DNA from: Deltaproteobacteria bacterium
Lineage (GTDB): Archaea; Thermoplasmatota; Poseidoniia; Poseidoniales; Poseidoniaceae
Assembly: GCA_028344335.1 (NCBI GenBank)
Contig: JAOMAZ010000009.1
Location: forward strand, 1 to 53,315
Reading direction: 5' to 3'
DNA length: 53,315 nt
Part shown: piece after piece, positions 1 to 53,315 of the stretch
Numbering within the stretch: position 1 is the first letter of the stretch
How the letters are laid out: each line of letters starts with the position of its first letter
Translations under genes and position numbers: made by a program
Notes under the pieces: model-generated
The model's database searches: none
The model's input: only the letters and a program-made list of their open reading frames with translations
What the model was told of the DNA's origin: nothing

Positions 1-1116
1 AGCCCAATTTGAACCTGGACCCCAATCTTCTCCCGAATATCCTGAATATGTTGCACCGTTGTAAATTGTTCCTGGAAGTTTTCGGATTCCTCCGCTATCG
101 TCTCCACTGACCACTCCAAGGGGCGTATTTCTTGGCCCTGCATTCTGGTTGTGGCTAGCACAATTTCCTGAACTTGCAGCACCTGGTAAGGAATTTCCTA
201 ATCCATATAATGTTTCGAAAACAGTCATGTTGGCCTGTTCAAGCATTGGCTTCAAGCCCTGAAAGCTTCCTCCACCAGAACTGAATGTACCACCATAAAT
301 CACAGTGCATACATCTGCCCATTCAGAATACATTGAACCTGAAGTATCTATTACGAAAACCAACTCTACTTTGCCACCACGGGTATCATCCCAAGCGATT
401 TGGACAAAGTCATCAGCGTCAACGACGATGTCTGGATGGCCCTTATGGCCGATAATTGGGGTCAATAAGGTGTCATCGAAAACAGTTATTGCAGCACTCT
501 GTCCATAATCTGGTTCCAGCATTGCATAGTAAATCTGCGGTTGTTGATAGAACCGGTCTAATTCGTCATAGGAATCCTCCCACGCAATATGAACATTGTC
601 TTTACTGTCTATTGCAAGGGATGGCCAATCTCTGTTGTGTGCCCTTTGAGCGACTAATGTGTCTTCTATGACGGTGATTGTTCCATCACTGCTGGCGCTA
701 CCATCTCTATCATCAAGCCATGGGTTGAGTACTGTATAAACAATCGAATGCTGTCCACCTTTATCTGCCCAAACAATGTGAACTCTATCCATACTATCTA
801 CTGAAATATCTGGGTGCCAAGCTTTGGACCCTCCGTTGTTGGAAATTTGTGTTGGGGCAATTAGAGTTTCACTGCGTGGGTCAAGCATTGTGTAGTACAA
901 TTGGCGGGTATTTTGTGAATATGCTACGTGAATATTACCTTCAGAATCTGCAACTAATGCTATCATTCGGTTATTAGCACCATCATCAACCAGTTGAACA
1001 GGGTCAGTTATGACAACCAAACTTGCATCCGCTTCGGGAATTGGTATCATCGTGGCAAAAACTGAAGCCATCATCAGTATAATCATCATGTAAGATTGGT
1101 TCTTCTTGTTCAACAT
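1..1116 (-). CDS. Secreted/surface protein with repeated beta-propeller-like segments and a von Willebrand factor A (MIDAS) domain; C-terminus runs off the window
   Basis: Reverse-strand translation from ATG at 1116 gives MLNKKNQSYMMIILMMASVFATMIPIPEADA (signal peptide), repeats of the type DSxDxVHIxWxD (e.g. SVDSMDRVHIVWAD, AIDSKDNVHIAWED, VVDADDFVQIAWDD), then VELVFVIDTSGSMYSEW (DxSGS MIDAS). Absent from the ORF track because no stop lies inside the window. Confidence 0.85.
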   Translation of the reverse strand, partial: MLNKKNQSYMMIILMMASVFATMIPIPEADASLVVITDPVQLVDDGANNRMIALVADSEGNIHVAYSQNTRQLYYTMLDPRSETLIAPTQISNNGGSKAWHPDISVDSMDRVHIVWADKGGQHSIVYTVLNPWLDDRDGSASSDGTITVIEDTLVAQRAHNRDWPSLAIDSKDNVHIAWEDSYDELDRFYQQPQIYYAMLEPDYGQSAAITVFDDTLLTPIIGHKGHPDIVVDADDFVQIAWDDTRGGKVELVFVIDTSGSMYSEWADVCTVIYGGTFSSGGGSFQGLKPMLEQANMTVFETLYGLGNSLPGAASSGNCASHNQNAGPRNTPLGVVSGDDSGGIRKLPGTIYNGATYSGYSGEDWGPGSNWA

Positions 1117-1248
1117 GGTCAACACTCCATTCACAGTGTTTCAATGCCTCTGTTCTTCTTACTTAACCGCGCCCCTTAGATGTCATTAGAAAGTACTGCG
1201 CATCACTCTTGACCTGTGGGGATTACACTCAAAAGAGAGAGGTGTTTT

Positions 1249-1872
1249 TCAAGCCCACTCTGAAGGGTCAAATTCTGCCCCAAAACTGCCTGATTCATCA
1301 AACTCTACCTGTTCTTTAGGTGTATTTCCTGTTGACCTAGGTTTGCCCTTTTTCTCAAGGTCATCCACTGGGCCTGGCTTACCTATTCCGGGACCATAAT
1401 TGTGCTTGATTTCGTGAATAAGCGCTAATTTTGCTAGCCATAGTCTCCTCATACTTTGCATTAATTCATTCTTGTTTAATCCATCAATCCAAATTGGTAA
1501 ACTGACATTGAATGCTTGTAATGGTGCTGGTTCCTTTGAGCCTTTTTCACCTCCAACGTGGATTGCCCAATCCACCATGGCGCCAGTTAAAGTCAAACGA
1601 ATATCATGTATCCATTCCAACCACATTTCAAGATCTTGACTCAGGTGTTTGGTCATCTCCTGTTGTTGTCCAATATCAACTCTGGTAAAGCTAGAGACGG
1701 CAACAAGGTCACGCCCTTTTGGTTTGATAACAGCAAACATGTGACCATGGGGCCCAGGGGGGTACCGTAGAAGCCAATGTCCTTCGGCTCTCTTATCATC
1801 TTGTTTCTTTGGTTTCAAACCTTCTTCAATCAACCATTTCTCAAGATTATTGACTAAGTTATCGCTTGACAT
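1249..1872 (-). CDS. Hypothetical protein (207 aa)
   Basis: Long ORF from the track in the same orientation as its neighbours; no family recognised. Confidence 0.7.
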   Translation of the reverse strand: MSSDNLVNNLEKWLIEEGLKPKKQDDKRAEGHWLLRYPPGPHGHMFAVIKPKGRDLVAVSSFTRVDIGQQQEMTKHLSQDLEMWLEWIHDIRLTLTGAMVDWAIHVGGEKGSKEPAPLQAFNVSLPIWIDGLNKNELMQSMRRLWLAKLALIHEIKHNYGPGIGKPGPVDDLEKKGKPRSTGNTPKEQVEFDESGSFGAEFDPSEWA

Positions 1873-1925
1873 AACTCTCGGGAGGTGGGGCTTCTACATG
1901 AAACCGACCAATTCATCTCAAGGCA

Positions 1926-3515
1926 TTAAGACTTGATTTCTTGAATGATTGAAGTAGTTAACATGACTACTTCCTCGCCTTGTGGATCTCTGCTTAATCG
2001 CCTTCTCCTTATGGCTTTCAATGAATCTTGTAAATAATCCCACATTAGTATATTCAACCATGCAATCAACCAAAGAATTACAATTATTATTATTGTTCCA
2101 AATAAGATTGTCAGTCCCCAGCCAAGATATCCATTGTATGCAAGTGATGGGAGGTAGGAGGTTGTTTCTGGTGAAATAATAGGGATTGAAAATATAATTC
2201 CTAAGGCAGTTAAAGGCCAAATGAGTAATGAAACAAACATTGCAACCATAAATTGAAAAGTTGTCCTTGCATCTAAACCTTCATCAGTCTTATTTCCTAA
2301 TTTATATCCAAGAATGGTTTGAACGCCACAACTAATTATGAAAATTGGCAAGGTTAGTAAAGAAAGAAAGAAAATTGGGGTTCGTGCAATCCCTACAAGT
2401 GGGTTTGCTTTGCGCAAGTCTCCAGAAATTGTCAAATCCCTGCCATCTAGATTGTTTTTGTATAGAATCTCGGCAGCAGAAGACGCTTTTTCCATTAATA
2501 GGTCATCTCCTTCAATAAGTAATTTATCTCTTTCTTTTCTAGCGGCTAATACTTCTTCTCTCCAATCATTCGGAGTTTTTCCAATAGCCCTATTGCGTAA
2601 ATGTCCAAGTAAGTGCCATGCTCTATTTGTTGACCAATTAGGGGCGTTTGGAGTTAGGGGTGCTAATTTTCCCTCTAAGTTATCTCTCAAAGCACGCACT
2701 GATTCAAAATCAGGTTCTTTCCACCCGCCACTTTCCAATTCTTCTTTCAATTCATTAGATACTGCATTTTCTGGAATAGTAATTGAATCACTATATTCTA
2801 CCCAGCAATCGGTCCTCCAATGATGTCTGACTCGAAAGTGAAGTCCAATTGGTTGTAAAACAGGGCGCGGCCTTGACTTAATATCACTCAAAGCAGCGGC
2901 AGCGATAATTGTCCTCATCGGTCCAGTTCGTATTCTAAGTAAGTGTGCTTCATTATGAGATGTTCCTTCTGGGAAAAGGGCGCTGGCATAGCCTGTAGAA
3001 ATCCCCTCTGCTAATGTGCGAAGGCTTCTGCCATTGAGGTATGCTGCTGCTTCCTCAGAACACCCCCCTCTGATTAATTCAGCTTTTCGGATTACTGGTT
3101 GAACGGCAAATTTTCTGGCCCACCACCCAAGAATTGGGCGAAGAACAAGGTCATGTCTTGCACCAACAATGGCTTTTTTGGGGTGTGTAAGTATCACAAG
3201 AAGTGGGTCCATCACTCCATTTGTGTGCCACGCTGTACACAATGTCCCTCCTTCAGATGGAATTTTTTCCTTTCCTGAAACTATCAAGTTTCGAAATTGT
3301 ACTTCTTTCGTTCTATTCAAGCAAAAGTACCCAAATCTCATAAAAAAGGATGAGCCGGGGTATTTTCCTCTGAATTTAGGGGTTGGTAAATTCAGTAATT
3401 CTTCATACTTTAAATCAGCAGAACTTTTCGATAAAGTTGGTAGAGCTTCACCATGGTGATCTACAGCACCATCCTTGCCTGTTTTCATCTGTGAAGGGTT
3501 CGACATAAGGTTCAC
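1926..3515 (-). CDS. PlsC-like glycerolipid acyltransferase with C-terminal transmembrane region
   Basis: AWHTNGVMDPLL (H-x5-D variant of the catalytic motif) and ALFPEGTSHNEAHLLRIRTG (FPEGT motif); several C-terminal hydrophobic segments. Confidence 0.8.
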   Translation of the reverse strand: MNLMSNPSQMKTGKDGAVDHHGEALPTLSKSSADLKYEELLNLPTPKFRGKYPGSSFFMRFGYFCLNRTKEVQFRNLIVSGKEKIPSEGGTLCTAWHTNGVMDPLLVILTHPKKAIVGARHDLVLRPILGWWARKFAVQPVIRKAELIRGGCSEEAAAYLNGRSLRTLAEGISTGYASALFPEGTSHNEAHLLRIRTGPMRTIIAAAALSDIKSRPRPVLQPIGLHFRVRHHWRTDCWVEYSDSITIPENAVSNELKEELESGGWKEPDFESVRALRDNLEGKLAPLTPNAPNWSTNRAWHLLGHLRNRAIGKTPNDWREEVLAARKERDKLLIEGDDLLMEKASSAAEILYKNNLDGRDLTISGDLRKANPLVGIARTPIFFLSLLTLPIFIISCGVQTILGYKLGNKTDEGLDARTTFQFMVAMFVSLLIWPLTALGIIFSIPIISPETTSYLPSLAYNGYLGWGLTILFGTIIIIVILWLIAWLNILMWDYLQDSLKAIRRRRLSRDPQGEEVVMLTTSIIQEIKS

Positions 3516-3956
3516 TCATAATTTATTTATTTTTTCTGACAATATTGCAAGGGCGGAAAAATCTGGTTCAATAGATCCAATGAGTGGTGCGTCAGGCCAC
3601 ATCGAAAGTAAACTCCTACCTCCATCTCCTTTTTGTCTAGGAATAATATGAATGTGAAGGTGGGGGATTTCTTGACCTGCAAGTGGACCGTCATGGATGA
3701 CGATAGAAAAATCGGTTGTGTTAAAAAAAATACTTAATTTTCTTTGAACTTCTACGATACCGGTTAAAAGTGAATGCATTTGTTTTTGATGAATATCTGA
3801 AATCCTCTGTGCTTGTTGATGGGGGACTACAAGTGTATGTCCTGCTCTTCGAGGGTTGATGTCCAAAAATGCAGACCAATCTTCTCCTTTTGCGATAAAT
3901 GAGGCAGGGATTTCCCCATTGATGATTTTTGTGAAGAGACTTTCACCTCCGCTCAT
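3516..3956 (-). CDS. HIT family protein
   Basis: HIT signature HLHIHIIP; N-terminal LFTKIINGEIPASFIAKGEDWSAFLDINPRRAGHTLVVP. Confidence 0.92.
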   Translation of the reverse strand: MSGGESLFTKIINGEIPASFIAKGEDWSAFLDINPRRAGHTLVVPHQQAQRISDIHQKQMHSLLTGIVEVQRKLSIFFNTTDFSIVIHDGPLAGQEIPHLHIHIIPRQKGDGGRSLLSMWPDAPLIGSIEPDFSALAILSEKINKL

Positions 3957-4021
3957 AGGGCGGGCTAGGGTTAAGGGTTGAAGTGGTTTCTTCGCGATTT
4001 TTTCATTGGTGGTTGTGAAAA

Positions 4022-5662
4022 TTACACCTCAGGCGCTAAAATCCAGACTCCCCCTACGCTCATTCTGACAGGTAGATTTGATACATCTCCTTCCATTGAA
4101 ACTAGGCTGTGCTTCAAATAATTATCATCATCTCGCTGTTCACTGTCACTTCGTAAATGTGAGCCGCGACTTTCACATCTGAATAGCGCGGCAGATGTTG
4201 CCATGTGGGCAAGAAGACATGCATTCTCTAACCTTAGTGCTTCTAACAAATTAGTATTCATCAATAAACTACTATCTTCAACATTTACTGTTGCAGAAAT
4301 TTCTTTGAGTTGAGCAAGCCCTGCTAAACATGTTTCTAATGATTCACCGTTTCTTTGCAAAGACATTCCCGCATTCAATTCATTCCTCAAACTTGAACGT
4401 ACGGCGCCGACCTTAGAGGAGTCTAAATCGTTTAGTAAACGATCATTTATGTTCGCTTCAACTTCTTGCCTTGATTCTTCAAGTAATGAAGAAGGAGCGG
4501 CTTTGCCGACGGTCGCCCATTTTCCAGCATGAGTTCCAGCATCACGGCCACTGAGTAAATCATCAAGCAACCTATTTCCCCAGGCCATTGAAGCACCGTG
4601 GAAGCCGCTACTTGCTGCATCTCCAACGGCGTAAAGTCCAGACATCCAGTTTCCCCATTCCCCATTAACGGCCCTTCCATGTTCATCAACTGGTATTCCA
4701 CCAATAGTTGCTGAAACGGCTGGTTGTACAGGAATTACATCGCTTCCAAGATCTAACCCCGTCCGTTGATTCAATAATGAAATTGTGTGTGCATACCAAG
4801 TACTACCATCCCCTGAAATGTGCCTTGAATCTAATACGCAGCCAGTTCCCTCTGCTTTCATAGCTACGGCAATTTGGGTTGGTGAAAAGCTGCCCTCTCC
4901 CCCTATTGCATCTCCAGTAGGAGAAATGACACTTCCTCCGTTTGCTAAAAGGCCATTTGGTAAGTTCAAATTTGTGCCAGTAACATTGAGAGGGGACCAA
5001 GATTGGAATTCCAAATTCCTCAAAGAAATACCGGCTCTCGTAGCAATTGCCATGCCACTTCCACCATTGCTTACACCATTCCATGCCCCTTCAAATCCGG
5101 CATCTGCTAAGATGATGGCTTTGGCTTGAATTACATCGATTCGGCCTTGGGATAGATCATAGTAAACTAGCCCTCTAACATGTGATGCTTCAACGACTAA
5201 CTTAAGAGGTAAGCATTCTCCTCTGCGGTGAATATTGTCTCTAATGCATCTTTCTTCTAAGGCCTGTTGAACGCCGCGCGTGGTTCCATCTCCACAACCT
5301 GACACTCTTGGTGTTGTATGGCCTAACCCAGCGAAAGAGTGGGGTAATCCCGCGGAGTCTCTACGGAAAACTAGCCCCCAACCTTCAAGTTCAGCAATGA
5401 TTGAGGCTGCTGAAGAGGCCCTCGAAGAAACGATATCTTGATCACATAACCAGCCACCTGTACGAATTGTATCATCACGGTGTCCTTTGGTTGTCGACTC
5501 TTGAAGTGAAGCGGCTATTGCGTTCTCTGCTAATCCAATACCTGAATGGCCAAGGCCTCCTTCACTCAACAACATTGTCCGAGCTCCCGCGCTTGTCGAG
5601 GCTAAAGCTGCCCTAAGGGCTGCTGGGCCATCTCCAACAACCAATACATCCCAATATTCCAA
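4022..5662 (-). CDS. FAD-dependent oxidoreductase, succinate dehydrogenase flavoprotein / L-aspartate oxidase family
   Basis: DVLVVGDGPAALRAALASTSAGARTMLLSEG dinucleotide-binding motif; GLYAVGDAASSGFHGASMAWGNRLLDDLLSGRDAG typical of the FrdA/SdhA/NadB family. Confidence 0.8.
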   Translation of the reverse strand: MEYWDVLVVGDGPAALRAALASTSAGARTMLLSEGGLGHSGIGLAENAIAASLQESTTKGHRDDTIRTGGWLCDQDIVSSRASSAASIIAELEGWGLVFRRDSAGLPHSFAGLGHTTPRVSGCGDGTTRGVQQALEERCIRDNIHRRGECLPLKLVVEASHVRGLVYYDLSQGRIDVIQAKAIILADAGFEGAWNGVSNGGSGMAIATRAGISLRNLEFQSWSPLNVTGTNLNLPNGLLANGGSVISPTGDAIGGEGSFSPTQIAVAMKAEGTGCVLDSRHISGDGSTWYAHTISLLNQRTGLDLGSDVIPVQPAVSATIGGIPVDEHGRAVNGEWGNWMSGLYAVGDAASSGFHGASMAWGNRLLDDLLSGRDAGTHAGKWATVGKAAPSSLLEESRQEVEANINDRLLNDLDSSKVGAVRSSLRNELNAGMSLQRNGESLETCLAGLAQLKEISATVNVEDSSLLMNTNLLEALRLENACLLAHMATSAALFRCESRGSHLRSDSEQRDDDNYLKHSLVSMEGDVSNLPVRMSVGGVWILAPEV

Positions 5663-5746
5663 TCAAGACCCTCCGGTGAAATAGCGGATGAGTGGGGCGG
5701 TTATGAACGGCGCGCCTAAAGGAGTTGAAGTTACAATGGAATAAGA

Positions 5747-7264
5747 TCACATGGTTCTAACCAATTGCCGCGCTTTGCGTAAGCGTGAGCGCCTGTTTTT
5801 ATCTCCTGCGCCAATTCTTTTCTGGACATTTGTGTGGATGACCATCGACTGCAAAACTTGGCTATTTTCATCCTTTAACGAAACTGATAGTTGACGTAAA
5901 CCACTCACTCCGGAAGACCATGTGATTTTCAGCCACAATACAACCGTTCTGTCAAGATAATGCGCCATCCATTGAATTGTGTCTTCTTCTCCAGAAGTGT
6001 TAATCAATGGAAGTGGAGTTTTTGGTGATGAGCAGGCCGGCACCTCAACTGAAAAGAGATATGATTCTGGCATCCCGCCCGGGAGAATTACATCAACCCT
6101 GATTTTCTTTGATTCAGAGGTTTGATTGTGTAAGAATATGAATAATCCACCTTGGCCGTCAGTGCTGATATGGTCGCATTCAGCATCCATTCTCCAACCC
6201 TTATTTACAATCGCAGCGCCATTATCTAGTAAGTCCATTTGTAGTCGGTCAATTAAATTAAAGAAAATTGGTTGCCAAGCTTTGGCATGAGCAACTAAAC
6301 GATGGAGTAGATTCAAGGATATTTCCGCTTCTTTATCAGACAATAATTCCTCGCATCCGTCCTCATATAAATCCAATAGTTCGGAGTTAAGTCTTTTTTC
6401 ATCAATTAAGCCCTGTTGTGATAAATGAACAATATAGAGAACACGTTCTAAGGCTTCACCTTCTTCTACGCCCTCTTTAATGAATCCCGAAAGGCGCCGA
6501 CGCCAAGACTCCCATCTCATTCTTAGTGCTGGGTCTAGGTGGTTAACAACAACTTCACTCAAAGTTCGATGGATTTGAGTGGGGTGGTGAGTGGGAGCGT
6601 GTAGTGACAAGAAAGGTTCTTCATCCTCAAGATGATCAAGAGATCCCGCGGTAAATTGGATGTGGAATGACATGGCTAAACCAACGGTTATGGTTAGCAT
6701 TAGGGTCATGTTCCATGCAATTTCGGAAACGGGGGTAAGGGTGGAAAACGTAATAAAAAAGACTGCTAATAATCCTAAAACAAGATGGAGTAAATTATTT
6801 CGTCTAACGTCCCTTAATGAATCAATTATCCTATCACTGCCTGGTTGTGCTTTCAAATTCCGCCCTCTTCTCTTGGCATGTTGATTATGTAATGATGCGC
6901 CTCTTAAGGCCCATTCTGCTGCTGCAATCGACGGGCCAATGGCAACGAATAATAGTGTCAACCACACACAAAAAACAAAAACTGTTGAATGTGGTGTGTA
7001 TTGTGGTAAGATGAATCCGGTTATTGCGGTTAGAGCAATCAGCATACCAAAGCCGTTTCTCCACATACGCATAGGCCACCACATCAATAGTTGGCCCCAA
7101 CTTAAGCGTTGAGAATTTGCGGTGTCTAACATTTCTTTTACCTTACTTACACTTGTATTACCGGGTAATAATTTGTTTGAATAGGGAGTTGGGAGAGGAG
7201 GGGATGAAAGTCCTTTTCTGATGCCCATGTTTTTGTGGGAAGGGGTTCTTATTGATGGTGGCAC
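5747..7264 (-). CDS. Hypothetical membrane protein (about 4 N-terminal TM segments and a cytosolic C-terminal region)
   Basis: Long ORF with hydrophobic segments MLIALTAITGFILPQY, VFVFCVWLTLLFVAIGPSIA, LLHLVLGLLAVFFITFSTL, MTLMLTITVGLAMSF; no family recognised. True start may be an internal Met. Confidence 0.7.
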   Translation of the reverse strand: MPPSIRTPSHKNMGIRKGLSSPPLPTPYSNKLLPGNTSVSKVKEMLDTANSQRLSWGQLLMWWPMRMWRNGFGMLIALTAITGFILPQYTPHSTVFVFCVWLTLLFVAIGPSIAAAEWALRGASLHNQHAKRRGRNLKAQPGSDRIIDSLRDVRRNNLLHLVLGLLAVFFITFSTLTPVSEIAWNMTLMLTITVGLAMSFHIQFTAGSLDHLEDEEPFLSLHAPTHHPTQIHRTLSEVVVNHLDPALRMRWESWRRRLSGFIKEGVEEGEALERVLYIVHLSQQGLIDEKRLNSELLDLYEDGCEELLSDKEAEISLNLLHRLVAHAKAWQPIFFNLIDRLQMDLLDNGAAIVNKGWRMDAECDHISTDGQGGLFIFLHNQTSESKKIRVDVILPGGMPESYLFSVEVPACSSPKTPLPLINTSGEEDTIQWMAHYLDRTVVLWLKITWSSGVSGLRQLSVSLKDENSQVLQSMVIHTNVQKRIGAGDKNRRSRLRKARQLVRTM

Positions 7265-7318
7265 CGGTTAATTGGGAATCAGGGCAAGCATCATGATGGG
7301 GTGTCAATTCGGCGAGGC

Positions 7319-7393
7319 GGGCGTGTAGCATAGACTGGATAATGCACTGGCCTCCTAAGCCAGGGATCGCGGGTTCAAATCCTGCCACGCCCG
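7319..7393 (+). tRNA. tRNA-Arg (anticodon CCU)
   Basis: Acceptor GGGCGTG/CACGCCC; anticodon arm CTGGC-CTCCTAA-GCCAG; T arm GCGGG-TTCAAAT-CCTGC; no encoded CCA. Confidence 0.93.
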
Positions 7394-7457
7394 TTGCAAT
7401 ATTGGTTTGTCACCTCTATCACGGAAGGGCCTTGCTGCCTCACAATGAAAAATTATA

Positions 7458-8606
7458 TCATACTGTAAGTGCCCATTTCTTGCCAATTTCAGAAATCTCG
7501 TGAAGTAATTTTTCAATTTGAATGCGGTGGTGCATACTTCTTGGAATTGAAGCATCACAACGTGCTAAGACATCCAGCAGATCTGCCAACGCACCTTCTG
7601 GAAGTAGCAACCTTCCTCTGATTAGCAATTGGTGAATTTGGTCGATAACGTCTTCAGCAGCCAAGGCATGTTTCATCATCAATTCATCTACTCTCCCCAT
7701 TGCTCCTTTCAAAGAGCGGACATTCTTGCCTGTGCTAGATTTTTCCCAATGCCATTCATGAATTCTACCCCTCAAAGATAATTCTAGAAGTTGTTGCACG
7801 GGGGTTAAGGTTGTTGAAGCAACTAAATTGTGTAAAGAACTTCTATCTGTTGTTCTTTCTGCCCTAATTAGTAATTCTAACAGGAATATTCCTTTTCTTA
7901 AATTACCTGAAGACACATGAATAATATCTCCAAGTAAACCATCGGTTAGTGTGTGTTTTTCTGATTCTAAAATAAGTGAAATACATCTCTCCATTTGTTC
8001 ATTAGGAGTGCTTGGAATGCGAATAGATTGGCACCTCGAACGTAGAGCATCAAGGATTCTACTTGGAGTTCTGGCAGTGAAAATAAATCTTGAGGTGTGT
8101 GCTTCTGACTCCATCATTCTACGAAGATAGGATTGACGAAGTGTTCCAAGTTGATCTGCATCCTCGATGACAATTAGTCGTGCTACTGGGGCGCGGGTTC
8201 GTCCTGCAAGTAAAATGTCATTTTCTGAGCCTGCGGGTGCGAGGTCTCCGGATTCAACTTTTACTATACCTCTATCAAATGCATCTAAGCTTGAGGTTCC
8301 TGCAAGAGAGCCTGCTTTTCCTGACCCCCCTGGCCGAAGAAAGTCTTCGAATTTTTTCATTGCTCCTGCAGCCCGTAAGAGGTTTCGGGCTTGTAATATG
8401 TGAGTGGTGTTTTTCCATCCTGGGCCTAGAACTTGCCTTGCCACTAACCTCCAAGCAGCGGTTTTTCCAACTCCAGATGGTCCTGCAATCAATATGTGGG
8501 GGGGGTTTGATGATACGGCAGCCGAACTTAGAATTCGACAAATATCAAGGGGCATGGCAAGGTCTTCGAAGCTCTTTGGAGCATGGGTTTCAAGCCAACT
8601 CGCCAT
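7458..8606 (-). CDS. Replication factor C small subunit-like AAA+ clamp loader
   Basis: Walker A GPSGVGKTAAWRL, Walker B LIVIEDADQL, arginine-finger region SRFIFTARTPSRILDALRSRCQSIRIP (cf. SRC motif). Confidence 0.85.
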   Translation of the reverse strand: MASWLETHAPKSFEDLAMPLDICRILSSAAVSSNPPHILIAGPSGVGKTAAWRLVARQVLGPGWKNTTHILQARNLLRAAGAMKKFEDFLRPGGSGKAGSLAGTSSLDAFDRGIVKVESGDLAPAGSENDILLAGRTRAPVARLIVIEDADQLGTLRQSYLRRMMESEAHTSRFIFTARTPSRILDALRSRCQSIRIPSTPNEQMERCISLILESEKHTLTDGLLGDIIHVSSGNLRKGIFLLELLIRAERTTDRSSLHNLVASTTLTPVQQLLELSLRGRIHEWHWEKSSTGKNVRSLKGAMGRVDELMMKHALAAEDVIDQIHQLLIRGRLLLPEGALADLLDVLARCDASIPRSMHHRIQIEKLLHEISEIGKKWALTV

Positions 8607-8751
8607 ATTCTCAAACTGCTTGGATGGCAGCGGTACATGAATGATTGCGATTGAGGTGTAGTTTTGTTTAAATGAAAGGGTTCAAGGTTTGGCTATTAGA
8701 TTAGAAAGTGTAAGGTTGGAAGGATATTGGTTATCCTGCTCCTTGTTTAGT

Positions 8752-9180
8752 TCAGTTTCTTGCGATAACCGCCATTGCTTCTACTTCAATGAGCATTTCA
8801 GGATCAACGAGCCCCTTAACAACAACCAACGATGTAGCAGGAAGTATCTCTTTGAAAAAATCCCCGTGAGCCCTCATTATTCGATAGCAGTCGTTTTCAT
8901 TTACAGCATACATTCTAGTTCTAACAACATCTTTCATTGATGCCCCCACTTCTACCAAGGCCCTCTGAATACGTTGTAATGCAATTCTAGTTTGTTCAGT
9001 AGCATCTCCTTTAGCCAATACCCTTCCTTCTGGGTCTGTTGCTGTGGTTCCCGAAACATGAACTGTCTGTCCAACTCTAATTGCACGAGAAAAACCTGCT
9101 ACCTGCTCAAAGGGGGTGCCGGTGTTGACTCGCTTCCTAGACATGCCTGCTCCGATTATCGGAAAAGGGCAATAGGTCAA
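8752..9180 (-). CDS. RidA/YjgF family protein
   Basis: GFSRAIRVGQTVHVSGTTATDPEGRVLAKGDATEQTRIALQRIQRALVEVGASMKDVVRTRMYAVN and IEVEAMAVI. Confidence 0.9.
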   Translation of the reverse strand: MTYCPFPIIGAGMSRKRVNTGTPFEQVAGFSRAIRVGQTVHVSGTTATDPEGRVLAKGDATEQTRIALQRIQRALVEVGASMKDVVRTRMYAVNENDCYRIMRAHGDFFKEILPATSLVVVKGLVDPEMLIEVEAMAVIARN

Positions 9181-9234
9181 GACCTGTTCGGTAGATTAAA
9201 AACACAAAAAATGTTCTTAGGAGAGGTTGAAGAC

Positions 9235-9387
9235 TCAAACAGCATCGAGGGTTTTGTGCCCAGAGCGGCGGGGTTTCATGAAAATACGGCTACCGCAGCC
9301 TTTGCAACTGATTCCATTTTCATCTGGGGTAAATGATTCCATGTTTCCACAGAAAGTGCACTTATAGTCTACTTCGCCACTAGCCAT
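9235..9387 (-). CDS. rpo12: DNA-directed RNA polymerase subunit P (Rpo12-like zinc ribbon)
   Basis: MASGEVDYKCTFCGNMESFTPDENGISCKGCGSRIFMKPRRSGHKTLDAV, 50 aa from an internal ATG of the 9235..9471 ORF; CxxC...CxxCGSRIxxKxR pattern. Confidence 0.85.
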   Translation of the reverse strand: MASGEVDYKCTFCGNMESFTPDENGISCKGCGSRIFMKPRRSGHKTLDAV

Positions 9388-9522
9388 ACTGGTTCCCTCG
9401 ATGAACGCCGACCTGACTATCTGTTTTGAACCTGTCCTATCAAGAAATAATGTTTTTTTGCAAAAAGCCACATCTAAATTGCGACATGTTCAAGGGGCGC
9501 TTGCAATGGCACAATCGCCATC

Positions 9523-10116
9523 ATGGATGAAAAGGGTCGCCTAATTATTGACGTTGTTGACAACGGGGGGCAATGGACTCACCGTGAATGGAGAGTGCTA
9601 AGACACCTTGGGGTCAATACCCAAATTATCGATAACACAACTCCTGTTGAAAAAATGAGGGATTTGGACGGGTTACTCCTTTCGGGTGGGGCTGCTCGAG
9701 TGGGGTTAACTGGGGAACTCGGTAATTGCGCTGCCTATCTTGAACTTGAGGTTCCAATTCTTGGAATTTGTGCAGGCCACCAATTTATGGCTAGATATTA
9801 TGGCGGGGATGCAAGAGAAGCACCTGAACCTGAATTTGGGGCAATGGAAATAAATCTGAATGGAGACGGAGGGATTCTCTACCGAGGGACGCCTGAATCT
9901 CAAATTGTGTGGGAATCACATAATGATGAAGTCCACATAATTCCTGATGGTTTTTTCATCACAGCAAGTAGTATTTCTTGTGAAGTCCAATCGATGGAAA
10001 ACAACGATGCTACGCGCTTCGGATTACAATTTCATCCCGAAGTAAATGATTCAGAATATGGTACTGAAATGATGAGTAATTTTGTTGAGCATTGCCGCTT
10101 CAAACTTGAAGGTTAG
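9523..10116 (+). CDS. guaAA: GMP synthase, glutamine amidotransferase subunit
   Basis: DNGGQWTHREWRVLRHLGV, GLLLSGG, VPILGICAGHQFMARYYGG (catalytic Cys), GLQFHPEV. Confidence 0.92.
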   Translation: MDEKGRLIIDVVDNGGQWTHREWRVLRHLGVNTQIIDNTTPVEKMRDLDGLLLSGGAARVGLTGELGNCAAYLELEVPILGICAGHQFMARYYGGDAREAPEPEFGAMEINLNGDGGILYRGTPESQIVWESHNDEVHIIPDGFFITASSISCEVQSMENNDATRFGLQFHPEVNDSEYGTEMMSNFVEHCRFKLEG

Positions 10117-11500
10117 CTTGACGCGCATGCATTAGGACTCGCATGCTGTGCTCAATCACTGAAGCCCATCTCCATGCTTCATCGAAATCAACGCCTGTTG
10201 AGAAAACACCATGGCCACGCACTACGACTGCTTTCATGTTCCCTTGTTTCAATGCCTCTGCAAGGTGTCTCAAATACTCATCTGGATTATCTGCATCAGG
10301 CTCCACAATTACAATATTCCCAAGATGGTTGATTCCTTCCTTGTCGATTGGTTTTAGAACTATCAAATCTTTTTCACAAGAAATTGCGGTGGCAAATGGT
10401 GGATGGCTGTGGATACAAGCGGCCGGCCCTTTTGTTTGAAGGGATTTTGATGCGATAAGAACTTCTAACATTCGCCATTGTTCTGGTGCGTTGCCTGGTG
10501 CAGTTTGACCCAATCTGCCGCTGGCGATATGTTGCTCAGTCATTTGTCCTAATATTGCTCCTTTTGTTGATGTGTGCATCAATCCTGCTTCATCAGGATT
10601 TAGAATTGCCACGGCACCGACATCTGCATGAACTAGTCCTTCTTTGTGTAATTGGCGGCCAATTCTAACGAAATCAGCAACCATGTGAGATGAAACAACA
10701 TAATCTGGGCCAACTACTGGGGGCATTGGTTGTTCTTCTATTTCTGAAATTATTTCAGCGCTACCACTTAATGCATTACGTAAGCGGTTAATTTCATGTT
10801 CTAAATTTTGTATTTTATTAGATGAGCTCGAAATGAGATCTAATGCTTCTGAAACAAGGTCATTTGCCTCTTTGGTAGGTTCAGAAGGGGATAATTGCTG
10901 CTCAATAGTTACTTCGGCTGGGAGGGGAGATGGTGGGCCACCAGGAGGGTCTGATGGCTCTAGTACAGTTTCGGTAGAAGGAGGAGATGGTGGGCCGCCA
11001 GGAGGGCCTTGTTGAGGTGGGCCACCAGGGGGGCCTTGTTGAGGTGGGCCACCAGGAGGGCCTGATGGCTCTGGTACAGTTTCGGTCGGAGGGGGAGATG
11101 GTGGGCCGCCAGGGGGGCCTTGTTGAGGTGGGCCGCCAGGGGGGCCTTGTTGAGGTGGGCCGCCAGGGGGGCCTGATGGTTCTGAAGCTGTTTGATTGCC
11201 CTGTAAGTTGGTGGCAAAGGCGGGTTCTGGGGTATCCTCGGGTTCCGGCATAGAGGTCCCGACAACGCTCGCAGCATTCAACATGGCTGCCATTACATTG
11301 TCATCTGGCTCTGATTCATCTGCTATTTCTTCAACCGCCTCAATTTGCTGAGGTTCGGGTTCTTCTTCAACTGCAACAACATTACCCGCGTCTCCAAATC
11401 CGACCGCAAACAAGTCATTTGCAGCAAGTTGTTGCTCTTCTTCTCGAGCCTGTTGGGAGGATGTTCTTCTAGCCATGCGCCTCGCCTTGAAGCGGGCCAC
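10100..11500 (-). CDS. Class II aldolase/adducin-domain protein with N-terminal Pro/Gly-rich repeat region
   Basis: C-terminal VADFVRIGRQLHKEGLVHADVGAVAILNPDEAGLMHTSTKGAILGQM...CIHSHPPFATAIS...VVVRGHGVFSTGVDFDEAWRWASVIEHSMRVL; N-terminal (GPPGGPPQQ)n. Confidence 0.88.
   Translation of the reverse strand: MARFKARRMARRTSSQQAREEEQQLAANDLFAVGFGDAGNVVAVEEEPEPQQIEAVEEIADESEPDDNVMAAMLNAASVVGTSMPEPEDTPEPAFATNLQGNQTASEPSGPPGGPPQQGPPGGPPQQGPPGGPPSPPPTETVPEPSGPPGGPPQQGPPGGPPQQGPPGGPPSPPSTETVLEPSDPPGGPPSPLPAEVTIEQQLSPSEPTKEANDLVSEALDLISSSSNKIQNLEHEINRLRNALSGSAEIISEIEEQPMPPVVGPDYVVSSHMVADFVRIGRQLHKEGLVHADVGAVAILNPDEAGLMHTSTKGAILGQMTEQHIASGRLGQTAPGNAPEQWRMLEVLIASKSLQTKGPAACIHSHPPFATAISCEKDLIVLKPIDKEGINHLGNIVIVEPDADNPDEYLRHLAEALKQGNMKAVVVRGHGVFSTGVDFDEAWRWASVIEHSMRVLMHARQANLQV
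10938..11178. repeat. In-frame tandem repeat (27-bp GPPGGPPQQ units inside a roughly 108-bp higher-order repeat)
   Basis: Repeated ggtgggcc(a/g)ccagg(a/g)gggccttgttga, with two copies of the larger block ending gatggctctRgtacagtttcggt. Confidence 0.9.
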
Positions 11501-11546
11501 GACACGCGCCTTAAATACACGTTTCCTGTCGCCGGATTCCTGACAG

Positions 11547-11621
11547 CCGTTGTAGTGTAGGGGTCAACATGGGAGGTTGTCGATCTCCCGCCCCGGGTTC
11601 AAATCCCGGCAACGGCGCCAT
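11547..11621 (+). tRNA. tRNA-Asp (anticodon GUC), apparently with encoded CCA
   Basis: Acceptor GCCGTTG/CAACGGC; anticodon arm GGAGG-TTGTCGA-TCTCC; T arm CCGGG-TTCAAAT-CCCGG; discriminator G followed by CCA (11619-11621). Confidence 0.93.
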
Positions 11622-11664
11622 TAATTGTTGAAGTATAGTGTCGCATCTTCGCTAAATTGTGTCC

Positions 11665-11793
11665 TTAATTTGTTGAATGGTTAATCACTGTACCGCAAAC
11701 CACACAGTAAACATCTATTCCCCCAATTCGCGGCTCAATTCCCGCGATATCAATTTTATTTCCACAATTGCAAAGGACTTTTGTGCTCGCCAT
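11665..11793 (-). CDS. Small zinc-ribbon-like protein (42 aa), not in ORF track
   Basis: Reverse-strand translation MASTKVLCNCGNKIDIAGIEPRIGGIDVYCVVCGTVINHSTN*; CxC...CxxC. Confidence 0.7.
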   Translation of the reverse strand: MASTKVLCNCGNKIDIAGIEPRIGGIDVYCVVCGTVINHSTN

Positions 11794-11839
11794 GAAATTG
11801 CCGAAAGGCTCTAACGTTTTCAGGCTGACGGGGTTTTAT

Positions 11840-12970
11840 TCACCATTCTCCCAATCGGCATTCGAATCTTGTGAGTACTTTGGTAGCATTGTATTGCCTA
11901 CGGATTTCTAATTTGAAAGTACCATTGAATGTATGTGTTTCATGTATAATATTGGTGAATTTTCCCTCTGATGAAGATATTTCTTCTTCCTCGACCACAT
12001 ACCAGCCTTTCAATAAAGTCGGCGTATTTGTTTTTAACAGGGGTAATAGTTTAGGTAAATGTTGAAGTGTGGAGTGTGGTAAATTCATCAATAATAAATC
12101 AAAGCGCCCGAGTAACTTTTGGTTTTTGTTCAATTTTAGCGCATCCGCTATTTTGCAATACCATGATTCCTTAATTTCCCCTAAATTTATTTTTAGCATC
12201 TTAATTGCTTCAGGGTTTATGTCGGTTGCCAGTAAGTCCCCAACTAACTCTTGTTGAGCCAGTAACTGCACAACTGCTGGACCTACTCCGCAATAAGGAT
12301 CAGCAACAGAAATTGGCCTTCCAAGCTTTTCTTTCAGTTGGGTTGCACTTTCAACAGTTTTTTCTCTTTCACCAGCCAACCTAGATGAATAATAAGCAAT
12401 GGCTGGATTCAACAATAATGAAGTTCCATTTTCCCTTATTTTGACATTGCTAGAAATTAAGGTTTTTCTTGTTTCCTCAGGTAAATTCAAAATTCCTTCT
12501 ACATCTATAATTCGCTCTCCAAACCTTGCTGCTAATGGTTTTAAATTCCTTATTCGGTATTCTCCAATTACGCCCTCATCTAACATGACAACTCTAATTT
12601 TATTGGAGTGGTGGATTTTGGCAAGGGCGACTTGTTGTGCATATTGCTCAATGTGTTGTTCTATTTTGAAAATTAGTAAATCAGAATATAATTCATGTGA
12701 ATTAGGCCAAGTTCCGAGGTGCTTTTCAATTATCTCTTCACTTAGGAATTTTGGTAATAATGAAAGCCAACTTTTTGCAGCAGGTGGGTCTTGATGCCTA
12801 TCAACAATAATGTAAGAAGTTGGCAAATCTGTAGGTGCTGAATCTGAAATTGGAATTAATGACTTTTCTCCATCACTGAGGACCCGGTATCCTTCAGGAT
12901 ACCAATTTAAATCCCTCAGTTCTTTAAGGAAGGTTTGGGTATCGCGCTTCGGCACGCTCAAATGACGCAT
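11840..12970 (-). CDS. Trm5/TYW2-family tRNA methyltransferase
   Basis: LDEGVIGEYRIRNLKPLAARF, NGTSLLLNPAIAYYSSRLAGER, DPYCGVGPAVVQLLAQ, LLATDINPEAIKMLKINL, LLLMNLPHS. Confidence 0.87.
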   Translation of the reverse strand: MRHLSVPKRDTQTFLKELRDLNWYPEGYRVLSDGEKSLIPISDSAPTDLPTSYIIVDRHQDPPAAKSWLSLLPKFLSEEIIEKHLGTWPNSHELYSDLLIFKIEQHIEQYAQQVALAKIHHSNKIRVVMLDEGVIGEYRIRNLKPLAARFGERIIDVEGILNLPEETRKTLISSNVKIRENGTSLLLNPAIAYYSSRLAGEREKTVESATQLKEKLGRPISVADPYCGVGPAVVQLLAQQELVGDLLATDINPEAIKMLKINLGEIKESWYCKIADALKLNKNQKLLGRFDLLLMNLPHSTLQHLPKLLPLLKTNTPTLLKGWYVVEEEEISSSEGKFTNIIHETHTFNGTFKLEIRRQYNATKVLTRFECRLGEW

Positions 12971-13019
12971 TACTTTCGTGAGGTCTAATGGCGGGGGTGT
13001 TTTGAGTTTGGTGGAGAAT

Positions 13020-13880
13020 ATGGCTGCAACTGGTCTTCACCTCGTCGGTACTGGGGCTGGTTCTCCTCTCAATATGACTGTTGGTGGAAAAGATATCGCT
13101 TCAATGTGTGATTATAGGTTTCTTGAAGGATATACATCCCTACTTGGTGAAAATGGAGAAGGTGAGTTAGAAAAGTTAGTTGGTGCATATGAGATCGTTA
13201 GAAGGCCTGAGGTTGAAAACCCAGAACGAATTCTTGAACTCGCCAAATCTAATTCGGTTGCTTTGTTAGTAATTGGAGATCCGATGCAAGCCACAACTCA
13301 TGTAGATTTACTACTGCGTTGCAAGGATGAAGGAATTCATACATCTATCCATCACGCTGTTTCTGCTATTGATTTGGTTTGTGCGGGCTTAGGTTTGCAA
13401 TCATACAGATTTGGTAGACAGGTTAGTTTGACTTTTCCTCATGCTAATCATCTACCAACCTCACCAATGGAGTTTATTGCAGAAAATCGGTTTCTTGGAC
13501 TACATACTTTGGTCTTGCTCGACCTCGATCCAACGGGTATGGGGATAGAACAACCACAACCGATGACTCCACCACAAGCATTTGAGGTGATGTGTAGAAT
13601 GATTGAGAGGTTGAGAGATGACCCTCCGCCTCACCTTGAATTAGAAAATATTTCATCTGCCCGTGATTTATCAAGATTGAAGGCTGTTAAATCTATGTTA
13701 AATGAAAAAATAGAGGATTTTCACGCTGTTATTTGCTCTAATTTAGGCTCTCCAAGTGCACAAGTTAATAGTGGTTTATTGGGTGAAATTGCGGGAAGTT
13801 GCGTTTCTGGAATCCATTCTATTGTCATCACTGGAGAATTAATTGGAATGGAAAAAAGTGCCTTAGAAAGATTGCATTAA
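13020..13880 (+). CDS. dph5: Diphthine synthase
   Basis: LHLVGTGAGSPLNMTVGGKDIASMCDYRFLEGYTS...VALLVIGDPMQATTHVDLLLRCKDEGI...HHAVSAIDLVCAGLGLQSYRFGRQVSLTFP. Start placed at internal ATG 13020. Confidence 0.93.
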   Translation: MAATGLHLVGTGAGSPLNMTVGGKDIASMCDYRFLEGYTSLLGENGEGELEKLVGAYEIVRRPEVENPERILELAKSNSVALLVIGDPMQATTHVDLLLRCKDEGIHTSIHHAVSAIDLVCAGLGLQSYRFGRQVSLTFPHANHLPTSPMEFIAENRFLGLHTLVLLDLDPTGMGIEQPQPMTPPQAFEVMCRMIERLRDDPPPHLELENISSARDLSRLKAVKSMLNEKIEDFHAVICSNLGSPSAQVNSGLLGEIAGSCVSGIHSIVITGELIGMEKSALERLH

Positions 13881-13942
13881 CTGCAGTGCGTGGCACCGTA
13901 GCCATCAAGGGAGGGGGGCTTCTCCGAGGTGTGTCGATTATT

Positions 13943-15679
13943 ATGGCTGGTCCCACAAGTGTTGAATTTCCAGGCCAAAAAAAGAACCAAAGAATGAGGA
14001 TGCGTGGAACGAAGCAAGCATCTGCAGACGCCCAAAAAAGAATGCGTAAACAACTTCAGCGGTTGTTGGATGAACCAGAAAGGGTCATGCCAGATATGGT
14101 ATGGTCCGGAAAACTACCTTGGGGAAAGGTAGACCCTGTCACCAAATCATTGAAGGAATTAAGAAAGGTTATCGACCATCGAACAGATAGGCGTTGGTTG
14201 ATTAAACGAATGATGTCGAAAAGAGGAGGGGGGGTTGCAAAAGCCCTAGCTGGCTCCTTAGTTGCAGCATTAGATGATGAGATTGGGATGGTAGCGACCT
14301 TTAAACATCCAATTTATGGAAATGGGACATTTGTTCGAAAAGGTGATGCAAAGCCCGCATCGATGGTTGGAATACAACATGTTTACCATCCGCGTCTACG
14401 GCTATTGCCTTGGGAAGAACATGCGAAGAAAGGATGGTGGTTGTTTTCTTGGAAAGGTGGATTTGTTTGTACAGGAAATAAACCTGATGTCCCTGGAGGT
14501 TGGGTCTTGGACCAATTATCTAAAAATGAATTTTTAAGTAAAGAAAGTGATGATATTCATTTGATTGGCGAGTTAAATTCTGAAGATGTGAAAAAATCAA
14601 TAATAGGTGAAGTCGGATATCTTAAAATGACTTTTAATGATGGGACAGTTGTTGGATTAAGGGGTGATGTTTTCGAGGAACGCGGGGTGAAGGATGGCTT
14701 TATCCAACCTCTTGCTTTGGGAATGATGCCGCCAAAGATTAGTGAAATTGTCGATGTTGAACTAATGTGGAGGCCGGAGGGATGGCCTGAAGATGAGTCG
14801 CTTCCTGAAGCTGCTACAAAGAGAGTGGCGGAAGTCTTAGATGGTTGGTTGGGCTTAGGTGTTTCAGAAAAATTTCTTTGGAATATGTTGAAGCAAGCAG
14901 TATTGGCAAATCTCGATTCAGGGTTTGTAGTCGGAGACGCCTGGGTTCATGAGAGTGAAGTGGATGTATGTATTGGATTATTTAGTGGTGGTGAAGAAGA
15001 ACAAAACGCTGCTAAATGGATTATTGAAAAACTGCATGAAGAATGGCGTGGCGTTACTATTGACAATGAGGGTGAGGCTGAATGGTTAGAAAAGGAAACG
15101 GTGATTCGTAGTCGCTCTACAACCCTGCACAATTTCCTTAAAGCTTGTTGGGCTGAATTCGGATATGCGTTGTTAATAGATATGGGGCTGAGTGAAGATG
15201 ATGCTTCCGCTGCTTGGCAAAAACAATTAGACAAACCTGCACCCTTCAATAATTTCCTAAAAAAGGTTGTTTCTGCAAAGAGAGAATCTGATAGACTTTC
15301 CAGGATCCCGTGGTTTGGTACTAATATTGAGGGGTTGTGTGGTGAAGTTCAGAGTTTAATACTCAATGCAGCAACAAATGGTTTAGGTAAAGCCAACAAT
15401 GCAGCAACAAAATTACGTAAATCAGTCGAAATTGCTGCTGTTGGGTGGGCTTGGCTTTCTACTCATGGAAAAGAGGGTGGAAATGAATGGCATTTCGAAC
15501 AAGCAGCAAGAGACAAAGGAGGAGAGTGGGTGCCTTCTTTGAAAGGCCTTTGGAGTGCTGCTGAAGAATTGCTTTCAGATGACTTTGATGAAAGTAAAAA
15601 ATCAGCCGAATCATATATTGAAGCGATGGAACGGTTTAGAAGGTCTTGCGGCGAACAAAATAAATTGCCTTTATTGTGA
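13943..15679 (+). CDS. Hypothetical protein (~578 aa)
   Basis: Continuous ORF; likely start MAGPTSVEFPGQKK at 13943, removing overlap with dph5. No family recognised. Confidence 0.75.
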   Translation: MAGPTSVEFPGQKKNQRMRMRGTKQASADAQKRMRKQLQRLLDEPERVMPDMVWSGKLPWGKVDPVTKSLKELRKVIDHRTDRRWLIKRMMSKRGGGVAKALAGSLVAALDDEIGMVATFKHPIYGNGTFVRKGDAKPASMVGIQHVYHPRLRLLPWEEHAKKGWWLFSWKGGFVCTGNKPDVPGGWVLDQLSKNEFLSKESDDIHLIGELNSEDVKKSIIGEVGYLKMTFNDGTVVGLRGDVFEERGVKDGFIQPLALGMMPPKISEIVDVELMWRPEGWPEDESLPEAATKRVAEVLDGWLGLGVSEKFLWNMLKQAVLANLDSGFVVGDAWVHESEVDVCIGLFSGGEEEQNAAKWIIEKLHEEWRGVTIDNEGEAEWLEKETVIRSRSTTLHNFLKACWAEFGYALLIDMGLSEDDASAAWQKQLDKPAPFNNFLKKVVSAKRESDRLSRIPWFGTNIEGLCGEVQSLILNAATNGLGKANNAATKLRKSVEIAAVGWAWLSTHGKEGGNEWHFEQAARDKGGEWVPSLKGLWSAAEELLSDDFDESKKSAESYIEAMERFRRSCGEQNKLPLL

Positions 15680-16846
15680 AGAAATCTGCAATGCTTGGAC
15701 TATATCGGCCCATAAATCTTCAATATCCTCAATCCCTACAGATAAACGAACGAGTCCGGGTGTCATTCCAGCATTTCTTCGCTGTTGTTCAGGGATTGCA
15801 GCGTGTGTCATAGTCCATGGGTGGTTGATTAGGCTCTCCACTCCCCCAAGGCTTTCAGCAGTTGAGAATAACTTTAGGGCTGCTGCAAATTTTCTTGCTG
15901 CTGTTTCCCCGCCTTCTATTTCAATAGAAATCATTCCTCCAAAACGCCTCATCTGACTGGTTGCAACATGGTGGTTGGGATGTGAAATTAATCCGGGGTA
16001 CAGGATTCTGGTTACTTCTGTTCTTTTCGTTAGGCGCTCAGTAATTTCTTCTGCATTATCACAGTGCCTCTCCATTCTCAATGCAAGGGTTCTGATGCCT
16101 CGAAGTGTCAAAAAGCAATCAAACGGGCCCGGAACTGCACCTGCTGCGTTTTGAAGAAATTTTAAACGCTCAATCAACTCTTTATCGCGCATTATTACAC
16201 AACCACCAACAACATCAGAATGACCGCCAATGTATTTTGTTGTTGAATGTAAAACAATATCTGCTCCTAAATCCAATGGCCTTTGTAAAACAGGGCTTGC
16301 AAAAGTATTGTCCACCACTACTATCCAACCACGAGCTTTTGCTTGACTGGATAATTGTTTGATGTCATGGATACTAAGTAGGGGATTTGTTGGGCTTTCC
16401 AACCACAAAACTTTAGTGTTTTCTTGGGCTATTTTTTCAATCTCCCCTTCTGAAAGTTTAGAGTAGGTTGTTTCAATTCCATATCTAGATAATACTTGGT
16501 CAAAAAGACGTACTGTTCCACCATATAGGTCATCACAAGCGATGATGTGGTCGCCACTAGACAGTAATTGTGAAACTGCGGTTATCGCTGCCATTCCACT
16601 GCCAAAGCAAATCCCTGTCGCTGGAGTATTTGGGGACTCTAATTCAGCCATTGCCTTCTCTAATGCTTCCCTAGTTGGGTTGTGAGTTCTTGCATATTCG
16701 TAGCCTTTGTGAACTGAAAAGTCTTCTTGAACATAAGTTGAGGTTTGGAAAATAGGGGGTTGAACAGAACCTGTCACTTCTTCGGGGTCCATGGCGGCAT
16801 GGACACTGCGGGTTGATTCTCCTTCATCCATAATTAACACTCCCAT
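15671..16846 (-). CDS. Cystathionine gamma-lyase/gamma-synthase family PLP enzyme
   Basis: TRSVHAAMDPEEVTGSVQPPIFQTSTYVQ, GICFGSGMAAITAV, DDLYGGTVRLFDQVL, VVDNTFASPVLQRPLDLGADIVLHSTTKYIGGHSDVVGG. Confidence 0.93.
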   Translation of the reverse strand: MGVLIMDEGESTRSVHAAMDPEEVTGSVQPPIFQTSTYVQEDFSVHKGYEYARTHNPTREALEKAMAELESPNTPATGICFGSGMAAITAVSQLLSSGDHIIACDDLYGGTVRLFDQVLSRYGIETTYSKLSEGEIEKIAQENTKVLWLESPTNPLLSIHDIKQLSSQAKARGWIVVVDNTFASPVLQRPLDLGADIVLHSTTKYIGGHSDVVGGCVIMRDKELIERLKFLQNAAGAVPGPFDCFLTLRGIRTLALRMERHCDNAEEITERLTKRTEVTRILYPGLISHPNHHVATSQMRRFGGMISIEIEGGETAARKFAAALKLFSTAESLGGVESLINHPWTMTHAAIPEQQRRNAGMTPGLVRLSVGIEDIEDLWADIVQALQISSQ

Positions 16847-17919
16847 GAATCTACATCAAAGCCATTTTCGCGCAGCCAATCATCATTGTACACCTTCGAT
16901 AAATAGGGGTTTCCTGCATCAGGAAGGATGACTACAATCATTGCATTTTCTTCTCGTTGATCGCATTCTTCTGCTACTTCCAAGGCGATATGGATTGCCG
17001 CCCCTGCTGATCCTCCGCTGAATAATCCTTCTTTTCTGGCCAGTTTTCTAGCCATTATGAAACATTGTTCATCGTTAACTTGGCGAATTTCATCAATATG
17101 GGTGAAATCCGTTGCGGGAGGAATGAAATCCTCGCCAAACCCCTCAACTTTGTAAGTATGAGGAATACCCATTTTACCAGTTTCGAAATATTCTTTGAGG
17201 ATTGAGCCGACTGGGTCAACGCCGATTATCTGGGGTGGTTTTTTACCTTCTTCTTTTGAAAGGTTATTCAATGATTGGGCGCAACCAGTAATGGTGCCCC
17301 CTGTGCCCATTGTTGAGATGAAATGGGTGATTTTACCTTCTGTTTGATTCCAAATCTCTGGGCCGGTCGACATGATGTGGGCCAAAGGGTTTGCCGCATG
17401 TGAATACTGGTCTGGATACCAAGCATTCTCAACTTCCCTACTAAGCCGTGCTGCTACTTCATAGTAAGAACGGGGGTCTTCTTTGTCAACCGCTGTGGGG
17501 CAAATATGGACTTCAGCACCTAATGCTCGTAGCAAATCTACTTTTTCTTGAGACATCTTGTCGGGCATTGTAAAAATGCACTTGTAACCACGCTGTGCTG
17601 CAACCATCGCGAGTCCGATTCCAGTATTTCCGCTGGTGGCTTCAATGATAGTTCCGCCTGCTTTTAGTAATCCTTTTTTTTCTGCATCCAAGACCATGTA
17701 CAATCCAATTCTGTCCTTGATGGAACCACCAGGGTTGCACCGTTCTAACTTCACCCATATTTCACTGTGTTTGAGTTGAGAAGTAACTTGATTTAATTTG
17801 ATTAATGGGGTGTCGCCAATTGCAGAAACAACATCCTCATAGGTTCTCGCAGGTAGCACCATTGATTGGGCCTGATGAGAACTCGGTTTCATTCTTGTCC
17901 TATTCTTCACTAGCATCAA
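16834..17919 (-). CDS. Cysteine synthase / cystathionine beta-synthase family PLP enzyme
   Basis: GDTPLIKLNQV, LERCNPGGSIKDRIGLYMVLDAE, IIEATSGNTGIGLAMVAAQRGYKCIFTMPDKMSQEKVDLLRALGAEV, GTGGTITGC, FSGGSAGAA. True start may be MVLPARTYED. Confidence 0.92.
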   Translation of the reverse strand: MMLVKNRTRMKPSSHQAQSMVLPARTYEDVVSAIGDTPLIKLNQVTSQLKHSEIWVKLERCNPGGSIKDRIGLYMVLDAEKKGLLKAGGTIIEATSGNTGIGLAMVAAQRGYKCIFTMPDKMSQEKVDLLRALGAEVHICPTAVDKEDPRSYYEVAARLSREVENAWYPDQYSHAANPLAHIMSTGPEIWNQTEGKITHFISTMGTGGTITGCAQSLNNLSKEEGKKPPQIIGVDPVGSILKEYFETGKMGIPHTYKVEGFGEDFIPPATDFTHIDEIRQVNDEQCFIMARKLARKEGLFSGGSAGAAIHIALEVAEECDQREENAMIVVILPDAGNPYLSKVYNDDWLRENGFDVDSWEC

Positions 17920-18886
17920 TAAACTGGTTTGGTCTCAATTCAACAATCAGGTTCCCGAGTAACAAAAGCCCACCTCCAACAAATAGCCAGAAGGTGAATT
18001 CATTTAACCCAACGAATAATGCATAGATTGTTGCCCAAACAGGCTCAAAGGCATAGATGATTGCGGCATGAACGGGATGAAGAAAGCGTTGATAGATATT
18101 GAGAAGTAAGATTGCGATGAATGAGCCAAGAAAACCTAAAAGAAATAACCACAAAAGGATGTCCCAGTGAAATAATAGAGAGAACAAATCACTGATTGAA
18201 GGAGAATTAACAGGAGACAAGAGTAAGGATATTAGAAGAGTAAACACAGATGCAGTAATCACTACAATGAAAGAAGTCATGGTCAGCCTTACTGGGTCAA
18301 CACGCTTTGTGATTACATCTGTTGCAACGATATGAACTGCAAAAATTAAGGCACTAAAGACAGTGACTAATTCTGCCCAACCCCATGAAATTTGAGGAGG
18401 GCCATCGATAAAACCAGCCCCTAAAGTAGCGAGTAAGATCCCCACTACCAAAGATCCACTCAAAGGGTGCTTGCGTAGAACAAGACCGATTAAAGCGGTA
18501 AATACAACATAAAGGCTGGTCAAAAAAGCTGATACTGCTGGAGTAATATCATCAATTGCTAACATTTGAGTTAGGAACCCCCCCCATAATAAGAGGCCTA
18601 AAATTAACCCCCCATTCCAAGCATCAATATCTTTCAATCCGCTTCTAGCATTTTTATTGAATATTGATAGTGAAATAGCGCCAATTGTGAACCTTATAAC
18701 AAGCATAAACGCAACAACTGAGGCAAGATGCCAAGTCGTCAAATAACTATCTGCAGCATTGAGGACTTCTTTCATCCAGACAAATGTTCCGCCCCAAACA
18801 AGAGTGACCAAAAAAAGCCACCCTATTGCTTGGCGGCGTTGCACGGCCTGTTCCATATTGTGTGGCCTAAGGAGAGGAGTCATCAT
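17900..18886 (-). CDS. EamA/DMT-family transporter
   Basis: About ten hydrophobic segments; duplicated EamA layout including GWLFLVTLVWGGTFVWMK and YAFEPVWATIYALFVGLNEF. Start may be MEQAVQRRQ. Confidence 0.87.
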   Translation of the reverse strand: MMTPLLRPHNMEQAVQRRQAIGWLFLVTLVWGGTFVWMKEVLNAADSYLTTWHLASVVAFMLVIRFTIGAISLSIFNKNARSGLKDIDAWNGGLILGLLLWGGFLTQMLAIDDITPAVSAFLTSLYVVFTALIGLVLRKHPLSGSLVVGILLATLGAGFIDGPPQISWGWAELVTVFSALIFAVHIVATDVITKRVDPVRLTMTSFIVVITASVFTLLISLLLSPVNSPSISDLFSLLFHWDILLWLFLLGFLGSFIAILLLNIYQRFLHPVHAAIIYAFEPVWATIYALFVGLNEFTFWLFVGGGLLLLGNLIVELRPNQFIDASEE

Positions 18887-18935
18887 GCTTGGGGTAAACC
18901 GGTGTTTTTTTTACAGCCTTAGCTTTCGGGGGTTT

Positions 18936-19535
18936 GTGGACATAATTAGTCATGCGCTGATTGGGGCTATTGTCGCACAGCTTTGTTTATGGAAAATGGA
19001 TGATTCATCAAAGCGAAAAAGGTTAGTAGTTGCAGGGGCGTTATTGGCAGCAGCACCAGATATTGCAAATATTCCCTTATACTTGCATTTAGGGGCGTTA
19101 AATGAGCGGTTTCTTTGGATCCCGTATCATTCAGATTGGGATGGGCATAGGGCTGCATATCCAATGATGGTCGTTGGTTGGGAAATTACTCATTCCCTAA
19201 TTCTTGCAGCTTTGATTGGCTATTTTTTATACCGGAAAAAATATGCTTTATGGCCAGTTCTTTGTTGGGCATCTCACCTCCTTGTAGATGTCTTGACTCA
19301 TACGGGAGAGTGGGCTTCTGTTCCTTTGTGGCCGGTTTACCTCAAAGTAGAGGGTTTTAATGACCCATGGAAATGGTCACCATCTGCTTGGTTATTCTCA
19401 AATATTGCATTCTTTGTTATCTTTTACTTAATTAGTAAGTATATGGAAAGGTGGAGAATTAATTATCCGGGCTACCTCTTACCGGCCGAAGCATGGTCTC
19501 GCGGCTGGGAAAGTAGCCATGATGCTCAAGGCTAA
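18936..19535 (+). CDS. Predicted membrane-bound metal-dependent hydrolase (YdjM/DUF457-like)
   Basis: VDIISHALIGAIVAQLCL...AAAPDIANIPLYL...EITHSLILAALI...WASHLLVDVLTHTGEW. Likely GTG start at 18936. Confidence 0.7.
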   Translation: MDIISHALIGAIVAQLCLWKMDDSSKRKRLVVAGALLAAAPDIANIPLYLHLGALNERFLWIPYHSDWDGHRAAYPMMVVGWEITHSLILAALIGYFLYRKKYALWPVLCWASHLLVDVLTHTGEWASVPLWPVYLKVEGFNDPWKWSPSAWLFSNIAFFVIFYLISKYMERWRINYPGYLLPAEAWSRGWESSHDAQG

Positions 19536-19538
19536 GTT

Positions 19539-20885
19539 ATGTCCGCACTACCAAGTATGGGCGAGGTTGAATTCTGGAAAGCGCCCTTCGATAGTGGCCC
19601 TGAACCAAAACCTGAGGCTAAATTTGATGTGATTATAGTAGGTGGTGGGCCTGCTGGTTCTGCTGCTGCCTCTTACTTAGCTATGGAAAATAAAAAAGTC
19701 TTGCTTTTAGAAAAAGGAAGTTGGCCGAGGGACAAAGTTTGTGGGGATGCGGTGGGGGGTAAATCACTAGCTCATGTTGCGGCATTAGGTGTAAAACCAA
19801 GATTGGAAAAGAACCCCCACTTCAAAGTCACAAGCATCATCTTTGGGGCTCCAAATGGAATACCTGTGAATATTCCATTACCAAAAGAAGAAGTGGAAAA
19901 ACAAACGTCTGGATATTCATTGCCCCGAATTATTTTCGATAGAATGTTATTCGAAAGAGCTGCGGAATTGGTAATCCAAGGCGGGGGTTTCGTTGCTCAG
20001 TCTTGTAATGTAAAAAAAATCATTCATAATAACAAAGAAGGTGATAATAGAGTATTTTCTGGAGTATCAACAAACATTGGAGATTTTTTTGCGCCAATGA
20101 TTATTGGAGCCGCGGGGTATACTTGTCCAGTTGCCCGCGCCGTGGTAAAGGAAACATATTCTGAAGAATTAATGAATAGGGAGCACTACTGTGGGGGCTG
20201 GAGAGAATACTGGACTGATGTAGAAGGTTGCAATGTAAAAGAGGGTGCTATCGAAATTCATTTTCTCAAAGGTAGTTCTGGATACCTCTGGTTATTTCCA
20301 GTTGGAAATGGTGTTGTTAATGTAGGAATTGGAATGGTACTTTCAGAATTAGATAAACAACAACAGAAACTACGAGATATGCAAGCAGACCTCATTAATA
20401 ATCATCCGATTTTTAAAAAGAGGTTTTCTGCTGCAAAAATGCAAGAAGGAAGTGGAAAGGGGTGGCAATTGCCATTTGGGTCACCCAGAGAAGATGTTGT
20501 ATTGCAACCGCGAAGAGCTTTTGCAAATGGTATATTATTAATCGGTGATTCAGCCAGTCTTGTTGATCCATTTTCTGGTGAAGGAATTGGAAATGCTCTT
20601 TATTCTGCAAAGGTGGCGGCAGATTCAATATTGAAATATGGTAAAATTACCATTAAATCTGGCAGAGAATATCAAGATGCTGTCTGGGAAGAATTGGGTG
20701 ATGAGTTAACAAACTCTCTAAAATTGCAGAAATTATCTCGTAAAACCTTCCTGATGAATTGGGCCTTAAAAAAAGCCGCAAAGAAGCCAAAAATACAAAA
20801 ATTATTCACAGATATGATTGCAAGTAAAGAAGCGCAGGGTAATTTACACTCCAAATGGTATCTGCTTCGTACCTTCTTATTTTGA
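19539..20885 (+). CDS. Geranylgeranyl reductase family FAD-dependent oxidoreductase
   Basis: FDVIIVGGGPAGSAAASYLAMENKKVLLLEKGSWPRDKVCGDAVGGKS; GILLIGDSASLVDPFSGEGIGNALYSAKVAAD. Confidence 0.9.
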   Translation: MSALPSMGEVEFWKAPFDSGPEPKPEAKFDVIIVGGGPAGSAAASYLAMENKKVLLLEKGSWPRDKVCGDAVGGKSLAHVAALGVKPRLEKNPHFKVTSIIFGAPNGIPVNIPLPKEEVEKQTSGYSLPRIIFDRMLFERAAELVIQGGGFVAQSCNVKKIIHNNKEGDNRVFSGVSTNIGDFFAPMIIGAAGYTCPVARAVVKETYSEELMNREHYCGGWREYWTDVEGCNVKEGAIEIHFLKGSSGYLWLFPVGNGVVNVGIGMVLSELDKQQQKLRDMQADLINNHPIFKKRFSAAKMQEGSGKGWQLPFGSPREDVVLQPRRAFANGILLIGDSASLVDPFSGEGIGNALYSAKVAADSILKYGKITIKSGREYQDAVWEELGDELTNSLKLQKLSRKTFLMNWALKKAAKKPKIQKLFTDMIASKEAQGNLHSKWYLLRTFLF

Positions 20886-20902
20886 GAAAGACTTGTCATG
20901 GG

Positions 20903-21700
20903 ATGGCTAGAGGAAGGTGTATGGGGGATAATCCACTCGAGGGAGTAAAAGCGGTTTTTCTTGACCTCGATGGTACCATTTATCTTGGTGGTGAGTTAAT
21001 CAAAGGGGCGCTTGAATTCCTCAATCGCTGTGAACAACAAGGGATTCAAAGGTTTTTCTTGTCTAATAATTCATCTCGTTCAGTAGATGCATATGTGAAT
21101 AAATTGCAGAAATTTGGAATCCCATGTACAGCCAAAGACGTATTGCTATCAACACACGACCTCCTGTCTTGGTTATCATCCAATAATGTTACAGAAACCT
21201 ACCTAGTTGGAACTGAGGGGATGGGTTCTATGTTAGAGGCGAGAGGAATTTCCACTAAATCAAAATCTCCACAATATGTTGTGCTTGGTTATGATACAGA
21301 AATTAGCTATGAAAAATTAGAAACGGCCTCTATTCTACTGCACAAAGGCGTGCCAATGGTGGCTTCACATCCTGATATGGTCTGCCCCTCTCCAGAGGGC
21401 GGGATACCAGATACAGGTGCATACATGGCATTGTTTGAAGCAACCACAGGAGTGCGTCCAGAACATATTTGTGGAAAGCCAAATCCAGGAATGATCCTTC
21501 ACAAGGTCAAAGAGTTGGGGCTTCAACCTCAGCAATGTGTAATGGTTGGAGACCGTCTTTACACAGATATCGAGATGGCAAACCGAGCCGGCGTTAAGGG
21601 GGTTCTTGTCCTTAGTGGGGAAGCAACATTAGAAGATTTGGAACAATCTCCACAAACTCCTGACTTAGTAGTAAATTCAGTCGATGAAATGCTTCGTTGA
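20903..21700 (+). CDS. HAD-superfamily NagD/4-nitrophenylphosphatase-like phosphatase
   Basis: AVFLDLDGTIYLGGELIKGALEFL, FFLSNNSSRS, GKPNPGMI, VMVGDRLYTDIEMANRAGVKGVLVLSGE. Start ambiguous (20903 or 20921). Confidence 0.9.
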   Translation: MARGRCMGDNPLEGVKAVFLDLDGTIYLGGELIKGALEFLNRCEQQGIQRFFLSNNSSRSVDAYVNKLQKFGIPCTAKDVLLSTHDLLSWLSSNNVTETYLVGTEGMGSMLEARGISTKSKSPQYVVLGYDTEISYEKLETASILLHKGVPMVASHPDMVCPSPEGGIPDTGAYMALFEATTGVRPEHICGKPNPGMILHKVKELGLQPQQCVMVGDRLYTDIEMANRAGVKGVLVLSGEATLEDLEQSPQTPDLVVNSVDEMLR

Positions 21701-22318
21701 AATTTTATTCCATAAGGGAATGGCAAGAGTTGCGCCAATAATTGGCGCAAATATGTACATCCACAATAATTCGAACATTTCTTCTGGAATTGCTGGACCA
21801 ATGCTACGTGCTGGATTCATCGAAGCCCCTGTAAAAGAGCCAGCAATGAAGGCAAGGATAGCAACAGCACTTCCAACTGCTAAAGCAATTCTTTGTATTG
21901 AAGCATTAGGAATGGCCGCCCATAAAATTGACAGCATTAGCAAACAAGTAATTGCAACTTCAATAATGAAGGCTTGCCATATTGATAAAGATGTGGTGGT
22001 TGAACCTAAATTTGTATGCCCACTCATAATCAACAAAGAATAGCCTGCAACTATTGCACCAAGGCACTGTGCAACTATATATCCCAACAGTTGTTGTTTG
22101 GGTAATCGTCCTTCAATACAGAAAGCAACGCTAACTGCTGGATTAATGTGGGCACCTGAAGTATTTCCAAAAATCGATATCATCGCCCAAACTGCACTTC
22201 CAAATACAAGACTGACTACTATGGACCATAACAATCCTTCACCCGCTAAGATGATGCTTCCGCAACCAAAAAACACCAGCCCAAAAGTGCCGGCGGCTTC
22301 AGCAAGGTAGGGCCTCAT
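21677..22318 (-). CDS. Aquaporin / MIP family channel
   Basis: Two NPA loops: SGAHINPAVSVAF and GASMNPARSIGPA; six hydrophobic segments. ATG at 22318. Confidence 0.92.
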   Translation of the reverse strand: MRPYLAEAAGTFGLVFFGCGSIILAGEGLLWSIVVSLVFGSAVWAMISIFGNTSGAHINPAVSVAFCIEGRLPKQQLLGYIVAQCLGAIVAGYSLLIMSGHTNLGSTTTSLSIWQAFIIEVAITCLLMLSILWAAIPNASIQRIALAVGSAVAILAFIAGSFTGASMNPARSIGPAIPEEMFELLWMYIFAPIIGATLAIPLWNKISTKHFID

Positions 22319-22345
22319 CAACGGCCGTCAAAGGACGGCCGTTGA
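22318..22345. promoter_or_regulatory. Perfect 12-bp-stem hairpin overlapping the aquaporin start codon
   Basis: TCAACGGCCGTC-AAAG-GACGGCCGTTGA. Confidence 0.7.
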
Positions 22346-22555
22346 AGAGCCTGTCTAAATCAAATGTTCTCGTGTCGAAAGCCGTATGTGAACTGAAGGT
22401 CGGCAGTCTCTGCTTCAAATTTTTTCCACTCAGCATCTTCTGCTTCTTTCTGCTCTTCTTCCCCTTCCCATGCAACATTAGTTTGTTCTTCACATTATAT
22501 TAAATATTTAATTTGGTGGATATTGTCTTCAATCAAAACCTGTTGGCTTACCCTG

Positions 22556-23473
22556 ATGGTGCTAGGGCGTTTCAAAGAAATTTGGCGCCGTAAGCGCCGT
22601 TTTCCAGCAGCAGGACATGAAAAGGCTGGCTTCGCTGCTGAAGCACAAGTCGGGCATCTCATCGAAGCTGGAATCGCCGACACTTGTTGGCGTGTCTTTC
22701 ATGGCCCAAGGATTCCAGCACCTAAAGAAAAAAGATGTCGAGAAGTTGATTTTGTGGTTATCGGACCAGATGAAGTTTGGATGGTTGAATGCAAACATTG
22801 GTCTGGAAGAATGGAAATCGTCGATGGTGAAGTAATTCAACACAGGCGTAATGACCACGGCCAATTGAATCACAAAGATACGTTTGGAATAATTGCTCAT
22901 AAGGGTGATGTGTTGAAAGAATATCACAAGGGGGAGATGCCAACAAAAATCACCTCGTTTGTGGTTTTCTCAAATCAAAATCTCGAAATCCCTGATGATA
23001 TTATGGCCAGAAAAGATTGTTTGCGCCCATCTGATTTACTGAAAATCCTACCGAGTGAAATAAAAAATGCCAAGCCTCTAGAATTGTCTAAAGAGTCCGC
23101 TTCATTAGTAAAAACTCTAGAAACTGTTGGTTCGTGGGATCTTGTTAATCTACATGGTGGGAGAGAATACAATGGCGATTTATTGAGTGTATCAGAAGAT
23201 AGTGGGGTACTACATGCAGTATTCAACTCTAGAGATTATTATGATGCTATTAAAATAGAAACCGAACGTTCATGGTTGAAGGGTTTATTCAATCCAAGTT
23301 GTCAGGCAATAATGGTCAAAAATGGAAAAGATGTCAAGCGCTGTTCAGTTAATCCATCTGCCAGTCTACAGATTAGAAGGGCGGCGCGGTCCCAAGCTAC
23401 AACAGTTGAATGGCGCCATATAACTCGCATCGACCTAATGAGCAATCCTGAACATCACAATATGCGAAAGTAA
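22556..23473 (+). CDS. NERD (nuclease-related) domain protein
   Basis: GHEKAGFAAEAQVGHLIE...RCREVDFVVIGPDEVWMVECKHWSGRMEIVDGEVIQ, matching the NERD D-x(n)-ExKxW-x-G pattern. Confidence 0.85.
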   Translation: MVLGRFKEIWRRKRRFPAAGHEKAGFAAEAQVGHLIEAGIADTCWRVFHGPRIPAPKEKRCREVDFVVIGPDEVWMVECKHWSGRMEIVDGEVIQHRRNDHGQLNHKDTFGIIAHKGDVLKEYHKGEMPTKITSFVVFSNQNLEIPDDIMARKDCLRPSDLLKILPSEIKNAKPLELSKESASLVKTLETVGSWDLVNLHGGREYNGDLLSVSEDSGVLHAVFNSRDYYDAIKIETERSWLKGLFNPSCQAIMVKNGKDVKRCSVNPSASLQIRRAARSQATTVEWRHITRIDLMSNPEHHNMRK

Positions 23474-23510
23474 TCGTGACTTCAAATGGGAAGGCGACAG
23501 CCGGCGCCTT

Positions 23511-23789
23511 ATGGTAGAAGACGCAACCATCCGGATCATTGGTGTTCTTGCTAGTATTCTTGGTGTTGTGGCTTGGGCGCCGCAACTAAAGAGAGTCTGG
23601 GTAGATAAGCGCCATGATGGCATTTCATTGCCAACATTGTGGGTTGTCGCCTTGGCATTGACACTGTGGCTTATCTATGGGATATTGATAGGTGCAAGTG
23701 AAATTGTGGTTGGAAATGCTATCGCACTAACGATGATTTTACTTGTTGTATTTGGTGTCATGAAGGTAAGGAAACCGGTTCAAGGTTGA
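23511..23789 (+). CDS. SemiSWEET / PQ-loop family transporter
   Basis: 92 aa, three TM; IIGVLASILGVVAWAPQLKRVWVDKRHDGISLPTLWVVALALTLWLIYGILIG. Confidence 0.9.
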   Translation: MVEDATIRIIGVLASILGVVAWAPQLKRVWVDKRHDGISLPTLWVVALALTLWLIYGILIGASEIVVGNAIALTMILLVVFGVMKVRKPVQG

Positions 23790-23815
23790 TATGATAGTGT
23801 TTTTTGGAATGGTTT

Positions 23816-24721
23816 ATGGCGCAATCTGATAACTTGCAATCCTTGACTGTTGCAGAACTGAAAGTTCGTTTGAAAGATGCTGGTCTTGCTGTTAGTGGTA
23901 AGAAGGCTGAATTAATCGCTAGGCTTGGAAAAAGCACAGTGCTAGAGAAGCCTAAATCCGTAGTACTAGTTGCTGACAAATTTGTTAAATCTGCTAAGAA
24001 ATCTGCTGATGGTGGGTTGCCCTTTTTTCTAGCCATCAAAGAAGGTGGTTTGGGGGATGTTGAAATCGATAAATGGAAAGCTGCATCCTATGGGATGGCG
24101 TTCTTCATGCTCATCATGTTGATTATAGGGCTCAATTCAATGTCTTGGTATTCCGCGAGTATGGAAGAAACTGAAGATGATGGTTTTATGGGTCCAATGA
24201 CAATATCAATGGAAATGAATGTTGGGTTAAGTGATATCCAAATGAAAATGTCGATGTTGGGAATGGAGCAAGCAAATGAAATGTCCTTGAGTGATTGTGC
24301 TGAAGGAGAGGAGGAAGCGGAAGAGGATGGAGAGGCACCGATAAGTTGTGGGGCCCTTTCCACTGCTGGAACTATCAATACTCTATGTATCATTCTTTCA
24401 ATGATTGCAATTATCATATTACTGACTTTTTCCATTGGGAGGGGTTTTGGAGTTTTTTCTACTGGCGTGCTTGATGAAAAATCAGAATTGATTGAAAAGA
24501 TAAGTTGGATGGTGGCGGTTATTTCAATCAACTTAGGTAGTCTATTATATGGGGTAATTGCTGGTTTCATGACGGATATGGAAGAGCCTTTAGAGGGGGG
24601 TCTTGGGGGTATGTGGTGGATTATGTTCTTGCTTTCACTGACCTTTGCAGCAATCGTTTACAATGAAAAAACAATGCAGATATTCTACTCTCTAAAAAGT
24701 AAGTTTCCATCTAAAGAATAG
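23816..24721 (+). CDS. SAP-domain protein with multiple transmembrane segments
   Basis: N-terminal SAP motif LQSLTVAELKVRLKDAGLAVSGKKAELIARLGK, followed by several hydrophobic segments. Confidence 0.8.
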   Translation: MAQSDNLQSLTVAELKVRLKDAGLAVSGKKAELIARLGKSTVLEKPKSVVLVADKFVKSAKKSADGGLPFFLAIKEGGLGDVEIDKWKAASYGMAFFMLIMLIIGLNSMSWYSASMEETEDDGFMGPMTISMEMNVGLSDIQMKMSMLGMEQANEMSLSDCAEGEEEAEEDGEAPISCGALSTAGTINTLCIILSMIAIIILLTFSIGRGFGVFSTGVLDEKSELIEKISWMVAVISINLGSLLYGVIAGFMTDMEEPLEGGLGGMWWIMFLLSLTFAAIVYNEKTMQIFYSLKSKFPSKE

Positions 24722-24790
24722 ATGTTATCGTCTATTCTGGTGTGAACCAAATAGTGATTGATTTTTCCTTTGGTTAAAAGTCGAAACTGA

Positions 24791-26602
24791 TTACTGGTTA
24801 TTAGCCGCTTCTTCAGACTGCGGTGTGATGAACTCTACGCTACTATCTCTGTCGATGTGGGGTATCGACAAAGTCGATGAATCATCTATCATTATGTGAA
24901 TCGGACAAGAACAAACTGGAGCGAGGTAATCCTCTCCTGTACTGGTCATCACCAACCTAATACCATGCCCTGCTGGTAAAATAGCATCTATTCCTTGGAA
25001 TTCCATCATCATTACAATTTCTTGTCCTGAAATAACAGTTTGTGGTTCATAACCACCAGCATGATAGCGCAAATCCATTGTTGCATGGCCCAGCCTCATG
25101 CCTGTTTCAGCATCTTGCATTTCAACGAAGATTTGGCCTCCGTCGCCACTTGCATGTACTGTCATGTGTAGTCTTGTTAGGCCTGAAATATGGGTGTTGT
25201 TTTCAAAACCTGGACAATTAATTTGCACTGTACCTGTATTTCCAATATTACCAATGGTTGGAGCGCCCCCCACGGTGTCGCCTTGAGAATTGCACTCATC
25301 AAATGTTATGTCAGCCCATTCCTGATCTTGGGGTGGCCAAGTCTCTTCCACTCTCCATTGACCATCATTGCGTTGGATTTGGGCATGAAGGTCGGGTTTT
25401 GGACCTACGCCTTTGAGATAATATTCGAACCATTCAAAGAGGTCTTGAGCCCAGTCCCACCTAGTCATGTTGTGGATAGCTTCACCCCCATAACCACTGT
25501 CCTGCGCATTGTGTTTTGTCCATTGGTCTGGATAGTTATGCTCCCATTGACCTAGAATTCCTCTGACTTCAAAACCCGCATCGATGTAATCCTGATACCA
25601 GTTGTATCCCATCGGGCCTCCGAATACTTGGTGTGGGTCTACATTCCAATCCTGCATTCCCTGAACCCAGTAAACTGAGCCGTTCCAGTTTTCAAATGCC
25701 TTGTCGATATGGCTTCTTTCTTGGTAATAATTTTCCATGTATGGATCGAGTTCTCCAGCCCCATATGTAACTGGTCCTGCAAATAATCCTTCGACAATGT
25801 CTGGGCAAACATTGTCAAAGTCATCTTCATTATAATCTACTGTGCTTGAAAAATAATTCATGTGCATAACTTGACTTCTTGCTTCTGCGCTACCGTTTTT
25901 GTAAAGTAAAGAATGAAGAGCGGTAGTTCCCGATATCGGCACGATTGTTTTGAGGTGCTCGCTTCCAAGTGCTGCTGCTTCCCATTGGGTTGCGCCTTCG
26001 TATGATTTGCCGTAAAGCCCGACATTTCCATTGCTCCATTCTTGCTGTCCTAGCCATTCTACTGCACTATGAATTCCGAGTCCTTCTCCTGCGCCGCGAT
26101 AATCAAAGCATCCCGTTGAGAGTTCGGTACCAAATACAGACACTTGGGCGAATGCGTAGCCATGAGGGATGAAGTTTTCAAAGATGAACTCACCTCGCCC
26201 TCCCCCTACAACGCTGGTATCTCCCGATTCTGAGCCGGGTTGCCCGAATGAAAAATATGGGCTGATTACTGCGATGACTGGTACTTTTTCACCTTCTTCA
26301 GTATTGCTTGGAAGCCAATATGAAAGGTGAACTTCAGAACTATCTGGGCCGTTTTCCCAAATTGAGCTTGTGTCGACTGTAATGTAAGCATCTTGGACTT
26401 CTAGAGCGTGGTATGGTCCCTCTTCCAAAACATAAGAGAAGGTGTGATTCCATTTCCATTCCTCTGTATGGCGTTCTTCTAGGAGTGGATAGAATGGCTC
26501 TTCTTCTAGGTGACTGGTTATTTCTTCACTGCCAAAGCAACCAGATAATGAGGTTAGAATGAGGAGGAGGACTAATGCGATGGGGGCGGCGCGTCCTGCC
26601 AT
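24791..26602 (-). CDS. CocE/NonD-type (X-Pro dipeptidyl-peptidase S15-like) hydrolase lipoprotein
   Basis: Lipobox LILTSLSGCFG; NVGLYGKSYEGATQWEAAALGSEHLKTIVPISG (GxSYxG nucleophile elbow); C-terminal jelly-roll-like region. Confidence 0.88.
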   Translation of the reverse strand: MAGRAAPIALVLLLILTSLSGCFGSEEITSHLEEEPFYPLLEERHTEEWKWNHTFSYVLEEGPYHALEVQDAYITVDTSSIWENGPDSSEVHLSYWLPSNTEEGEKVPVIAVISPYFSFGQPGSESGDTSVVGGGRGEFIFENFIPHGYAFAQVSVFGTELSTGCFDYRGAGEGLGIHSAVEWLGQQEWSNGNVGLYGKSYEGATQWEAAALGSEHLKTIVPISGTTALHSLLYKNGSAEARSQVMHMNYFSSTVDYNEDDFDNVCPDIVEGLFAGPVTYGAGELDPYMENYYQERSHIDKAFENWNGSVYWVQGMQDWNVDPHQVFGGPMGYNWYQDYIDAGFEVRGILGQWEHNYPDQWTKHNAQDSGYGGEAIHNMTRWDWAQDLFEWFEYYLKGVGPKPDLHAQIQRNDGQWRVEETWPPQDQEWADITFDECNSQGDTVGGAPTIGNIGNTGTVQINCPGFENNTHISGLTRLHMTVHASGDGGQIFVEMQDAETGMRLGHATMDLRYHAGGYEPQTVISGQEIVMMMEFQGIDAILPAGHGIRLVMTSTGEDYLAPVCSCPIHIMIDDSSTLSIPHIDRDSSVEFITPQSEEAANNQ

Positions 26603-26604
26603 GA

Positions 26605-27531
26605 CTATTCCTCCGCGCCTATCTTTGAAGAACCGCTCGCTTCTGGAAAAGTGGTTTTTGTGAGGTTTTCAGACTCCTTCCAGAATTGATTTGCTACATT
26701 TTGATCCTTTGCTTTTTTCTTTATTGTTGCTTTTTTAGGATAGCCGGCTGCTTCCATAATTCCCCTTGGGCCCCAATATGGATGTTGAGTTGCTTCTGAA
26801 TCGGTTGCTGCTCTTAATGCTGGTAATGCACCTTTCTTGGGTGTTTGAGTAAAGGTGAATACAAAGTTTCCAAATAGAAAATAACGACCGAGTTTTGTCC
26901 TGCTCATTCCAGGGTGTGCTGCTAAAGAACGGGTTTTTGAATTCCTTGCCTGTAATTTTCTATCAAGTTCAATAGCAAACATAAGATTGGCAAGCTTACT
27001 TTGTGCATAAACTTTCCAGCGATTGTATTTTTTGTCTTTCCAGTTTAGGTCGCCAAGGTTGATTTTACCTGATTTGTGAGCCATACTAGATAGTGAAACA
27101 ACTCTGGAGTTTTCTGTTTTTTCAAGTAATGATAGAAGTTGGTTCGTCAGTGCAAAATGTCCGAGGTGATTAATGCCAATTTGGTATTCAAAACCATCTT
27201 CAGTTTGCCACTTAGGGGTCATCATAACGCCTGCATTGTTGATTAGAATGTCGAGCCGGTCATGTTTTTGATGGACCTTTTCACTAAACTCTTTGACCGA
27301 TTTTAATGAGGATAGGTCTAATATTTCTATTTCTATTTTTGCATCTGATTGTTGTTTGATAATTTTTTCTTTGGCTGTTTGGGCGCGTTTTTCACTTCTG
27401 CAAGCCATGATGATTCTGGCGCCTTTTTGAGCGAGATATTTTGCCATCCAAAAGCCAATTCCTGAGTTGGCTCCTGTAATGATGATTATGCGACCTGATT
27501 GGTCTGGGATGTTGGCGGCACTCCACTTCAT
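26605..27531 (-). CDS. Short-chain dehydrogenase/reductase (retinol dehydrogenase-like)
   Basis: GRIIIITGANSGIGFWMAKYLAQKGARIIMACRS; LDILINNAGVM; SLSSMAHKSG...YAQSKLANLMF. Confidence 0.93.
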   Translation of the reverse strand: MKWSAANIPDQSGRIIIITGANSGIGFWMAKYLAQKGARIIMACRSEKRAQTAKEKIIKQQSDAKIEIEILDLSSLKSVKEFSEKVHQKHDRLDILINNAGVMMTPKWQTEDGFEYQIGINHLGHFALTNQLLSLLEKTENSRVVSLSSMAHKSGKINLGDLNWKDKKYNRWKVYAQSKLANLMFAIELDRKLQARNSKTRSLAAHPGMSRTKLGRYFLFGNFVFTFTQTPKKGALPALRAATDSEATQHPYWGPRGIMEAAGYPKKATIKKKAKDQNVANQFWKESENLTKTTFPEASGSSKIGAEE

Positions 27532-27582
27532 TAGATTGTGCTGGGGCTAATATGAAAAGAACCTGTGCCAAGCGTCATGAGG
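27497..27582. repeat. 86-bp direct repeat, left copy (SDR start / epimerase start region)
   Basis: gattggtctgggatgttggcggcactccacttcattagattgtgctggggctaatatgaaaagaacctgtgccaagcgtcatgagg, identical to 30303-30388. Confidence 0.98.
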
Positions 27583-27725
27583 TCATTGGTGTTGGAAAGG
27601 ATATGTCTGGATGATGGTTAAATCCACTTGTGATACTGCATTAGAAATATAATATCTCGGGTTGGTAATTTTTGTTGAACATTAATTGCAAAAACTTTAT
27701 AATTATTATCTGAAATTAGGGTTGT

Positions 27726-28400
27726 ATGAGTGCAATAGAGAGTAGTATTTTCGATGAATATAATCGTATTATTCTTCAATTTTTAAAAGAAGAAAAAGAA
27801 AGAAAGGGAGAGATATATCAATGGTATGAAAGGAGATATTTAGCCCAAGAAGTAGGTCTCTCTATCATTGAACGTAGGATTGTTGATTTTATTCTAGAAC
27901 GTTTTGGCACTAGTAAACAAATTGTAGAAATTGGTGCAGGGGTTGCGCAATGCTCCTTCTTATTGGCTGGACATGGTGTAGATGTAGTACCGGTTGAATC
28001 TAGTCATGAATGCTTTGATATGATGACGGAATTAGCAGAAAAAATTTCTACAATAGATTCTAAAATAAAAAAACATTTCAAGCCAATTAAAGGAAAATAT
28101 CCTATGGTTGTTCACGAGAAATCTATAAGTGCTAATAGCATTTTTATGTTTCCTAGTTTAAGTTTTGGTCAAACTGAGGAAGAAGAATTACAATCGATGA
28201 TGTCTATGAAACTTAGCGACGGGGTGATAATTGGACTCACACAACATTTCCGGCCTCGAAATTCAGAAGAAGAAAAGGAAGAGTTGATTAAACAAGTTCG
28301 TGAACTGGGATTTGGTGAACCAATAGAGATATTTTCATGGAATGACTCGAATTTTGGTTTTGCTCCGGACAGAATAGTTTACTTGGAAAGAACTGATTAA
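27726..28400 (+). CDS. Predicted SAM-dependent methyltransferase-like protein
   Basis: Motif I-like IVEIGAGVAQCSFLLAGHGVDVVPVESS; 224 aa. Confidence 0.6.
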   Translation: MSAIESSIFDEYNRIILQFLKEEKERKGEIYQWYERRYLAQEVGLSIIERRIVDFILERFGTSKQIVEIGAGVAQCSFLLAGHGVDVVPVESSHECFDMMTELAEKISTIDSKIKKHFKPIKGKYPMVVHEKSISANSIFMFPSLSFGQTEEEELQSMMSMKLSDGVIIGLTQHFRPRNSEEEKEELIKQVRELGFGEPIEIFSWNDSNFGFAPDRIVYLERTD

Positions 28401-28491
28401 AATCTTAAATATATTCCAGTTCTTAGGAAGAGGTTGGTGCTTACATAAATATAGTCTTATACCTAGCCCATGTTATGTCACATGTCAGTGA

Positions 28492-29340
28492 TTGTCTGGA
28501 TGGGGGATTTTTAAAGTGATATCACCGGGTTCATCATTGACTGTTGCAACATTGAAGGAATTGTGTAGGAGTAGAGGGCTTTTTGTTTCTGGAAATAAGG
28601 TAGAACTGATTGAACGTCTGATGCAATATGGAAGGAAAAAGACAAGGAAAGAGCATCCGTTTCTAGAAACATTTGGTGATTACTATCTACCTAGAAAGTT
28701 CTCTCCAAATCAATTAAAGATGTTTCTTTCCGAAAAATTGTGTTTAAAGAAAATTTGGTTGGAAGACGATCCAAGGTTTGAAAAAATTTGTACTGGGTTT
28801 GGTTTTGAATTTATTATTGGTAGAAAGATTACGGTATTGGATTTAAGTAAATCTGAAGATCAACTTTGGTCCGAGTTAAATAGAAAACGCCGAAACACAA
28901 TCAGATCCGCCATTAAAAATGGTGTCGTCATTGAACTTGCTGAATCAACTGATGCTTTGGAAGCTGAACAAGTATGGCTTAAAGGCTCTTGTACAAAACA
29001 CAACTTAAGTAATGAATATGTTTCTACAATGTCTGAAAAAATTAATATTTGGATTGAGAGGAAAATTTTATTTGTTGCGAAATTAGATAATAAAATAATC
29101 GCAGGAACGAAAGTAGCACAATCTAATTGCTTACCAACAAATGAAGTTTTATATTATAGTTCTAATTCTTCGCTTCAAGAATATTTAAAATTTAATCCAA
29201 ATGACTTGCTGATTTGGGAAATTGTGAAATACGCAAAAGTAAATGGTTTTTCTTTTTTTAATATGGGAGGAGGAAACCTATTCAAGAGAAAGTTTTCTGT
29301 AATGGAGCCGATGGTTGTAAACGAATGGACAAAAAAATAA
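28492..29340 (+). CDS. SAP-domain protein fused to FemAB/GNAT-like acyl(aminoacyl)transferase
   Basis: N-terminal SSLTVATLKELCRSRGLFVSGNKVELIERLMQ (SAP); then LWSELNRKRRNTIRSAIKNGVVIEL and PNDLLIWEIVKYAKVNGFSFFNMGGGNLFKRKF (FemAB/GNAT pattern). Start TTG 28492 or GTG 28516. Confidence 0.72.
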   Translation: MSGWGIFKVISPGSSLTVATLKELCRSRGLFVSGNKVELIERLMQYGRKKTRKEHPFLETFGDYYLPRKFSPNQLKMFLSEKLCLKKIWLEDDPRFEKICTGFGFEFIIGRKITVLDLSKSEDQLWSELNRKRRNTIRSAIKNGVVIELAESTDALEAEQVWLKGSCTKHNLSNEYVSTMSEKINIWIERKILFVAKLDNKIIAGTKVAQSNCLPTNEVLYYSSNSSLQEYLKFNPNDLLIWEIVKYAKVNGFSFFNMGGGNLFKRKFSVMEPMVVNEWTKK

Positions 29341-29356
29341 ATTTGGGGAGTAAGCC

Positions 29357-29929
29357 ATGATATACTTGTATTCTAAATTCGAAAACCCAAACTTCATCTA
29401 TTTCACTAACCCTAAAACAGCGAGCAGATCCCTGCGCGCACACTTAAAGAATAACTCAATCGAACTCCAAACCGAAACTCCAAAAAAAGTCACCGTAAAT
29501 ATTGAAGATTACTTTAAATTCGTATTCGTCAGGAACCCTTGGGATAGAATACTTTCAGCGTTTTTAGATAAAGCCGTCAGGGGGGCGAGCAGTAAAAACC
29601 AACTTAAAAGATACGCCCCCTTTAAAGACAGCTCTTTTAGCGAATTTGTCGCTTCAATCAAAAACTCAGACGTCAACAGTGAAGAGAGGCACATACAATC
29701 ACAAATAAAATTCATCCCAGACTATGTCGACTTTATTGGTAGATATGAAAATTTAACCGCCGACATGAGTCGAGTGTGTGAAGAAATAGGTATACCCTTT
29801 GATGGGTTTCCCCATGCCAATAAAACCAATAGGGTAGGCTCATACAGGGACTACTATGACGATTACTCAAAAGATGTTATAGCAGATAAGTACTACGAAG
29901 AAATAGAAAGATTCAATTATAAGTTTTAA
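29357..29929 (+). CDS. Sulfotransferase family protein
   Basis: Putative PAPS-binding motifs NPKTASRSLRAHL and FVFVRNPWDRILSAFLDK; GFPHANKTNRVGSYRDYYDDYSKDVIADKYYEEIERFNY C-terminus. Confidence 0.85.
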   Translation: MIYLYSKFENPNFIYFTNPKTASRSLRAHLKNNSIELQTETPKKVTVNIEDYFKFVFVRNPWDRILSAFLDKAVRGASSKNQLKRYAPFKDSSFSEFVASIKNSDVNSEERHIQSQIKFIPDYVDFIGRYENLTADMSRVCEEIGIPFDGFPHANKTNRVGSYRDYYDDYSKDVIADKYYEEIERFNYKF

Positions 29930-29934
29930 AAATT

Positions 29935-30340
29935 ATGAAAAATAAATGCATATATAACCTAGGCAACATGATCATCGGGTATAATCAGTTTAAGGCTGGG
30001 AGATAAATTAGAACTCAGCCAGGAACTATGCGCCGATAAAGTGATTTCCGAAGTTCTTGGGAAAGTAGAAAAATCAAACAATAAAAAATGGTTAATAACC
30101 ACAGGATTTCATAATGTTCATGTGTTTGCCAAAAAACTTAACCGGCCTAAGTCAGAAACCTTATTTAGGTCATTTGAAGTAATGAAAGGTGTTTTTACAG
30201 CCCTAGAGCTCAAGAAGGTGAATGTGAGCCTATCAATTGATACCCCAGATGATGTTGATGATGTTTTTGTTAAGCCCTGTCTATGTGATGATTACACGAC
30301 CGGATTGGTCTGGGATGTTGGCGGCACTCCACTTCATTAG
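29935..30340 (+). pseudogene. Decayed/frameshifted ORF whose 3' end runs into the right repeat
   Basis: MKNKCIYNLGNMIIGYNQFKAGR* (29935-30006) reads on in the next frame as DKLELSQELCADKVISEVLGKVEKSNNKKWLITTGF...; the C-terminus (TGLVWDVGGTPLH) is derived from the duplicated repeat. Confidence 0.45.
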
Positions 30341-30388
30341 ATTGTGCTGGGGCTAATATGAAAAGAACCTGTGCCAAGCGTCATGAGG
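30303..30388. repeat. 86-bp direct repeat, right copy
   Basis: Identical to 27497-27582; reverse strand retains the SDR start MKWSAANIPDQSGRVIIT* as a truncated remnant. Confidence 0.98.
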
Positions 30389-30408
30389 CTGTTGCTGTTG
30401 GAATAGAT

Positions 30409-31380
30409 ATGGTTGGCCGCATTTTGGTGACTGGTGGCGGGGGCTTTCTAGGTAGCCACATTGTCAAACAATTACTTGAGGGGGGGCGTGAGGTTCGAAC
30501 TACAGCACGGAACCCTGAAACTGCTGAATTTTTGAAAGAGTTTGGAGATGTTGAAATTGTAAAGATGAATTTACTAGATTTAGATTCTGTAAAGGCCGCT
30601 GTGGTAGATTGTGAAGAGGTGATTCATTGTGCTGCTCCACTTTATATCAATGCTAAAAACACTCAAAAAAATGTTATTGATCCGTCTATTATTGGTACAA
30701 AAAATCTCGTTGAGGCCTTGAGAAATAGCAACGTAAAGAAAATTGTACATACGTCTTCGGTTGCTGCGATTCGTGCGACAAATTATCAAAATGGAAAGAT
30801 ATTTACTACCGAGGATTGGTGTGATGATGCTACCTTGAAAACAAACCCCTACGGGCTTGCAAAGGCTGGTGCAGAGAAGGTAATGCGTGAATGGGTTGAA
30901 GGATCTGGTATCCGATTGATTACAATTCACCCTTCTATATTATTTGGAAAAACATTGCATCCTCGTCATCTCGAAGGTTCTATGTCTTACATGAAACACT
31001 TCCTCAAAGGTCCGCCTTTTGTCTTAAATATTCACATTAATTTTGTCGATGTTGAAGATACTGCGCGTGCCCATGTTGCTGCTTTAGAGAAAGGGTCTGA
31101 GGGGGGCCGTTACTTGATTCATTCAGGAGGAATGTGGATGAGGGAAATTGGCAATCATCTCGCTAAGGTAATTCCAGAAAGAAAGTGGGCTCGGCGTCGC
31201 CTGCCAAATATTTTTGCATATTTTTTTGCAGTTATTCATCCAAAACTCAGCCTTAGAATGTTGAAGGATAATCTTGGAACATGGGTTGATTATGATGCCT
31301 CCGCACAATTTGATTTGATTCAAAAAATAAGACCTGTGAAAGAAATTATTGAAGAAACGATGCGTGGGCTTCTATCGTAA
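30409..31380 (+). CDS. NAD-dependent epimerase/dehydratase (extended SDR)
   Basis: RILVTGGGGFLGSHIVKQLLEGGREVRTTAR; EVIHCAAPL; NPYGLAKAGAEKVMREW. ORF opens at 30358, likely start ATG 30409. Confidence 0.9.
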   Translation: MVGRILVTGGGGFLGSHIVKQLLEGGREVRTTARNPETAEFLKEFGDVEIVKMNLLDLDSVKAAVVDCEEVIHCAAPLYINAKNTQKNVIDPSIIGTKNLVEALRNSNVKKIVHTSSVAAIRATNYQNGKIFTTEDWCDDATLKTNPYGLAKAGAEKVMREWVEGSGIRLITIHPSILFGKTLHPRHLEGSMSYMKHFLKGPPFVLNIHINFVDVEDTARAHVAALEKGSEGGRYLIHSGGMWMREIGNHLAKVIPERKWARRRLPNIFAYFFAVIHPKLSLRMLKDNLGTWVDYDASAQFDLIQKIRPVKEIIEETMRGLLS

Positions 31381-31412
31381 AGTTGACACGGCGACTCCTT
31401 GAGGGGAGTTAG

Positions 31413-32201
31413 ATGAGTGCTGAAGTTTGGGGGCCACGGTGGGATTCTGCTGGCGGTCTTGCTAGGCGGTGGATGGAGGCATGCGTTGCCAAACAAAGTC
31501 TAGTTGTCTTGGCTGCTGACCGCTATACAATAGACGGGTTGACATCATTATTGAATGAAGTTAGTGAATCTGTGGTGGCTCTGAAAACTCATGTTGATTT
31601 AGTGGTTGATTGGACCGCACGGGGTTGGGCTGAGTTCTGTGAAGCGGCTCATTCCCATGGGATGTTGATTTTTGAAGATAGAAAGTTCGCAGATATTGGT
31701 AAGATTTCACGTGATCAGATGGGTGGAATTTATGATATTCGGTCATGGTCTGATTTAGTTACTGCTCACCTTATTAGTGGGCCTGATATTGTTACTGGGT
31801 TGCAAGAGGGATGGAAAGATGTGGGGCGAGAAGGGGGGGTTTTGTTATTGGCTCAGATGAGTAGTCGTGGCAACCTTCTCGATGAAGATTACACTGATAC
31901 TGTTGTTTCTGTTGGGAAAGAAAATGATGGTGTGTTTGGCTTTATTGGTAATGGTAGCCAGCCAAAAGAGTTGAGAGAACTCCGTAAACAAGTTGGAAAT
32001 AAAATAATCTGGACCCCAGGGGTCAACCTATCTGCTGGAGATGGGGAGATGGGGCAACGATATGGTAGCCCTCATGAGGCTGTGTTGGCGGGTTCTGATG
32101 GAATTATTGTCGGTAGTGGTATTCATCAGGCAAACGACCCCGCACATGCTGCTCGTGCCTATGCTGATGCTTCTTGGAGAGGCCTTTTGGAGAGAAATTG
32201 A
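31413..32201 (+). CDS. pyrF: Orotidine 5'-phosphate decarboxylase, eukaryote (URA3)-like
   Basis: ALKTHVDLVVDW, LIFEDRKFADIGKISRDQ, VGKENDGVFGFIGNG, IIWTPGVNLSAGDGEMGQRY, GSDGIIVGSGI; resembles recalled yeast Ura3p (LKTHVDILSDF, LLFEDRKFADIGNTVKLQ, MTPGVGLDDKGDALGQQY, GSDIIIVGRGL). Confidence 0.92.
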   Translation: MSAEVWGPRWDSAGGLARRWMEACVAKQSLVVLAADRYTIDGLTSLLNEVSESVVALKTHVDLVVDWTARGWAEFCEAAHSHGMLIFEDRKFADIGKISRDQMGGIYDIRSWSDLVTAHLISGPDIVTGLQEGWKDVGREGGVLLLAQMSSRGNLLDEDYTDTVVSVGKENDGVFGFIGNGSQPKELRELRKQVGNKIIWTPGVNLSAGDGEMGQRYGSPHEAVLAGSDGIIVGSGIHQANDPAHAARAYADASWRGLLERN

Positions 32202-32425
32202 TGTCTGCCTTGTCTTGGGTTTTAACCGCCCTTGGGGTTTGGGGTTTAGGTTGGATCTCTCTGCGCCATTGGAAAAAAATGGTGTCATTAGATGCTCGAC
32301 TTGCGAGTGGAGATGTTACATTATTACAAGAATCTAATGTTGAAATTGAAGAGGTTATTCGGGCTCCACAAGGAAGTCAATTGCATCACCAACAAATGTT
32401 GGTTTCTATGAACCAACAAAAATAA
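32201..32425 (+). CDS. Small membrane protein (74 aa)
   Basis: MSALSWVLTALGVWGLGWISLRHWKKMVSLDARLASGDVTLLQESNVEIEEVIRAPQ..., ATG overlapping the pyrF stop by 1 nt. Confidence 0.65.
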   Translation: MSALSWVLTALGVWGLGWISLRHWKKMVSLDARLASGDVTLLQESNVEIEEVIRAPQGSQLHHQQMLVSMNQQK

Positions 32426-32426
32426 T

Positions 32427-33128
32427 TTATGTGTAAATCATATACATGTAAGATGCATATGCTTGCCAACCTATCAAAACCAAGATGGTTATAATTGGTA
32501 GCCACCACAATTTACTCCGCTTTTTCTTCTTCTTGTCTGCAACTGGATTTATTGGTAGTAATGGAACTGCTTCTTCAACATCCGCGATTGGAGGGGGTAA
32601 ATCGATTGCAGGAAGGGGAAGAGGTGGAAGGTTTAGCAACGGGGCGCCGTCTGATTCAATTGATACTTCAATAACATCTTCATCTTTCATCGGGTGTAAT
32701 TCATCGAGGTCTTCAAGGCCTGGTGCTTCAGGAATATCTCCAAGGATTGCTTCCCATTTTTTTTCTAGAGCAGTATCTGTGATTGGTTTCTCTAACCATG
32801 CTACTGCACCAGCAGAATGGGCTGCATCTTCTGCAGTTTCACTCAATCTACGCGGAGCCAAAAATACTATTCTGCAATCTCCGCCATGTTCCCTCATTTC
32901 TAAGGCTGCTACGTGACCATCAAGGGTTGGAATGTCTAGTGATATCATTACTAATTCAGGTTCATGGCGGATATACTCATCCACTGCTTTATCACCATCT
33001 ATGCATTCTATAACATTGAATTCCCGTTGTTTAAAAATTTGCTTCAAACGCATCATCGTCATTTCATTATTATCGACAATTAACGCAGTCGGTGCCAGAG
33101 GGTCATCAACCTCGCTAACACGGCTCAT
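32427..33128 (-). CDS. Receiver-like (pseudo-REC) domain protein with C-terminal TM tail
   Basis: ALIVDNNEMTMMRLKQIFKQREFNVIECIDGDKAVDEYIRHEPELVMISLDIPTLDGHVAALEMRE...LEKPI; C-terminal KKKKRSKLWWLPIITILVLIGWQAYASYMYMIYT. Confidence 0.8.
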   Translation of the reverse strand: MSRVSEVDDPLAPTALIVDNNEMTMMRLKQIFKQREFNVIECIDGDKAVDEYIRHEPELVMISLDIPTLDGHVAALEMREHGGDCRIVFLAPRRLSETAEDAAHSAGAVAWLEKPITDTALEKKWEAILGDIPEAPGLEDLDELHPMKDEDVIEVSIESDGAPLLNLPPLPLPAIDLPPPIADVEEAVPLLPINPVADKKKKKRSKLWWLPIITILVLIGWQAYASYMYMIYT

Positions 33129-33177
33129 ATTTTCCTCTCAACCCACTTGAGGTCAAGAAGCGTTCGCAGAATGGGAC

Positions 33178-33558
33178 TCATTCTTCCTCGTTATCGCTAG
33201 CCATTACTTCAGCCGGACCGTCTCGCGGATTTGTGAATGCTTCTTTGGTAATTCCACTTTCTTTTTCAGCTTCTTCTTGTTGGCGTTTGACTTCTGGGGC
33301 TCTGACAAATTGCATTTGCAATTCTGAAATTACACCACGTAACATTTGTTCTTCTGTAGAGTGGAGGTTGCCCGCAGTTTTATCTTGGAGAGTTGTCAAG
33401 ATATCGATCGACTCTTTGGCTTCTGTCGGGTTCCATCTAGCAAGGCCTTCATGATCAGCAATGTAACCCATGTTTACTAGAGCTGAACGCTGAAACATGT
33501 GGATGACGGTGAAAAAACGGGCGCTCCCTTCGTTTGTGAATAGGTCTTCTTCGGACAT
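33178..33558 (-). CDS. DUF1844-like protein
   Basis: MSEEDLFTNEGSARFFTVIHMFQRSALVNMGYIA...EAKESIDILTTLQDKTAGNLHSTEEQMLRGVISELQMQFV. Confidence 0.7.
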   Translation of the reverse strand: MSEEDLFTNEGSARFFTVIHMFQRSALVNMGYIADHEGLARWNPTEAKESIDILTTLQDKTAGNLHSTEEQMLRGVISELQMQFVRAPEVKRQQEEAEKESGITKEAFTNPRDGPAEVMASDNEEE

Positions 33559-33593
33559 TAGATGTCGCATGCAGCCGTCTTTGATGAACCTGT

Positions 33594-34964
33594 TCAAGCC
33601 CAAAGCTGGTCAAGTAACCAATCTGGGTCGAATTGGATTAGGTCATCATATTCTTGACCAATACCTGCAAGAACGATTGGGCGCGAGGTAGAAAAGGCGA
33701 TTGAAAGGCCAGCCCCGCCTTTGGCGTCAGTATCCATTTTTGAAAGAACAGCTCCGTCGAAATTGAGAATTTTCTGAAACTGAACTGCTTGTTCTACCGC
33801 ATCATTTCCAGCCAATGCATCTCCAACAAAGAGTACTAGGTGTGGCTGACATACTCTGTGTACTTTGTTCAATTCATTCATTAAATTAGTTTTATTCTGC
33901 ATTCTACCTGCAGTATCAACTAAAACAACATCAATGCCTTTTGCTTTAGCACTTTCAACAGCATCACGTGCAATTGCGGCTGCGTCGCCTCCACGTTGAC
34001 TAGATATGCACTTTATTCCAATTCTATCGCAATGGGTTTCTAATTGTTCAATTGCACCAGCACGAAAAGTGTCTGCTGCTGCTGCAATAACGGCCCTACC
34101 TTCTTTCTTTAACCGGTAAGCAATTTTTGCTGTGGTAGTTGTTTTTCCTGTTCCATTAACTCCCACTAGCATAATGATTACAGGTGTATCTCCTGCTTCT
34201 ATCATACCATCTACTGTGGCATTAAAGTCCCAATAATCTGCTTCTAATAATGTATGAAGAGCGCGTTTTAAACTGGCTTCAACTACCTTTGCTAAGTTTG
34301 CACCTTTACGTAATTGACTACCTATCAATTCTTTTCGCAATGCTGTCAAAACTTCGGCAACTGCATCACTGCTCATATCGGCCTCAAGTAGTGCCCATTC
34401 AAGTTCCTCAAGCAACTCATCCAATGCACCGCTTGCTTTGATTGTTCTACCGCCACTCTCTACGACTCCCCCTCCAAGGTCAATTTTTATGTCTCGGCCT
34501 TCATTGGTTGAAACGCTCTTCGCTCCAGAAGAGCCTTTTGGTGCGGCTTGCACTGCGACTAATTGTCTACCTGTTGTTGAACGCATCATGTGCAAATCAA
34601 CTTTGGAACCCTTTACGCGACTAACCTCTTTCAAGCCTCGTTTCTTTGCTTCCTTAGCGGTTTTTCTTGATTGTTTTTCTTCAGACTTCTTTGTTGATTC
34701 TATTCGCTTACGTTCTTTTTTTGATAATCCAACAGGAAGGGGGGCTTCGTCAAGTTCATCATCCCACTCGTCCCATCCCTCTTCTTCAACGGAAACCGCT
34801 TCTTGGATTTCTTCAATATCATCCCATTCTTCCTCAACGACTTCTTCTTTGGTAGATTCTGCCACCCTTGCTTCTTCAGGATCTGATGGTGTTGAAAGGG
34901 CGTCCATATCTGTGTCATCAACCACTTCCTGAAGGCGCTTTTTGAATCTATCAAACAATCCCAT
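33594..34964 (-). CDS. ftsY: Signal recognition particle receptor FtsY
   Basis: MLVGVNGTGKTTTTAKIAYRLKKEGRAVIAAAADTFRAGAIEQLETHCDRIG, DVVLVDTAGRMQNKTNLMNEL, LSKMDTDAKGGAGLSIAFSTSRPIVLAGIGQEYDDLIQFDPDWLLDQL. Confidence 0.96.
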   Translation of the reverse strand: MGLFDRFKKRLQEVVDDTDMDALSTPSDPEEARVAESTKEEVVEEEWDDIEEIQEAVSVEEEGWDEWDDELDEAPLPVGLSKKERKRIESTKKSEEKQSRKTAKEAKKRGLKEVSRVKGSKVDLHMMRSTTGRQLVAVQAAPKGSSGAKSVSTNEGRDIKIDLGGGVVESGGRTIKASGALDELLEELEWALLEADMSSDAVAEVLTALRKELIGSQLRKGANLAKVVEASLKRALHTLLEADYWDFNATVDGMIEAGDTPVIIMLVGVNGTGKTTTTAKIAYRLKKEGRAVIAAAADTFRAGAIEQLETHCDRIGIKCISSQRGGDAAAIARDAVESAKAKGIDVVLVDTAGRMQNKTNLMNELNKVHRVCQPHLVLFVGDALAGNDAVEQAVQFQKILNFDGAVLSKMDTDAKGGAGLSIAFSTSRPIVLAGIGQEYDDLIQFDPDWLLDQLWA

Positions 34965-34973
34965 TTTTTCACC

Positions 34974-35477
34974 TCAGTCATCTAGGGTTAATTCACTTCC
35001 AAAGCCCCTGCGGCGGCGGGGTTTCTGTGTTTTTGTCTGCTCATCTTCAATGATTGGAGTTTCTTCAGAAGTTTGTTGTGGAGTAGATTCTTGAAATGTT
35101 TTTACTAATTCTTGGATTCTTTCTTCAGTAGCAAGTTTTTGTTCGTTGATTTCAACAATTACTGCAGCCAAGTCTTGTTACCTCGAGTGCATTATCTCAA
35201 TCGCTGATTCAATACTTCTCTCACCAAATATATTCGAACCAAGATCAACAACCACTTTATCCGTTCCTGATGAAGGAAAATGAACCCCTGAACCAAGTGG
35301 AATCATTTTGTCCCCTTGTTGTTGTAAAGCTAACAAAGTTTGCTCGGTTTCTTCGTGCTCTTGATTGACTGTCAATAATTGAGTAAGTTGGTCTTCTATC
35401 TGTTGTAAACGTTGACGGTTTACCTCGACCAAGCGGGCGATTCTTTGTAATTCCGCTTTATCACTCATCTTAGACAC
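34974..35477 (-). CDS. pfdA: Prefoldin alpha subunit interrupted by an in-frame TAA (two ORFs: 35178..35477 and 34974..35171)
   Basis: First ORF: coiled coil...MIPLGSGVHFPSSGTDKVVVDLGSNIFGERSIESAIEIMHSR*; same frame continues QDLAAVIVEINEQKLATEERIQELVKTFQES (C-terminal coiled coil). Located between rpl18a and ftsY. Confidence 0.8.
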
Positions 35478-35517
35478 CGTCTCGCACTACTGCGGGTGTC
35501 ATCAACCCACCGCGAAT

Positions 35518-35781
35518 TCACTCTTCTTCAACAACTGCTGGACCTGCAACTGCAATCTGCTCACGAAAGTGGTTGATTACAAGTGGGTCCCTAGAGGTGT
35601 TTGGCTCAATTGCTTCACAAGAATCGATGTTGATTTGACGGCGATTAATACGATGCATACTGCCAAGTATCGAAAGAACACGGTGCGTTGCATCATCTGC
35701 ATCAGATGCTACAACGTCTTTACTGAAGTTCTGATTTTGGCGGCCGAATGGGGCGACGCCCTTTACTCTGAATGCCTGCAT
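35518..35781 (-). CDS. rpl18a: 50S ribosomal protein L18Ae (LX)
   Basis: MQAFRVKGVAPFGRQNQNFSKDVVASDADDATHRVLSILGSMHRINRRQINIDSCEAIEP; start at internal ATG 35781. Confidence 0.85.
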   Translation of the reverse strand: MQAFRVKGVAPFGRQNQNFSKDVVASDADDATHRVLSILGSMHRINRRQINIDSCEAIEPNTSRDPLVINHFREQIAVAGPAVVEEE

Positions 35782-35884
35782 GGAGCCGGCCACCTGCGAA
35801 TCCCCCTTAAACGCGCTGGCGCGACCAAAGTCAACCCCTGAAGGCGTTGGTTTGACGTGTAATGGGCTACTCCGTGCCTCTGTA

Positions 35885-38800
35885 ATGTTCCAACACAAGG
35901 CATTTCTGCTCACCGCGATGATGGTGATAATGCCCTTTGGGGGGGCTTTTTCAATACCAATAACTCCCGCTGAGGAATATGAAACAATTCTCTATTCTGA
36001 AGATGGATGGACTGCGGAATCATGGTCTTCAGTGAGAAATATTGGTTTTGAGCCATTGCGGCTTATTTCTCCGAATGAGTTACTCGTTTGGGGGAGTAAA
36101 GGGGAGAGGGTTGGTGATGCTGAATGGCATGCTGGTATTGATGTTATAGAACCGGATGGGGATGTTAGAATTATTCTAGAACCGCGTTTACCTCATTCAG
36201 CGGTTTCTAAGATTTTGTCTACTTTAAATTCATATGAAATAGAATACCAACCAAGTCCAAACTCCCCACTACCAATGCGGATACTAACTGAATGGTATGG
36301 GATTGAGCCAATCTTACAAACTCCAGGTATTCTATGGGTTGAGCCAATTCTGGAAACAAAGGCTAGAAATGAAGTAGCGGCGGGGATAATGACTGAAGGT
36401 TTACTCAACTCCACAACAGCATGGGAATTCGGGTTAAATGGTAGTAATGTGGTTATTGCCTATGCAGATACCGGCATCGATCGAGACCATGCTTGTTTTC
36501 GAAATCAAACATCATCTTTAGGAAATGCAACTGGCATTCCTAGTCAAGAACATAGAAAAATTATCTTACTTAACGAATCATTGGATGACTGGGATGATCC
36601 AAGTCATAGCGATGGAAGACATGGAACTCACATTGGAGGAACTTTAGCATGTTCTTTCGTTGATGGAACAAATGCAAGTGAGGGGACGTCCCTGACTTAT
36701 GCAGCGAAACTCGTCGTTCAAGATATCGTTAACGAATCTGGATGGATTCCACCTGATGTAGATTGGTTGTTGTGGGAAGGGCTTACACAAGGCGCCGTTA
36801 TTCACTCGGATTCGTGGGGGGATGATACTACTCAATATACTGCCAGAACTTATGATTTCGATGCGTGGTCATCTGAGGTTCCTTGGTCTGTCGCTTTTAT
36901 TGCCCCAGGAAATAATGGTGGACAAATGATGGAGCCTGCAAATGCTCGTTCTGTTGTTGCTGTTGGAGTTTCAACAAAATCAGAAGAGCCTGGGCTCTAC
37001 CAATGGTCTTCAGTTGGAGAAGCACATGATGGAAGAAGAGGAATCCATATCACAACCCCTGGGATGGGAATTGTTTCAGCCAAAGCAGATGGAATCCATG
37101 ACTCTATGAATAATGGAACAAGAAGCAGTACCGGCTCCTCAATGGCTACCCCTGCCGCAGCCTCATTTACCGTAATTCTTCAACAGTTAGTAGAAGAAGG
37201 ATATTTCTCAAACGGTACAGGGTTTACACCCAGCGGACCACTTCTTCGAGCACTACTTGCTTTAGCAGCAGAACCAATACCAAACCTAGTACACAACCAA
37301 GGTACAACAGGGTTGGGGCCGGATAATATACAGGGGTGGGGAAGAGCGAATCTCTCAAGGTTGGTTAATTTCAATAATCTCTCAAATAGTAGCGTCTGGA
37401 TTCATGATTCTTACCAGATGGAAAATTGGCAACAAAATGTAGAAGATAGAGTGTGGGCTGCTGAAATAGATGGAAAACCACTTGACAGGGTTATACAAAG
37501 TGGTTGGGATGGAAGTGGTGCTATGGGGCCATTCATAAAAACTGGAGAATCTTATTCTTGGAATCTATCCTTAACTGGGGAGCAAATAGATGTTCGACTT
37601 TCGTGGTCACCTAGGCCAGAGCCTGCACAAATTGATGATTTGCAATTGAAATTGGAATTCCCTGATGGAAAGGTTGCATATGGGGATGATTTTGACGCTT
37701 TTGGGAATACTAATCTACACCAAAACTCACAACAAATGATGCCTATCAATGAAACTACTGTTGGAATCAGATTGCCTGTTTCAATGATTGGAGGTTTTGA
37801 ATCAGTCAATCTTACGGTCGAGGGGCGCTTCGTCAACATTGGAAATCAATCAGATATGCTAGGGGTTGATGGTGATAAAATCGGTTTTTCATTGGCTGTT
37901 AAGGGCCTAAAAAATAATATTTTACCCGAAATTCCCGAAATAATTGATCCTTTTGATGGGATGGAAATTACCCCTTGGTCAGAACTGAATGAGTATTATT
38001 GGGGGTCTGGAAATTCTGTTGATGGCCCTTATCTTGCAAGTATACCTGAAAACTGGCAAAGTAGTTTTTCTGACTTTTCGTTTAATGGATGGATTCATTT
38101 ATCCAATTATTTTAATTTGAGTTTAGTAAATTTTTCTGCTTTTAGATTAAATATTGACGGAAACTACTCACCTGAAGGATTTCAATTTAGATTGCTGAAT
38201 GACTCAATGTGGGGGGATAATAATTCCTCAACGGTGTGGGTTGGGAATGTTTCTTGGGGAGATGGTGGTGAATATAATTCTTCTAATTATTCTATTGTTC
38301 CATTGTTTTGGGAGGTGGAAAGTTTCTATGGAAATCTTTCTATTGATGTTATTGTTGAAATAGAAAACAATAGTTATTGGTATGCCATTCCATTCAGTGT
38401 TAATGAAAGAGAAAGAGGTGATGTTTTATGGTTTAATATTTCAGATTCCGAACAACATTATTTTGCTGAAGGTACTTTTGGTGGGGGTTCAATAGAAATT
38501 AATGCAAGTAGTTCATCCGGGTATCATTTAATTGAATACGATCCAACAAAAATTTACTCATTTGAAATTGGCTATGCAAATATTGAAAATAATATTGTTT
38601 CAAGCGAAAGTTTGCCGTTTCCATTATTAGTCTGTAATTCAAATATTGATTATTCCCATCTTGAAAATGCGACATTAATCAATAATTCTTATTCTTTTAA
38701 TTATACTGGACACTTAAAAAATGTTAATTTTTCCTCGTGTTATAGTGGTTTAAATTTAAATGTCATTCTAAAAGAAATTAATCTCAATATACTACCTAAT

Positions 38801-39796
38801 GGGGTAAAAGAATGGTTTGGTGGAAATAAGTCGGGTTATGATGTTAATATTATAGAGGTTTGGCCGATTGAACACCGTTGGTTTAATGAAAGTGGAAATA
38901 TTGAAAATGCGCCTGAAGGCCTGACTTGTTATCTAGAATCTATTGATTCCTTTTCTGGTTTGGTGATATCTTCAACAGAGTGTGGGCCTGGAAATATTCA
39001 TGCTCACCCTATGATGTCAACTCCAAGATTAAATTTAACTTGGTTAGAAGATGAGGTTGAAGTATCTTATGTGGAAAATGGATATTCTAGTGATGAGTTC
39101 TCATATTCTTTATATGAATTAGAAGATGTAGGGGTTGAAGCTTTTGATTGGGATGGTAAAACATATCTAAAGTGGAGTAATCCATTAAATCTGGAGCGTT
39201 CCGCTTGGCCTGTAATACTAAGGTCTAGTTATGGAATTGAAGTGAAGTTTCTTGAACAGAGAGAGGAATTTGAACTTTCAAAATATTGTGGGGAAGATGT
39301 TTGGATCTGGTGGCGCAAAGAAATGGCTTATGTTGGTTCAGATCAAATTGACACATGGGTAATAGAAGTTGGTGAGCACGAAATGCCAGAATCTGGATTC
39401 TTACCTTACCAATTTAATTTCTCTGAAAAATGGGTGATTTTGGAAATATCAGAAACATACCTTGATTATGGAGATTTGAATATAAGTGTAAGGTTAGAAA
39501 ACCTAGATAATGGAATGGTGATTGTATTTAATTTCAAGTCTTATGGAAAATCTCCCTATCCAACAAATCAACAAACTTTGGAGAGTAATGTTCGTTGTCC
39601 TGCTGAAGAATTGGAGTTTTACAGCACTACTACTGCGATTAGTGTAGGTGGTATTTCTGCTATTCTTTTGGTTATTAGTATTGCAGTTTGGAAGCGACGT
39701 CGAATTAATGATCAAATTGGTGTTCCAGAACCATTTGTTGGAAGTAGTAATTTGGCTGGTATCGTTTCCCCTTCTGAAGTGGATTCATCCAATTAG
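35885..39796 (+). CDS. Large cell-surface subtilisin-like (S8) serine protease
   Basis: Signal peptide MFQHKAFLLTAMMVIMPFGGAFS; triad contexts VIAYADTGIDRDHA, GRHGTHIGGTLA, STGSSMATPAAASF; oxyanion-type APGNNGG; C-terminal TM ISVGGISAILLVISIAVWKRRR. Confidence 0.92.
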   Translation: MFQHKAFLLTAMMVIMPFGGAFSIPITPAEEYETILYSEDGWTAESWSSVRNIGFEPLRLISPNELLVWGSKGERVGDAEWHAGIDVIEPDGDVRIILEPRLPHSAVSKILSTLNSYEIEYQPSPNSPLPMRILTEWYGIEPILQTPGILWVEPILETKARNEVAAGIMTEGLLNSTTAWEFGLNGSNVVIAYADTGIDRDHACFRNQTSSLGNATGIPSQEHRKIILLNESLDDWDDPSHSDGRHGTHIGGTLACSFVDGTNASEGTSLTYAAKLVVQDIVNESGWIPPDVDWLLWEGLTQGAVIHSDSWGDDTTQYTARTYDFDAWSSEVPWSVAFIAPGNNGGQMMEPANARSVVAVGVSTKSEEPGLYQWSSVGEAHDGRRGIHITTPGMGIVSAKADGIHDSMNNGTRSSTGSSMATPAAASFTVILQQLVEEGYFSNGTGFTPSGPLLRALLALAAEPIPNLVHNQGTTGLGPDNIQGWGRANLSRLVNFNNLSNSSVWIHDSYQMENWQQNVEDRVWAAEIDGKPLDRVIQSGWDGSGAMGPFIKTGESYSWNLSLTGEQIDVRLSWSPRPEPAQIDDLQLKLEFPDGKVAYGDDFDAFGNTNLHQNSQQMMPINETTVGIRLPVSMIGGFESVNLTVEGRFVNIGNQSDMLGVDGDKIGFSLAVKGLKNNILPEIPEIIDPFDGMEITPWSELNEYYWGSGNSVDGPYLASIPENWQSSFSDFSFNGWIHLSNYFNLSLVNFSAFRLNIDGNYSPEGFQFRLLNDSMWGDNNSSTVWVGNVSWGDGGEYNSSNYSIVPLFWEVESFYGNLSIDVIVEIENNSYWYAIPFSVNERERGDVLWFNISDSEQHYFAEGTFGGGSIEINASSSSGYHLIEYDPTKIYSFEIGYANIENNIVSSESLPFPLLVCNSNIDYSHLENATLINNSYSFNYTGHLKNVNFSSCYSGLNLNVILKEINLNILPNGVKEWFGGNKSGYDVNIIEVWPIEHRWFNESGNIENAPEGLTCYLESIDSFSGLVISSTECGPGNIHAHPMMSTPRLNLTWLEDEVEVSYVENGYSSDEFSYSLYELEDVGVEAFDWDGKTYLKWSNPLNLERSAWPVILRSSYGIEVKFLEQREEFELSKYCGEDVWIWWRKEMAYVGSDQIDTWVIEVGEHEMPESGFLPYQFNFSEKWVILEISETYLDYGDLNISVRLENLDNGMVIVFNFKSYGKSPYPTNQQTLESNVRCPAEELEFYSTTTAISVGGISAILLVISIAVWKRRRINDQIGVPEPFVGSSNLAGIVSPSEVDSSN

Positions 39797-39863
39797 CGCG
39801 ACTCAACCTTGAAGACCACTTCGGCGGTGGCACGACTACGCCGCGGCGACGCGAGGTATTAAA

Positions 39864-40868
39864 ATGGCAGAAAGACTCTACTTAGGAATAGACCTTGGGA
39901 CATACCAATCCACAATTGCTTCAAGTGATGGTAAAATGCACACTATTGAAACTGTGGTGGGAAAACCAAAGGACCCCGTTGCTCGAAATATGCTTGGAAG
40001 AGATGTATTATTTGGTTCAGATGCATTAGAGAAGAAATTAGCTTGTAATATCTACCGCCCAATGGCTGCTGGTGTTGCTCAAGATGATGAGGCAAACTTG
40101 GCTGCTGCAAAGGCGTTCGTCACTCACTTGATTGAGTCTGTTGACCCAGAAGAATTTGATGAAGTATACGGCGTCATTTGTAGTCCTTCACACATCACCT
40201 TCACTGACAAATCAAACCTTGTCGCAACCCTACGTGGTCAAGTCAATGCAATTATGGTAGTTAGCGAACCGTTTGCTACTGGTTTTGACCAAGACCAATA
40301 CATGGGTTCAATTGTTGTAGATATTGGTGCAGGAACAACTGATATTGCTCGCTTATACGGTACTTTCCCTAACGAAAGTGATGAAGATACAGTTCTTGAG
40401 GCTGGAGATTGGCTTGATGGAATACTTATGGATTTAGTCTCGAAGAAATATACGGGAGCACAGTTGACAAAAGACATGGTTCGATTGTGGAAAGAAAAAT
40501 ATTCCTATGTTGGTAGTGATGACCGTGAGTGTGAGGTAGAACTATCTGTTGAAGGAAAGAAGAATATTGTAGATGTTGGAGATATAATTCGCCAAGGTTG
40601 TGAACAACTTATTCCTCACGTTGTTAATGGTGTTAAAGCAATTATTGCAACTGCTGATCCTGAATACCAACCTCAATTCCGAAACAACATCATCTTAAGT
40701 GGTGGTGGATCAATGATTGAAGGTGTTGCTGATATGGTTGCTGACCAATTAGCAGACATTGGAGATGTTCGAGTTTGGTGTGTTGAAAATCCAATTGAGA
40801 GTGTTGCATCTGGTGCTTTAAAGCTCGCTAGTGCAATGCCAGATGACCAATATACTGCAATCAACTAA
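39864..40868 (+). CDS. Actin/MreB/MamK-like ATPase
   Basis: Phosphate-1 LGIDLGTYQSTIASSDG, phosphate-2 SIVVDIGAGTTDIARLYG, adenosine motif NNIILSGGGSMIEGVAD; 334 aa. Confidence 0.88.
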   Translation: MAERLYLGIDLGTYQSTIASSDGKMHTIETVVGKPKDPVARNMLGRDVLFGSDALEKKLACNIYRPMAAGVAQDDEANLAAAKAFVTHLIESVDPEEFDEVYGVICSPSHITFTDKSNLVATLRGQVNAIMVVSEPFATGFDQDQYMGSIVVDIGAGTTDIARLYGTFPNESDEDTVLEAGDWLDGILMDLVSKKYTGAQLTKDMVRLWKEKYSYVGSDDRECEVELSVEGKKNIVDVGDIIRQGCEQLIPHVVNGVKAIIATADPEYQPQFRNNIILSGGGSMIEGVADMVADQLADIGDVRVWCVENPIESVASGALKLASAMPDDQYTAIN

Positions 40869-40953
40869 GTGTTTTGGCAAGTCCTCGTAGGGGCCCATAA
40901 CTTGGGTCTTCAGTACCTTTCCAATGTGAAGGTTCAAGAATGGTCTGTCGCCG

Positions 40954-42240
40954 ATGCAGTGCGATATCATGTCTATTGAGGCCGCTGTACCTACCTCGGA
41001 TTCCACATCTGGGATGATTGACAACAGTGATCGAGCCGCTTTGGAGGGAATGTTGAAAGCATATCCTGTAGAGCAGTTGGTCGAAGAAGTTCTAATTGCC
41101 TGGGAAGAATTAACTGAGAGGAATAAAGATTTAGCTGATGCAAAACAAAAATTGAGAATTACAGAATTAGATTTGGCTGAACGTGAAGATGGAGTTGCTC
41201 CTGAATTGGCTAGATTGTCTGAAGCAGAAAAAAGTTTACAAGACCGAGATGCTCGTATTATTCACTTAGAGAGAATGCTTGAAGATGCTCGTTCAGAAAT
41301 TGAATCAACTGCTGCCTCAATGACTGCTGAAGAAAAGGCTGCTTTAGATGCTGAAAACTCTCAACTTAGAGATTTAACTACTGAACAAGGTGGAGTAATC
41401 ACAGAGATGGAAGAAAAAATGGATCAGTTGGTCGAAGCGCTCGATAAAGCTGCACAAGCTGGTTTAACTTCAATAACGGCTGATGAGGTTCGTGGATTGA
41501 AATCACAACTTGATGCAAGAGAGGAAGATTTGGCTGCTGAATCTGCGGCTCGTGAGGCTTTGGAAGAAGAACGGCAAAGACTGCGAGATATTGCTGATAG
41601 ACTTCGTGGCCTTTTAGATCAAAGAGATCGTCGCTTAGGTGAATTAGAAGAACAATTGGAACGCGTAATGACCGGGCCCCGTTCTGTGAGTGCTGAACAT
41701 GATTATTTAGTTGAGCAAATTGAAGAACTAAAGAGAAGGTTACTTGAAAGAAATAGAGAATATGAGGCTTTGAGAAGAAGAGAACGCCGCCTTCACAATG
41801 ATGTCTTCGAGCGAGATGAAAGAATGCAACAAATGCAACTTACCATCGCTGACATAGAAGCAGCTCTGCTTGACCGCACCTCTGAATTAAAAGAAGTAGA
41901 GAGCCAACGTGAAAGAGCGATGCTTGAATTAGATGCTTCTCGACGCAATGAAAGAACTCGGGAAGTGGTTGGTAGAGTATTCCAAGACTCTCTTGGATTA
42001 GTAAGGGACCATACAAAACGTGAGGATACTCGGGAAAGAATTGTAGAAGATGGCCCAAAAAAGAGAACCCTCTCAACACCTTCATTAGATGATATTCATA
42101 CTCTTGCTGGTGGTGAAGAAATAGAATTGGAGAAAAATACTGAAAGTTTAGTGCAGGGAGATCAACCTGAACAAAGGCCAAATGCACCAGGTGGTTCTGG
42201 AGACCCAATTATCTATGAAGATGAAGAATCAGAGTCTTGA
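40954..42240 (+). CDS. Long coiled-coil protein (~428 aa)
   Basis: Extended heptad-rich Glu/Arg/Leu/Ala sequence, e.g. EERQRLRDIADRLRGLLDQRDRRLGELEEQLERV and EQIEELKRRLLERNREYEALRRRERRLHNDVFERDERMQQMQ; no other domain seen. Confidence 0.85.
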   Translation: MQCDIMSIEAAVPTSDSTSGMIDNSDRAALEGMLKAYPVEQLVEEVLIAWEELTERNKDLADAKQKLRITELDLAEREDGVAPELARLSEAEKSLQDRDARIIHLERMLEDARSEIESTAASMTAEEKAALDAENSQLRDLTTEQGGVITEMEEKMDQLVEALDKAAQAGLTSITADEVRGLKSQLDAREEDLAAESAAREALEEERQRLRDIADRLRGLLDQRDRRLGELEEQLERVMTGPRSVSAEHDYLVEQIEELKRRLLERNREYEALRRRERRLHNDVFERDERMQQMQLTIADIEAALLDRTSELKEVESQRERAMLELDASRRNERTREVVGRVFQDSLGLVRDHTKREDTRERIVEDGPKKRTLSTPSLDDIHTLAGGEEIELEKNTESLVQGDQPEQRPNAPGGSGDPIIYEDEESES

Positions 42241-42946
42241 GTTCTTCTGCTAACAAATCAATTTTAGCTTCTTCAACTAATGTTCCCGTTACAATCCAGT
42301 CGGCTCCAGCCTCAACTGCATTCCTAACATCTTCTTTAGTCCGAATTCCACCACCAACCATCAAACAATCTGCATGTGCTACCTTGATCATATCTGTATT
42401 AACTGGATATTTTGCTCCACTTCCTGCTTCAAGATAGACTATTTTCATTCCATATCCTTTTGCACATAGAGAATAAGAAATTACTTCTTCTGGACTAACA
42501 AGGGGTGTTGCGTTTCCAACTTCACCTACCTTTCCCCCTGGCTCACAAATAAGATATGCAGTAGGTAGCATTTCAATTCCATTTTCATATAACCAAGTTG
42601 CTCCTTTAACCTGTTCTCCAATTAAAAAACGTGGGTTATTACTATTCATTAACATCATGAAAAGGATTCCATCTGCATTTGGAGATAATGCATGAGCCCC
42701 CCCTGGGAATAATACAACAGGCACATTTACAACTTTTTTTATTGCAACAATAGTTGCATGAACTAAATCAGTGGGGGTGTCTGTAGAACCTCCGATTAGT
42801 ATTAATTTACTTCCTACTTCAACTACAATTTTTGCCTTCAAAGCCGCTTCTTCTGGAGATTGGTTTGCTGGATCAAATAATGTTGCATGGCGTGGTGTAT
42901 CGCTCTCACAAAACCAATTCAGTAGTTCCCCCTCCGCAAACATCAT
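42209..42946 (-). CDS. Geranylgeranylglyceryl phosphate synthase
   Basis: HATLFDPANQSPEEAA, LILIGGSTDT, VVLFPGGAHALSPNADGILFMMLMNSNNPRFLIGEQ, PTAYLICEPGGKVGEVGNA, KIVYLEAGSGAKYPV, LMVGGGIRTKEDVRNAVEAGADWIVTGTLVEE. Confidence 0.95.
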   Translation of the reverse strand: MMFAEGELLNWFCESDTPRHATLFDPANQSPEEAALKAKIVVEVGSKLILIGGSTDTPTDLVHATIVAIKKVVNVPVVLFPGGAHALSPNADGILFMMLMNSNNPRFLIGEQVKGATWLYENGIEMLPTAYLICEPGGKVGEVGNATPLVSPEEVISYSLCAKGYGMKIVYLEAGSGAKYPVNTDMIKVAHADCLMVGGGIRTKEDVRNAVEAGADWIVTGTLVEEAKIDLLAEELKTLILHLHR

Positions 42947-42984
42947 CCTTGGCAGGGGTGTTTCGGACTTGTGCCTTCGGGTAG

Positions 42985-43572
42985 TTATTTTACTTGAGAT
43001 GCTAACTCTTTTCCTCTAATTATTGCAGCATCAGCACCTAATTTTTCAGGATGTTTTCCTTGGATTAATTCTATCCAATTTTCTATTGGTTCATTTTCGG
43101 TCCACCATATTTCTCCTGTACCATCTTCTCTAGTCCATTTTTGACTACCAATACTAATTCCTCCATACCATTGAATCAGTTTCCGAGATGGTGGTCTTAA
43201 CATTTTAATATTTGTTAATATTAAATTCGAGGATGATTTTTCCCCTAATGCATCAATGTAAATATCTCCAGACACCTTTCCGCATGAAGTGATAAGGCCA
43301 TCTTCAAAACCAATAATTCTAGTTTTTAATTTAATATCAACACCTTGTTGGGTTGCCATAATAGCCATATTTTTTTCTAACCAACCTCTTCTAAAAGAAT
43401 TATTTTTATAATCAAGTTTGGATGGTATTAAGGATAAATTTTCAATCCAACCTGGGGAATTACATGGTGTTCCTAATTCTTGTTTCATATCAACAATAAT
43501 TACTTCATGTTCTATAAGATCTAATGCGGCTGATAATCCAGTTAATCCACCTCCAGCAATTATCACTTTCAT
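42985..43572 (-). CDS. Short FAD-dependent oxidoreductase, geranylgeranyl-reductase-like
   Basis: MKVIIAGGGLTGLSAALDLIEHEVIIVDMKQELGTPCNSPGWIENL; ~195 aa; ATGA overlap with upstream ferredoxin. Confidence 0.7.
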   Translation of the reverse strand: MKVIIAGGGLTGLSAALDLIEHEVIIVDMKQELGTPCNSPGWIENLSLIPSKLDYKNNSFRRGWLEKNMAIMATQQGVDIKLKTRIIGFEDGLITSCGKVSGDIYIDALGEKSSSNLILTNIKMLRPPSRKLIQWYGGISIGSQKWTREDGTGEIWWTENEPIENWIELIQGKHPEKLGADAAIIRGKELASQVK

Positions 43573-43775
43573 GAAGATACCTCTGGAATAATAGCCAATG
43601 CAAAAACAGGACAAGAAGGAATACAATGTTCACAATGAGTGCAAGATTTTTCATCTACTATTGCTAAATCATTTTCCAGATGAAGTGCATCAACAGGACA
43701 GAGTGCTATACAAGCTGCACAACCATAACAAAGGTCGTCGTCGACTACAAAAATATGGGCGTCAACTCTTGCCAT
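43569..43775 (-). CDS. 2x[4Fe-4S] ferredoxin
   Basis: CYGCAACIALCPVDAL and CTHCEHCIPSCPVFAL. Confidence 0.93.
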   Translation of the reverse strand: MARVDAHIFVVDDDLCYGCAACIALCPVDALHLENDLAIVDEKSCTHCEHCIPSCPVFALAIIPEVSS

Positions 43776-44070
43776 ATACCTTCGAAGCAGTCATCTATGA
43801 AAAGTAATCTCCATAGGAAAGTGAATTTCCACTAAAAAGAGTGCCCGTCCCCTTACCCCTTAGTTTCTACTGGAAGTACTGTTATTAGCTAAAAGTATAG
43901 TAAGAAATGATAGAAGAAAAATATGGTATAGCAAGACCCATTGATTCATATCGCGTAAGGTGTATATTGATTTTGATAGATATTTTTTGATAGGTTGCTC
44001 TATTTTTAGTTCCAGTGGAAATAAGGGGGTGTATGCAAATCTTCATTTCATATGCTCTTGACGGTTACTT

Positions 44071-45384
44071 ATGGTGATGTATTCTCCAGGCAAAACTTCC
44101 TCATATCCAGATGAGCCTGTAGACAAAGGATTGAGATATCATTTTCTTGGAGGAGGGTCTGAAGTTGGAAATGTTGGAATTATTCTTGAAGGAGATAAAG
44201 GAGATAGATTACTTATTGATTATGGCCTTGCACCAACAGATCCTCCTCGTTATCCTGCTGAAGCTCCAAAAGTAACTGATGTAATTGTAACTCATTCACA
44301 TATTGATCACATTGGAATGATCCCATGGATAAGTGGTTCACATCATTCAACATTACACGCAACTCATGTTACTGTGGCATTAAGTGAATTGATGTGGAGA
44401 GATTGTCATAAAGTAAGTAGAATTGAAGGATATCCACTTCCTTGGGATAAAAGAGATATGGATTTTGCTTTAGAAAGTTGGAAAGTTCATAAATTTGGAG
44501 AATGGGTTGAACATGGAAATTGGAAATGGCGTCTACATTCGGCAGGCCATATTCCAGGTGCAGCTATGGTAGAAATCGATATTGGAAATAAGAAAGTCTT
44601 ACTATCTGGTGATTTCGATACTAGGGATTCATCATTAGTTTCTGGTGCTTTGCCTGTGGATGTGGATATATTGTTCGTTGAAGGAACATATGGGGGAAGA
44701 ACTCATCCAAAAAAAGAATTTGAAATAAAAAGATTAATTGAGAGAATTAAAGAAGTAAAAAATAGGGGTGGAACAGTATTAATTCCAGCCTTTGCAAATG
44801 GAAGAGGCCAAGATATTTTGATGACTTTACATTCTGTATTACCAAATTTAAATGTCCATTATGATGGAATGGGAAAAATAATCACTCGGCACTATTTAGA
44901 AAATTCAGAATATCTAAAAGATTCAGAAGCACTTGAATCCGCCTTTAAGTGGGCAAAAAGAGTATCATCAAAATCAGATAAAAAGAAAGCACTTGAAGCA
45001 GATGTAATTGTAACTACAAGTGGGATGTTAGATGGAGGACCATCTATTTGGTATCTTAATAGATTAAGGAATGATGAACGAAATGCAATATTTTTCACCG
45101 GTTATCAAGCCAAAGGTTCTGGTGGTAGAATGCTTCAAGAAGAAGGCAAGCTTCCGATTTTTGGTAATATTTGCCAGATTGATTTAGAATGGGATACATT
45201 TGGTTTTTCTACCCATGCAGGCCATGATGAAATTGTTGAATTTGCAAAAGCATGCGGAGCAAATGATGTTGTTGTCTATCACACAGATCCAATTAATGCT
45301 CGCCCACCCCTAGTTGAAGCATTAGAAGCAAACGGACATACCACCCATCAACCAATCAATGGAGAATCTCATATCATCGAATAA
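44071..45384 (+). CDS. Metallo-beta-lactamase / beta-CASP family ribonuclease (archaeal CPSF/RNase J-like)
   Basis: VIVTHSHIDHIG, SAGHIPGAAMVEID, LLSGDFDTRDS, LIPAFANGRGQDIL, VIVTTSGMLDGGPSIWYL, STHAGHDEIVEFAKACG. Confidence 0.9.
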   Translation: MVMYSPGKTSSYPDEPVDKGLRYHFLGGGSEVGNVGIILEGDKGDRLLIDYGLAPTDPPRYPAEAPKVTDVIVTHSHIDHIGMIPWISGSHHSTLHATHVTVALSELMWRDCHKVSRIEGYPLPWDKRDMDFALESWKVHKFGEWVEHGNWKWRLHSAGHIPGAAMVEIDIGNKKVLLSGDFDTRDSSLVSGALPVDVDILFVEGTYGGRTHPKKEFEIKRLIERIKEVKNRGGTVLIPAFANGRGQDILMTLHSVLPNLNVHYDGMGKIITRHYLENSEYLKDSEALESAFKWAKRVSSKSDKKKALEADVIVTTSGMLDGGPSIWYLNRLRNDERNAIFFTGYQAKGSGGRMLQEEGKLPIFGNICQIDLEWDTFGFSTHAGHDEIVEFAKACGANDVVVYHTDPINARPPLVEALEANGHTTHQPINGESHIIE

Positions 45385-45420
45385 ATTGAATACCTAAACC
45401 GTAAGCGGAGAACGATTCAT

Positions 45421-45726
45421 ATGGCTGCGAAGAGACCAACTAAAGGTAAAAAACCAGCTGCGGGTGGTAAAAAGAAGAGGCGACGTAAGAAAAAAATGCG
45501 TTTAACTTTAAAATCTCGTTCAATGAAAGAAAGTGATACTTATACAGATTCGGTTGGTTGGTCGACCACAGGTAGAGTTTTGGAAGATGCTGTTGCGGCA
45601 CCAGAATCAACCCAAATTAAGCACCAATGCAGTCTTTGCGGCTCAATTATGATGGTACCAAAACCAAAGCGGGCAAAGTATACCATCACCTGTCCTAACT
45701 GTGAACACAAAGACGATTTTTCATGA
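45421..45726 (+). CDS. Small zinc-ribbon protein with highly basic N-terminus
   Basis: MAAKRPTKGKKPAAGGKKKRRRKKKMRLTLK...HQCSLCGSIMMVPKPKRAKYTITCPNCEHKDDFS. Confidence 0.78.
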   Translation: MAAKRPTKGKKPAAGGKKKRRRKKKMRLTLKSRSMKESDTYTDSVGWSTTGRVLEDAVAAPESTQIKHQCSLCGSIMMVPKPKRAKYTITCPNCEHKDDFS

Positions 45727-46523
45727 TACGGGCAATTATTATTACCACCTTGATTTTATTCAGTGGGTTATCTGGGTGTCTTGAAGAAGTTGAAGATTCT
45801 GAAGGATTGTTGCTTGCAACCACAACTTCAATGAGAGATTCAGGATTACTTAATGAATTATTACCTGCTTTTGAAAAAGCAACGGGAATTCATGTTAATG
45901 TTGTAGCGGTTGGTACAGGTGCCGCATTAAATCTTGGAGAAAATGGCGATGCTGATGTATTAATCGTTCATTCACCTGAAAAAGAAATTGAATTTATTGA
46001 AGATGGATTTGGAATTTCTAGAAATACATTTGCTTGGAATAGATTTGTTTTAATTGGGCCGAACAAACTAGATGGATTTTCTAATGCTTCAGAAGCATTT
46101 GCTTCTTTGGAGAATGAATGTTTTGTTTCTCGAGGGGATAATTCTGGAACTCATATTAAAGAATTAGAAATTTGGAAAAACGCAGGTATTGAACCAGGTG
46201 AGGAATATTTGTCTATTGGGCAAGGAATGGCAAGCGCTTTAAATATGGCAGATGAATTACAATGTTGGACTTTGAGTGATAAAGGAACTTGGTTATTTCG
46301 TTCAAACAAATTAGATTTAGAAGCAACATATTGGGAAGATGATTTAACTTTAAACCCCTATAGTATAATTCAATTAAATGGAGAAAAAAGTGAGGAGAGT
46401 TTACGATTTAATGAATTTATTCTTTCTTTTGAAAGTCAACAAATAATCAACAATTATTCAATTAATGGGCAGACACTATTCAATGCAGGTCAACCTAACC
46501 AACTTCCATTAAGTAGCGATTGA
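45723..46523 (+). CDS. tupA: Tungstate ABC transporter substrate-binding lipoprotein (TupA-like)
   Basis: Lipobox LFSGLSGC; LLLATTTSMRDSGLLNELLPAFEKATGIHVNVVAVGTGAAL; SRGDNSGTHIKELEIWKNAGI. Confidence 0.9.
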   Translation: MIRAIIITTLILFSGLSGCLEEVEDSEGLLLATTTSMRDSGLLNELLPAFEKATGIHVNVVAVGTGAALNLGENGDADVLIVHSPEKEIEFIEDGFGISRNTFAWNRFVLIGPNKLDGFSNASEAFASLENECFVSRGDNSGTHIKELEIWKNAGIEPGEEYLSIGQGMASALNMADELQCWTLSDKGTWLFRSNKLDLEATYWEDDLTLNPYSIIQLNGEKSEESLRFNEFILSFESQQIINNYSINGQTLFNAGQPNQLPLSSD

Positions 46524-47797
46524 GGGACATCTTTCTCTGTTACAACTTTACCATCATCTAAGATAATTATTTGTTTTGAAAGGCGTTTTGCTTGTAGTGA
46601 ATTATGAGTTGCAAGAAAAACCATTGCACCCCGGTTAAGATGATCTTGAACTAACCTTTCCATCATTTCAACATTTATCCCATCAAGGCTAGCTGTAAAT
46701 TCATCAAGAAGGAGGATATCAGGTTGGGAAGCAAGAGCACGGACCAATGCCAATCTTTGTTTTTCCCCTCCAGAGAGAGTTTTTGGGGATTTATTTTTTA
46801 GATTTTCCAAATTAACTTGTTTTAACCACCACATTGCCTCTTCACCCCCAACTCCAGCATGGCATATGTTTTGAAGGACTGAACCATGAAGAATAACGGG
46901 TTTTTGATGAACCATCATTATTTTTCCTTCAACCTTAATAGAATTAGAATCTATTAAACCCGCAATGTGTCTTAATAATGATGATTTTCCACTTCCCGAA
47001 GCACCAAGAACGGCACTACATTTTTCTAGAGAAAGTAAATTAATTTTGTTTAAAATTAATTTATTATCTACCTCCCAGTTTAGATTTTTTACAACAACAT
47101 TAGCAGAATATTTGTTAAAAATAGGGGCTTTTTCAGAATAGTTTTTTGAGCTAAATTTTTCTATTTCTAATTTCAAAGCTAATCCTGAAGCAAATAAAGC
47201 GATGAGGAGTAAAAGGCCACCACTAATTAAAGCAGAATCCAAATTACCTTGTTGTGTATCGAGTACAATACTAGTTGTCATAACCCTTGTTTTTCCAGCG
47301 ATATTTCCTCCTATTATCATCACTGCACCAACTTCTGCAACCGCTCTTCCAAAACCAACCAAAACTGCACTAATAATCCCCACCCTTGCCTCTTGCAATC
47401 TACTCAACATCATGTTTTTTGTTCCCAATAAACCATGAGTTTCCAATACTTCTTTTGGGATTTTATCAAATGCAGACCACGAAAGCCCCCAAACTAATGG
47501 CAAAATCAAAATCATTTGAGCGATTATCATTCCTTCGATAGTAAATAATAATTCAAGATCTCCAAAAGGTCCTTTACGAGAAAGAGCAAGATAAACAACA
47601 ACACCTACAACTACAGGTGGTAGGCCATAGAGAGTTCGAATCATAATTTTCAACCAATTAAAAGATTTAGATTGATGTTTTGAACACCATGATGCTAAAG
47701 GTAAACCAATCAACAATGCAAGTATGGTTGCACTCCCCGAGACGGCCAATGAGGTGAGGATGACAGTCATCGAATATATTCTACAAGGGGTTGGCAT
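46490..47797 (-). CDS. Fused tungstate ABC permease-ATPase (TupB-TupC)
   Basis: N-terminal permease (GFGRAVAEVGAVMIIGGNIAGKTRVMTTSI) followed in-frame by ABC ATPase (Walker [12 protein letters not shown], signature LSGGEKQRLALVRALA, Walker B ILLLDEFTASLD). Confidence 0.92.
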   Translation of the reverse strand: MPTPCRIYSMTVILTSLAVSGSATILALLIGLPLASWCSKHQSKSFNWLKIMIRTLYGLPPVVVGVVVYLALSRKGPFGDLELLFTIEGMIIAQMILILPLVWGLSWSAFDKIPKEVLETHGLLGTKNMMLSRLQEARVGIISAVLVGFGRAVAEVGAVMIIGGNIAGKTRVMTTSIVLDTQQGNLDSALISGGLLLLIALFASGLALKLEIEKFSSKNYSEKAPIFNKYSANVVVKNLNWEVDNKLILNKINLLSLEKCSAVLGASGSGKSSLLRHIAGLIDSNSIKVEGKIMMVHQKPVILHGSVLQNICHAGVGGEEAMWWLKQVNLENLKNKSPKTLSGGEKQRLALVRALASQPDILLLDEFTASLDGINVEMMERLVQDHLNRGAMVFLATHNSLQAKRLSKQIIILDDGKVVTEKDVPQSLLNGSWLG

Positions 47798-47858
47798 TTC
47801 ATCCTTAGTCTAATAGCGATAGGTCCATGACCTAGTGGCGCAAGGCCGGTTTGGTCGT

Positions 47859-49061
47859 ATGGAGTACTTTGTCTCACTCGAAAGAGCATTAGAATTAACC
47901 AAACAGGTTAGTGTACAGTTAGATGAGGAAGAAATTATTCTTGATAATGCCCATGGGCGCTATCTTTCAAGAAGTTTAGAGAGCAAGGTGGATGACCCAC
48001 CTTTTGATAATTCTAGTATGGATGGTTTCGCAGTACGCCATCTTGATACACTTTCCCCCCCAGTTCTTCTGGAAATAATAGGAACATCTCAAGCTGCTGC
48101 AATTTCTGAAGAACTAGTGGTAGGAAAAGGCCAAGCCGCTCAAATAATGACTGGTGCGCCAATCCCACCTGGTAGTGATGCAATAATTATGGTTGAGAAA
48201 ACAAAAACATCTTCGGATGGAGAATGGGTGGAAATATTAGCTGAAGCCAAACCAGGTTTTATTAGAAAAAAAGGGGAAAACTTGGAAAAGGGCGTGGAGG
48301 CACTACATGTGGGAAACAAGTTAACTCCTCAACATCTTGGCTTAGCAGCGACGATGGGCTATCCTCATATTCCAGTATACAAGAAATTGAAAGTAGCAAT
48401 AATATCTACTGGAGATGAATTGAAACAACCAGGAGAAGAACTTCAAAGAGGAGAAATTTACGAATCTAACTCCTTTGGTTTGGCTGGGCTTGTTAAGGAA
48501 TTAAATTGTATTCCAATTCGTTATCCTGCTTGTGCAGACTCATTGGATAAATTACGCAGTGCTCTTAATACCGCTGCTGCCGAATCAGATATCATTCTAA
48601 CTAGTGGAGGAGTTTCAATGGGTGAATGGGACTTAGTTAGAAAAATAATGGAAGAAGAAGGAGACATCCATTTTTGGAGAGTAAAGATTAGGCCAGGTTC
48701 ACCTCCAATTTTCGGAACTTGGAAAGGTACGCCAATTTTTGGTTTACCAGGAAATCCAGTTTCAAGTCATGTAGTGTTCAGGATGTTAACGCGACCATGG
48801 ATACTAGAGCAAATGGGGGTAGAAGGTCCTTATGAAACGATAGTTCCAGTCAAACTATTGGAGGACGTCAAGGCAACATCAGATTGCCATACTCTACGAC
48901 GGGTAACTATCTACAAATTAGATTCGGGAATGGTTGCCTCTATGAAAACCCACCAAGGTTCAGGTAATTTACATAGCTTAGTGGCTGCAAATGCACTAAC
49001 CTATCTTCCACCCGGTTCAACTGCGAAAGCAGGTGAAACCATCGATGTTATTCTATTGTGA
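47859..49061 (+). CDS. moeA: Molybdopterin molybdenumtransferase MoeA
   Basis: DDPPFDNSSMDGFAVR, QIMTGAPIPPGSDAIIMVE, ISTGDELKQPGEELQRGEIYESNSF, TSGGVSMGEWDLV, FGLPGNPVSSHVVF. Confidence 0.95.
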   Translation: MEYFVSLERALELTKQVSVQLDEEEIILDNAHGRYLSRSLESKVDDPPFDNSSMDGFAVRHLDTLSPPVLLEIIGTSQAAAISEELVVGKGQAAQIMTGAPIPPGSDAIIMVEKTKTSSDGEWVEILAEAKPGFIRKKGENLEKGVEALHVGNKLTPQHLGLAATMGYPHIPVYKKLKVAIISTGDELKQPGEELQRGEIYESNSFGLAGLVKELNCIPIRYPACADSLDKLRSALNTAAAESDIILTSGGVSMGEWDLVRKIMEEEGDIHFWRVKIRPGSPPIFGTWKGTPIFGLPGNPVSSHVVFRMLTRPWILEQMGVEGPYETIVPVKLLEDVKATSDCHTLRRVTIYKLDSGMVASMKTHQGSGNLHSLVAANALTYLPPGSTAKAGETIDVILL

Positions 49062-49957
49062 GTTGGCAGACGATGAACCCAAAATATGTTGTTGAAGAGG
49101 AAATGGAACTCCTTGATGCAATAACCAAAATCCATCCAGAATCGAGTATGCGAAAACTTCGACATATGTTAACTCAAAAGCGAGTTACAGTCGATAATAT
49201 GATGAAACAACAAGCCCGTTTAGTGGTTAAAGAAGGGATGAGTATTGAAATTCATCCCAAACCACAACAAGAAATTAAGAAGATGCAAGGAATAATTCAT
49301 GAAGACCGCGAAATCATTGTAGTTTCAAAACCAGCTGGAGTTTTAACCGTAGCAACAGATAAAATGGAAAGAGATACCTTACATTCACGAGTTTTAAATC
49401 ATTTACAGAGAAGTGATGATGATGCTTGGGGATATATTGTTCATCGCTTAGATAAAGATACAAGCGGGATAATAATTTTTGCAAAATCAGAAGAAAGTAA
49501 AAAACACCTCCAAGACCAATTTTCAGAACGTAAAGTCATGCGGTGGTATACGGCTATTGTAGAAGGTGAGCCTGAGGAAGACGAAGGGTCTGCAATTCAT
49601 TGGTTAATAGAAGATAAAAATCTACGTGTTTGGGTTGTTGATGAGGGTGCAAAAGGCGCAAGAGAAGCAGTTACTCACTGGTTTGTACTTGAAAGAAATG
49701 GCTTAACTTCGAAAATTGAATTAGATATTGAAACCGGTCGGAGACACCAGATTAGGGTGCAGATGGCAGAACTCGGGCATCCGCTCGTTGGTGATCCTAA
49801 ACATGGAGCTGAATTCGATCCAGGCCGTCTATTACTTCATGCTACATCACTGGAATTTGTTCATCCAAATGGAAAAACCATGACATTAATGTCAGCAATT
49901 CCACCTGAATTTAATCGTGCTTCAAAACTCGAAGAAGAGGTGGTGAAAAATGACTAA
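49058..49957 (+). CDS. RluA-family pseudouridine synthase
   Basis: [84 protein letters not shown]. Confidence 0.93.
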
Positions 49958-52797
49958 TTCCACTGACCATGGTTGGATTAAAGTCAGGGGCGCAAGAACT
50001 CATAATTTGAGAAATGTTGATGTGGAACTTCCAAGGGGAAAGTTCGTAGTTATTTCTGGAGTTTCAGGCTCAGGAAAATCTAGTTTGGCCTTTGACACTC
50101 TCTATGCAGAAGGACAACGGCGTTATGTAGAGTCTCTTTCATCTTATGCGCGCCAATTTCTTGGACAGATGAAAAAAGCAGATTGCGACCAAATAGAAGG
50201 CCTATCCCCCCTCAATTTCTATTGATCAAAAACAAGGTTCTCACAATCCTCGTTCAACTGTAGCAACAGTTACTGAGATAATGGACTATCTACGTCTTTT
50301 ATGGGCGCGGATTGGTATTCCACATTGTCCAAGTTGCGGCAAAGAAGTAGCACGCCGAACAGTCCAAGAAATTGTTGATGATATGCTGTGGCGTTTTGAT
50401 GGTCAGGCTTGTAAAATTTGGGCTCCAGCAATCCGTAATAGGAAAGGAACACATGCAGATTTATTTTCACATTTAGTTGAACAGGGCTGGGTAAAAGGCA
50501 AGATTGACGGCCGGGAGGCCGATTTTGAAAACCCACCAGTACTTGAAAAAAACCTTCGGCACGATATTGATGTTCAAATGGATAGGATGAAAATAAATTC
50601 TTCAAATCGTCAAAGATTGACTGAAGCGGTAGAAGCAGCTCTCAAAGTTGGAGGGGGTGCAACAGCAATTGAACCTATAGATGAAGAAAGTAAAATACTT
50701 GCGTATAGTGAAGAATTTGCATGCCCTGTTCATGGTAGTTTTATGCCTGAAATGAGTCCACGAATTTTCTCTTTTAATAACCCACTTGGAGCATGCCCTG
50801 GGTGCCAAGGGCTTGGGGTTTCAAGGAGATTTAGTGAGGATTTACTAATCATCGAAGACTACTCTCTTTCAGAAGGCTGTATTCGCCCCTTTCGCCGCTC
50901 AATGTCACCAAGTTGGTATCGTAAAATGATGATTCAAGTCGCGGATTATTACGGAATTCCCACTGATATACCTTTTTCAGAATTGGATGATGATCAAAGA
51001 GATATCCAATTATATGGCTCCGGATCAACCATAATTGATTTTGAATTTAAGTCAGAAAAAGGCTCTGTTTATCGCATGCAACGGGCATGGGAAGGAGTAA
51101 TTCCAAGATTAACTAGAACATTTACAGAAACAAATTCTGAACGAACTAGGCACCGAATGATGGCCTTCATGACTGATGAAGATTGTCTAGAATGCAATGG
51201 AGAAAAACTCAACCCAGCAGCAAGAGGTGTTTTAGTAGCCGGTTGCGGACTCCCTAAATTATCTGCACTAACTGTTTCAGAAGCATTGGAACTAATTCAA
51301 GAATGGCGTAATATTCTTGACGAAAAATCACTTTTTATTGGCATAGATGTAATTAAAGAAATTGAAAGCCGCCTTTCATTCTTAAACGATGTAGGTCTAG
51401 ATTACCTCACTTTAGATAGACGAGCAAATACTTTGTCAGGTGGTGAAAGTCAGAGGATTAGATTGGCAACCCAAATTGGTACAAGATTAACCGGAGTCAT
51501 GTACGTGCTTGATGAACCTAGCATCGGCCTCCACCAAAGAGACAATGCGCGCCTCTTGGAAACATTACGAGAATTATCTGATTTAGGTAATACTTTGATA
51601 GTAGTTGAGCACGATGAAGAAACTTTACGACAAGCAGACTGGTTATGTGACCTCGGTCCAGGGGCTGGAATAGATGGGGGAAAAATTGTCGCTAATGGCT
51701 TACCAGAAGAAGTAATGGCCACTGAAGAAAGCATCACTGGCTCCTTTCTTTCAGGAAAAAGAAAAATCAAAATCCCCTCAATCCGGAAAGCCCCAGAAAA
51801 CGGCTCATTGAAGATAACCGGTGCTAAACACAACAACTTAGACAATATTGATGTAGAATTTCCCTTAGGTGTCATGACAGTTGTTTCTGGAGTATCAGGA
51901 AGTGGCAAATCAAGTTTGGTTTCAGGAATCCTAGCGCCCATTCTTTTGAGGGATTTGCATAAATCAGAAAAGAGCCCAGGAAAACATACAAAACTTTCAG
52001 GAATTGAAAACGTGGAAAAAGCAATTGTCATTAACCAATCACCAATTGGTAGAACCCCACGCTCAAATCCAGCAACATATACCAAATCTTTTGATGAAAT
52101 AAGGAGTATTTTTGCAACCACACCCCTTTCCAAAGAGCGAGGATATAAACCAGGACATTTTTCCTTCAATGTTCGAGGTGGACGTTGTGAATCATGTAAG
52201 GGAGCAGGTTCAATTAAATTAGAAATGAATTTTCTTCCAGATGTTTGGATGACCTGCGATATCTGTAAAGGAACAAGATATACAAGAGAAACTTTAGAAG
52301 TTGAGTGGAGAGGTAGAAACATCCATGATATTCTTGAAATGAATGTATCTCAAGCAGCTGAATTCTTCAAAAACCATCGCAAATTGTACCGAACCTTATC
52401 AACACTTGAAGATGTAGGATTAGGGTATATTCGCCTTGGTCAACCAGCAACCACACTTAGTGGAGGAGAAGCTCAAAGAGTGAAATTAGCAAGTGAATTA
52501 AAACGACCAGCCCACAAAAGAGCAGTCTATATTCTCGATGAGCCAACAACTGGTTTATCTCTTTCAGACGTAGAGCAATTAATCGAAGTATTATTGAGAT
52601 TAAGAGAAAAAGGGCATACTGTAATTGTCATAGAACACCACCTCGACGTCATAAAATCAGCAGACCACATCATTGACTTAGGGCCAGAAGGAGGAGCAGG
52701 AGGGGGAAAGGTTGTGGCAAAAGGAACCCCAGAACAAGTTGCAAAAGTCAAGTCAAGTTTTACAGGTCTTTACCTAAAAGACACCCTCAAAGTGTAG
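49950..52797 (+). CDS. uvrA: Excinuclease ABC subunit A, disrupted by a +1 frameshift in a C6 tract at 50206-50211
   Basis: N-part [61 protein letters not shown]...GLSP|; after the C6 the other frame reads [35 protein letters not shown]...; two LSGGE signatures, zinc-finger CxxC motifs. Confidence 0.95.
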
Positions 52798-52835
52798 CCG
52801 AAGCAATCATCTCTAATGCCTATTCTCGGTAAAAC

Positions 52836-53315
52836 ATGTCGGGCGATATTCAACCATTAGATGAAGAACTTCCAGATATTCTTTCAGACATTTTCAATAT
52901 TTCTGATTCGACCGATCTATTAGAGAAAAAACTCAAAAAAGTTCACGAAGAGGAACACCAAATTTTCAACTTTAATACAGGAACTGGTATTTGGATAAAC
53001 CGTCTTATGCCAATACCAGTAATTGCAGCGGGAATAATCTATCAACTTAATCCGAACCTATTAACTGTAGAACTACCTAATTCAACATTATCACTTATGC
53101 TCATTTTTATTTTAATGGGTCAAATACTTTGGCAATTATTACTTGCAAAAAGGGCACGAGGATTGAAATTAACTAGGGCCGGATTTGAAATTCAAGGAGT
53201 AATTGCAAGAAGAAAAGGTCAACCCTTCCAATCTTTAGAAGGATATGATGATGTTTCAAACACTCTCCTAAATGAACATTTACAAGCAATCTCACATAGG
53301 ATTTTTGGAATACTT
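52836..53315 (+). CDS. Hypothetical membrane protein, truncated at window end
   Basis: ATG at 52836: MSGDIQPLDEELPDILSDIFNISDSTDLLEKKLKKVHEEEHQIFNFNTGTGIWINRLMPIPVIAAGIIYQLNP...LSLMLIFILMGQILWQLLLAKRARGLKLTRAGFEIQG...; open to 53315. Confidence 0.7.
   Translation, partial: MSGDIQPLDEELPDILSDIFNISDSTDLLEKKLKKVHEEEHQIFNFNTGTGIWINRLMPIPVIAAGIIYQLNPNLLTVELPNSTLSLMLIFILMGQILWQLLLAKRARGLKLTRAGFEIQGVIARRKGQPFQSLEGYDDVSNTLLNEHLQAISHRIFGIL

Follow-up and report, generated by a model that had tools for sequence, protein, structure and literature searches.

How did a low-GC cargo of about 2.7 kb come to lie between two copies of the same divergent gene junction? The locus belongs to an uncultured marine archaeon, Ca. 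Poseidoniales, known from a draft genome of 1.32 Mb (57% complete, 56 contigs). The whole stretch of DNA analysed, 53,315 nt, is called the window below.

The duplicated junction and its cargo

The original prediction described an exact 86-bp direct repeat with weaker similarity on its outer sides, orphaned epimerase and SDR starts, and a length too great for a usual target-site duplication. Each of these points was confirmed. The exact core (27497-27582 = 30303-30388) forms part of a direct repeat of 131 nt (27480-27610 and 30286-30416; 92% identical, spacing 2806), and both orphaned starts read as claimed. The layout of the locus is as follows.

26605-27531, minus strand: intact host gene for an SDR oxidoreductase, flanking the island on the left (Pfam adh_short, E = 7.9e-30)
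27480-27610, unstranded: left repeat copy, with host SDR start, divergent junction and truncated donor-like epimerase start (ATG 27603 TCT GGA TGA)
27726-28400, plus strand: cargo gene 1, methyltransferase-like, a weak assignment (motif-I-like VEIGAGVAQ; PHROG methyltransferase, E = 0.0049)
28492-29340, plus strand: cargo gene 2, fusion of a SAP domain with a FemAB/GNAT-type transferase (Pfam SAP, 2.3e-11; FemAB, 4.2e-8)
29357-29929, plus strand: cargo gene 3, Sulfotransfer_2 family (Pfam, E = 1.7e-20)
29978-30340, plus strand: unknown ORF read from its translation, absent from the original prediction and probably a truncated fragment, which overlaps the right repeat at its 3' end
30286-30416, unstranded: right repeat copy, with truncated donor-like SDR start (MKWSAANIPDQSGRVIIT*), junction and host epimerase start (ATG 30409)
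30409-31380, plus strand: intact host gene of NAD-dependent epimerase/dehydratase type, flanking the island on the right (Pfam Epimerase, 9.2e-33)

Homology ends abruptly at the inner end of both repeat copies. Past the 131 nt, SDR or epimerase remnants were undetectable, with alignment scores no better than those of shuffles. These sharp limits imply that the donor piece beside the cargo measured about 131 nt. An ordinary target-site duplication is ruled out by this length together with the diverged inner homology. The repeated junction contains a 38-bp core, GGCTAATATGAAAAGAACCTGTGCCAAGCGTCATGAGG, and is plausibly a putative promoter region kept by both host genes. The window holds no other non-tandem direct repeat of at least 36 nt. 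Two tandem 111-nt copies (94%) occur at 10932-11153 in a minus-strand ORF, where they encode a Pro/Gly-rich repeat (PPGGPPQQGPPGG).

The cargo had looked A/T-rich by eye, and computation bears this out: the GC content of 27611-30285 is 34.5% vs 41.8% outside, the lowest of any equal-length stretch in the window. Elsewhere, a low-GC stretch at 42500-47500 includes a 213-aa ORF (42985-43626) whose start resembles an FAD-dependent oxidoreductase.

Pfam supports the SAP-FemAB and sulfotransferase assignments made in the original prediction. The methyltransferase-like call stands in part: the motif-I-like stretch VEIGAGVAQ and weak matches speak for it, whereas cargo gene 1 has no Pfam match. The predicted fold of this protein, with a pLDDT of 38, was not relied on. 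Close relatives of the cargo were found in none of the 319-320 genomes of the order. For cargo gene 1 there were no relatives in the family and a single 27% match in the order, and a scan of genome contigs returned none. Relatives of the sulfotransferase, all in the other family of the order, reach 30-38% only, and phages contributed a distant sulfotransferase as their sole cargo relative. The FemAB part of cargo gene 2, whose start codon is uncertain and was taken as 28522 in the genome searches, had no relatives among 320 genomes of the order. Because SAP domains are common throughout the order, the SAP-FemAB fusion was probably made in a Poseidoniales lineage. The ORF at 29978-30340 gave no matches beyond the repeat itself. 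Judging from the family names, modification of surface glycans or polymers is the probable role of the cargo. A scan for TATA-like boxes placed one at 27696, 30 nt upstream of cargo gene 1, so the cargo need not rely on the captured junction.

The empty site and the older history of the junction

An empty site, with the SDR and epimerase genes adjacent and a single junction copy, was the comparison proposed at the outset, and it was found in a sister species, Ca. Poseidoniales archaeon UWMA-0357 (contig DUDM01000004.1). The window and this contig are collinear on both sides of the island at ~89-90% identity, and the break falls exactly at the repeat. The epimerase start (ATG 30409) is conserved in UWMA-0357 and in a further genome of the genus, G005. 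Among GTDB contigs the junction occurred only on that of UWMA-0357, in single copy, and the further genus genomes examined, which are incomplete assemblies, added none beyond the host and UWMA-0357. Cargo at this site can be compared on contigs of these two genomes, one filled and one empty. The proposal of a swappable cargo slot found no backing, as no relative has other cargo behind the repeat.

The same map would arise if the assembler had threaded a free 2.8-kb circle, or a distant locus sharing the exact 86 bp, into the chromosome. The draft state of the genome lends this some weight, and an exact 86-bp repeat can be falsely bridged at short k-mers. However, normal synteny continues on both sides within the window, and maintenance of a 2.8-kb circle would be difficult with no recognisable replication gene on it. 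We consider such an artefact very unlikely.

The junction has itself changed before. In 43 family genomes where both genes were found, S15 peptidase and epimerase lie side by side in divergent orientation, their matches 46-238 bp apart; G005 too has this arrangement. An SDR gene lies between them in the host and UWMA-0357 only, being absent from this position in 43 other genomes; in G003 it adjoins the S15 peptidase gene and the contig stops inside it. Five further genomes showed no S15 peptidase within the stretch examined. Gene order indicates that the SDR gene (26602-27531) entered between peptidase and epimerase as an older, lineage-specific insert, and the junction would therefore have taken one earlier insert. 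No duplication from this older insertion is visible, and homology between the SDR/epimerase junction and the S15/epimerase junction of other genera was not convincingly detectable.

Origin of the two repeat copies

Outside the exact core, each repeat copy has 45 nt of flank, 17 nt on the SDR side and 28 nt on the epimerase side. All differences between the copies fall there (11/45 flank positions vs 0/86 in the core; Fisher P = 3e-6), and an 86-nt clean run would arise from 11 randomly placed differences with a chance of 4e-5. Compared with UWMA-0357, the inner ends differ at 4 sites of the 45-nt flanks and the outer, host ends at 9. This pattern, which draws on a single sister genome and on 11 differences within 45 nt, suggests that the inner remnants represent a donor haplotype nearer to UWMA-0357 than the host's own gene starts are. 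The core is also more conserved than the flanks between species (5/86 vs 9/45 differences, P = 0.018), so donor and host may have shared the same core to begin with. After a plain crossover, donor-host differences would be expected in the core as well, so either the cores were identical or a tract was converted. The exact core is suggestive of a converted tract or of a crossover inside it.

Could the duplication have arisen within a single genome? Break repair or template switching might have doubled the 131-nt junction and captured foreign DNA, after which the copies drifted apart. Such an event requires no donor junction, and the inner ends, presumably free of selection, could drift. Drift is not expected, however, to bring the dead inner ends nearer to a sister species than the live outer ends, nor does it fit well with differences that all lie in the flanks and spare the 86-nt core. 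We regard this origin as unlikely.

An empty site in a sister species, a duplicated junction, foreign composition and a mosaic of haplotypes characterise the locus. Because the inner remnants are nearer to UWMA-0357 than to the host gene starts, we favour a recent gain of the cargo by homologous recombination with DNA bearing a related junction copy, at a probability of roughly 0.6. Of the insertion originally proposed, the recent entry into a one-copy site and the donor-like inner ends are retained, and the exchangeable slot is not. Donor DNA with a related 131-nt junction copy beside the cargo would have recombined at the divergent SDR/epimerase junction, so placing ~2.7 kb of foreign DNA there. 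The host recombination machinery would probably have served, with no recombinase supplied by the island. Neither host gene, SDR or epimerase, would have lost its start or the upstream region that the two share, and the truncated starts of the donor would have remained on the inner sides. The observed map would follow either from a single crossover with a 2.8-kb circle or from the import of a linear cassette whose two ends each already carried a junction copy.

Searches of GTDB contigs and of a 1.24 Mb sample revealed no donor, circle or second example, and the 113 sequences of that sample, nearly all from the family, contained no second island of the same build. Long repeats were seen at 839-2101 and 7826-11728 of locus L143 (genome G045). 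The 7826/11501 pair, the only similar one in the sample, was rejected as an island of this build: the repeats of 7826-11728 are where two adjacent paralogous genes begin, both encoding large secreted-type proteins. A stronger version of the favoured reading appears rather unlikely. It envisages an integrase-free, mobile circular cassette of Poseidoniales that has a copied host divergent promoter region as its attachment site, enters and leaves through host recombination and preserves both neighbouring genes.

The absence of a transposase or integrase, noted in the original prediction, was upheld by Pfam, PHROGs and NCBIfam scans, which detected no integrase, transposase or other recombinase family in the island ORFs. 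Another route would be a site-specific integrase acting in trans on a satellite element; the element's attachment site would then contain a copy of the host junction, much as numerous integrative elements include part of their target gene. The anatomy would be the same, with attL and attR enclosing donor half-sites. Tyrosine recombinases do exist in these genomes: the host has one, on a different contig from the island, and UWMA-0357 and G003 have extra copies. Yet the island has no integrase inside or beside it, its target is no tRNA gene, and 131 nt of homology is long for an att site. The sole host recombinase, moreover, looks like a conserved housekeeping Xer-type gene, since its contig also holds the SAP gene seen near a recombinase in UWMA-0357, G003 and G005. 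Insertion in trans seems to us as unlikely as a single-genome origin.

Comparison with known elements

For uncultured planktonic archaea, gene gain is deduced mainly from phylogeny. At this locus a single gain event has left a scar that can be read from the empty site, the duplicated junction and the apparently donor-derived ends. Should circles or further cargo be found, they would show integrase-free gain of surface-modification genes in Poseidoniales.

Charybdis elements are small circular Poseidoniales DNAs of ~4.6 kb with a structural module and accessory methyltransferases; integrated forms carry an integrase, and several adjoin tRNA genes (bioRxiv 2025; PMC12324425). The island shares with them the Poseidoniales host and a methyltransferase(-like) gene but lacks an integrase, a tRNA-gene neighbour and a structural module (PMC12324425). 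Pfam, PHROGs and NCBIfam identify none of the four ORFs in its 2.7-kb cargo as structural, and the missing integrase gene also separates it from integrase-borne islands and satellites.

Replacement flexible genomic islands of aquatic prokaryotes are clusters exchanged through their flanks (PMC4033161). They resemble the present case in homologous recombination within flanking DNA and in surface-modification functions; in contrast, cargo was added here and the junction was duplicated (PMC4033161). Following the account in PMC7843796, the unconventional circularizable structures of Palmieri et al. (2013) likewise hold recombinase-less cargo between extensive direct repeats. Their repeats are usually much longer than those found here, their circles were detected by PCR, whereas circularisation is only inferred for the island, and their cargo consists mostly of resistance genes (PMC7843796).

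Events of this type are uncommon but known, and islands that have long direct repeats and no recombinase come closest, namely the structures just described and the microcin H47 island. The latter, a 13-kb island of E. coli, is flanked by direct repeats of 144-148 bp whose identity is 76% and which include several short identical segments, and its excision was detected by PCR (PMC3191183, PMC5426353). Unlike that island, the present one is archaeal, is known from its sequence alone, and has repeats that are 92% identical with 86 bp exact. Both are small, and relatives of both have empty sites; like the H47 island, the present one combines long direct repeats (131 nt, 92%) with no recombinase gene inside and an empty site, that of UWMA-0357.

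Follow-up and report, generated by a model that had tools for sequence, protein, structure and literature searches.

A MamK-like actin gene paired with a long coiled-coil gene in Poseidoniales: a candidate archaeal cytoskeletal module

The window analysed here, a stretch of 53,315 nucleotides taken as a whole, belongs to a genome of the Poseidoniales (marine group II) of 1.32 Mb and 57% completeness, whose closest named relatives are members of this order. Its plus strand carries both ORFs named in the original prediction, with coordinates and strand correctly given: one of 334 aa at 39864-40868, with the features of an actin, and one of 428 aa at 40954-42240. Comparison with orthologues puts the conserved start of the second gene at the ATG at 40969, so that the coiled-coil protein has 423 aa (40969-42240) and its gene begins 100 nt after the actin ORF. 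Both are real conserved genes, with mean column identities of 85% for the actin (25 orthologues) and 69% for the coiled-coil protein (26 orthologues). On the same strand, ending 67 nt 5' of the actin, is the gene of a membrane-anchored subtilase of 1338 aa (35780-39796; S8 family, Pfam PF00082), whose membership in the module is uncertain. A C-terminal TM-like stretch was present in 17 of the 17 S8 proteins examined; the cytoplasmic tail was considered as a conserved docking motif and rejected, being short and not conserved. On the 3' side of the pair the opposite strand encodes GGGP synthase (GGGPS), an FAD protein and a ferredoxin, followed by a beta-CASP nuclease.

The 334-aa protein, called A below, contains the three actin-fold signatures on which the original prediction rested, DLGTYQST (residues 10-17), VVDIGAGTTDIA (residues 151-162) and LSGGGSMIEG (residues 278-287). 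Among the NCBIfam models it scores highest with MamK (NF040964, 328 bits), followed by BeeR (NF053558, 204 bits), MreB (NF010539, 75 bits), Salactin (NF053533, 31 bits) and Hsp70-type models (about 20 bits), and none of the cut-offs of the first four (400, 530, 293 and 400, respectively) is met. In Pfam it matches MreB_Mbl with 74 bits, HSP70 with 16.6 and FtsA with 15.5, while sequence ranking against the PDB gives MamK (220 bits), BeeR (127 bits) and MreB (50 bits). The AF2 model, built from 32 sequences (pLDDT 90.9, pTM 0.88), has as its top Foldseek match the MamK filament subunit 5ljv (TM 0.93/0.96, rmsd 1.5 Å), then BeeR, then actins and MreB; the 50 listed matches consist of MamK, BeeR, actins and MreB/Mbl. 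MamK is the best-matching actin family in sequence and fold alike. The proposed likeness to filament formers over Hsp70 is upheld, the best structural matches being the filament-forming MamK and BeeR and not Hsp70, FtsA or PilM, and the profile and structure comparisons make A MamK-like specifically, rather than generically MreB-like.

At the level of single residues, Glu143 and Asp161, the catalytic acids of MamK, correspond to Glu135 (40266-40268) and Asp153 (40320-40322) of A; both are invariant in an alignment of A, its paralogue B and the MamK of genome G080 (see below). The modelled fold starts at residue 4, without the disordered N-terminal extension of 30-50 aa of the BeeR type. At the position of MamK Ala278, A has Pro, Gln, Ser, Ala or Thr, and its filament contact would therefore not be identical to that of MamK. 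Judged by its sequence and predicted fold, A is a MamK-like actin and not MamK proper, since the curated cut-off of 400 is missed and there is no magnetosome context. In the four genomes searched MamI had no match (a search without a positive control) and MamQ gave only matches below cut-off, as it does in E. coli. A magnetosome function was rejected, with MamI unmatched and MamQ matches merely generic in those four genomes, and neighbours comprising the S8 protease, GGGPS and the beta-CASP nuclease.

Among 293 Thermoplasmatota genomes, strong matches to the MamK profile occur only in Poseidoniales and in one other genome, G080. Within the 194 Poseidoniales genomes, whose family names were assigned from the nearest named relatives and PMC6461757, the profile matches 97 of 97 Poseidoniaceae and 21 of 97 Thalassarchaeaceae, usually with two proteins per genome. 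The second of these, paralogue B, is 45% identical to A, forms its own clade in the tree and co-occurs with A. In the window's genome it is encoded at a separate site (L002:1477-2502, contig C11 of G000), with a KptA gene beside it and a prolyl-tRNA synthetase gene nearby; further copies are found among loci L084-L112. Full-length identity to MamK is 34.7% for A and 41.1% for B, and the NF040964 scores are 328 for A, 367 for B, 364 for the A of genus g17 and 435 for the G080 protein, the only one above 400. Of 13 B sequences, 11 carry Asp at the Ala278 position, one Glu and one Asn; the title of PDB entry 5ljw is 'MamK non-polymerising A278D mutant'. Because this Asp sits where A278D blocks MamK polymerisation, B, which is kept and lost together with A, would probably modulate, cap or co-polymerise with A filaments; this is an inference without polymerisation data, and compensating changes are possible. 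The actin tree included only one MamK and one BeeR, and its branching order of A versus B plus MamK (support 90/80, long branches) was not relied on. A mobile origin was rejected, as plasmid and phage collections give only distant MreB-like matches of <29% identity.

The partner protein is predicted by AF2 (pLDDT 80) to form long helices at residues 34-117, 120-163, 171-234 and 240-361, with breaks at about 118, 164-170 and 235-239, slight strand content near 364-393 and disordered ends (1-16 and 396-423). The pTM of this model is 0.24, and the relative placement of the helices is therefore meaningless. Heptad periodicity of hydrophobic residues is strong in 34-117 (1 of 2000 shuffles as high), 171-234 (0 of 2000) and 240-300 (4 of 2000), and is not above that of shuffles in 120-163 (199 of 2000) or 300-361 (277 of 2000). 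The description as 'nearly uninterrupted coiled coil' is broadly correct. The predicted acidic tail is there, and follows a PGG motif invariant in the 26 orthologues (residues 407-423 together, 42187-42237, disordered in the model). Mean column identity in blocks of 20 residues is 98% at 241-260 and 94% at 261-280, compared with 38-84% in the other blocks. The stretch around this peak, residues 237-285 (41677-41823, starting GPRSVSAEHDYLVEQIEELKRRLLERNREYEALRRRERRLHNDVF), is the most conserved of the protein and a candidate filament-binding region, as inferred without binding data.

We read 80 actin loci, one of which (L080) ends inside the actin. In all 79 readable loci the coiled-coil gene follows 3' of the actin, directly so in 75, and its conservation beside the actin, left to be established by the original prediction, extends over two families. 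In the other four (L066, L072, L074 and L076) further genes intervene; by eye, the inserts in L072, L074 and L076 include a cupredoxin-like secreted protein. A profile search found the full-length coiled-coil protein in 91 of 97 Poseidoniaceae. Among the 97 Thalassarchaeaceae, 17 have actin and full-length coiled coil, 4 MamK only, 1 coiled coil only and 75 neither, and completeness of the five genomes with only one of the two is 70-81%. A functional linkage, previously argued from adjacency alone, is now also supported by co-occurrence, still without interaction or polymerisation data.

A natural loss divides the partner into two modules. In seven genera without MamK, the site before GGGP synthase has only a homologue of 127-183 aa of the coiled-coil protein, and neither S8 nor MamK was found at this site in their MamK-less loci. 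The short homologues stop at about residue 160 of the long form (similarity is weak in g10), which coincides with the AF2 break between helices 120-163 and 171-234. Synteny and an alignment of 25 short homologues thereby define an N-terminal module, residues 1-163 (40969-41457), that exists without the actin. The remainder, residues 165-423 (41461-42237), is seen only in genomes of genera possessing actin, as established by an order-wide profile search and locus reading. Since the actin-less clade keeps only a homologue up to about residue 160, it is the C-terminal part, including the 94-98% identical block, that goes with the actin.

In a tree of GGGP synthase and the beta-CASP nuclease taken from these loci, all included genera without MamK fall into one derived clade (support 100/99); the Thalassarchaeaceae genera with MamK branch before it, and Poseidoniaceae lie outside. 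Genus g19 was left out of this tree, the second marker being missing. The simplest reading would be that actin, S8 and the C-terminal module of the coiled-coil protein were lost together, once. Genomes of the loss lineage measure 1.2-1.6 Mb, versus mostly 1.6-2.2 Mb. As the co-loss counts as a single event, in a lineage whose genomes shrank as well, its apparent specificity for the adaptor could be coincidental. For the same reason Fisher P values for co-occurrence exaggerate the support, and the sharp module boundary is a stronger argument for linkage than those statistics.

A comparable gene pair occurs in G080, the sole sampled genome of its order (bin contamination 7%). Its MamK (contig C140, L121:9628-10725, 435 bits) precedes a protein of 618 aa (L121:10923-12779) that is rich in charged helix and looks like a coiled coil. 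The contig is archaeal, its RNA polymerase B having its closest matches among archaeal enzymes, and in the actin tree the G080 MamK falls together with bacterial MamK (support 100/98, on long branches). No homology was found between the Poseidoniales and G080 partners (hhalign probability 0.4%). Together the two pairs mean that a MamK-type actin stands with a long helical partner at least two times in archaea.

The reading that we consider the most probable, with appreciable room left for others, is a two-part archaeal cytoskeletal module in which a MamK-like filament would be served by a dedicated coiled-coil adaptor, with B as a putative modulator and an undefined cargo; it draws on sequence, models and analogy. 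In such a module A, which retains the catalytic residues, would bind and hydrolyse ATP and polymerise in the fashion of MamK, the polymerisation being inferred from homology. Residues of about 165-361 of the partner, above all 237-285, may bind or decorate the filament, as inferred from co-loss and conservation, while the N-terminal module would attach to some cargo or anchor present even in the absence of actin. With its N-terminal module on that cargo or anchor and its C-terminal part on the filament, the coiled-coil protein would tether the structure to the filament, in analogy to MamJ or the Mad coiled-coil proteins that join magnetosomes to MamK. The cargo is not magnetosomes on present evidence, nor strictly the archaellum. 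A more ambitious and only tentative form of this proposal has a two-actin cytoskeleton, A polymerising and B carrying a polymerisation-blocking acidic residue, that positions an intracellular structure through the modular adaptor; it would be the first example in archaea of a MamK-type cytoskeleton that positions cargo.

It remains possible, if rather unlikely, that A forms filaments while the coiled coil is an SMC-like or chromosome- or division-associated rod, sharing the operon by chance or through co-regulation. The best library matches of the coiled-coil protein are indeed SMC coiled-coil stretches (33 of 729 bits at best), but no SMC ATPase head or any other domain was matched in Pfam or NCBIfam. 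That the N-terminal module persists without actin, and that the losses of actin and of the C-terminal part amount to one event, would suit a rod of independent function; on the other hand, adjacency has been kept across two families, and what vanishes along with the actin is exactly the C-terminal module, in which the most conserved block lies. The second archaeal MamK, in G080, also lies directly before a long but different coiled-coil-like gene, which speaks against this reading.

We give still less credence to an MreB-type cytoskeleton of cell shape or envelope that guides the assembly of a surface layer or secreted protease, with the membrane-anchored S8 as effector. The subtilase does accompany the actin: wherever the contig of a MamK-containing locus is long enough the gene is present upstream, in L068, L069 and L077 it shares 8 nt with the beginning of the actin ORF, and it is missing from the site where the actin is absent. 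However, the MreB score of A is only 75 bits against a cut-off of 293, the S8 cytoplasmic tail has neither length nor conservation, and no S8 gene is among the large ORFs in the 20 kb around the G080 MamK.

An archaellum-associated polar cytoskeleton, positioning the archaellum or a polar cap, appears very improbable. According to Rinke et al. (PMC6461757), flagella genes occur throughout the Poseidoniaceae and in half of the Thalassarchaeaceae genera; nearly all Poseidoniaceae possess both MamK-like actin and archaellin, and within Thalassarchaeaceae the association gives a Fisher P of 0.0014, without phylogenetic correction. Genera are nevertheless discordant both ways, g12 and g19 having archaellin without MamK and g15 and g20 MamK without detected archaellin, and a strict link is rejected for this reason. 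Least credible of all is a plasmid- or chromosome-segregating actin like ParM, Alp or Salactin, because, although the archaeal Salactin, studied for DNA segregation, was reported as nearest to MamK among actins (PMC10746226), the locus is syntenic across two families of Poseidoniales, the ParM, Alp7A and Salactin models of Pfam and NCBIfam all score far below cut-off for A, and no ParR-like DNA-binding partner was seen adjoining.

The module proposed here, a MamK-like actin with a coiled-coil adaptor, can be set against several known systems. To MamK (PDB 5jyg, 5ljv; NF040964) the Poseidoniales actins are related by full-length homology, nearest fold, retention of the E143/D161 pair and similar length; they differ in scoring below the curated cut-off, in lacking magnetosome gene context, in being archaeal, in forming clades A and B and in the residue equivalent to 278. 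In Desulfovibrio magneticus RS-1, two-hybrid assays link MamK with several partners within a coiled-coil network, Mad25 and Mad26 being extensive coiled coils (PMC12748827); MamK and Mad28 with Mad20, 23, 25 and 26 thus resemble our pair as MamK-type actins networked with extended coiled-coil proteins, whereas that network is bacterial and magnetosome-specific. MamJ, an adaptor of MamK (PMC10653835), is likewise the product of an actin-adjoining gene, links cargo and has an acidic segment, the adaptor role of the archaeal partner being inferred; MamJ, however, is encoded upstream of MamK and is acidic-repetitive, while the archaeal gene lies downstream and encodes a long, predicted helical protein.

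BeeR, a MamK relative in Verrucomicrobiota, outside magnetotactic bacteria (PMC11929497; PDB 8r2n), is second-closest to A in fold and sequence, but has the N-terminal extension that A lacks, and A remains far from its cut-off. Salactin of Haloarchaea/Methanotecta, placed nearest MamK by its authors (PMC10746226), is not of the same family as A and B, which reach 31 and 63 bits against its cut-off of 400. Crenactin (PMC5173319), also an archaeal actin, has its gene in a cluster with those of partners such as the SMC/Rad50-like arcadin-4 and the regulator arcadin-2; it is close to eukaryotic actin, and an arcadin homologue was not identified for the Poseidoniales actin. By score, neither Salactin nor BeeR, the reported MamK relatives, is the Poseidoniales family. 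No description of a MamK-like actin of Poseidoniales was found in the literature searched, which covered few subscription papers and is not proof of novelty.

Poseidoniales are the commonest archaea of the surface ocean, Poseidoniaceae are among the most abundant marine archaeal families, and MamK, which aligns the magnet organelles of magnetotactic bacteria, has been studied as a bacterial magnetosome protein. A MamK-like actin of filament type that comes with a dedicated partner, but with no magnetosome genes in evidence, suggests an archaeal cytoskeleton that has not been described. Its occurrence in all sampled Poseidoniaceae, together with a modular, co-lost partner, implies a core non-magnetic role for this type of filament. 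Uncultured marine group II archaea gain a testable cytoskeleton: a system of two or three proteins, expressible in E. coli, offers a route to the roles of MamK-type filaments outside magnetosomes, and the natural loss clade with its trimmed partner points to the candidate binding region.

Elsewhere in the window, uvrA (49950-50225 and 50281-52797) looks split by a frameshift near 50200-50230, with the Walker A-bearing N-terminal part in a separate frame, possibly through an assembly error. A single 435-aa protein (46490-47797, minus strand) fuses an ABC permease with an ATPase; its gene is convergent with that of a solute-binding protein (45723-46523, plus strand) of the tungstate/molybdate type by resemblance, with moeA adjoining.
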